From a virus: a DNA stretch of 31,505 nucleotides. This document shows, one piece after another, positions 1 through 31,505 of this stretch. Numbering within the stretch: position 1 is the stretch's first letter; each line of letters opens with the position of its first letter. The position numbers were made by a program, and so were the translations under genes. The DNA is taken from positions 1 through 31,505 of the IMG/VR virus record IMGVR_UViG_3300025141_000463. One strand, 5' to 3'. The notes under the pieces were generated by a model. That model worked only from the letters and a program-made list of their open reading frames with translations, was not told where the DNA came from and made no database searches.

Positions 1-85
1 ATTTTATTCTAATTTGATGTTATACTAGAGATAATGGCCGGGGGCGTCCTACTACGGTGGGAATTGGTGGGCAGGGAGTTGCTTT
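1..85. repeat. Terminal direct repeat, left copy
   Basis: Bases 7-85 are identical to 31427-31505, and bases 1-5 also match 31421-31425; the single mismatch is base 6 (a here, t at 31426). The repeat sits exactly at both contig ends, which most simply means the assembly of a circular or terminally redundant molecule overlaps itself. The repeat holds the -10 element and the start of a GC-rich structured stretch. A clean k-mer closure should not contain a mismatch, so a genuine short terminal repeat or an end-of-contig error are both possible. Confidence 0.9.
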
Positions 86-118
86 GTATCTGACCGCCAT
101 CAAACCGGACCCCCTATG

Positions 119-151
119 CAGAGAGTCTTTCAGCTCTGCTGAAGCGACCCC
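119..151 (+). repeat. Hairpin repeat copy 1 (loop TCT)
   Basis: A 33-base unit, CAGAGAGTCTTTCAGC, then TCT, then GCTGAAGCGACCCC. TTCAGC (129-134) pairs with GCTGAA (138-143). A second copy begins 79 bases downstream and differs only in the three loop bases. Weaker similarity (CGCCA, TCAAA, CCGG) extends upstream of both copies at 95-108 and 161-176, so this looks like an old imperfect tandem duplication. Confidence 0.8.
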
Positions 152-197
152 ACAAATTTTCGCCACTCAAAACCGGGTAACCGTATTCCTAGCATAT

Positions 198-230
198 CAG
201 AGAGTCTTTCAGCAGAGCTGAAGCGACCCC
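198..230 (+). repeat. Hairpin repeat copy 2 (loop AGA)
   Basis: Matches copy 1 at 30 of 33 bases. The loop is AGA (214-216) where copy 1 has TCT, so the loops are reverse complements and the stem-loop core of one copy is the exact inverse of the other. The two loops could pair with each other in a transcript. Confidence 0.8.
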
Positions 231-234
231 CTCA

Positions 235-486
235 TTATTTAGAGACCTGTATTACAGCCTGTATTTGACCGCTGACATAGTTAGGAACTATAAGCATGGT
301 GCCCTGAGGCGTCAATACAGTAGTTGGGAGATTGAAAGAAGAGTTATGACTATGAGAAGTCAAATTCGGCGTAACCGCAACCGCTCCGCTAGTCGCTTCG
401 CTCTTAAAATTATAATCGTTTGGTAAGCCAGCACACCCATTAAGTGCTACTACCAGGACCAATGCTCTAACCAATATCATCATCAA
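235..486 (-). CDS. Small lipoprotein
   Basis: An 83-residue protein with a short hydrophobic signal segment (residues 3-16) ending in LNGC, a type II signal peptidase lipobox with the modified cysteine at residue 18. The mature part is about 65 residues, rich in Ser, Thr, Asn and Val, with no visible enzyme motif. It starts at a run of three ATG codons inside the last codons of the upstream gene and has its own AGGAG site. In tailed phages a small lipoprotein can be an outer-membrane spanin or a superinfection-exclusion factor. This one is not clearly proline-rich and no inner-membrane spanin lies beside it, so the lysis role is only a possibility. It also implies a Gram-negative host. Confidence 0.7.
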   Translation of the reverse strand: MMMILVRALVLVVALNGCAGLPNDYNFKSEATSGAVAVTPNLTSHSHNSSFNLPTTVLTPQGTMLIVPNYVSGQIQAVIQVSK

Positions 487-937
487 TTATTCGCTCCTTA
501 TATGAGGATTTAAGATTCTCCAACATTTTGGTGTGCATAACACTTACTTGGGGTTTAAATTCTTGGGGCTTCTCTACAGTTTTAAATAACTTGCCAAATC
601 GTGTTTGGTTATCCCAATATTCACTGATAATATCAGCCAATTCTACCTTAGTTACAACGTATGTAATTTCAGGGATTGAGTCTGCATTTATAATGCCTTT
701 TGCGTCATCTTTTAGTTTAAGTCCTTCGGCTAAAACAACACCTTTAGTTTGTCCAAGCGGAATAAGGTGACTCCAATGCCTATAATTCATATTGCCTGGA
801 TCAATGTATGTTTTATAATCCTTTTGTGTTTTAACACCTTTTAAGTGAGCTGTATGAACATTCCCACCGTGTATTGAACGTCGCTCTTGTATTTCTGTAA
901 TAAAAACGGGTTCGTCAATTATTGTATATTTTCCCAT
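467..937 (-). CDS. Hypothetical protein, 156 residues
   Basis: Middle gene of a three-gene minus-strand operon, with a good AGGAGG ribosome site just upstream of its ATG. It overlaps the lipoprotein start by 20 bases, which suggests coupled translation. The sequence is soluble-looking, without signal or membrane segments. The first 110 residues seem to alternate beta strands with Gly/Asn turns (HGGNVHTAHLKG, KTYIDPGNMNYRHW) and the last 40 are helical. The strand-rich part could be an OB-like barrel, as in single-strand-binding proteins, but this is only a guess from pattern. No catalytic motif was recognised. Confidence 0.7.
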   Translation of the reverse strand: MGKYTIIDEPVFITEIQERRSIHGGNVHTAHLKGVKTQKDYKTYIDPGNMNYRHWSHLIPLGQTKGVVLAEGLKLKDDAKGIINADSIPEITYVVTKVELADIISEYWDNQTRFGKLFKTVEKPQEFKPQVSVMHTKMLENLKSSYKERIIDDDIG

Positions 938-958
938 GTCATCCTCCTATTGTTATTA

Positions 959-1162
959 TTATAACTTCTTTTTGTGTCCGCGTCTACCTTCAAATTCGCC
1001 AAAATCAATTTCTATAACTTCTACATCTTCAATATCATACATTAATTGGTTTCGCATAATGTTATAGTTTAGATCTCCATCTTTACTTGTATCAATCCAA
1101 TGTGTAGCTGGTTCAGATTGTTTATTACTAGGTATGTCAGGTATTAATTTGTAATAAGCCAT
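959..1162 (-). CDS. Hypothetical acidic small protein
   Basis: First gene of the minus-strand operon: 67 residues, ATG preceded by AGGAG and, 17 bases upstream, by the late-type motif GATAAATA. The middle is acidic (YDIEDVEVIEIDFGEFEG) and the tail is basic (GRRGHKKKL). No family recognised. Coding is supported by the ribosome site, the tight spacing to the next gene and the promoter placement. Confidence 0.6.
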   Translation of the reverse strand: MAYYKLIPDIPSNKQSEPATHWIDTSKDGDLNYNIMRNQLMYDIEDVEVIEIDFGEFEGRRGHKKKL

Positions 1163-1179
1163 TGTATTCTCCTATATTA

Positions 1180-1187
1180 TATTTATC
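1180..1187 (-). promoter_or_regulatory. T4-type late promoter, minus strand
   Basis: GATAAATA on the minus strand, 17 bases before the ATG at 1162. It fits the NATAAATA late promoter consensus of T4-like marine phages. It is back to back with the plus-strand motif, one base apart. No -35 box is present. Confidence 0.6.
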
Positions 1188-1188
1188 G

Positions 1189-1196
1189 TATAAATA
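1189..1196 (+). promoter_or_regulatory. T4-type late promoter, plus strand
   Basis: TATAAATA, identical to the T4 late consensus, 27 bases before the TTG start of the gene at 1224. No -35 box is seen 16-18 bases upstream. It probably drives the surface-modification cluster that ends at 5008. Confidence 0.65.
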
Positions 1197-1223
1197 CTAT
1201 TAACAGTTAAAAGGAGGTTCAAA

Positions 1224-1817
1224 TTGAGAATAACTTGCAGTAGATGGGGAACAAAATTTAGTGCATTCCAAGTTGAAAGACTTTATTCAGAATGTCGTGC
1301 ATGGATGGACTTTGACAGTTTTCATGTCTTTACGGATCAACCTGAACCTTTACATAGCGATATAACAGTTTGGGACATTCCTAAGCATGAAGCATATCGT
1401 TCATGGTGGAGTAAGTTGATACAATACAAACATTTTACAGAAGGCAAAACACTTTCATTAGACGTAGACTTACATATTAGAGATCGTTGTGAGTTTCAAT
1501 TTTCAAAAGACTATTTGTTAGCCCAGTTAGATCCATTAGCAGAATATATTCCATCTAAAAAAGTAAAATACATCAATTCAAGTTTCGTAACCTATGAAGG
1601 AGACTTCAGTTGGATACATGACAAGTATATGGCAGACTGGAAAAACATACAGTATCGCTATAGAGGAGATCAAGAGTTTATGTGGGGCGAATATGCAGAA
1701 AACTTTCGTTATCATAAACCTATGTTTGAAAGTTATAAGTGGAGTGCTAAGAAAACAGGCTATTCAAAGATGCCAATAGTAAACTTCCATGGTGAGGATG
1801 TAAAGAAAGACTTATGA
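1224..1817 (+). CDS. Glycosyltransferase-like protein (GT-A style)
   Basis: 197 residues, starting at TTG with an excellent AAGGAGG site 6 bases upstream; no better ATG exists nearby. The core WWSKLIQYKHF followed by LSLDVDLHI (Asp-Val-Asp at 80-82) resembles the small GT-A glycosyltransferases of marine phages, where a DxD motif binds the metal and nucleotide sugar. The motif is DVD and the protein is short, so activity is uncertain. It opens a cluster of glycan and methyltransferase genes read from the promoter at 1189 and overlaps the next gene by 4 bases. Likely role, by inference: modifying a virion or host-surface glycan. Confidence 0.6.
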   Translation: MRITCSRWGTKFSAFQVERLYSECRAWMDFDSFHVFTDQPEPLHSDITVWDIPKHEAYRSWWSKLIQYKHFTEGKTLSLDVDLHIRDRCEFQFSKDYLLAQLDPLAEYIPSKKVKYINSSFVTYEGDFSWIHDKYMADWKNIQYRYRGDQEFMWGEYAENFRYHKPMFESYKWSAKKTGYSKMPIVNFHGEDVKKDL

Positions 1818-2770
1818 TTAGAGCTGAACAAAATTATGGAATAAAACAACTTCATGGATTAAAATGGGGAATCTATAAGTTTGTTAATGGTGGGAATCAA
1901 GTTAGAACTACAGAGTTCGGAGGTGATGTTGAGCGATTAAAAGATCAAGACTTGTCATTAGTTACTAATAAAGATAGGTTAATAATAATGGGAAATGTTT
2001 GGGTTCACCCTGATGCTGAAGAACAAACAAGATTTAGACATCCTGACCTAATTAATAAAATAGGTTGTGAAGCATATTACTGGGATAATCCACAGTTGCC
2101 ACACCTATTATATCAAGGCGAATGGAATCCTCAAGGTTATAAAAACTGGATGCGATTAGTTAAAGGTAATACAGCAACGCAACCAACAAAAGATTCTTTA
2201 TCTTATTATAAAAAAACTGGTCCTGGCACTGGAGCACACCGTATTAATAAACAACTTGAATTATTAACCAACGGCAAATATACTACTTGGCAAAGCATTG
2301 TTGGCCCACGTAGGGAATGTAAAATTAGATCAAAGAAAGCATTACTTTGTCCGTCAGGTGCAGGAATTTTTGAAAATTATTATGGCTTAAACAAACAAAA
2401 GTGGATACAAGACAAAACAAAAGAATTAACAGAAAAAGGCTGGCAGGTTCATTTAAGAGATAAGCCAAGTAGACGTGCCAGAGAAGGAAATAAACACGGA
2501 CGGCTTTATCAAAGACTCATTACAAACGACATTGGCATAACTGTTTCAATACATTCAGTTGGACCAGTGGAGAGTTTGTTAGCTGGAGTCCCTGCCTTAG
2601 TTGAAGGAAGGCACGCAGGAGGAGATTGTGCCACAAATTATGATGAGTATTTAAAAACAGGAAATATTTTATTACCAAGCCAAGAAAAAATTGAAGGTTG
2701 GGTTAATTGTTTGTTAGAAGAGACTTATCACAAAACAGAAGTTTACAAAGGAGAATGGAATGCCATTTAA
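1814..2770 (+). CDS. Glycosyltransferase-like protein (GT-B style)
   Basis: 318 residues, ATG overlapping the previous stop. The C-terminal half has the feel of a GT-B nucleotide-sugar domain: a strand plus glycine turn LLCPSGAG (about 177-184), a strand VHLRDKP (212-218), and a late SIHSVGPVESLLAGVPA segment (245-261), which matches the small-residue, acidic 'E..a.G.P' region of sugar-binding C-terminal domains. The N-terminal half is less clear. It probably acts with its neighbours on a surface polysaccharide. The substrate cannot be told from the sequence. Confidence 0.6.
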   Translation: MIRAEQNYGIKQLHGLKWGIYKFVNGGNQVRTTEFGGDVERLKDQDLSLVTNKDRLIIMGNVWVHPDAEEQTRFRHPDLINKIGCEAYYWDNPQLPHLLYQGEWNPQGYKNWMRLVKGNTATQPTKDSLSYYKKTGPGTGAHRINKQLELLTNGKYTTWQSIVGPRRECKIRSKKALLCPSGAGIFENYYGLNKQKWIQDKTKELTEKGWQVHLRDKPSRRAREGNKHGRLYQRLITNDIGITVSIHSVGPVESLLAGVPALVEGRHAGGDCATNYDEYLKTGNILLPSQEKIEGWVNCLLEETYHKTEVYKGEWNAI

Positions 2771-3128
2771 AAAAGGAGTGTCGGGCAACCCACAAGGCAA
2801 GAAGCCTAAATATACTTTAGGAGCAATATGGAATAAGAAATATAGTATGGCCAAAGCACAAGCAAAGTATAGAAAAGAGGAATGGGCGTTTGATCCATCA
2901 AGTTGGCTTAAAGTCTGGGAACTGTCAGGTGTAATGGAACATATGGGTGTTCACACTCATAGTTATAATATGGTGAGGTTAGATATTATTGAAGCATGGG
3001 GACCGACGAATTGCATAATAGTATCTAGACGGATGCACCTAAGCAAAAGAGCTTATGAAAGTTTTCATTCAAAAATAGTTCCTAAAACTGATTGGAAAAG
3101 AAAACACGGAGTATTAAAAAATGTCTAG
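2760..3128 (+). CDS. Small DNA-binding or HNH-related protein
   Basis: 122 basic residues; ATG overlaps the end of the previous gene by 11 bases. The start, FKKGVSGNPQGKKP, matches the 'kGqSGNPkGrP' N-terminal motif found in many small phage DNA-binding proteins. The second half (EAWGPTNCIIVSRRMHLSKRAY, shown here as GPTNC plus RRMHLS) echoes the 'GP.Nc.w.....q' ending of small HNH-type endonucleases, but no catalytic His-Asn-His set is evident. It sits next to a clearer relative at 3121. Confidence 0.45.
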   Translation: MPFKKGVSGNPQGKKPKYTLGAIWNKKYSMAKAQAKYRKEEWAFDPSSWLKVWELSGVMEHMGVHTHSYNMVRLDIIEAWGPTNCIIVSRRMHLSKRAYESFHSKIVPKTDWKRKHGVLKNV

Positions 3129-3582
3129 GGCAGATAGTAGTGTATACACAGCAATAAGAAAAGAATATCCAAGAACATGGCGCATATGGTATAGAATGAA
3201 TAGACGCTGTGAAAAACCTGGACCTCAAGAAAGTGCATATCTTGATGTTGTAGTATGCGACGAGTGGAATAAAGAAGAGTCAGGCGAGTATGGCTTTCTT
3301 AACTTTTTTGACCATATGGGACCAAGTGAAAAAGATTTACAAATTGATAGAATAAATCCATTTGGTGATTATGAACCTGGAAACTGTCGTTGGGTAGATC
3401 GTTTTGTTCAAAACAACAATACACGGTTTCACACTACTGAGAAAGGCCAAATGATTAAGACAGCAACTAAAAACGGTATTAAGAAAGATACCTACTATAG
3501 CAGATGCAAAAGAGGATGGAACCCAATAGACGCGGCAACATTGCCACCTTCGGCTACGAAGTATAAACAAAGGATCGTATAA
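3121..3582 (+). CDS. HNH-endonuclease-related protein
   Basis: 153 residues, overlapping the previous gene by 8 bases. It has the layout of small phage HNH or AP2-type proteins: WRIWYRMNRRC (20-30), VCDEWN (45-50), FFDHMGP (62-68), LQIDRINPFGDYEPGNCRW (73-91) and a QNNNTR end (97-102). In relatives the segment 'l.iDRid..G.YepgNCrWat...Q..N.R' is the hallmark. Such proteins are often homing endonucleases or their DNA-binding remnants. Activity here is uncertain because the classic paired histidines are not evident. Confidence 0.6.
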   Translation: MSRADSSVYTAIRKEYPRTWRIWYRMNRRCEKPGPQESAYLDVVVCDEWNKEESGEYGFLNFFDHMGPSEKDLQIDRINPFGDYEPGNCRWVDRFVQNNNTRFHTTEKGQMIKTATKNGIKKDTYYSRCKRGWNPIDAATLPPSATKYKQRIV

Positions 3583-3788
3583 TGTTTAATAAAGAGTTTT
3601 CACCATTTGATGAATTAGAAGCATTAAAAAAGTTTGCCATTGGAGCGGATCAGCATATAGGTAATCTATTAAAAAATGAAAAAGAAATGATTAAGGCTGT
3701 AAATGCTGTTCACGAAAGATTAGAACGAATGGAACGTAGATTAACTTTAATGGAAAAAGTTTTAGAGGAAATTGCAAAAGCAAAATGA
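3582..3788 (+). CDS. Small coiled-coil protein
   Basis: 68 residues, start overlapping the previous stop (TAATG). From residue 30 onward the chain is one charged helix with heptad-like leucine/methionine spacing (LLKNEKEMIKAV, ERLERMERRLTLMEKVLEEI), a probable coiled coil. It has no signal or membrane segment. The neighbours are modification enzymes, so it could be an oligomerisation partner. Function unknown. Confidence 0.6.
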   Translation: MFNKEFSPFDELEALKKFAIGADQHIGNLLKNEKEMIKAVNAVHERLERMERRLTLMEKVLEEIAKAK

Positions 3789-4291
3789 TTGACACGCATA
3801 GAAAAGAAGCATTAGAAAAATTTATTCTACAACACAATCTAAAACGTGGTGCAGAAATAGGTGTATGGCAAGGAGAAACAAGTTCTCATATATTGACAAA
3901 CACAGATTGTTTTTTATATCTTGTTGACCTATGGAGTGCAACTGGCAAATGGAAAAAATGGCCTCATGCAAAAAATAAACGTATTACACTTAAAAGAATA
4001 AAAAAATTAAAAAATTACAAAATACTGCAAGGTGTAAGTTGGGAAGTGGCAGAACAAATACAAGATCAAGAATTAGATTTTGTTTTTATAGATGGTGACC
4101 ATTCAACAGAAGGTGTGCGTAATGACATAAACGCATACACACCAAAAATAAAACAGGGTGGTTACATTATGGGACACGACTGGAGTTGGCAAAGTGTAAA
4201 AACAGCCGTCTTAGAATTTTGTGTAGAACCACAACTGCTAACAAATGGTATTTGGTATTATAAAAAAGGAGAAGAAAATGAAAGCACCTGA
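3785..4291 (+). CDS. Class I SAM-dependent methyltransferase
   Basis: 168 residues with clear Rossmann methyltransferase motifs: GAEIGVWQGETS (22-33, motif I), LVDLW (46-50, motif II), DFVFIDGDHSTEGVRND (98-114, with the Asp-Gly-Asp-His typical of the Methyltransf_24 family) and GGYIMGHDW (125-133). That family includes small enzymes acting on sugars and natural products. Lying between glycosyltransferase-like genes, it probably methylates a sugar on a surface glycan; that part is inference. The ATG overlaps the previous stop. Confidence 0.8.
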   Translation: MIDTHRKEALEKFILQHNLKRGAEIGVWQGETSSHILTNTDCFLYLVDLWSATGKWKKWPHAKNKRITLKRIKKLKNYKILQGVSWEVAEQIQDQELDFVFIDGDHSTEGVRNDINAYTPKIKQGGYIMGHDWSWQSVKTAVLEFCVEPQLLTNGIWYYKKGEENEST

Positions 4292-4460
4292 AAGAACTGA
4301 TAGGTTTTTATTACCGACAATGACTGTTGTAGGTAGTATTTTATTAATAGGAGATATATGGGGAGGCCTAAGTTCATACTGGGCGTTTCTATATGGTCCA
4401 TTATTATTAATGGGGCATGGACAAGAATATAAATTCTTAGATTTAATTAGGAAACACTAA
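4278..4460 (+). CDS. Small two-helix membrane protein
   Basis: 60 residues from the ATG at 4278, which has AAGGAG 7 bases upstream; a longer reading from 4245 in the same frame has no such site. Two hydrophobic stretches (about 13-27 and 30-47) separated by a Trp/Gly/Ser turn predict a membrane hairpin. The gene overlaps the methyltransferase end and the next start. Size and topology would allow a class II holin, but the setting among sugar genes does not favour that. Confidence 0.55.
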   Translation: MKAPERTDRFLLPTMTVVGSILLIGDIWGGLSSYWAFLYGPLLLMGHGQEYKFLDLIRKH

Positions 4461-5008
4461 TGACAAACAAGGTTGCTATTGTAGGCAATGGACCAGCAAG
4501 GAATTTATATCCAGGAACTTTCGATGGAGACGTATGTCTTAATAATGTTCCTCAACTTAATGTTGAATATAATTTTACAAGCATAGTTGATAGAAGATGT
4601 TTTGAATATATTCATAAAGAGAAATTACATTTTCCTAAACCTATTTTAACTACTAACGAATTATTTGAGCTGTCAAAGAAGTGGCAGTTTACAACTGAAG
4701 TCAAACCAGTATACGAATTAAAATTAATGAATTCGGCAACTACTGCGGCATACTACTTTGCTCAGACATATGATGAAATATGGTTATATGGGTGTAATGC
4801 TTTATGGAGCACAGAAGTAAGTAGTCATCAAGACGAAATTATATATAGACACAAAAGAAGGAATGATCTATATCAGCAATGGCGAACTAAATGGGAACAA
4901 GTTTGGATTACTGATAAAAAGTTTGTTATAGTGTGTCCAGAAGGGACAGAAGGAATTGATTATGGCGACAACGTCAAATGGAACAGCCCCAGCCCTCTAT
5001 CTGCTTAA
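4460..5008 (+). CDS. Putative glycan-related transferase
   Basis: 182 residues. The N-terminus KVAIVGNGPA is a nucleotide-binding-like strand and glycine turn as seen in the MptE-like/DUF115 and sialyltransferase-like groups ('vaIvGnGPS'). Later NSATTAAYYFAQTYDEIWLYG (beginning at about residue 90) fits the 'sG..a...A...gyk.I.l.G.D' segment of those proteins. It ends the glycan cluster, and its stop codon lies inside a perfect hairpin. Substrate unknown. Confidence 0.55.
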   Translation: MTNKVAIVGNGPARNLYPGTFDGDVCLNNVPQLNVEYNFTSIVDRRCFEYIHKEKLHFPKPILTTNELFELSKKWQFTTEVKPVYELKLMNSATTAAYYFAQTYDEIWLYGCNALWSTEVSSHQDEIIYRHKRRNDLYQQWRTKWEQVWITDKKFVIVCPEGTEGIDYGDNVKWNSPSPLSA

Positions 5009-5034
5009 TCACTGCTGGGAATTCGTGATTAAGC
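5003..5034 (+). terminator. Hairpin over the stop codon (possible terminator)
   Basis: GCTTAATCAC (5003-5012) and GTGATTAAGC (5025-5034) are perfect 10-base arms with a 12-base loop. The left arm holds the TAA stop of the preceding gene (5006-5008). There is no T tract directly after, so it may stabilise the mRNA end or terminate weakly. A late promoter follows 29 bases later. Confidence 0.55.
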
Positions 5035-5063
5035 CCTTATTGAAGTCTTTATTATTCAAAAGT

Positions 5064-5071
5064 CATAAATA
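5064..5071 (+). promoter_or_regulatory. T4-type late promoter
   Basis: CATAAATA, fitting NATAAATA, 34 bases before the ATG of the fibre gene at 5106 and just after a hairpin. No -35 box at the right spacing. Probably starts the fibre operon. Confidence 0.55.
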
Positions 5072-5105
5072 AGTGTGTGGAACGGAAACCAATTAGGAGC
5101 TTTTA

Positions 5106-5948
5106 ATGACTATTACACTCAGACAAGAATCAGCGACAGGGGCAACAACAAAAGGCTCCTCGTTAACATTCGCAGAATTAGATAATAATTTTAAACATTT
5201 ATTAAACCTTGGAACAGTCCAAGTAACAGCAGACTCAGGAACAGCACAAACATTAGGTGAGTCAGGTGTTCATTCAATACTTACTATTGCAGGAGCAGGT
5301 GGGGCATCAACAGCCATTGCGGCACCAGATAGTGCTGGAGAAACAGTAGTAACAGTTACATCAAGTGGAATTTCAAATGTTGTTGAAGATACAACACCGC
5401 AACTTGGCGGAGCATTAGATGTTAATGGACAAAACATTGTTTCAGTATCAAATGGCAATATTGCTATTGTCCCAAATGGATCAGGAAACATTTCTTTAAC
5501 TCCAACATCAGGAAATATAACTTTAGGTGCAACTAACTATCCAACAGCAGATGGTAGTGCGGATCAATGGATTACAACTGCAGGAAACGGAACTTTAAGT
5601 TGGACAAATAACTTATATAACGCAACATTAAAAGATTATAAAGAAACAATTTACGCCAGCGGAGCTACAACAGGAACAATTACTCCTAATTGCGCCAACG
5701 GCAATGTTCAATCAATAACACTAACAGGTTCTATTACGTTAAATGCTCTTGGTAGTCCAGAAGCTGGACATAGCATGACATTGATTGTTAGACAACCATC
5801 ATCAGGCGGACCATACACATTAACTTCGTCAATGAAATTTGCAGGTGGAACAAAAACATTATCCACTACTGCAAATGCTTATGATATTATTAGTGTAGTT
5901 TACGACGGAACAAATTATTACGCATCGCTGTCAACAAATTTTAGTTAA
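5106..5948 (+). CDS. Tail fibre-type structural protein
   Basis: 280 residues with ATG after an AGGAG site. The N-terminus (ITLRQESATGATTKGSSLTFAELDNNF) is the attachment-domain style common in marine phage fibres. The middle runs through repeated short strands (GNIAIVPNGSGNISLTPTSG, GNITLGATNYPTADGSADQW), typical of a trimeric beta-helical shaft. The C-terminal part is a Gly/Ser/Thr-rich beta domain ending NYYASLSTNFS. It probably forms part of the host-recognition apparatus. No enzyme motif is seen. It carries one copy of a recurrent DSAG peptide (residues 75-78). Confidence 0.7.
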   Translation: MTITLRQESATGATTKGSSLTFAELDNNFKHLLNLGTVQVTADSGTAQTLGESGVHSILTIAGAGGASTAIAAPDSAGETVVTVTSSGISNVVEDTTPQLGGALDVNGQNIVSVSNGNIAIVPNGSGNISLTPTSGNITLGATNYPTADGSADQWITTAGNGTLSWTNNLYNATLKDYKETIYASGATTGTITPNCANGNVQSITLTGSITLNALGSPEAGHSMTLIVRQPSSGGPYTLTSSMKFAGGTKTLSTTANAYDIISVVYDGTNYYASLSTNFS

Positions 5949-5960
5949 GGAGATTATAAT

Positions 5961-7514
5961 ATGCCTTTAGGAGCATTTAGATTAAACAGTCTTGCTAAAC
6001 TTCAATCAGCAGGCGCAGTAGATTATACCTGGGACGACATTTATTATTTGGATGAAACTGACTGGGAAACAGTAGAACAAGACAGTGGAACAGCGGCTTG
6101 CGGAATTCATATATCAGAAGATGATGGCACTAAGATGTATCTTCTGCATACAAATGATAAGATATATCAGTATACACTTTCAACAGCCTACGACGTTAGC
6201 TCAGCCTCTTATGCTTCTAAGACAATAGACTTGTCCAGCGAAAGCGACATGAAAACAGATATGTGGATGAGTGACGACGGTGTTAAACTTTTCCTTTGTG
6301 GAAGAACTTTAGACACAGTTCGTTCATACACAATGAGCACACCCTGGGATATTTCAACTGTAAGTTATGACAGTAAAAGTTTAGACGTTAGTGCTAAAGA
6401 AACAGCCCCAAGGGGAATATTTGTTGGCGACGACGGTGCAGAACTTTATGTTGTTGGCACACAAAATGCAGACATCCATCAGTATACAATGTCTTCAGCA
6501 TATGATTTAGCGACTGCTAGTTTTACAGCAACTAAAGATACAAGTGGTGAAGCATTAGGACAAGGAAACGCAATTCAATTTAATAGAAATGGCGAAGTTT
6601 GTATTATGTGTGACGCTGATGAATCTAAATGGCAAGAATATAATTTAAGCACACCTTGGGATATTTCAACAGCGTCAGCAGGGTCTGTTAGGAAGAGAAC
6701 TTATGAAGGTATTCCAACAGGAATGTATATTACTCCAGACGGGAAAAATGCTTATGGATCAACAAGTCCTGACTACGCATATGATCGCATTTCACAATAT
6801 AAATTAACTACAGGTATTACAATGGCGGCAGATTCTTTTAGCTCAGACTTAAAATTAGCTGTTCCTTATGCTTACAAACTGTCAGGGTTTTCAGATGTTG
6901 CACCTCGTAGACACGCAGGTTTAACAACAAACAATAATTGGTATGGTGGAAGTCCTAAGAGTCGTGCTACAATGGTAGCGGCAGGGACAGCAGTTAAATT
7001 CGCTGACTATGGTGGATGTGGAAAATTTGATCAGTCAGGTTCTCTTATAGCGAGTTACCATGCTACAAAGTATCCAGTAACATTTCCAACTTGTGCATCT
7101 GGCACTAATAGTTATTGTGTTGAATTTTGGATCAAAGCCACTGACGCAACTTCTAATAATAACTGGCACCTTAGTTCAGGCGACAGCGGAGGACGTTGGT
7201 TGTTTGGATTTAATACTGGTTCAACTATAAGTTTTGGTGGCGAAAATAATATTGGTATAGGAACTTCATGGACTCATATTGCTATTGTTTTACACAATGG
7301 CACGAAGTATTTCTACAAAGATGGCGTTAACCAAGGAGCATGGTATTCTGGTAATACAGGATTTACAGATCTTCACGTTGGAGCTTTCACGGCATCAGCA
7401 GGTGCAAACTTTAGAGGGTATATGCAAGACTTAAGAGTTTATGTTGGCACTCATAAGTATCCAAGTGGCACTACATTTACACCGCCAACCCAAATGGTAT
7501 CAAGTTTTTCATAA
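5961..7514 (+). CDS. Beta-propeller plus LamG-like receptor-binding protein
   Basis: 517 residues. Residues about 25-285 hold roughly five repeats of 40-50 residues with the pattern 'YTLSTAYDVSSASY' then 'DDGVKLFLCG' then 'VRSYTMSTPWD', the look of a beta-propeller with one blade per repeat. From about 385 onward is a LamG/concanavalin-type jelly roll (VEFWIKA, WTHIAIVLHNGTKYFYKDG, YMQDLRVYVGTHKY). Both folds bind surface glycans or proteins, so a receptor-binding role is likely. It lies between fibre genes with a good ribosome site (AAGGAG). Confidence 0.7.
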   Translation: MPLGAFRLNSLAKLQSAGAVDYTWDDIYYLDETDWETVEQDSGTAACGIHISEDDGTKMYLLHTNDKIYQYTLSTAYDVSSASYASKTIDLSSESDMKTDMWMSDDGVKLFLCGRTLDTVRSYTMSTPWDISTVSYDSKSLDVSAKETAPRGIFVGDDGAELYVVGTQNADIHQYTMSSAYDLATASFTATKDTSGEALGQGNAIQFNRNGEVCIMCDADESKWQEYNLSTPWDISTASAGSVRKRTYEGIPTGMYITPDGKNAYGSTSPDYAYDRISQYKLTTGITMAADSFSSDLKLAVPYAYKLSGFSDVAPRRHAGLTTNNNWYGGSPKSRATMVAAGTAVKFADYGGCGKFDQSGSLIASYHATKYPVTFPTCASGTNSYCVEFWIKATDATSNNNWHLSSGDSGGRWLFGFNTGSTISFGGENNIGIGTSWTHIAIVLHNGTKYFYKDGVNQGAWYSGNTGFTDLHVGAFTASAGANFRGYMQDLRVYVGTHKYPSGTTFTPPTQMVSSFS

Positions 7515-7523
7515 GGAATAATA

Positions 7524-7679
7524 ATGGCTATAAAATATACTGTATATTACACAAAAGACTCAGAAGAAAAAACACATATTCATAATTTTGATAATGAACC
7601 AACTTGGACAGAACTTGAAGCAATTAAAGATGATTTCGAGTATGACGAAATAACAAATTGGGTTAGGGAGGATGTATAA
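7524..7679 (+). CDS. Small acidic protein, 51 residues
   Basis: Short gene filling the gap between two fibre genes. The ATG at 7524 follows an AAGGAAT site, and the TAA overlaps the ATG of the next gene, so coupled translation is likely. The product begins MAIKYTVYYTKDSEEK, then HIHNFDNEPTWTELEAI, and ends NWVREDV. No family recognised. Coding is supported by the exact gap filling and the ribosome site. Confidence 0.6.
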   Translation: MAIKYTVYYTKDSEEKTHIHNFDNEPTWTELEAIKDDFEYDEITNWVREDV

Positions 7680-8338
7680 TGGCATGGCCTAGTGGAAGTA
7701 AAGCACCAACTACAAATGTAGATAGCGGCACAGATTCAATTACAAGTGCAAGAGCAGACATTAAACAAAACATTGATAATGTCAATGACATTATTGATCA
7801 CTTAAACATTACTTCCCCAACAGATGGAGACGTATTAAAATATAGTTCTTCAAGTGGTAAGTGGGAACAGGTTGCCTCAACGTCAGTAAGTGGCAGTCGT
7901 TCCGCTCATCTTTTAATGCACTCGACCGGGTATCGGTATAGAGATCCGAAATATAGTAGAAAAATTACTACAATATATGATGTAGGGAACATCGGCATTG
8001 TTGGAGAGGTTGATAGTGCTGGAGATCCTTCCGATAGTGCTGGTAATCTTTTGAATGATGTCTATACATTTTCCTTGACAGCAGGAACATATACTTTACA
8101 CGTCATGCCTGGGTATGACGTGGGAACAAATTCTCTTACAACAACATATTTTTGGAATCTTACTGCTGATGAAAGTATTCAAAATATCACGGACTTCTCT
8201 ATGGGGGGTGGCCACTATAGACTTTATACTCCGCCAGTTCCTTTTACATTAACTGGAACAACAACATTAGAGATTAGCACTAGCACAACTGATTCACTTG
8301 ATGATCTAAAATACATAGAAATTAGAAAACATAGTTAA
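7679..8338 (+). CDS. Tail fibre protein with MAWP-type N-terminal domain
   Basis: 219 residues. The first 65 residues (MAWPSGSKAPTTNVDSGTDS, then ARADIKQNIDNVNDIIDHL) are shared in pattern with the proteins at 27301 and 27919, so this is one of three paralogous attachment domains. The C-terminal 130 residues form a beta-rich domain (TFSLTAGTYTLHVMPGYDVG, LTGTTTLEIST) that could be a receptor-binding tip. It contains two DSAG peptides 7 residues apart. The last gene before a late promoter at 8371. Confidence 0.65.
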   Translation: MAWPSGSKAPTTNVDSGTDSITSARADIKQNIDNVNDIIDHLNITSPTDGDVLKYSSSSGKWEQVASTSVSGSRSAHLLMHSTGYRYRDPKYSRKITTIYDVGNIGIVGEVDSAGDPSDSAGNLLNDVYTFSLTAGTYTLHVMPGYDVGTNSLTTTYFWNLTADESIQNITDFSMGGGHYRLYTPPVPFTLTGTTTLEISTSTTDSLDDLKYIEIRKHS

Positions 8339-8370
8339 TTAACCACATACTCTTTATTAGATTGTTATCC

Positions 8371-8378
8371 AATAAATA
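8371..8378 (+). promoter_or_regulatory. T4-type late promoter
   Basis: AATAAATA in an 83-base gap, 43 bases before the ATG at 8422. It fits NATAAATA. A self-complementary GTTAATTAAC (8334-8343) covers the preceding stop codon. Confidence 0.5.
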
Positions 8379-8421
8379 GTAATGTTATAACAAACAAGTA
8401 AAAACCTTAAGGAGTTTATAA

Positions 8422-8865
8422 ATGAGCAACGCATCAAATTATACCGAGGATCGCACTTTAGATTATTGGTTAAAAGCAAATTCGGCGTCTTCTACTTCTC
8501 CTTCTACTGTCTATATTGCACTTTTTACAAGTGACGACTCAGCAGGAGCGACATTAGAAAACTTAGAAGCGGGAACATTAACTAACGAAGTAACAACATC
8601 AGGAACAGCATACGTCAGACAAACAATAGCCTTTGGAGCTATTTCAAATGGTAGTGTTTCGTCTAGTGGAACAGTAACATGGACAACAGCAACTGCCAAT
8701 TACGGCACAGTAACACACGTGGCCATTATGGACACTAATTCTACAAGTGATTCAGCAGGTGCAGGAAACGTTCTTTTCTATGGTGCTTTAACATCAGCCA
8801 AAACCATAGAAACGGGTGACACGTTTCAAATTACAGCAGGTTCACTTACGGTATCATTAGCATAA
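8422..8865 (+). CDS. Phage structural protein, beta-rich
   Basis: 147 residues with AAGGAG before the ATG. The layout 'NYTEDRTLDYWLKA', 'STVYIALFTSD', 'TAYVRQTIAFGA', 'VTHVAIMDTN' and 'ITAGSLTVSL' is that of a very common family of small phage structural proteins, usually annotated as tail fibre or capsid-associated. The fold is predicted all-beta. It probably sits on the tail or head surface with the adhesin encoded next. Two DSAG peptides are present. Confidence 0.65.
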   Translation: MSNASNYTEDRTLDYWLKANSASSTSPSTVYIALFTSDDSAGATLENLEAGTLTNEVTTSGTAYVRQTIAFGAISNGSVSSSGTVTWTTATANYGTVTHVAIMDTNSTSDSAGAGNVLFYGALTSAKTIETGDTFQITAGSLTVSLA

Positions 8866-8889
8866 TAGTCACTTTAAGGAGTCCTTCTT

Positions 8890-10116
8890 GTGACGCAATA
8901 TGTTAATTCTGCTAGTTATATTGCCGATGACTATGTAACTTCCGATTACATAGGAACGACGGCTGACGAATATGTTACTTCAGGTTATGTAAGTGGTATT
9001 ACCTACGGTGAAGCATCGCTTACATCTTCTGCGGCAACATTAACAGCCACAGCCACCTTTGCAATATTTGGAACTGCTACTCTTAGCAGTTCAGCTACAT
9101 TAACAGCAACCCCTACAAGAATACGTTATGGCGATGGTGCATTAACATCTACTGCATCATTAACTGCCTCTGGTGGAAGAACTAGGAATGGTAGTGCGTC
9201 ATTAGAAGCCAACGTTGGTGGAACTACTTGGGAAAATGCAGGCACATGGGACAATCCTCGACAAGAGGTTTGGAACAGTTTTACTGTTGACGCCCTTATA
9301 GTTCAACTAGGAGAAGCTAACCTTTCAAGTGCATTTACACTTACAGCAGACGGAGATTACACAGCAAGTGGAATTAGTATTGTTGCAAGTGCAGGAACAC
9401 TAACAGCAACCCCTAATAGAATTAGGAATGCTGAATCTAGTATTAGTGCCTTTGTAACTACTGTTCAAGTAGCCGCAAGAACAAGAACATTTGGTGCAGA
9501 ATTAACAAGCTCATTTAGTTTAACTGCCGCGGCCGAAGTTGTTTTAACAGGGGAAGCCGCTCTTTCTACATCTTGTTCACTTACAGCAGACGGCGGAGTA
9601 ATAAGAGAAGGCATATCAATACAAGCCAGCCTTGGCACATTAACAGTTGCCGCTGATAGAATTAGAACTAGTAGTGCAAGTTTAAGTGGTGTATTTGATT
9701 TAACAGCCACCTCTACAATAGACGGTGAAGCAAGTCTAAGTTCAACGGCAACCTTAACAGTTGACGGCAATGCAACCTTTATTGGGTCAGCAACGTCAAG
9801 CACAACCACTAGTCTTAGTGCATTAGGCGGAGTATTATTTTCTGGAGAGGCTTCGTTAACGGCATTTAATACAGTTGTTACAGTTGGATCCATTTACACT
9901 ATTGATCCATATAGGGTATATTCTATACCATCTGACACTAGAATTTTGCAAATAGTGGAAGAACCCCGCAAATCTACAGTGAAAACAGAAAATCGTGTAA
10001 ATAGTATTATAGATGAGACACGTGATATTGCAGTGAAGAGCGAAACACGAAAATCAATAGTTCAAACATTAACTTTGGTGGAAACTGCAACTTCACCATT
10101 GGATACAAGGGAATAG
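8890..10116 (+). CDS. Repetitive adhesin-like structural protein
   Basis: 408 residues starting at GTG with AAGGAG about 10 bases upstream. The N-terminus repeats short 'YVTSDYI' and 'YVTSGYV' units. Residues about 40-335 are built from some dozen units of 15-30 residues of the form 'G.A.L.S...LTA.' (GTATLSSSATLTATPTRIRY, GEAALSTSCSLTADG), probably a beta-solenoid or fibre. The C-terminus changes to 'ETR/DTR' units (SDTRILQI, EEPRKSTV, ENRVNSII, DETRDIAV, SETRKSIV), seen in marine phage structural proteins. Function is likely surface contact. Near-identical repeats may complicate assembly. Confidence 0.65.
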   Translation: MTQYVNSASYIADDYVTSDYIGTTADEYVTSGYVSGITYGEASLTSSAATLTATATFAIFGTATLSSSATLTATPTRIRYGDGALTSTASLTASGGRTRNGSASLEANVGGTTWENAGTWDNPRQEVWNSFTVDALIVQLGEANLSSAFTLTADGDYTASGISIVASAGTLTATPNRIRNAESSISAFVTTVQVAARTRTFGAELTSSFSLTAAAEVVLTGEAALSTSCSLTADGGVIREGISIQASLGTLTVAADRIRTSSASLSGVFDLTATSTIDGEASLSSTATLTVDGNATFIGSATSSTTTSLSALGGVLFSGEASLTAFNTVVTVGSIYTIDPYRVYSIPSDTRILQIVEEPRKSTVKTENRVNSIIDETRDIAVKSETRKSIVQTLTLVETATSPLDTRE

Positions 10117-10119
10117 AGA

Positions 10120-10449
10120 ATGCCAACACTAACAGGATTTCAAGAAGATAGGGTAGGTGCATGGATTGAGAAGGATCCATATGCTGTCCTAGATTATTCT
10201 CTTGATTGGACTAATTGGATGCCAACAGGCGATACAATATCATCAATCACAGTTACAGCTGAAACAATAGATGGTGACGCTTCAGCATTAGCAATAGATT
10301 CTTCATCTAACACCAACTATATTGTAACAGCAAATATATCAGGTGGAACAGCTGGCAATATCTACAATGTAGAATATAAAATGATAACAGCAAATGGATT
10401 ACGTGATTCAAGAAACTTTAGAATTAAAGTATTAGAGAGACAAGCATAA
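10120..10449 (+). CDS. Ig-like phage structural protein
   Basis: 109 residues. The segment KDPYAVLDYSLDWTNWM (19-35) followed by GDTISSITVTAE is the hallmark of a widespread small phage protein, often next to the terminase or in fibre regions. The rest is a beta-sandwich-like repeat ending YKMITANGLRDSRNFRIKV. Probably a head decoration or fibre accessory. It overlaps the terminase small subunit gene by one base. Confidence 0.6.
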   Translation: MPTLTGFQEDRVGAWIEKDPYAVLDYSLDWTNWMPTGDTISSITVTAETIDGDASALAIDSSSNTNYIVTANISGGTAGNIYNVEYKMITANGLRDSRNFRIKVLERQA

Positions 10450-10775
10450 TGAGTGAAGATAATAAAAACCACCCGGGCTCAAAAAAGAAAACTATAGATA
10501 GAGATCTAGTTTATAAACTTGCTTGTATTCAGTGCAGTGATCAAGAGATTGCAGAAGTAGTAGGCGTAACAGCTAACCTGCTTAGAAAAAGATTTAGAGC
10601 ATTATTAGAAAAAGGTAAAGAAACAGGTAAGCAAAGTCTTAGACGTTCAATGTGGGAAAAAGCAATGAATGGTGATACAAGAATTCAAATCTTTTTGTCA
10701 AAACAATATTTAGGTATGAAAGACGCACCAGAAGATATACACAACAACACACCTTTACCTTGGGAAGACAAATAA
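10449..10775 (+). CDS. terS: Terminase small subunit
   Basis: 108 residues directly before the large subunit. A basic, Gly/Lys-rich start leads to a helix-turn-helix (LVYKLACIQCSDQEIAEVVGV then LLRKRFRAL, residues about 20-53), the DNA-recognition part of small terminases. The middle helix pair (SLRRSMWEKAMNGDTRIQIFL) is the usual oligomerisation region, and the end LGMKDAP.D is common in small terminases. It selects the packaging site on viral DNA and delivers it to TerL. Confidence 0.8.
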   Translation: MSEDNKNHPGSKKKTIDRDLVYKLACIQCSDQEIAEVVGVTANLLRKRFRALLEKGKETGKQSLRRSMWEKAMNGDTRIQIFLSKQYLGMKDAPEDIHNNTPLPWEDK

Positions 10776-10776
10776 T

Positions 10777-12033
10777 ATGCCATTAAGCCAAGCTCAAAAA
10801 GATATTTGCGATAGTGCTAAAGACAAACGATTTGTTGTGTCTGTTTGTGGAAGACGTTTTGGAAAAACATTTGTAAGCATGAGAGAATTAGCAAGAGCGG
10901 CATCACAACCTAACAGCCAAGTTTGGTATGTTAGTCCAAGTTATAGAATGTCAAAAGGAATTGTTTGGGATCAATTAAAAAATAAATTAAAAGACTTACG
11001 TTGGATTGAACAAAGCAATGAAGCAGAATTAAAATTAAGATTAAAAAATGGATCAGTTATACATTTGAAAGGCGCAGACAATCCAGACTCTTTAAGAGGT
11101 GTAGGTTTGGATTTTATTGTTATGGATGAGTTTCAAGATATTAGTAAGAGAACATGGACAGAAGTTTTAAGACCAACTCTGTCAGACAAGGCAGGTAGAG
11201 CATTGTTCATTGGAACTCCAAGAGGTGTTGGTTCTTTCAGTCATGAAATGTATACTATGGCACAAGAAACTGATGACTGGGCCGCTCATACATACACAAC
11301 ATTAGATGGTGGCAATGTTCCTGAAAATGAAATAGAACAAGCAAAAAGAGATATGGATCAAAAAACATTTGAACAAGAATATCTTGCTACTTTTAATACC
11401 TATAGTGGTGTTGTTTATTATAACTTTGATAGAAGCTATACTGTTAAAAAAGCAGATGCATATTCACTTCATGAATTACATTGTGGAATAGACTTTAACG
11501 TTGATCCTATGTCTTGTTCAGTATCAGTAATTGAAGGTAATACAATACACTTCATTGATGAAATTGTAATGAACGGATCTAATACAGATGAAGTTTGTGA
11601 TGAATTAAAAAGACGTTATCCTAAATCAAGAATTATAATGTATCCAGATCCAGCTGGTAAACAACGTCGTTCAAGTGCAGGTGGTAGAACAGATATTAGT
11701 ATTTTACAAAATGCTGGATTTAGAGTTCTTGTTAGAAATAACCATACTCCTGTAAGAGACAGAATAAATGCCGTTAATGCAAAATTAAAAAACACAAAAG
11801 GAACACCAAGTTTGTTTGTTGATCCTAAGTGTAAACAAATTATAAGTTCTTTAGAACGTATAGTATACAAACCCGGAACATCCATTGTTGACAAGGATGG
11901 AGATTTGGATCATATGGCTGACGCAGTGGGCTATCTAGTAGACTACCTTTATCCACTTCGAACTGAATATGAAGCTTCTGCACCGCAGAGATGGGCATTT
12001 TCAGGAACCAATAACACAAGGAGTTATAGATAA
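10777..12033 (+). CDS. terL: Terminase large subunit
   Basis: 418 residues, normal length. ATPase domain: Walker A-type CGRRFGKT (24-31), Walker B FIVMDE (113-118) and coupling motif GTPRG (146-150). Nuclease domain of RNase H fold: GIDFNVDP with Asp239, YPDPAG with Asp291, and DLDHMADAVGY with Asp378 and Asp382 as likely metal ligands. All key residues are present, so it should be an active packaging motor and nuclease. It starts one base after the small subunit stop and its stop overlaps the portal ATG. Confidence 0.95.
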   Translation: MPLSQAQKDICDSAKDKRFVVSVCGRRFGKTFVSMRELARAASQPNSQVWYVSPSYRMSKGIVWDQLKNKLKDLRWIEQSNEAELKLRLKNGSVIHLKGADNPDSLRGVGLDFIVMDEFQDISKRTWTEVLRPTLSDKAGRALFIGTPRGVGSFSHEMYTMAQETDDWAAHTYTTLDGGNVPENEIEQAKRDMDQKTFEQEYLATFNTYSGVVYYNFDRSYTVKKADAYSLHELHCGIDFNVDPMSCSVSVIEGNTIHFIDEIVMNGSNTDEVCDELKRRYPKSRIIMYPDPAGKQRRSSAGGRTDISILQNAGFRVLVRNNHTPVRDRINAVNAKLKNTKGTPSLFVDPKCKQIISSLERIVYKPGTSIVDKDGDLDHMADAVGYLVDYLYPLRTEYEASAPQRWAFSGTNNTRSYR

Positions 12034-13391
12034 TGCCTGTTATTAGAGATAAAGTGATTAAAGGAGATGGAACTATCGCTGTTGATTACATTACTGCTCA
12101 TCATGCCGCATACAAACATTACCTTAATAGGTGGCAGTTTCTTGGCGATTCATATACTGGTGGTTATGATTATTTCTTAGGAAAATATTTAGAACCTTAT
12201 TATTATGAATCTAAAGATGACTATCAAAAAAGATTAAGAGCAATAGGATTAGACAACCATGTTAGAAGCATTGTTGGAATTTACAATTCATTCTTATTTA
12301 GAAAACCTGTCAAAAGAGATCTTGGACAATTAGAAAATGCTCCAGGAATAAATGCGTTCATGAAAGACGCAGACCTTGATGGTAGAAGTTTTGATGCGTT
12401 TGTTTCTGAAATGAGTTCATTAGCAATGGTATATGGAAACGTATGGGTTGTCATTGATAAACCTAATGTGCAAGTTGGCACAAGAGCTGAAGAATTACAA
12501 CAAGACATTAGACCGTATGTTTCAATGTTTACACCAGACAATGTTTTAGACTGGGCATACACAAGACGACAAAACGGTTTATATGAATTAACATATCTAA
12601 AAGTAAAAGAAGAGATAGTAGAAGACAAACAATACATTAGAGAATACACACCAGACGAAGTTAATGTATATAGAATTGATGGTAATAAAAAAACAGGCGA
12701 ATTATATACTAGCACACCTAACTACTATGGCAAAATTCCTGCAGTTCCTATCTACGCACAAAGATCAAATATAAGAGGCGTAGGTGTTAGTGCTGTTGGC
12801 GACATAGCAGACATACAAAGAGAATTGTATGAGATGGGTTCTGAAATAGAACAAATTATTAGATTAACAAACCATCCGTCACTTGTAAAATCTGTAGACA
12901 CAGAAGCTACAGCTGGTGCTGGATCAATAATTCAAATGCCAGCAAATTTAGATGGAAATTTAAAACCTTACTTGTTACAACCTAACGGTGCATCGATTGA
13001 AAGTGTATTAAGTGCTATAAGAACTAAAGTAGATTCAATAGATAGAATGGCATCCTTAGGTGGAATTAGAAGCATAGAGAGTCGTAGACTTTCAGGCATT
13101 GGATTACAAACAGAATTCCAAATGCTTAACGCGAAGCTGGCAGACTTTGCCTCAAACTTAGAACTTGCAGAAGAAAAAATATGGAGATGCTGGGCTATGT
13201 ATCAAGGCATGGCATTTGACGGTGAAATTATATATCCACGTTCATTCTCAATCCAAGATAAAGCAAATGATATTGCTATGTTAAAAATGGCCAAAGAAGC
13301 AAACATTACTGATGAAAAAATAAATGCTGAGATTGATAAAAGGATATTTGAAACTATATCTGAAGGGTTTATTGAAGACATTGGTGAATAA
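12033..13391 (+). CDS. Portal protein
   Basis: 452 residues, directly after terL. The start (YITAHHAAYKHYLNRWQFLGD, YQKRLRAIGLDNHVRSIVGIYNSFLF) resembles the DUF4055-type portal family. The middle has portal-like features: MSSLAMVYGNVWVVID, a wing strand-rich part, and a later long helix (DIADIQRELYEMGSEIEQII). A dodecamer at one capsid vertex would form the DNA channel and the tail docking site. Length and position fit well. Confidence 0.85.
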   Translation: MPVIRDKVIKGDGTIAVDYITAHHAAYKHYLNRWQFLGDSYTGGYDYFLGKYLEPYYYESKDDYQKRLRAIGLDNHVRSIVGIYNSFLFRKPVKRDLGQLENAPGINAFMKDADLDGRSFDAFVSEMSSLAMVYGNVWVVIDKPNVQVGTRAEELQQDIRPYVSMFTPDNVLDWAYTRRQNGLYELTYLKVKEEIVEDKQYIREYTPDEVNVYRIDGNKKTGELYTSTPNYYGKIPAVPIYAQRSNIRGVGVSAVGDIADIQRELYEMGSEIEQIIRLTNHPSLVKSVDTEATAGAGSIIQMPANLDGNLKPYLLQPNGASIESVLSAIRTKVDSIDRMASLGGIRSIESRRLSGIGLQTEFQMLNAKLADFASNLELAEEKIWRCWAMYQGMAFDGEIIYPRSFSIQDKANDIAMLKMAKEANITDEKINAEIDKRIFETISEGFIEDIGE

Positions 13392-13612
13392 TGGGCCAGT
13401 TTATTCCAGATAGGGATTTTATAAGTGAAATTCCAACAGAAAAAAGAATAAGAGATGTCCTTGAAGACTATAATAAAAACGTTTGGAAGTTTGAAGTTAA
13501 AGATTCTAAAGCGGCTGGTGTAAGAGCTAGAAATAACTTATTAGAATTTTATCAACTTTGTAAAATAAGAAGAAAAGAAATTTTAGAACGAAAAAAGAAG
13601 ATAGTGTATTAA
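13391..13612 (+). CDS. Small basic helical protein, histone H1/Hc1-like
   Basis: 73 residues. The stretch KDSKAAGVRARNNLLEFYQLCKIRRKEIL resembles the 'DsKAAg.RARkaL.el..l....Rkei' pattern of small Hc1/histone-like phage proteins. It is basic and helical, so nucleic-acid binding is plausible. The ATG overlaps the portal stop. Confidence 0.55.
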   Translation: MGQFIPDRDFISEIPTEKRIRDVLEDYNKNVWKFEVKDSKAAGVRARNNLLEFYQLCKIRRKEILERKKKIVY

Positions 13613-13623
13613 GGAGAAACATT

Positions 13624-13731
13624 ATGAAAATTAAAGACTTTAAAGTAGGGTGGAAACTAAACTGGAACAATATCGTTTACCTAGTAATAGGTTGGGGACT
13701 TGCGGCAGTTTTTTACCATTGGGTGATATAA
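13624..13731 (+). CDS. Single-span membrane protein, 35 residues
   Basis: Short gene with AAGGAG ahead of the ATG. The product begins with charged residues and has one hydrophobic span (IVYLVIGWGLAAVFYHWVI) up to the C-terminus. It is followed at once by the gene at 13733. A role in lysis or membrane interaction is possible, but nothing proves it. Confidence 0.45.
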   Translation: MKIKDFKVGWKLNWNNIVYLVIGWGLAAVFYHWVI

Positions 13732-13732
13732 T

Positions 13733-13819
13733 ATGCCTAAAGGAAAAGGAACATACGGAACTAAGAAGGGCCGTCCACCAGTAAAGAAGAAAAAGAAAAA
13801 AGGTTATAAGAAGAAGTAG
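13733..13819 (+). CDS. Lysine-rich micro-protein (MPKGKGTYG type)
   Basis: 28 residues, MPKGKGTYGTKKGRPP followed by a run of lysines. I recognise this pattern as a recurrent tiny protein of marine phages, often near capsid genes. It is strongly basic and may bind DNA. Its TAG overlaps the GTG start of the asparagine synthetase. Confidence 0.6.
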   Translation: MPKGKGTYGTKKGRPPVKKKKKKGYKKK

Positions 13820-15549
13820 TGTGTGGAATAGTAGGAATTACTTCTAATGACGACACCTTTGTATCTGAATATCTAAAAATAATAAAACATAGAGGACCAG
13901 ATGGACAAGGTATCTGGAGTGATGGACAGATTACCTTAGGTCATAATCTATTAGCAATTACAGATAAACCCCATTTATCTAAACAACCATATATTACCCC
14001 CAAAGAAAATATTTTAATTTATAATGGAGAAATCTTTAACTATTATGAATTATTAAAAAAATATTCTAATTTTATTCCTAAAACAGATTGTGATACTGAA
14101 TTGCTGGCTTGGGGCCTTGACAATTTAGGTATTGCTTTCTTAAATGAAATAGACTCGATGCATTCACTTGCATACTATGATAAAGAATATAAAAAATTAT
14201 ATTTGTCAATAGACCATGCAGGAATAAAACCTTTATACTATGCACAAATAAAAGAAGGGTTAGTGTTTGGCAGTGAAGTAAAAGGATTAATAGATAAAGT
14301 TCCTAATAGTAATAAAATAGATCCAATGGCAATGTCTTGTTTTTCTTTGTCAGGATTAAATGTAACTAGTCATTCTTTCTTTAGTGGAATTAAAAAAGTA
14401 ATGTCTGGAGAAACATTATGTTATAATTTACACCATAACACATTAAAACAAGTAAAAAGAATTCTTCCACGAGCAACATCAGATTATAAATTTGATCCTT
14501 TTGAATTTAGACACATGATGAATAAAACTGTAAAAATGTGTAGTATAGGAAAAAGAGAAATAGGTGTATTTTTATCTGGGGGCTTAGACTCAAGTGCAAT
14601 AGCATACGAACTAAACAAAATTAAAGGCTCTGCAAGAACATTTACAAACATGATTCATCCAATGCCTAAAATAACTCATGAGGATTTTAATAGTGATCAT
14701 GATTGTGCATTAGAGTTAGCATTAAGAGACAAGTTTAATCATGAAGTAATAAAAATAACTCCTGACATTTACGTTAATAACTGGGACAATGCAGTTTATT
14801 ATATGGAAGAGCCTGTATATAATCTAAGTTTGCCAATGTATAATTACACAAATAAATTTTTATCTGAAAAGGGTATTGTAGTAACTATGGCTGGTGATTT
14901 AGGTGACGAAGTATTAGGAGGATATCCCAAATACTATAAACTAGGAAAACAATTTGGCAATGCTAAACAAGACTGGAGACAAATAGTTAAACAATGGATG
15001 TTTAGATTAAGTGCTCCTTTAAAACTTCCTAAGATGGAATATTCATATGATGATGTTATAGATGAATTAATAAAAACAACATTTCCTGAAAGTTTGCAAG
15101 TAGAAACGGATAATGTTGCTTCATATATGATGTTAGATATTGTTGGACAATGTCCTGAAGAATTTTTTAGAAGAAATGATCGTTATGGTATGCAATATTC
15201 TATGGAAGGGCGATTTCCTCTAGCAACAAAAATGTTTATTAACTATGCTATGTCTATTCATACTAAAGATAAAATAGGTGCAACTGAAGCCGATACAAAA
15301 CTATTACCTAAGATTGCTTATAAAGGATTACTAACAGATAATATTATTAATAAGAAAAAAACAGGATGGACTGCTCCTATTAGAGAATGGCAACAACAAA
15401 ATTTAGATAACAATGTCTTTGAAACAATGTATGAAAACAATTTAAAATTAACAGAACATAAAATTGAAGGCTTAAGACGTCATAACAAAGGAAAAACTCC
15501 TGCCCTAGCTTGTAATGATTGGGCAAGACAATATCAAATGACTTTATAG
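13819..15549 (+). CDS. asnB: Asparagine synthetase (glutamine-hydrolysing)
   Basis: 576 residues, full length. The GTG start is fixed by the essential Cys2 (MCGIVGI), the glutaminase nucleophile exposed after Met removal. Glutaminase motifs: HRGPDG (24-29), YNGEIFN (68-74) and the TDCDTE segment (89-94). Synthetase motifs: the pyrophosphate loop SGGLDSS (253-259) and GDLGDEVLGGY (359-369). It should make asparagine, or amidate another carboxylate, from glutamine and ATP. It lies between portal and scaffold genes as a cargo gene, without its own promoter motif. In phage genomes such enzymes often accompany surface-glycan genes, so the true substrate may be a sugar acid; that is inference. Confidence 0.9.
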   Translation: MCGIVGITSNDDTFVSEYLKIIKHRGPDGQGIWSDGQITLGHNLLAITDKPHLSKQPYITPKENILIYNGEIFNYYELLKKYSNFIPKTDCDTELLAWGLDNLGIAFLNEIDSMHSLAYYDKEYKKLYLSIDHAGIKPLYYAQIKEGLVFGSEVKGLIDKVPNSNKIDPMAMSCFSLSGLNVTSHSFFSGIKKVMSGETLCYNLHHNTLKQVKRILPRATSDYKFDPFEFRHMMNKTVKMCSIGKREIGVFLSGGLDSSAIAYELNKIKGSARTFTNMIHPMPKITHEDFNSDHDCALELALRDKFNHEVIKITPDIYVNNWDNAVYYMEEPVYNLSLPMYNYTNKFLSEKGIVVTMAGDLGDEVLGGYPKYYKLGKQFGNAKQDWRQIVKQWMFRLSAPLKLPKMEYSYDDVIDELIKTTFPESLQVETDNVASYMMLDIVGQCPEEFFRRNDRYGMQYSMEGRFPLATKMFINYAMSIHTKDKIGATEADTKLLPKIAYKGLLTDNIINKKKTGWTAPIREWQQQNLDNNVFETMYENNLKLTEHKIEGLRRHNKGKTPALACNDWARQYQMTL

Positions 15550-15560
15550 TAGTCTTAATG

Positions 15561-15575
15561 CCGTTAAATTAACGG
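15561..15575 (+). terminator. Small hairpin before the scaffold promoter
   Basis: CCGTTA (15561-15566), loop AAT, TAACGG (15570-15575), followed by TTTAT. It lies 12 bases after the asnB stop and 16 bases before a late promoter. Weak terminator or mRNA-end structure. Confidence 0.4.
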
Positions 15576-15590
15576 TTTATGCTCATTTAG

Positions 15591-15598
15591 TATAAATA
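15591..15598 (+). promoter_or_regulatory. T4-type late promoter for scaffold and capsid
   Basis: Exact TATAAATA, 63 bases before the scaffold ATG. No -35 box. It is placed where the most strongly expressed late genes (scaffold, capsid) begin and the transcription unit ends at the strong terminator at 17303. Confidence 0.7.
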
Positions 15599-15661
15599 AC
15601 ATTACATACTGCTATTAGAGGGCAGGTGGTAGAACTCAACCAATAACAAAGAGGTAGATAA

Positions 15662-16372
15662 ATGGACGCAGAGAACACAGCGGTTAAACAACCTGAGCAA
15701 ACTGATGCTCAACCAGAAATAGGTGAAAAGCAGGTAGATACACAAGTATCTGAGAAACAAGATAACACACACTCGCAAGAAGACGTAAATCGTATTGTTG
15801 CAGATAGAGTGGCAAGAGAAAAGTTAAAGTTTGAAAAGAAATATTCAGGCGTTGACTTAGATCTTTACAAAGAGTTAGTAGAAGAAAAAGAAACGCAACG
15901 TCAAACAGATTTGAAAAAGCGTGGGCAGTTCGAAGAAATGTTGAAAGAGCAGGCGGAGAAATTCAATGGCAAAATTCAACAGTATGAAAGCGAACTTACT
16001 TCTATTAAAGTAGACGGTGCACTTCTTAATGAAGCTAGTGGCCAGAAAGCAATTAACCCACAGCAAGTGGTTCAATTGTTAAAAGGTCAACTTAAACTTA
16101 ATGAAGGTGGCACAGTTGATGTAACAGATCAAAATGGACAAGTTAGATATGATGAAAGTGGTAACCCACTAAAAGTGTCTAAGTTGGTAAATGAGTTTCT
16201 CACAGCAAACCCACACTTTGTTACAGCAGGACCAAGTGGTTCTGGAACTGGACAAGGAATAGGCAAGCAAGATAACTTGGTTGACAACGATGTATCAAAA
16301 CTTGATATGAGTAATGCAGAACATCGTAAGCAATATGCAAAAGTAATGCGAGCGAAAGGCATACACATTTAA
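15662..16372 (+). CDS. Capsid scaffold protein
   Basis: 236 residues, directly before the capsid gene. Acidic, Gln-rich N-terminus, a charged coiled coil (about 45-118: EDVNRIVADRVAREKLKFEKK, then the KRGQFEEMLKEQAEKF region) and a flexible Gly/Ser-rich segment before a basic C-terminal helix (HRKQYAKVMRAKGIHI), which usually contacts the capsid protein. This matches the DUF4355-like scaffold layout. No protease domain is present, so scaffold removal would not use an encoded protease. Confidence 0.8.
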   Translation: MDAENTAVKQPEQTDAQPEIGEKQVDTQVSEKQDNTHSQEDVNRIVADRVAREKLKFEKKYSGVDLDLYKELVEEKETQRQTDLKKRGQFEEMLKEQAEKFNGKIQQYESELTSIKVDGALLNEASGQKAINPQQVVQLLKGQLKLNEGGTVDVTDQNGQVRYDESGNPLKVSKLVNEFLTANPHFVTAGPSGSGTGQGIGKQDNLVDNDVSKLDMSNAEHRKQYAKVMRAKGIHI

Positions 16373-16413
16373 GTTTACTGATACTTGCTTATAACAGCTA
16401 AAGGAGACTGAAA

Positions 16414-17259
16414 ATGGCAAATGAAGTAGAAGCGGCGGTAATATCCGAGCTTTATAGTGACATAGTTCAGGCGGCTCAATTCACACTTTCTGAAGGAACT
16501 GTGATTCGACCTCTTGTAAGAAACTATGATAATACCGGAACTCCGGGCCTAGTGGCACAAGTTCCAATTTACCCAGCAATCGCGGCGGCGGCATTAGTAG
16601 ACGGCGACGATATCTCGACAGCAACAGCATTCAACACCACTGAGAAAACAATCACAGCGGCTGAAGTTGGTGCTATGGTAACATTAACTGATTTAGCAGA
16701 CGTAAGTGCAAGTCAAGATGTTGCAAGTGCGATCGGACGTCAGTTAGGTGACGCAATGGCGAAAAAAGTAGACGATGATTTAGCGGCTCTTTTCTCAGGA
16801 TTTTCAAATTCTGTAGGATCAGGCGCGGCAGAAGTTAGCGTTGACTTATTTTTCTCAGCGGCGGCTACATTAAGAAACAACAATGCACCAGGACCATATT
16901 ATGCGGTAGTTCATCCTTACCAAGCATTCAAACTAAAAAGTTTGTTAGCAGGTAACGGTAACACACCAATGAATAATACGGACCTTGCAAACGAAGCCCT
17001 AAGAACAGGATACGTTGGAACAGTTGCAGGAATGCAAATTTTCGAATCATCTTGTGTAACAGGTGACTCAGCAGGTGCTTATGTTGGAGCGGCTTTCTCA
17101 AGAGATGCTTTAGGTATCATGTGGAAGTGGAATGCGAAAATTGAACAACAACGTGACGCAAGTTTAAGAGCTACAGAAATTGTAGGATCTTGTGCTTATG
17201 GTGTTGGTGAAATTATCGACGGCTACGGTGTAGGTATTATGGGTGATGCAAACCTATAA
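16414..17259 (+). CDS. Major capsid protein (HK97-fold)
   Basis: 281 residues with AAAGGAG before the ATG. The N-terminal helix and arm, the ITAAEVGAMVTLTDLADVSAS stretch (77-97), the spine helix (VASAIGRQLGDAMAKKVDDDL) and the A-domain segment YYAVVHPYQAFKLKSLL identify an HK97-fold coat protein of a type common in marine phages. Position between scaffold and terminator supports this. Alanine runs are coded GCG GCG GCG GCA, part of a genome-wide avoidance of GCAGC. Confidence 0.9.
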   Translation: MANEVEAAVISELYSDIVQAAQFTLSEGTVIRPLVRNYDNTGTPGLVAQVPIYPAIAAAALVDGDDISTATAFNTTEKTITAAEVGAMVTLTDLADVSASQDVASAIGRQLGDAMAKKVDDDLAALFSGFSNSVGSGAAEVSVDLFFSAAATLRNNNAPGPYYAVVHPYQAFKLKSLLAGNGNTPMNNTDLANEALRTGYVGTVAGMQIFESSCVTGDSAGAYVGAAFSRDALGIMWKWNAKIEQQRDASLRATEIVGSCAYGVGEIIDGYGVGIMGDANL

Positions 17260-17302
17260 GGTTAGTATAACTTAAAATTGATTTAGTGGTCAATTTATAA
17301 TT

Positions 17303-17339
17303 AAGGGCGGTTCTTTCGCATAGGGATCGCCCTTTTTTT
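17303..17339 (+). terminator. Rho-independent terminator after the capsid gene
   Basis: AAGGGCG (17303-17309) pairs with CGCCCTT (17328-17334) and the arm can extend through GTTC/GGAT with mismatches; seven T follow in total (17333-17339). This is the strongest terminator of the window and isolates the capsid unit from the connector and tail genes. Confidence 0.9.
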
Positions 17340-17387
17340 ATCTACTACTCCGTTTTCCGGTAAATGAAGCTGGTATTACACCAATAC

Positions 17388-17395
17388 GATAAATA
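17388..17395 (+). promoter_or_regulatory. T4-type late promoter for connector and tail genes
   Basis: GATAAATA, 63 bases before the ATG at 17459 and 49 bases after the terminator. The same terminator-then-promoter order recurs elsewhere in the genome. No -35 box. Probably serves 17459 to 27870. Confidence 0.65.
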
Positions 17396-17458
17396 ATACT
17401 ATAAACAAAACTTGGTCGGAGAAGGACTTCGAGCAATTAAAAAGGACAGTATCCTAAT

Positions 17459-17911
17459 ATGCCAACACTAGCAACGATATCAGACATTCAAGAATATGAA
17501 CCAGACATTCAAGATTTTGGTATTCCTGAATTTTCTTCAGAAATAACTAAAGCACAGAATGACGTATTTCGCGACCTGCGTATACGATGGTGGCCTACTT
17601 ATATGATTGGTAAGTATGATATCACAAGATTAACAACAAATGCAAGTGAACCAGATGATGACTTATACACAGCAAGTCAGCTAACTCGAGCCACGTGTTA
17701 TAATGCACTTGGTTTCCATATCTACCCTAAACTGGCTAAATTTGAGCCAGATCAAGATTTGTTTGAAAGAAAAATGGAATTTTACAGACAAGAATACGAG
17801 AGAGAATTAGACCTTGTATTAAGAGATGGTGTAGAGTATGATGCAGATAGTTCTGGAACAGTTGACAACTCCGAAAGAGAACCTACGCATTACCTACGCC
17901 TTAAAAGGTAA
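17459..17911 (+). CDS. Head-tail connector (adaptor) protein
   Basis: 150 residues, first gene after the capsid unit, the usual place of the gp6-like adaptor. Mostly helical, with aromatic-rich helices (FRDLRIRWWPTYMI, ERKMEFYRQEYERELDLVL). Near the C-terminus DADSSGTVDNSE (128-139) fits an EF-hand calcium loop, with Asp128, Asp130, Ser132, Asp136 and Glu139 at ligand positions. It would sit under the portal. Confidence 0.65.
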   Translation: MPTLATISDIQEYEPDIQDFGIPEFSSEITKAQNDVFRDLRIRWWPTYMIGKYDITRLTTNASEPDDDLYTASQLTRATCYNALGFHIYPKLAKFEPDQDLFERKMEFYRQEYERELDLVLRDGVEYDADSSGTVDNSEREPTHYLRLKR

Positions 17912-17916
17912 GGTAA

Positions 17917-18366
17917 ATGTCGAATAGAGAATCTATAACAACAAACATTATTGATGTCTTGAAGGATGTGAGTCCTCCACGCCCAGTATTTGTGACACGA
18001 GAACCATTCGATGTTGACAAACTAGCAATGACACAATTCCCTGCCTTATTAGTAACTTCAGGAAACGAATCAAGAGAAGATCAAGCCATGGGCGGTTATA
18101 GACGTGGCATTATTGAAATTAATATTAGAGGTTTTGTGCGTTCAGATGGCAGGAAAGGGTCTGTTCAATCTGTAGACGAAAAAAGAAATAATTTAATTGA
18201 ACGCATAGAAGAAGCATTGAACACTACTCGGAATAGAGAATTGGCTACTGCCAGAGCGGCTACAACTCACGTAACTTCGGTTGAAATAGTTGAGAGAACT
18301 CCGCCCTTAGGCGAGTTTTCGATGGTTGCAGAAGTGCATTATTCATTTAGCAAAGGAGTAGTATAA
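17917..18366 (+). CDS. Tail terminator or tail completion protein
   Basis: 149 residues, alpha/beta, with a central sheet (FPALLVTSG, RGIIEINIRGFV, VTSVEIVERTPPLGEFSMVAEVHYSF) and flanking helices (ITTNIIDVLKDV, RNNLIERIEEAL). This is the pattern of the gpU/tail terminator group that caps the tail tube and joins head to tail. Position fits. Confidence 0.7.
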   Translation: MSNRESITTNIIDVLKDVSPPRPVFVTREPFDVDKLAMTQFPALLVTSGNESREDQAMGGYRRGIIEINIRGFVRSDGRKGSVQSVDEKRNNLIERIEEALNTTRNRELATARAATTHVTSVEIVERTPPLGEFSMVAEVHYSFSKGVV

Positions 18367-18719
18367 TGGGTGTAACAAAATATACACAAATGATAGATAA
18401 CAACGGTCAGCAAGTTAGTATACAACCTGATCGTGTAGAACGATTTCTTGGTGAGGGTTGGACCATCGTTGGTCAAGAACAACCTAAACCAGAAAAAAAG
18501 TCACGGAAACGCAAAAGCAAAAAAGATAAAATCAGTGCAGATGCCCAAGTGACTTCAACAACATCGGAGGATGAAGTAAAATTATCAGGCGAAGAAACAG
18601 TTAGTGCTGAGGACGAAAAGCCTTGCATTAGTTGTGATGAACCTGATCATTCTTATAATGAATGTTCGGAAGACAACTGGACATTTTCTGACGATGATTT
18701 AGCTAAAAAGGAGAACTAA
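18366..18719 (+). CDS. Linker protein with a CCHC zinc-knuckle-like motif
   Basis: 117 residues between the tail terminator and the tail tube gene. The first 37 residues form a small domain (MGVTKYTQMIDNNGQQ, VERFLGEGWTIVG). Then comes a basic patch (KKSRKRKSKKDK, 44-55) and an acidic linker. Residues 87-100, CISCDEPDHSYNEC, have the exact spacing CX2CX4HX4C of retroviral zinc knuckles, though the usual glycine is missing. Function unknown; nucleic-acid or chaperone binding is possible. Confidence 0.55.
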   Translation: MGVTKYTQMIDNNGQQVSIQPDRVERFLGEGWTIVGQEQPKPEKKSRKRKSKKDKISADAQVTSTTSEDEVKLSGEETVSAEDEKPCISCDEPDHSYNECSEDNWTFSDDDLAKKEN

Positions 18720-18720
18720 A

Positions 18721-19128
18721 ATGGCTACATTTACCGGAGAAAACGGAAAAGTCGATATTACTAGCTCAGACTCAGCTGGTGTTATCACCGTTGCCGAAGT
18801 TCGTTCCTGGACTGTTGAACATTCAAAAGATGTGATTGAAGATACAGTTATGGGCGATGCGGCAAGAACATACCAAAGTGGACTACATCAGTTCACAGGA
18901 TCAATGGAAGTAGTATATGATTCAACTCATTCTACTGCAACAAACGCCTTTGATCCAGCACAAGATGGAGCTCTATCAATAGAGTTTTATCCAGATGGTT
19001 CAACAGGACAGAAGTTTACAGGTTCTGTTATTACTACATCCGTATCAAGAACAGCATCGTATGATGACCTTGTTACGGCAACTGTTAACTTCCAAGGAAC
19101 TGGCGCACTAGCTATCGGTTCGGCGTAA
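18721..19128 (+). CDS. Major tail (tube) protein
   Basis: 135 residues, with AAGGAG before the ATG. It is a beta-rich domain with the tube-protein order: KVDITSSDSAGVITVAEVRSW, a DVIEDTVMG loop, QFTGSMEVVYD, and ALSIEFYPDG then FTGSVITTSVSRTASYDDLVTATVNFQGTG, the last being the typical 'tG...is....s.....v..t.~f.gtG' ending of this family. It would stack in rings along the tape measure. Confidence 0.8.
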   Translation: MATFTGENGKVDITSSDSAGVITVAEVRSWTVEHSKDVIEDTVMGDAARTYQSGLHQFTGSMEVVYDSTHSTATNAFDPAQDGALSIEFYPDGSTGQKFTGSVITTSVSRTASYDDLVTATVNFQGTGALAIGSA

Positions 19129-19130
19129 TT

Positions 19131-19427
19131 GTGTTAACGATTAGGATACTAGGATCCCGTAAGGTGATGAGGAGTCTTGAAAGAGAAAAAGATTCTTTCA
19201 TTACCAGGGTGGCAAATGATATTTTAGGAGTTGCTCGTGGAAAAACTCCTATAGATAAAGGACAGGCAAGACGTGGTTGGCGCCTAGACTCACGCTTCAA
19301 GATGAAGAGTGTTGTCAATCGTGTTCCCTATATTGTCCATTTAGAAGAAGGCCACTCAAAACAAGCACCTAATGGTATAATAGGGCCTACCGTTAGGGAG
19401 ATATCAACAAGGAGATATAAACTATGA
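19131..19427 (+). CDS. HK97 gp10-like head-tail joining protein
   Basis: 98 residues, GTG start two bases after the tube protein stop. The signature 'ARGKTPIDKGQARRGWR' (ending near residue 51) followed by VPYIVHLEEGHSKQAPNGII matches the HK97-gp10 group ('a..~~TPv.tG.lr.sw.....n...Ya..ve.G'). It probably helps tail-to-head joining. Its stop overlaps the chaperone start by 4 bases. Confidence 0.7.
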   Translation: MLTIRILGSRKVMRSLEREKDSFITRVANDILGVARGKTPIDKGQARRGWRLDSRFKMKSVVNRVPYIVHLEEGHSKQAPNGIIGPTVREISTRRYKL

Positions 19428-19762
19428 CCGTAATGAATAACATTACAGGCCACTTCAAAGAAAGACTAGCAGGTGGCTTAAAAAAGATAACTGTTCCCGA
19501 ATGGAAAACAGATATCTATTATAAGGGTGCGTATCCATTTGTTGTTGAAAGTAAAATTATTGCTTTACAACAACAAAATAAAACAGTAGAAGCACTAGTG
19601 GAAAGTCTTATTCTAAAAGCAATGGATCCAGATGGAAAACCAATGTTTACTAGAATGGACAAAAGCACTTTAATGAATGAAGCAGACCCAAGTATATTAC
19701 TAAAGGTTTGTGCAGAGTTAAACAATGCAACTACTGAATACGAGGAACTCGCAAAAAACTAA
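19424..19762 (+). CDS. Tail assembly chaperone, short form (gpG-like)
   Basis: 112 residues between the tube and tape measure genes. The pattern KITVPEWKTDIYYKGAYPFVVES, MDPDGKPMFTRMDKSTLMNEADPSILLKV is that of gpG-type tail chaperones. The gene ends GCA AAA AAC TAA; the heptamer A AAA AAC in the zero frame is an efficient -1 slippery site placed directly on the stop. It would coat the tape measure before tube assembly. Confidence 0.8.
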   Translation: MTVMNNITGHFKERLAGGLKKITVPEWKTDIYYKGAYPFVVESKIIALQQQNKTVEALVESLILKAMDPDGKPMFTRMDKSTLMNEADPSILLKVCAELNNATTEYEELAKN

Positions 19763-19947
19763 AGGAGGACACTGAACTCCAGCTAATGTTTCGAATTGCT
19801 GAGACATTGCACAAAAGCATTGAAGAAGTAATGCAACTCAGTGTCCTAGAAATCAGGATGTGGTATGAGTGGTTTAAACTACAACATGATAAAAGCAAGG
19901 AGACTATAAAAGGTGGCAACACAAATCGTAGAAATCCGCGCCGTTGA
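19424..19947 (+). CDS. Tail assembly chaperone, frameshifted long form (gpGT-like)
   Basis: A -1 shift at A AAA AAC (19753-19759) resumes with CTA at 19759 and runs to TGA at 19945-19947, adding about 62 residues (LKEDTELQLMFRIAETLHKS onward, then LEIRMWYEWFKLQ). The sequence 'RIAe.L..s.eev..lsv.Ei..W..w' is typical of the T domain that binds the tail tube. The extension overlaps the tape measure start by 35 bases. A short hairpin GGAG/CTCC (19764-19767 with 19777-19780) lies 4 bases past the slip site. The frame, motif and gene position agree, but the ribosomal event itself is inferred. Confidence 0.8.
19753..19759 (+). promoter_or_regulatory. -1 ribosomal frameshift site A AAA AAC
   Basis: Canonical X XXY YYZ heptamer in the right frame, followed at once by the zero-frame stop TAA (19760-19762). 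It sets the ratio of gpG-like to gpGT-like chaperones. Confidence 0.85.
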
Positions 19948-22441
19948 TAAAACTCGACAAGCGTTAGGAAGAGTAGATAAACGTCTAAAAGGTATTGGAA
20001 AAAGCACCCAAGGCCTTGAACGGGGTTTCGGACGTCTACAATCAAAAATCCTTGCAGTTGGAGCCGCGTTAGCAACTGGGTTTGGTATTAAGAAAATATT
20101 ATCAGTATCTAGTCAAGTTGAACAACTCGAACTTAAACTTAAATTCCTATTTAAATCAGCAGAAGAAGGTGGCAAAGCATTTCAAGCCTTAACCTCTTAT
20201 GCAAGTAAAGTTCCGTTCGAACTAGAACAAATAGCCGCGGCTTCAGGCAACCTAGCTGTTGTGGCTAAAGATGCCGACCACTTGTCAGAACTGTTAGTTC
20301 TAACGGGTAATGTCGCAGTCTTCATGGGTGGAGACTTTAGATTAGCAGGCGAGCAAGTTCAAAGAGCAATGTCTGGCGGTATAGCGGCCGCAGAAATATT
20401 CAGGGAAAAAGGTATTAAAGCGATGGCCGGCTTTAAAGACGGCGTCAATTATAATGTTGCCCAATCACAAAAAAAATTAATGGAGGCGTTTGGTCCTGGC
20501 GGAACATTTGGTAGGGCCGCGAACGCAATGGCAACTACTTGGACTGGTGTCTTGAGTATGATATCAGACAAAGTCTTCCAATTTACACTTGCAGTAGGTA
20601 AAGCAGGCGGACTGTTTGAATTTTCCAAAGGCATAGCAGGCGTTATTAATAAAGCTATGGGGGATAATGAAGAAGGACTAAACAAATTTGCCGCTAACGT
20701 AGGTAATAAAATAATTGAAATAACACAAAAAATGGCAATAGGCACAGCACAACTAATAGATATGATGAGCCCAATTTTTAAATTTGTTAGGTCTGGTATA
20801 AACGGTATGGTTAGTTTTATGAATATGTTACCTGGAACTATAAAAGCTATAGGTATCATAGGATTCTTGATGCTAGGACTAAAAGGCAAACTACTTGTTT
20901 TAGCCATTGGTGCAGTATTAGATAACCTTGGCGGTATGGTTGATGATTTTATGAAGAGTATAGAAGCAATGGCAGGCTTCGTCGTCGACAAACTGAATTG
21001 GCTAATAGACAAGGCGAATGCACTAAATCCATTTAAAGAAATTCCACAGATTCCGGCACCCGACTTTGGTAGCTGGGCCGCACCTATTAATGCCATGAGT
21101 GATAAACTCAAAAAAATGTTTGACAGTCTGACAGATAGCACCAATATTAAGCAAATGGGTGAAATGGAATCGAAGATTAGAGATATTATTAAGCAAATCG
21201 AAATTGAAATGGCCTTGAACGCAGAAGCGAAGAGACAACTTGACGAAGAATTAAAAAAGATGGGAATCAAAAATCAGGCGGAATTTGATTTCAGATCACT
21301 TGTGGAGCAGTCATTAGGAGAAATTCAAAAACAAACAGACTCAATAAATGGACTTACAAAAGAGCAAAGAGTATCGTTAGAACTAGAGAAGAAAAAGTAT
21401 GTCGAGTTATTTGCAACAGCAGGCATTACAAAAGAAGTCATGGATGCGAAGAAAGAAGAAATTAGAGCGGCACTGATGGCCAATGAAGTGCTAAAAGAAA
21501 CAGTAGCATTAGAAAAACAGAGAAAAATTGAAGCAGAAGCAATGATTGAATCCGCTACTAAATTTAGAGTGGATTATATACAAAAAGAAACTGAAGCTCT
21601 TCAAACAGTTGCAAATAATGCCATAGCAATTCTAAACACCCAGAAAGAAACACAGTTAATAACTGAACAAGACTTTGCTAATAGTAAACTTGCAATCGAG
21701 GCTCTCCTAAATCAAGAAATTCTTGACATGGAAGCGGCACGGTTACAAAAGCAAGAAGATATGTATATGGCGTCGTTGGAAAAAAGATTAACTGCTAATC
21801 AAGGTGCTATAGCAAAACATATGAGTGCTGAAGACAAAGAGTTTTTAAAGAAAAAGGGCAGAGAAGAAAAACAAAAAGAAATTAATCGGACTAGAATAGA
21901 ATTTGAGAAAAAGTCTGAGATGGAAAAATATCAATTTGGTATTGGCCAAGCTAAAAACTTTTTCGCCGCATTAGGCAAAGAGAACAAAGCGGCATTTGCG
22001 GCGGCGAAGGCAATGGCTATTGCTGAAGCAGTTATTAACACATACCAAGGTGCCACAAAAGCATTAGCATCTTATCCACCTCCATTTAACTTTATAGCAA
22101 TGGCGGCAGTAATAGCGGCAGGTTTTGCACAAGTATCAGCAATTAGGGCACAGACGGCACAACGAGGTGGAACTGTATTAGGCGGAGCCACAGCATTAGT
22201 TGGTGAGGACGGACCTGAACTTATTGTTCCTAAACAAAGTTCAACAGTCATACCAAGAGAAGTAGCAGATGCTGTTGGGGGCATTAGTGGAGGCATGGGC
22301 GGTGAAGTAAATGTAAACTTTAACATAACAACAGTTGATGCAAGGGACTTTGATCAACTACTTGTTGAAAGACGTGGAACTATTGTTGGAATTATTAACA
22401 ATGCCATGAATCAACAAGGCAAAGTGGGAGTGACTGCTTAA
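19913..22441 (+). CDS. Tape measure protein
   Basis: 842 residues, the longest gene, directly after the chaperones. GTG start with AAGGAG 12 bases upstream, inside the frameshift extension. N-terminal helices with Gly/Ala-rich segments (RLQSKILAVGAALATGFGIKK), a TMP-typical FELEQIAAASGNLAV and AEIFREKGI region, hydrophobic stretches near 310-345, then long coiled coils (about 405-700), a membrane-like AKAMAIAEAVINTYQGATKAL, and the classic C-terminus GEDGPELIVPK. At about 0.15 nm per residue the tail would be near 125 nm (estimate). No lytic domain is evident. Confidence 0.9.
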   Translation: MATQIVEIRAVDKTRQALGRVDKRLKGIGKSTQGLERGFGRLQSKILAVGAALATGFGIKKILSVSSQVEQLELKLKFLFKSAEEGGKAFQALTSYASKVPFELEQIAAASGNLAVVAKDADHLSELLVLTGNVAVFMGGDFRLAGEQVQRAMSGGIAAAEIFREKGIKAMAGFKDGVNYNVAQSQKKLMEAFGPGGTFGRAANAMATTWTGVLSMISDKVFQFTLAVGKAGGLFEFSKGIAGVINKAMGDNEEGLNKFAANVGNKIIEITQKMAIGTAQLIDMMSPIFKFVRSGINGMVSFMNMLPGTIKAIGIIGFLMLGLKGKLLVLAIGAVLDNLGGMVDDFMKSIEAMAGFVVDKLNWLIDKANALNPFKEIPQIPAPDFGSWAAPINAMSDKLKKMFDSLTDSTNIKQMGEMESKIRDIIKQIEIEMALNAEAKRQLDEELKKMGIKNQAEFDFRSLVEQSLGEIQKQTDSINGLTKEQRVSLELEKKKYVELFATAGITKEVMDAKKEEIRAALMANEVLKETVALEKQRKIEAEAMIESATKFRVDYIQKETEALQTVANNAIAILNTQKETQLITEQDFANSKLAIEALLNQEILDMEAARLQKQEDMYMASLEKRLTANQGAIAKHMSAEDKEFLKKKGREEKQKEINRTRIEFEKKSEMEKYQFGIGQAKNFFAALGKENKAAFAAAKAMAIAEAVINTYQGATKALASYPPPFNFIAMAAVIAAGFAQVSAIRAQTAQRGGTVLGGATALVGEDGPELIVPKQSSTVIPREVADAVGGISGGMGGEVNVNFNITTVDARDFDQLLVERRGTIVGIINNAMNQQGKVGVTA

Positions 22442-23061
22442 TGGCTTATATAGGATTTTTTCCAGTTAGTTTAGGATTTAAAGCTCTTAAATTTAAACAA
22501 AAAACAATTACAAAGAAAACAGAAACAGCAAGTGGCAGAACTGTTAGAGCAACGAATGCCACTACACTATGGCAAGGTGTTTTAGCTTTTCCATCTACAT
22601 CGGCTGGTGACTTTAGGGCAGTTCAAGCCTTTGTTGCTAGATGTCAAGGTAGTTTAAATGAGTTTGATTTAGTTATTCCAACTATATCAGATACCAGTGG
22701 CAGTTATCCAAGTCAAGTAACTTTTCCAAGTGCGGCATCAACGGCCGCTGGATCGACTAGTATTGCTGTAACATCAGATCAAACAAGTAAAACAATTTTA
22801 AGAGCAGGCGATGTTATTAGGTTTTTTAATCATACAAAAGTTTACATGGTTACAGAAGACGCTACTACTGACGGAGCAGGCGCAGGAACAATACAATTTC
22901 AACCAGCATTAGTTACAGCAGTGGACAGCGATAGTGCTGGAGAACCTATATCTGTTAACCAAGTCGCATTTAGATTTATAATTTCTAATGATTTACAAGA
23001 ATATGGTTACGATAATCAAGGATTTGTAAGTTTTGAAATAGATGTGCAAGAGGTTTACTAA
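22441..23061 (+). CDS. Distal tail or minor tail protein
   Basis: 206 residues, start overlapping the tape measure stop. The pattern GFKALKFKQKTITKKTETASG then WQGVLAFPSTSAGDFRAVQAF, and an internal insertion about AAGSTSIAVT...RAGDVIRFFNH...YMVTEDATTDGAGAGTIQF, fits proteins capping the tube at the tip (gpM or Dit role). C-terminal strand FVSFEIDVQEVY. Contains one DSAG peptide. Confidence 0.65.
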   Translation: MAYIGFFPVSLGFKALKFKQKTITKKTETASGRTVRATNATTLWQGVLAFPSTSAGDFRAVQAFVARCQGSLNEFDLVIPTISDTSGSYPSQVTFPSAASTAAGSTSIAVTSDQTSKTILRAGDVIRFFNHTKVYMVTEDATTDGAGAGTIQFQPALVTAVDSDSAGEPISVNQVAFRFIISNDLQEYGYDNQGFVSFEIDVQEVY

Positions 23062-23624
23062 TGGCACGACTAGCAGGTGGAAACACTAACACAGCATTAG
23101 CCAGAGATGCTATTGTAACTTATTTGCTATTAGATCTAAATGGCACATATTACACAGACGCTCCTTATGATATTGTTTACGATTCTAAAACATTCTCAGC
23201 ACAAGGAATCTTTTTAAGTATTACCTCAGCAAGTGAAACTTCCGAATTATCAATCACAAGTATTACAATAACCTTAAGTGCTTTAGATCCAACAACAGTT
23301 TCTACGTTTGCAGTTAGTTCTCTTATTAATAAAGATGTTGTTATACATAGAGCATTAGTTGACCAGACTGACAATAGTATTATAGATGATAGCACAGGCG
23401 ATGGACCTATTTTAATATTCCAAGGTCGTGTTGCTGGCTATCAAATTAATGATGCAGAAAAAACAGCAGGACTGGCTATCCAAGTAGACAGTTTATTTTC
23501 TAACTTTGAAAAAGTAAGTTGTCGTAGAACAAATTTAAAAAACTTCCAAAGAGAATATCCGGCAGACTTTAGCATGGAATATTCACATGAAGCAATTAAA
23601 GATATACGTTGGGGCAAAAAATAA
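23061..23624 (+). CDS. Tail tip protein, DUF2163/gpL-like
   Basis: 187 residues. Starts ALARDAIVTYLLLDLNGTYY with PYDIVYDSKTFSAQGIFLSIT, then SELSITSITITLSALD, and ILIFQGRVAGYQIN, the order of the hub-type domain in DUF2163/gpL-like tail tip proteins. The Cys-containing end (VSCRRTNLKNFQREYPAD) resembles the iron-sulfur region of gpL ('C...~~.~~Q~~~p~D'), but only one cysteine is present, so a cluster is unlikely. Confidence 0.65.
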   Translation: MARLAGGNTNTALARDAIVTYLLLDLNGTYYTDAPYDIVYDSKTFSAQGIFLSITSASETSELSITSITITLSALDPTTVSTFAVSSLINKDVVIHRALVDQTDNSIIDDSTGDGPILIFQGRVAGYQINDAEKTAGLAIQVDSLFSNFEKVSCRRTNLKNFQREYPADFSMEYSHEAIKDIRWGKK

Positions 23625-24103
23625 TGATTAGAGAATTTGAACCCAAAGATTTAAACGGAATTTTAAACATAGCAAAATATCATGCTGGTGAATTAGAATT
23701 CAATTCAGTAATACCCATTGACGATGTTTATTTGTCAAAGCAATTAAAAAGAATATTAATGAATGATGGTATTAAATGTTTAGTAGTAGAAAAACATAAT
23801 GACATTATAGGTTATGCTATATTCTACCTACATACTAAATTATGGAACCCTACTTTGTTTGGGCAGTTAGCTTTCTTTTATATTTTAGATGGCGAACGTA
23901 ATAAAGTAATTGCAGATATGTTATGGTCAGAAGTTATAGCAGTCTGTAAAAAACACGGAGCACAGTTTTTTGAAAGTGATATTTGTGCATTTAATAAAGA
24001 CTGGGAGGGCTCGGCTGACGCTATAGATAGAGCGTCAACATACTTTGAACACAAGAATGGTAGTCATTGTGGCAATCATTATATACATAGGATACCAGCA
24101 TAA
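23624..24103 (+). CDS. GNAT-like N-acetyltransferase fold protein
   Basis: 159 residues. Start taken at ATG 23624, which overlaps the previous stop (TAATG); a reading from 23609 only adds five residues inside the upstream gene. IREFEPKDLNGILNIAKYH, LVVEKHNDIIGYAIFYL, LAFFYILDGERNKVIADMLW follow the GNAT order (helix 1, strand, acetyl-CoA region), but the classic Q/RxxGxG/A loop is modified to GERNKVIAD. It replaces the NlpC/P60 peptidase that often lies between gpL-like and gpJ-like genes. It may be virion-associated. Confidence 0.6.
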   Translation: MIREFEPKDLNGILNIAKYHAGELEFNSVIPIDDVYLSKQLKRILMNDGIKCLVVEKHNDIIGYAIFYLHTKLWNPTLFGQLAFFYILDGERNKVIADMLWSEVIAVCKKHGAQFFESDICAFNKDWEGSADAIDRASTYFEHKNGSHCGNHYIHRIPA

Positions 24104-26529
24104 TGGGTGGTGTAATTGAATGGATAGGTGAAGTTATTGGCACTATTATTAGTGTCATTGTAGAATTTGTCGGCGACATTTTCAGTTTCCTATTAGCACC
24201 ATTTGGCACACCTGATGTTCCAGATCAACCACAAGCAGATCAACAAGCGACTGGTGTAACTGTTACAAAGCAAGGAACCAATGTTGCTATACCTGTTGTT
24301 TATGGATTTAGAAGAGTTGGAGGAGTTATTGTTCATGCAGAAACAGGTTCAACAAATAATCAATATCTATGGGCCGTTTACGCATTGTCAGAAGGACAAA
24401 TCCAAGGTGTAAAAAGAATTATAGTTGATGACGTTGAATTACCTTTGCCTAGTGAATATACATCTGGCAATGGATTTTCAACAGGCGGTTTTTATTCTAA
24501 TGGGTTTGATGTTCCTGTTAATAAGGACAGGTTTAATGGAAGAATAAGATTTCAATGCTTTGATGGTGGATCAGGTAATCCATCAGTAGCAAGTATCATG
24601 GATGATGCACCAGTTTGGCCAGGTAAAGATAGAACTATGACTGGTGTTGCTTATGTGGCAATGCGTTTTGAATGGAAAGAAATTAAAACACAAGACGACG
24701 CTAATAATAATCCTTTTAGAGGCGGAATACCACAAGTTCAATTTGATATTTGTGGTAAGTTAGTTTATAATGTAAGAAATATGGCTCCAGTAGGAGTTTT
24801 AAATTTAGCTAATGACTATGCAGACCTAAGTAAAAGTTATAATGCAAATCCGGCTAACTGTATTTTAGATTATTTGATGAACCCACGCTATGGTGCAGGT
24901 ATTCCTAAAGAACAAATTAACGCATATAGTTTTTGGGTTGCCGCAAACAAATATGATCAAACAGTAACTTATAATAATACCTACACAGGCAAGGCATTAA
25001 CTTGTAATGCTGTTATTGACACTAACAATAAAATTTTATCTAATGTAAAAAATTTAATTGGTGGTGGTAGAGGTATTATGCCGTATATACAAGGTAGATA
25101 TAAATTAAAAGTTGAAGACGGTGGACACGCCACAGACATTACCTCAACAACTGTTGATATTGCATATGACGTTGACAAGAATGTTGTCCATGGCGGTATT
25201 ACTTTACAAGGTGAAAGAAAAAGAACCAAATTAAATCAAGCAATAGTAAACTATGTTGATCCTGATTTAGAATTCACTAACCAACAAGTTTTTTATAATG
25301 TAAGTGCTGATAAAACTATAGACAATGATGAAGAGTTGTCTAAAGAATTTACATTCCATACAATTACAAATAAAGCAATGGCATATGAAAATGCTAGAAT
25401 GATTTATTTGAAATCAAGACAACAACGTTCTGTTAAATTTAGAGCAACACAAGAACTTCATGCAGTTGAAGTTGGCGATATTATAAGAATAACAGATACA
25501 ACTTTACAATTAACAAACGTATCATTTAGGATAGTAAGAGTAGATTTAAATCCCGACTTGACTGTCAACATTAACGCAGTTGAACATGATGCGTCTATAT
25601 ATCCTGCAACTGGAGGCGTAGGACAATTAGATGTTCCACCGCCAATTTATAGTCCAGATCCTATTTCTTTACGTCCAAGACAACGAGGTGCTCCAATTAG
25701 TCCAATTGGAATTGTTCCTCCAAATGAAGATCCAGATAGTTCAGGTGAGCCTATAGAAACTAATCCACTGCCACCAAGACCACCTATAAACTTCTTTGAC
25801 GTAAGTTTGTTTAAAGCATATGATCAAGTTGACATCATTAATGTTCCTAATAAATTTGCAGTAAAAGATCAGTTTGGAATTGAAGGCTATGGACTAACAA
25901 AATTTAGTGGGTTTCATGTTAATATTAGTAGCACAAAAGGATTAGCATTTCATAATCCTAATGTAATTGGCACAGACAAAGAAGGTAGTCTAGTGTATGC
26001 AACTAAACAAACATCAACCTTTGATGGTAAGACATATACATTAAACAAACCTATTTCAAATGATTATTTGTTTTATCGTAACAGTCAAGATCTTGTTACT
26101 GGAGCATCACAACAGATGGACGTAGGGTTGTTTTTAAATTTACCAGCTAACCCATCCTTTGATTCAATTCGTATTAGATACTTTATTAATGAATCGCAAA
26201 GGGCTGAAGGCGAAACTCCAATCTCTGGACCTTTTCACTTTATAAAATTTGGAACTAAAGGTTTTAGTGATCACAAAGATATTAATTTTGTGAAATTTGA
26301 TTGGAGCAGAGTGATTAGTGGTGGAAGAGAATATCATGCAGATGGTAGTAATTTAGGAAATTATACATATTACGATCCTATTATAGGAAGTAATTTAACA
26401 GGATCAAATATTGAAGCGTATCTTAATTATTTGATACAAAATCCATTAGTTGCTGTGGCAGGAATGGATGCAGGTGTAAGTCCTGCTGGAGGTGATAGTC
26501 AAGTGACAAGTCACAATTTAGGAACTTAA
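24103..26529 (+). CDS. Tail tip attachment protein (gpJ-like)
   Basis: 808 residues. It begins with a hydrophobic helix region (IEWIGEVIGTIISVIVEFVGD), then VTVTKQGTNVAIPVVYGFRRVGG, the standard start of this family ('P~iyG..rv~G~iv'), and CILDYLMNPRYGAGIPKEQIN at about 249-270, another hallmark. The hub-type middle (RQQRSVKFRATQELHAVEVGD) leads to a proline-rich hinge (about 510-565) and a C-terminal fibre-like part. It forms the central tip that contacts the host. The ATG overlaps the previous stop. Confidence 0.85.
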   Translation: MGGVIEWIGEVIGTIISVIVEFVGDIFSFLLAPFGTPDVPDQPQADQQATGVTVTKQGTNVAIPVVYGFRRVGGVIVHAETGSTNNQYLWAVYALSEGQIQGVKRIIVDDVELPLPSEYTSGNGFSTGGFYSNGFDVPVNKDRFNGRIRFQCFDGGSGNPSVASIMDDAPVWPGKDRTMTGVAYVAMRFEWKEIKTQDDANNNPFRGGIPQVQFDICGKLVYNVRNMAPVGVLNLANDYADLSKSYNANPANCILDYLMNPRYGAGIPKEQINAYSFWVAANKYDQTVTYNNTYTGKALTCNAVIDTNNKILSNVKNLIGGGRGIMPYIQGRYKLKVEDGGHATDITSTTVDIAYDVDKNVVHGGITLQGERKRTKLNQAIVNYVDPDLEFTNQQVFYNVSADKTIDNDEELSKEFTFHTITNKAMAYENARMIYLKSRQQRSVKFRATQELHAVEVGDIIRITDTTLQLTNVSFRIVRVDLNPDLTVNINAVEHDASIYPATGGVGQLDVPPPIYSPDPISLRPRQRGAPISPIGIVPPNEDPDSSGEPIETNPLPPRPPINFFDVSLFKAYDQVDIINVPNKFAVKDQFGIEGYGLTKFSGFHVNISSTKGLAFHNPNVIGTDKEGSLVYATKQTSTFDGKTYTLNKPISNDYLFYRNSQDLVTGASQQMDVGLFLNLPANPSFDSIRIRYFINESQRAEGETPISGPFHFIKFGTKGFSDHKDINFVKFDWSRVISGGREYHADGSNLGNYTYYDPIIGSNLTGSNIEAYLNYLIQNPLVAVAGMDAGVSPAGGDSQVTSHNLGT

Positions 26530-26530
26530 T

Positions 26531-27298
26531 ATGGCTGGCAACGGATACTTTGCAGAAGGAATTTATCAACCACTATCAACACAGACGTGGGCTAACCTAA
26601 CCAGTGGCTGGGACACTTATACAGACAGCTGGAATTTAACTCCTACTTTACCGTTAACATATACAACAGACATTGTTGACTATGGACGTATAGAAAAATT
26701 ATTACCTTTAACATTAGTAAGCAAAACAGGAACAATGACAACAACTATTGTCTATGGTGATACTGTTGACAGTTCAGGTGGAACAATAGATAGTAGCACA
26801 AGTCTAGTAGTAAATGTAGGCGATACTGTAACTGCTATTAAGGCAAGATATTTTCAATTTACTTTTAGTTTAAATTATGGAGATAGTGCTGGCGCTGAAG
26901 CAACACCTAACATAACAAATATTCAAACAGATCTAAATGCAGAAAAAATTACAGCAAGTTTTGATTCTATTGAATCAAGTTCATTAGGTGGATCAACAGG
27001 TGCAAGAGAATTAGTATTAGACCAACCTATTTCACCAACTGTGGCTGTTATACAACCACACCAAGCTACACCTGGTTATATGGCAGATGGTTATGTTGCT
27101 GACGGTTATATAGCAACTGGAAGTTCTAGTGCTAGACCAATAGCCTATTTGGATAAATCTACAGATCCAATTACAGTAAATATATACGAATTAGATACGT
27201 TTGGAAAAACAAAAAACATTGATTGCACATTTGACGCTATTGTTGTTGGATTACCAACAGCGAAAGCAGACGTAGATGGCAATATACAAAGAGGATAA
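26531..27298 (+). CDS. Tail fibre or tip-associated protein
   Basis: 255 residues, starting one base after the gpJ-like stop. Beta-rich and Thr/Ser-rich, with ATPGYMADGYVADGYIATG (repeat 'GY.adGY.a', about 180-198) similar in style to the start of the adhesin at 8890 (YVTSDYI). Contains a DSAG peptide. Likely a fibre component attached to the tip; no enzyme motif. Confidence 0.6.
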   Translation: MAGNGYFAEGIYQPLSTQTWANLTSGWDTYTDSWNLTPTLPLTYTTDIVDYGRIEKLLPLTLVSKTGTMTTTIVYGDTVDSSGGTIDSSTSLVVNVGDTVTAIKARYFQFTFSLNYGDSAGAEATPNITNIQTDLNAEKITASFDSIESSSLGGSTGARELVLDQPISPTVAVIQPHQATPGYMADGYVADGYIATGSSSARPIAYLDKSTDPITVNIYELDTFGKTKNIDCTFDAIVVGLPTAKADVDGNIQRG

Positions 27299-27300
27299 TT

Positions 27301-27870
27301 ATGGCGTGGCCAACAAGTAAACCTGACTCAACAGCATTTGATAATGCAGACGATTCTATTAGAGATAGTCGTGCAGAAATAAAAACTATGTCTGACGCTG
27401 TCAACGACGTTGTTGACTTTGTTGACACAACTGCTATTGCTGATGGGAATGTATTAATTTATGATAGTGCGTCAGGAACAATTAAACCTGGAGAAGCTGG
27501 AGCAACAACTTTAGGAACACCGACAACTATTGCCACTGTTACTTCTTGTCCTACTACTGTAAATGTTACTCAGCCGTATACACATATTCTTGTAAATGAT
27601 CCTAGTGGTGGTGCATTAACTATTAATATGTCTGCTATGTCTATGAATGACACGTGGACTGTTTTTCTTTCGCAATATGTTGGAGGTTCTTGCACTAGAG
27701 TTTTTACCCACAATGGGGATTCATCAGATGCGGCTTGGACAAGTGGAACATCAACTATATCAACATCAGGTGAATGTAATGTAATTAAAAGGTTTCCAAA
27801 TCCGCTTAATCAGCCTCTGACTAGTTACTATATGACAATAGATAGAACAACTGGCTCTAGAATGGACTAA
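27301..27870 (+). CDS. Tail fibre protein with MAWP-type N-terminal domain
   Basis: 189 residues. The start MAWPTSKPDSTAFDNADDSI then RAEIKTMSDAVNDVVDFV matches the N-terminus at 7679 and, less closely, 27919. The C-terminal part is beta-rich with Cys residues and resembles a small fibre head. The RBS AGAGGA lies before the ATG. Confidence 0.6.
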   Translation: MAWPTSKPDSTAFDNADDSIRDSRAEIKTMSDAVNDVVDFVDTTAIADGNVLIYDSASGTIKPGEAGATTLGTPTTIATVTSCPTTVNVTQPYTHILVNDPSGGALTINMSAMSMNDTWTVFLSQYVGGSCTRVFTHNGDSSDAAWTSGTSTISTSGECNVIKRFPNPLNQPLTSYYMTIDRTTGSRMD

Positions 27871-27894
27871 AATGACGGTGATTTTTAACATTAA

Positions 27895-27902
27895 AATAAA
27901 TA
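27895..27902 (+). promoter_or_regulatory. T4-type late promoter
   Basis: AATAAATA in the 48-base gap before the ATG at 27919 (16 bases from motif end to ATG). A transcript would start within or next to the ribosome site AAAGGAG, so this is less certain than the others. An AAAAT/ATTTT stem lies just upstream (27870-27886). Confidence 0.4.
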
Positions 27903-27918
27903 TAAAAGGAGACACATT

Positions 27919-28344
27919 ATGGCATGGGCCACAGCAGGAAATGTAATAACAACTAATTTAGACGCAGGAACAGATACGCCAGCGGCGGCTCGTCCTAATC
28001 TAAAAGCGGCTCTTGACGAATTAATTATTGTAATTAATGGTCGTGCTCAAGCAAGTGGTGTAGCACCTTTAAACAGTTCTACTAAAATTGATGCAACGTA
28101 TTTGCCAGATGAATTAAACACTTCAACATCAACAGATTTAACACTAGATCCTAATACAGGCAAAGTAAAAATAGAAGAAATTATAAATTTAGCACCACAA
28201 ACATTAATTCAGCTTAATGCAAGAACAGATAAAGCAGAAGGTGATGTAGCATATTGTTCAAATGGCAATGGCGGCGCTAAAACTATGGCAGTCTATGACG
28301 GCTCAAACTGGAAAGTTGTGGCACTTGGTGCAACTATTTCTTAA
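27919..28344 (+). CDS. Short tail fibre protein, MAW-type
   Basis: 141 residues; third paralog with MAWATAGNVITTNLDAGTDT then ARPNLKAALDELIIVINGR. The middle, VAPLNSSTKIDATYLPDELN, is a fibre-shaft pattern ('~a~lds~gkI~~~~LP~'), and the end GDVAYCSNGNGGAKTMAVYDGSNWKVVALG is the short receptor-type C-terminal head often seen in phage fibres. Confidence 0.65.
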   Translation: MAWATAGNVITTNLDAGTDTPAAARPNLKAALDELIIVINGRAQASGVAPLNSSTKIDATYLPDELNTSTSTDLTLDPNTGKVKIEEIINLAPQTLIQLNARTDKAEGDVAYCSNGNGGAKTMAVYDGSNWKVVALGATIS

Positions 28345-28353
28345 GGAATTATT

Positions 28354-28524
28354 ATGAGAGAAATTGAAAAACGCATTGATGCTATAGAGAAAACATTAGA
28401 CAAAATACAAAACAATCACCTAGCTCATTTATTACATGATATGGCTTTAGTAAAGAAATTTGTAATACTTGCGGCACTTGGTGTTGTTATTAATTTAGGT
28501 GTTGTTTTAACAACAATATTTTAG
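28354..28524 (+). CDS. Small membrane protein, XhlA-like (lysis candidate)
   Basis: 56 residues with AAGGAAT before the ATG; TAG overlaps the GTG of the next gene. A charged coiled-coil helix (IEKRIDAIEKTLDKIQNN, 4-21) is followed by one hydrophobic span (FVILAALGVVINLGVVLTTIF, 36-56). This is the layout of XhlA, a holin-accessory protein. It is the best lysis candidate in the window, but no endolysin is seen near it. Confidence 0.55.
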   Translation: MREIEKRIDAIEKTLDKIQNNHLAHLLHDMALVKKFVILAALGVVINLGVVLTTIF

Positions 28525-28859
28525 TGCGTTATCTTAAAATTAAACCCGACACATACTCCCTATCTAGACAACAAATGTTTCGTTTTGACACTTGCCAATT
28601 TTGTGGCAATAAAGGCGAACACAATTATAGAAGATTGTTATCTGAACATAATTTAGACCTTGCAAATAATCTTTGGAAAAGAACTTGTAGTAAGTGTAAT
28701 AAGACAACAGCTATAGTCAAAAGAGAACTTGATATTATTGAGTCACCTGAACCAAAAAAATCAGGACGTCCAAAAAAAATTTATTATGACAAAAATAATA
28801 CTCAAGTTGAAGAGTATATCGATCATTACATAATAAAATATGATGCACTCAAAAAATAG
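28524..28859 (+). CDS. Zinc-ribbon protein with AT-hook-like motif
   Basis: 111 residues, GTG start overlapping the preceding TAG. Two CxxC pairs (Cys24/Cys27 and Cys55/Cys58) can bind one zinc as a ribbon. KKSGRPKKIY (78-87) holds the GRP core of an AT-hook, which binds AT-rich minor grooves. With an overall basic charge a DNA-binding regulator is likely. Its target is unknown. It ends the long late unit. Confidence 0.6.
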   Translation: MRYLKIKPDTYSLSRQQMFRFDTCQFCGNKGEHNYRRLLSEHNLDLANNLWKRTCSKCNKTTAIVKRELDIIESPEPKKSGRPKKIYYDKNNTQVEEYIDHYIIKYDALKK

Positions 28860-29040
28860 AGCCATTTAGAATTAAACACCCCTTAAATCAGCTTATAGTG
28901 GCGTCTTAAACGCACATAAGTATACCACATTTACGTCGTAAGGCCTAATTGCTTACCAACATACCCAACAACATTTTTTTAGACATTTAAGAGCCATTTA
29001 AATTACAAACCACTCTTATCCCCGGTTATTTTTGTAATTG
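28860..29040 (+). other. Non-coding stretch with direct repeat and hairpins
   Basis: No gene. AGAGCCATTTA occurs twice (28858-28868 and 28990-29000). GCGT/ACGC (28901-28904 with 28910-28913) forms a small hairpin. AATTACAAA (29001-29009) and TTTGTAATT (29031-29039) are perfect 9-base arms that end one base before the promoter at 29041. Confidence 0.6.
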
Positions 29041-29048
29041 TATAAATA
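29041..29048 (+). promoter_or_regulatory. T4-type late promoter
   Basis: Exact TATAAATA, 18 bases before the ATG at 29067, one base after the end of a 9-base inverted repeat. No -35 box (the region 17 bases upstream is ATCCCC). Confidence 0.65.
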
Positions 29049-29066
29049 CTAACATAGGCAAATATT

Positions 29067-29267
29067 ATGACAATTACTCAAAAACAATACGAACAAAATT
29101 ACGAACAACTTCAAAGGCATAGAAAGCATGAGAAGGATCTTAAAGAATGGGCAAAAGACTTTCCATTTGATCCTCTTAAGCAGAAAATTACAGGCAAAGA
29201 CTGGCGCAAATATAAACAGGCACGCAAAAAGGCATCAGACCAGTTGAAGTCTTTAAATTCAGTTTAA
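29067..29267 (+). CDS. Small charged protein with its own late promoter
   Basis: 66 residues, highly charged and helical (QNYEQLQRHRKHEKDLKEWA, then KDWRKYKQARKKASDQLKSL), net basic. No family recognised. It is the only gene in an otherwise non-coding 800-base stretch and has a dedicated TATAAATA, which argues that it is real. The ribosome site is weak (ATAGGC). Confidence 0.55.
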   Translation: MTITQKQYEQNYEQLQRHRKHEKDLKEWAKDFPFDPLKQKITGKDWRKYKQARKKASDQLKSLNSV

Positions 29268-29660
29268 AACGCAGGTTGTAATACGTCGGCTAATGACCCT
29301 GCTTTAATGTATAATGCTTAACAGTTATACATTGTATAGTGCCGCTAATTTCCTAATTTATTAGGTTGGAAGTTTTAATACATACGTCTTCCATAAAATT
29401 CTGTTAAGTCGTTTGGATATAAAGCCAAGCGAGACGGCTATAGTAGTGAGATACTTTTTGATGTTGATGGTTCATCTTTTTGTGTCAGAAACTACTATAG
29501 CCGTCGTATGAATTCATTGCCAAGCTAATTTAAGAACTTCTATATAAAAGAAAATAAATGTGTTTGAGCGATAGCGAAAACAAGATGTCTGTTAAGACAT
29601 CTACTAATAAGCCGTTAATAATGCAATAATGCCTTGTTTAACCCCTTATAGAAGGGATTA
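29268..29660 (+). other. Array of perfect hairpins (possible origin or structured RNA)
   Basis: No credible gene. Perfect stem-loops: ATGTATAA/TTATACAT (29307-29314 with 29325-29332), CCTAAT/ATTAGG (29352-29357 with 29360-29365), TGGAAG/CTTCCA (29367-29372 with 29388-29393), a 15-base arm GACGGCTATAGTAGT with its complement (29433-29447 with 29491-29505), AGATGTCT/AGACATCT (29583-29590 with 29595-29602), and CCCTT/AAGGG (29643-29647 with 29652-29656). Stem density is far above other gaps. Confidence 0.65.
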
Positions 29661-29661
29661 A

Positions 29662-29669
29662 TATAAATA
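29662..29669 (+). promoter_or_regulatory. T4-type late promoter
   Basis: Exact TATAAATA after the CCCTT/AAGGG hairpin, 21 bases before the small reading frame at 29691, serving the last plus-strand unit (29691-31031). Confidence 0.65.
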
Positions 29670-29690
29670 TGTATGAGGAAGAGAACAACG

Positions 29691-29753
29691 ATGAAGAGCA
29701 ATTTCCTGTTAGATGTGGGCTGTCATATCCTTATTTCTCAGTTTGCTCGATAA
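29691..29753 (+). CDS. Possible 20-residue leader peptide
   Basis: ATG with an AGGAAG site 9 bases upstream, product MKSNFLLDVGCHILISQFAR. Further mini-frames follow before the next gene (for example ATG 29783 to TGA, MHQMFS). It may be a leader that tunes translation downstream, or chance. No related sequence recognised. Confidence 0.25.
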   Translation: MKSNFLLDVGCHILISQFAR

Positions 29754-29859
29754 CACGCATTAATATCATCCTGGTGATAGTGATGCATCAAATGTTCTCC
29801 TGAACATGACTTCCTATTGTGTTGCATCGTTTTCTCTTTCTCACTTAATTGGATTAACA

Positions 29860-30342
29860 ATGCAAACAACATTCCAGGAACAACTTCAAGAATTTCCTTA
29901 CCTCCTAGAGAAGATATTAGCCAACAAGAAGTTTAACTCACGAATACACATTAGAAAAGTAGAGTCTAGACTGAACCCTCTCTGGAGGAACATACTGCAA
30001 TATCACAGTGATGTTGATATAGTTGATTGGTTAAGTGCTTTGTCAAGAGTTAATATAGATACGACATTAGATCCTAACAAGCAATACGACATGGTCTATA
30101 CTATTGCTTTAAACAAGCCAGTCATAGAGGACTTACAGGTATTAAAAAAAATTCAGTTATTAGCCTCTCAGAACATACACATTATTAAATTAGAACATAA
30201 CACAGACTTCACATATTATCAAGAGCTGATAGAATCTACAGGAATCCATGAAGCAACCGACTTACGAAGATGGAGAGAATACCTATGCTGTCAAACGAGA
30301 ACAATAACAAGAGTGTGGCGCCGCCCAGGAATACTTGCATAG
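29860..30342 (+). CDS. Hypothetical protein, 160 residues
   Basis: Start taken at ATG 29860 (MQTTFQEQL), which has GGAT 7 bases upstream and begins a normal-looking chain; an in-frame ATG at 29806 adds 18 residues with no good ribosome site. The protein is alpha/beta, with FPYLLEKILANKKFN, VDIVDWLSAL, YDMVYTIALNKPVIEDLQVLKKI and IHIIKLEHN, suggesting alternating strands and helices. No family recognised. Its end overlaps the glycosyltransferase gene by 58 bases, in a different frame. C-terminus is Arg/Trp-rich. Confidence 0.55.
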   Translation: MQTTFQEQLQEFPYLLEKILANKKFNSRIHIRKVESRLNPLWRNILQYHSDVDIVDWLSALSRVNIDTTLDPNKQYDMVYTIALNKPVIEDLQVLKKIQLLASQNIHIIKLEHNTDFTYYQELIESTGIHEATDLRRWREYLCCQTRTITRVWRRPGILA

Positions 30343-31031
30343 TAACCTGCTTAAACAGTAAGCTATACAAGGAATACGGACATAAAACCCTAGCATCATT
30401 CCCAAAGACTATACAAAAGTATATATGGAGTGAAGACACTATTGATGGACTAGATACCCTAGAACTAACTGACTTATCCTTCTATAATAGAAACAAAGAC
30501 AAACCCTTTAACAGTTATAAGCATGATGCAGTTAGATTCCACTGGAAAGTCAACGCAATATACAACACACTACAACACACAACCTGGTTTGGTTATGATG
30601 CATTAGTATGGATAGATGCTGACACACTATTCCTGCAAGACATAGACGAATCCTGGATTAAAGCCAACATAAGCACAACAGGCATTATGTCATACTTAGG
30701 TCGCCCTAACTACTATAGTGAATGCTCTTTATTATACTTCAACTTAAGACACCCAGACACAGAGCAATACATAACAGACGTGTGGAACTTATACGTTACT
30801 GACTGCGTATATGAATTAAAAGAATATCATGATAGTTACTTGTGGGATGAAATAAGAAAGTCATATGAGTTTAGTCCTAAGTGGGCACACTTTAGAGACT
30901 TAGGTGCCGGCATAGACAAAGTAGCAGGCGGACACATAAGCTCACACCTATATGGACAATACTTTGATCATATGAAAGGTAAACGTAAGACTAAAGGAAG
31001 TAGTCCAGAAAACAAGTATAATAAGCAATAA
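30285..31031 (+). CDS. Glycosyltransferase (GT-A fold)
   Basis: 248 residues. Start chosen at ATG 30285, which has GGAGAG 8 bases upstream; an ATG at 30270 would add five residues. CIVTCLNSKLYKEYG opens the nucleotide-binding fold, DAVRFHWKVNAIYNTL matches the 'd..RF~~k~~a~~~~l' segment and VWIDADTLFLQDI (108-120) holds the DAD metal motif of GT-A enzymes. It probably adds a sugar to a surface structure or virion protein. Its end is followed by a convergent gene. Confidence 0.75.
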   Translation: MLSNENNNKSVAPPRNTCIVTCLNSKLYKEYGHKTLASFPKTIQKYIWSEDTIDGLDTLELTDLSFYNRNKDKPFNSYKHDAVRFHWKVNAIYNTLQHTTWFGYDALVWIDADTLFLQDIDESWIKANISTTGIMSYLGRPNYYSECSLLYFNLRHPDTEQYITDVWNLYVTDCVYELKEYHDSYLWDEIRKSYEFSPKWAHFRDLGAGIDKVAGGHISSHLYGQYFDHMKGKRKTKGSSPENKYNKQ

Positions 31032-31189
31032 TGATAGAAAATTTAACACAATTAAGTTGAATTGTTAATAATTTGAGTTAGGGTAATGTAGCTTGTAGGT
31101 AGTTGTAGAGCAATTGGTAAGATGATTTATGAAATGTGGCCACCCCACCTAAGTCGTTGAAAACCTTAGATTTATTGTCCTTCCATGGT
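31032..31189. other. Gap between convergent genes
   Basis: No gene. Small inverted repeats: CAATT/AATTG near 31048-31063 and CTAAG/CTTAG near 31149-31168. A faint tRNA-like D-arm (31110-31125) was not supported by the rest. May hold terminators for both convergent units. Confidence 0.4.
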
Positions 31190-31324
31190 CTAAAGCCTCT
31201 GTCGCCATGGTTCTCCACTGATTTCGGACAGCTTTTCTACCATTCTTCTACCGTGATTTAATCTGGATAAGCCACATTGGAGGCATTTTGGATAGTCATA
31301 CGGATGGTTACACCCTCTTCCCAT
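31190..31324 (-). CDS. 44-residue zinc-type protein, sigma70-promoted
   Basis: From ATG 31324 the product is MGRGCNHPYDYPKCLQCG, then a helical, basic tail (RLNHGRRMVEKLSEI) and GEPWRQRL. Cys5, His7, Cys14 and Cys17 can bind one zinc (CxHx6Cx2C). A sigma70 promoter ends nine bases upstream, so the message would be nearly leaderless. A longer TTG start at 31378 has no ribosome site and would lie upstream of that promoter. It is the only protein gene found with a host-type promoter, so it may act early, perhaps as a regulator. Confidence 0.5.
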   Translation of the reverse strand: MGRGCNHPYDYPKCLQCGLSRLNHGRRMVEKLSEISGEPWRQRL

Positions 31325-31333
31325 TGTTCTTAC

Positions 31334-31362
31334 AGTATAACATACTTGGGGCCAGAAGTCAA
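31334..31362 (-). promoter_or_regulatory. Sigma70-type promoter, minus strand
   Basis: On the minus strand TTGACT (31362-31357), 17-base spacer and TATACT (31339-31334). It has the same -10 box and spacing as the plus-strand promoter at 31418 and shares ATGTTATACT with it. It faces the 44-residue zinc-type gene. Confidence 0.65.
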
Positions 31363-31417
31363 CCCCTAATTCAACCAAAAAACGGTAAAGAAACCGTGAG
31401 AAATGGTAGGCCAGAGG

Positions 31418-31446
31418 TTGATTTTTTTCTAATTTGATGTTATACT
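31418..31446 (+). promoter_or_regulatory. Sigma70-type promoter reading into the structured region
   Basis: A -35 box TTGATT (31418-31423), a 17-base spacer and a -10 box TATACT (31441-31446) make a good sigma70 promoter, so host RNA polymerase could use it without phage factors. Transcription would start near the end of the contig and run into bases 31-232, where no convincing gene lies on this strand. It is one of only two good sigma70 promoters seen; nearly all other promoter-like sites are NATAAATA. Confidence 0.6.
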
Positions 31447-31505
31447 AGAGATAATGGCCGGGGGCGTCCTACTACGGTGGGAATTGGTGGGCAGGGAGTT
31501 GCTTT
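31421..31505. repeat. Terminal direct repeat, right copy
   Basis: Second copy of the 85-base terminal repeat (84 of 85 identical to bases 1-85). Only here is the upstream flank with the -35 promoter element visible, because the left copy is cut by the contig start. On a closed circle the two copies would collapse to one, giving a genome of about 31,420 bp. Confidence 0.9.

Follow-up and report, generated by a model that had tools for sequence, protein, structure and literature searches.

A conserved pseudoknotted RNA next to a small basic protein gene in aquatic phages and integrative elements of freshwater betaproteobacteria

What does a gene-free stretch crowded with perfect hairpins contribute to a virus genome? 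The question is raised by a virus record of 31,505 bases, analysed here in full and referred to as the window, for which a preliminary description had proposed that the hairpins near the right end belong to an origin of replication recognised by a helper, a processed RNA or an mRNA-stability region. We find that the hairpins are parts of one conserved structured RNA, located at approximately 29269-29602 on the plus strand and about 335 nt long in the window, the ends being inferred from conservation.

An 85-base repeat is present at both ends of the window (1-85 and 31421-31505, one mismatch), indicating that the window is probably a whole genome. The terminase large subunit shares 66% identity with that of the lake phage DSL-LC06 and about 50% with those of several Pelagibacter phages, and a portal and J-like tail proteins are encoded as well. 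Neither the terminase nor the tail genes resemble those of T4, so that the genome, as judged from its sequence, is not T4-like and the comparison with T4-like origins suggested earlier is inapplicable. The late promoters thought to lie on both sides of the gap find no support either: TATAAATA occurs four times in the window against 4.07 expected by chance, and without such enrichment a T4-like late region was rejected. A second repeat pair, of 33 bases, lies near the left end (119-151 and 198-230). In addition, TATAAATACTA is found at 1189-1199 and 29041-29051, 25-35 bases ahead of two gene starts; the 8-mer within it is not enriched, and the longer common form may be a phage promoter.

Folding and covariation of the gene-free stretch

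The gap is indeed the largest without a gene: no open reading frame of at least 50 aa was present between 29268 and 29805, stops occur in all six frames, and the stretch conceals no conserved reading frame. ARAGORN detected no tRNA or tmRNA genes in the window. Folding was stronger than in shuffled controls (z -4.85 on the plus and -5.65 on the minus strand; 0 of 100 shuffles equally good). The 15-base perfect arm pair described previously was recovered at 29433-29447 and 29491-29505, and a stem as long as 15 bp appeared in none of 500 dinucleotide shuffles. The reported number of at least six perfect stem-loops holds for short arms only; with arms of at least 7 and loops of at most 60 bases there are three (15, 9 and 8 bp). 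This number was reached in 94 of 500 shuffles, and the number of bases contained in arms is rare (7 of 500). The unremarkable stem number, taken alone, would suit chance folds in AT-rich DNA, a reading that is refuted by compensated changes over 51 sequences (below) and to which we assign next to no weight.

The first relatives were sought with one arm as a pattern, followed by BLAST, which led to L011, a diverged relative with 71% identity over 413 bases; most contigs matching the single-arm pattern (L002-L008, L010 and L012) were not relatives. L015 and L022 were reached by further patterns and by means of the protein of 66 amino acids encoded upstream. The loop of the first hairpin, used as a pattern, identified 13 bacterial contigs, nearly all of them labelled as freshwater betaproteobacteria, and these copies align along the RNA. 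A covariance model, R1, covers the first 143 bases, that is the 5' half of the RNA. Its match in the window, at 29269-29411, reaches 125.8 bits (E 1.7e-24), the window being among the sequences from which the model was built, and the E values of its matches overall range from 1e-9 to 1e-31. The family is recognised by P1-P4 together with PK1, and the window has the R1 match, a perfect PK1 and a small basic gene directly upstream. The features in the window are as follows.

29067..29267, plus strand: gene for a 66-aa basic protein, predicted to be helical, directly upstream of the RNA and ending the base before the first conserved position
29269..29602, plus strand: whole structured RNA, as given by the R1 match and by alignments with L011, L015 and L022 that reach the P9 hairpin
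29271-29275 with 29298-29302, plus strand: P1 (helix 1), double changes in 6/6 pairs, 97.4% of cells paired in 51 sequences
29283..29292, plus strand: segment of the P1 loop, ACGUCGGCUA, that can form PK2 with the base of the P6 3' arm (29499-29508 approximately)
29306-29314 with 29325-29333, plus strand: P2b hairpin; helices 2-4 have double changes in all pairs
29317..29324, plus strand: 5' side of PK1, CUUAACAG in the P2 loop, perfect complement of 29401-29408
29352-29356 with 29361-29365, plus strand: P3, double changes in 4/4 pairs, 81.4% paired
29367-29372 with 29388-29393, plus strand: P4 with conserved loop UUUUAAUACAUACGU, 96.4% of cells paired, double changes in 4/6 pairs
29401..29408, plus strand: 3' side of PK1, CUGUUAAG, the strand behind P4; its own partner beats shuffled partners
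29409-29416 with 29425-29432, plus strand: P5
29433-29447 with 29491-29505, plus strand: P6, 15 bp
29562..29581, plus strand: P8, GUUU-GA-GCGAUAGC-GAA-AAC, kept in phage copies
29583-29590 with 29595-29602, plus strand: P9 terminal hairpin, at the same place with a different sequence in L011

Covariation was assessed in 51 distinct sequences over the 27 pairs of helices P1, P2a, P2b, P3 and P4. Across these pairs 90.9% of cells were paired and double-sided changes were observed in 25 of the 27, with a covariation score of 0.774 compared with 0.220 after shuffling and 0.06-0.13 with partners slid. The alignment was fitted to the model and hence leans towards structure; because of the slid controls and 93 further pair types, the structure is nevertheless beyond real doubt. 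The stems therefore change with compensation among relatives, in agreement with the covariation test that the preliminary description had named. Within P1-P4, 64 G-U pairs were counted against 14 A-C mismatches, an excess which argues that it is the transcript of the plus strand that folds. The P1 loop (UUGUAAUACGUCGGCUAAUGAC; about 22 nt, nearly invariant) is the best-conserved part of the family, and P2a, an outer stem that is strong in the bacterial copies, is weak in that of the window. In P6 of L015 a U-A pair has become A-U by a double change, L022 has AAUCAAU/AUUGAUU as the outer stem of P8 instead, and bacterial copies carry a hairpin of the GCGAAC..GUUCGC type, usually one per copy, at a distance of 280-420 nt from where the RNA begins.

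PK1, which joins the P2 loop to the strand behind P4, lies outside the model, and its sequence varies widely among copies. When partners were redealt among copies, none of 2000 and none of 5000 shuffles, which ignore kinship, was as good as the copies' own partners; P5 and P6 each gave 0 of 5000 in the same kinship-blind test. Pairing of the P5 5' strand with a CCAAGC repeat after P6 was discarded, being no better than shuffled (2499 of 5000). The second pseudoknot, PK2, would connect the nearly invariant CGGCUA of the P1 loop with UAGCCG at the base of the P6 3' arm. Nine of its ten pairs can form in the window and all ten in most copies; shuffles, again ignoring kinship, did as well in 2 of 2000 and 0 of 5000 cases. 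PK2 covaries in L125 and is broken by two pairs in L048, where P6 is kept. It excludes the lower part of P6, and the P6 base covaries more strongly than PK2. On these sequence patterns, PK2 may be an alternative or switched pairing to the base of P6, and a switch is possible.

Phages, integrative elements and the upstream small gene

Among bacterial genomes, R1 matches were found in 31 of 186 Polynucleobacter species genomes, in 8 of 90 genomes of the genus Limnohabitans, and in 6 of 187 Methylophilaceae and 6 of 399 Burkholderiales genomes; the class-wide sample gave a match in its own centre genome only. Such patchy occurrence in Polynucleobacter, Limnohabitans and Methylophilaceae is as expected of mobile DNA. 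Two last pattern scans added 14 viral contigs with an R1 match (E 1e-11 to 1e-19), some of them near-duplicates. Homologues are present in about a dozen distinct phage contigs besides the window. One of the 14, the IMG/VR contig L124, carries the integrative element, its RNA being followed by a 190-aa-type recombinase gene, and is not evidently a phage. No similar DNA was found in INPHARED phages or PLSDB plasmids, and R1 did not match DSL-LC06 or four Pelagibacter phages. DSL-LC06 (L016) has a strongly folded non-coding region at 570-1300 (z -6.4; none of 20 shuffles did as well), close to where the window RNA lies on the genome map; it matches neither R1 nor Rfam and is perhaps another unknown RNA.

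L011, L015 and L022 encode the 66-aa protein at 59-65% identity, and in these relatives the stop codon of its gene falls within the first 13 nt of the RNA; AlphaFold2 predicts two helices (pLDDT 77). Nearly all copies examined have a small gene on the same strand whose end lies from 78 nt upstream to 25 nt downstream of the RNA start. The distance is at most about 20 nt in every phage copy examined and as a rule no more than 80 nt in the elements; the exceptions to this arrangement are L043, with a different, longer gene there, and L048, which is unreadable. The small proteins of the elements comprise about 100 aa and are predicted by AlphaFold2 to be all-helical (pLDDT 88). Profile comparison by hhalign of these with the small proteins of seven phage contigs gave 96.7% (E 3.3e-10), and at profile level the phage and element proteins are homologous. 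The group of the window (A12) gave 2.2% and 0.2% against A11 and A14, the W-K-G helical proteins of other phages and elements; the 66-aa protein shares place, charge and helical character with the other small proteins, has no significant profile match to them and is a possible member of their family. A tblastn search of INPHARED with the small phage proteins found none, a fold search of the PDB found no relatives of the bacterial small protein, and its comparison with Pfam and PADLOC gave none that was convincing.

The constant position of the small gene is also what a long cis-acting 3' UTR would produce, one that controls stability or translation of the small-gene mRNA by autoregulation and has no separate role in trans. 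In all phage copies the RNA starts at or beside the stop codon and always on the same strand, the very layout expected of a 3' UTR. However, with PK1 and its long P1 loop the structure is larger and more constrained than usual stability hairpins, and the RNA stays conserved although the protein has diverged to low identity. We consider this main rival unlikely, but it is the form in which the mRNA-stability region proposed previously stays alive, a plain stability element fitting less well.

Most bacterial copies reside in an integrative element with a DUF6641 gene and a 190-aa tyrosine recombinase, often with a longer recombinase too; no paper on DUF6641 was found in the literature searched, and R1 did not match an Azospirillum plasmid with the same recombinases and DUF6641. 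The recombinase gene is usually located 0.6-2 kb downstream of the RNA, with variable cargo between, and in phages, too, variable genes follow the RNA. In L011 the RNA is followed directly by a gene (736-2292) that resembles, by eye, a glutamine-dependent asparagine synthetase. The homologue of this gene (44%) is encoded far off in the window, at 13819-15549, showing that the cargo behind the RNA changes between relatives. The variable genes behind the RNA and the nearby recombinase would fit a folded attC-type recombination site for the 190-aa enzyme, with cargo just downstream. Against this, the P9 end hairpin usually occurs once per element and is not repeated at the borders of the cargo, the surroundings of the first phage copies yielded no relative of the recombinase, and the G-U excess points to RNA, so that an attC-like site is in our view highly improbable.

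Other features were observed around the elements. The motif GGGTATAG..AAATCACC, conserved behind the RNA, was rejected as a cassette site; it is present in some elements only. About a dozen elements have a motif resembling GGGTATAGRNNNAAAATCACCA downstream of the RNA (316 nt after the RNA start in L044, 390 in L053, 385 in L085 and 716 in L047, where an inserted gene has shifted it by about 400 bases). A group I intron match (54.5 bits) lies in the Polynucleobacter genome of L043 at 5991-6219 on the minus strand, about 1.3 kb from the RNA.

Genome G949 contains a row of three integrative elements, each about 7 kb long, next to porin-like genes (L114 and L115; G949:C7:96000-135500). The middle element has neither the small gene nor the RNA and both neighbours carry both, a joint absence which argues that small gene and RNA are one module. 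The repeats at the element borders include an apparent porin signal-peptide coding sequence, and a porin gene may be the insertion target.

Sharing between elements and phages might also be accounted for by a replication origin, or a transcription-primed origin, perhaps common to a phage and a satellite-like element. Local GC skew in the window falls to about zero at 28.5-31 kb, and none of the window proteins searched was recognisable as a DNA polymerase or primase. However, covariation accompanied by a G-U excess and a pseudoknot would be expected if an RNA, not a DNA site, were conserved; the stretch showed no iterons, and an origin would not need the constant attachment of the small gene. 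No positive evidence emerged for the helper-recognised origin, which does not predict these RNA features, and we regard an origin of either kind as very improbable.

A proposed protein-plus-RNA module and its possible role

The conservation is of the RNA type, the spread in mobile DNA is patchy, and the link to a gene for a small basic protein is fixed. A protein-plus-RNA module explains this combination best; an origin, an attC-like site and a plain stability element are poorer fits. With a probability of about 0.62, we propose that 29269-29602 is a pseudoknotted non-coding RNA that forms a co-transcribed module with the small helical basic protein and acts as an RNA or ribonucleoprotein. Of the functions proposed at the outset, which are borne out in part, the processed RNA comes nearest, given the compensated stems and the lack of a hidden frame.

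In the proposed mechanism, the small gene and the RNA would be transferred together, as a single module, between aquatic phages and the small integrative elements found in freshwater betaproteobacteria. They are likely to be co-transcribed from the plus strand, whereupon the RNA would fold around its P1/P2/PK1 core and act in trans, either by itself or in a ribonucleoprotein with the upstream protein; that this protein binds the RNA has about an even chance. The module is probably an RNA-based tool of mobile DNA, and would serve it in competition against the host or other mobile DNA, although a role in conflict or takeover, suggested by the nature of the carriers, is put forward tentatively. 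Rather doubtful, too, is the bolder proposal that the small helical protein and the RNA, whose base could switch between P6 and PK2, make up a mobile-DNA ribonucleoprotein of a new class, shared by phages and satellite-like elements and used by them against each other or against the host.

Few large conserved RNAs lack a known family, and this one, accompanied by a small protein, moves between the genomes of phages and the integrative elements that abundant freshwater bacteria carry. The pairing of protein and RNA makes function testable, with two separable parts and cultured Polynucleobacter or Limnohabitans, and the natural variation in structure suffices to guide the design of matched stem mutants.

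Comparison with known RNAs and systems

At curated cut-offs, Rfam 15 gave no match to the RNA in the window, the 13 bacterial or 10 further viral loci; its only matches there, outside the RNA, were tRNAs and one group I intron, and nothing credible appeared at E values up to 5. No description of such an RNA was found in a literature search that had most subscription journals outside its reach.

GOLLD and ROOL are associated with phages and prophages. Both are large, ornate structured non-coding RNAs whose biological function is unknown (PMC12286853). The window RNA resembles them in being large, structured, non-coding and phage-associated, but differs in that neither the window nor the phage or bacterial copies match Rfam, in its shorter length (about 335 nt) and in the small protein gene at its 5' side. 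Freshwater Burkholderiales are also the source of the Polynucleobacter-1 RNA and other Burkholderiales motifs (PMC2864571, PMC8632094). Polynucleobacter-1 is RF01718 in Rfam, which the window RNA and its copies do not match; icd-II and carA lie upstream of their genes and HRC-28-1 beside rpiA, whereas the window RNA lies downstream of its small gene.

Two further systems combine a structured RNA with a small protein. OLE RNA has a small partner protein, OapA, and is in this respect like the window module, but there is no relation in Rfam and the hosts differ. Type III toxin-antitoxin systems of the ToxIN kind, in which the RNA is the antidote to a ribonuclease toxin, like the window module consist of a small protein and a pseudoknotted RNA in mobile DNA; the window RNA, in contrast, lies downstream of its gene and has no repeat array, and its protein has no convincing family match. 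The RNA family and the module have no known parent family; their function, once found, may be of a known kind.
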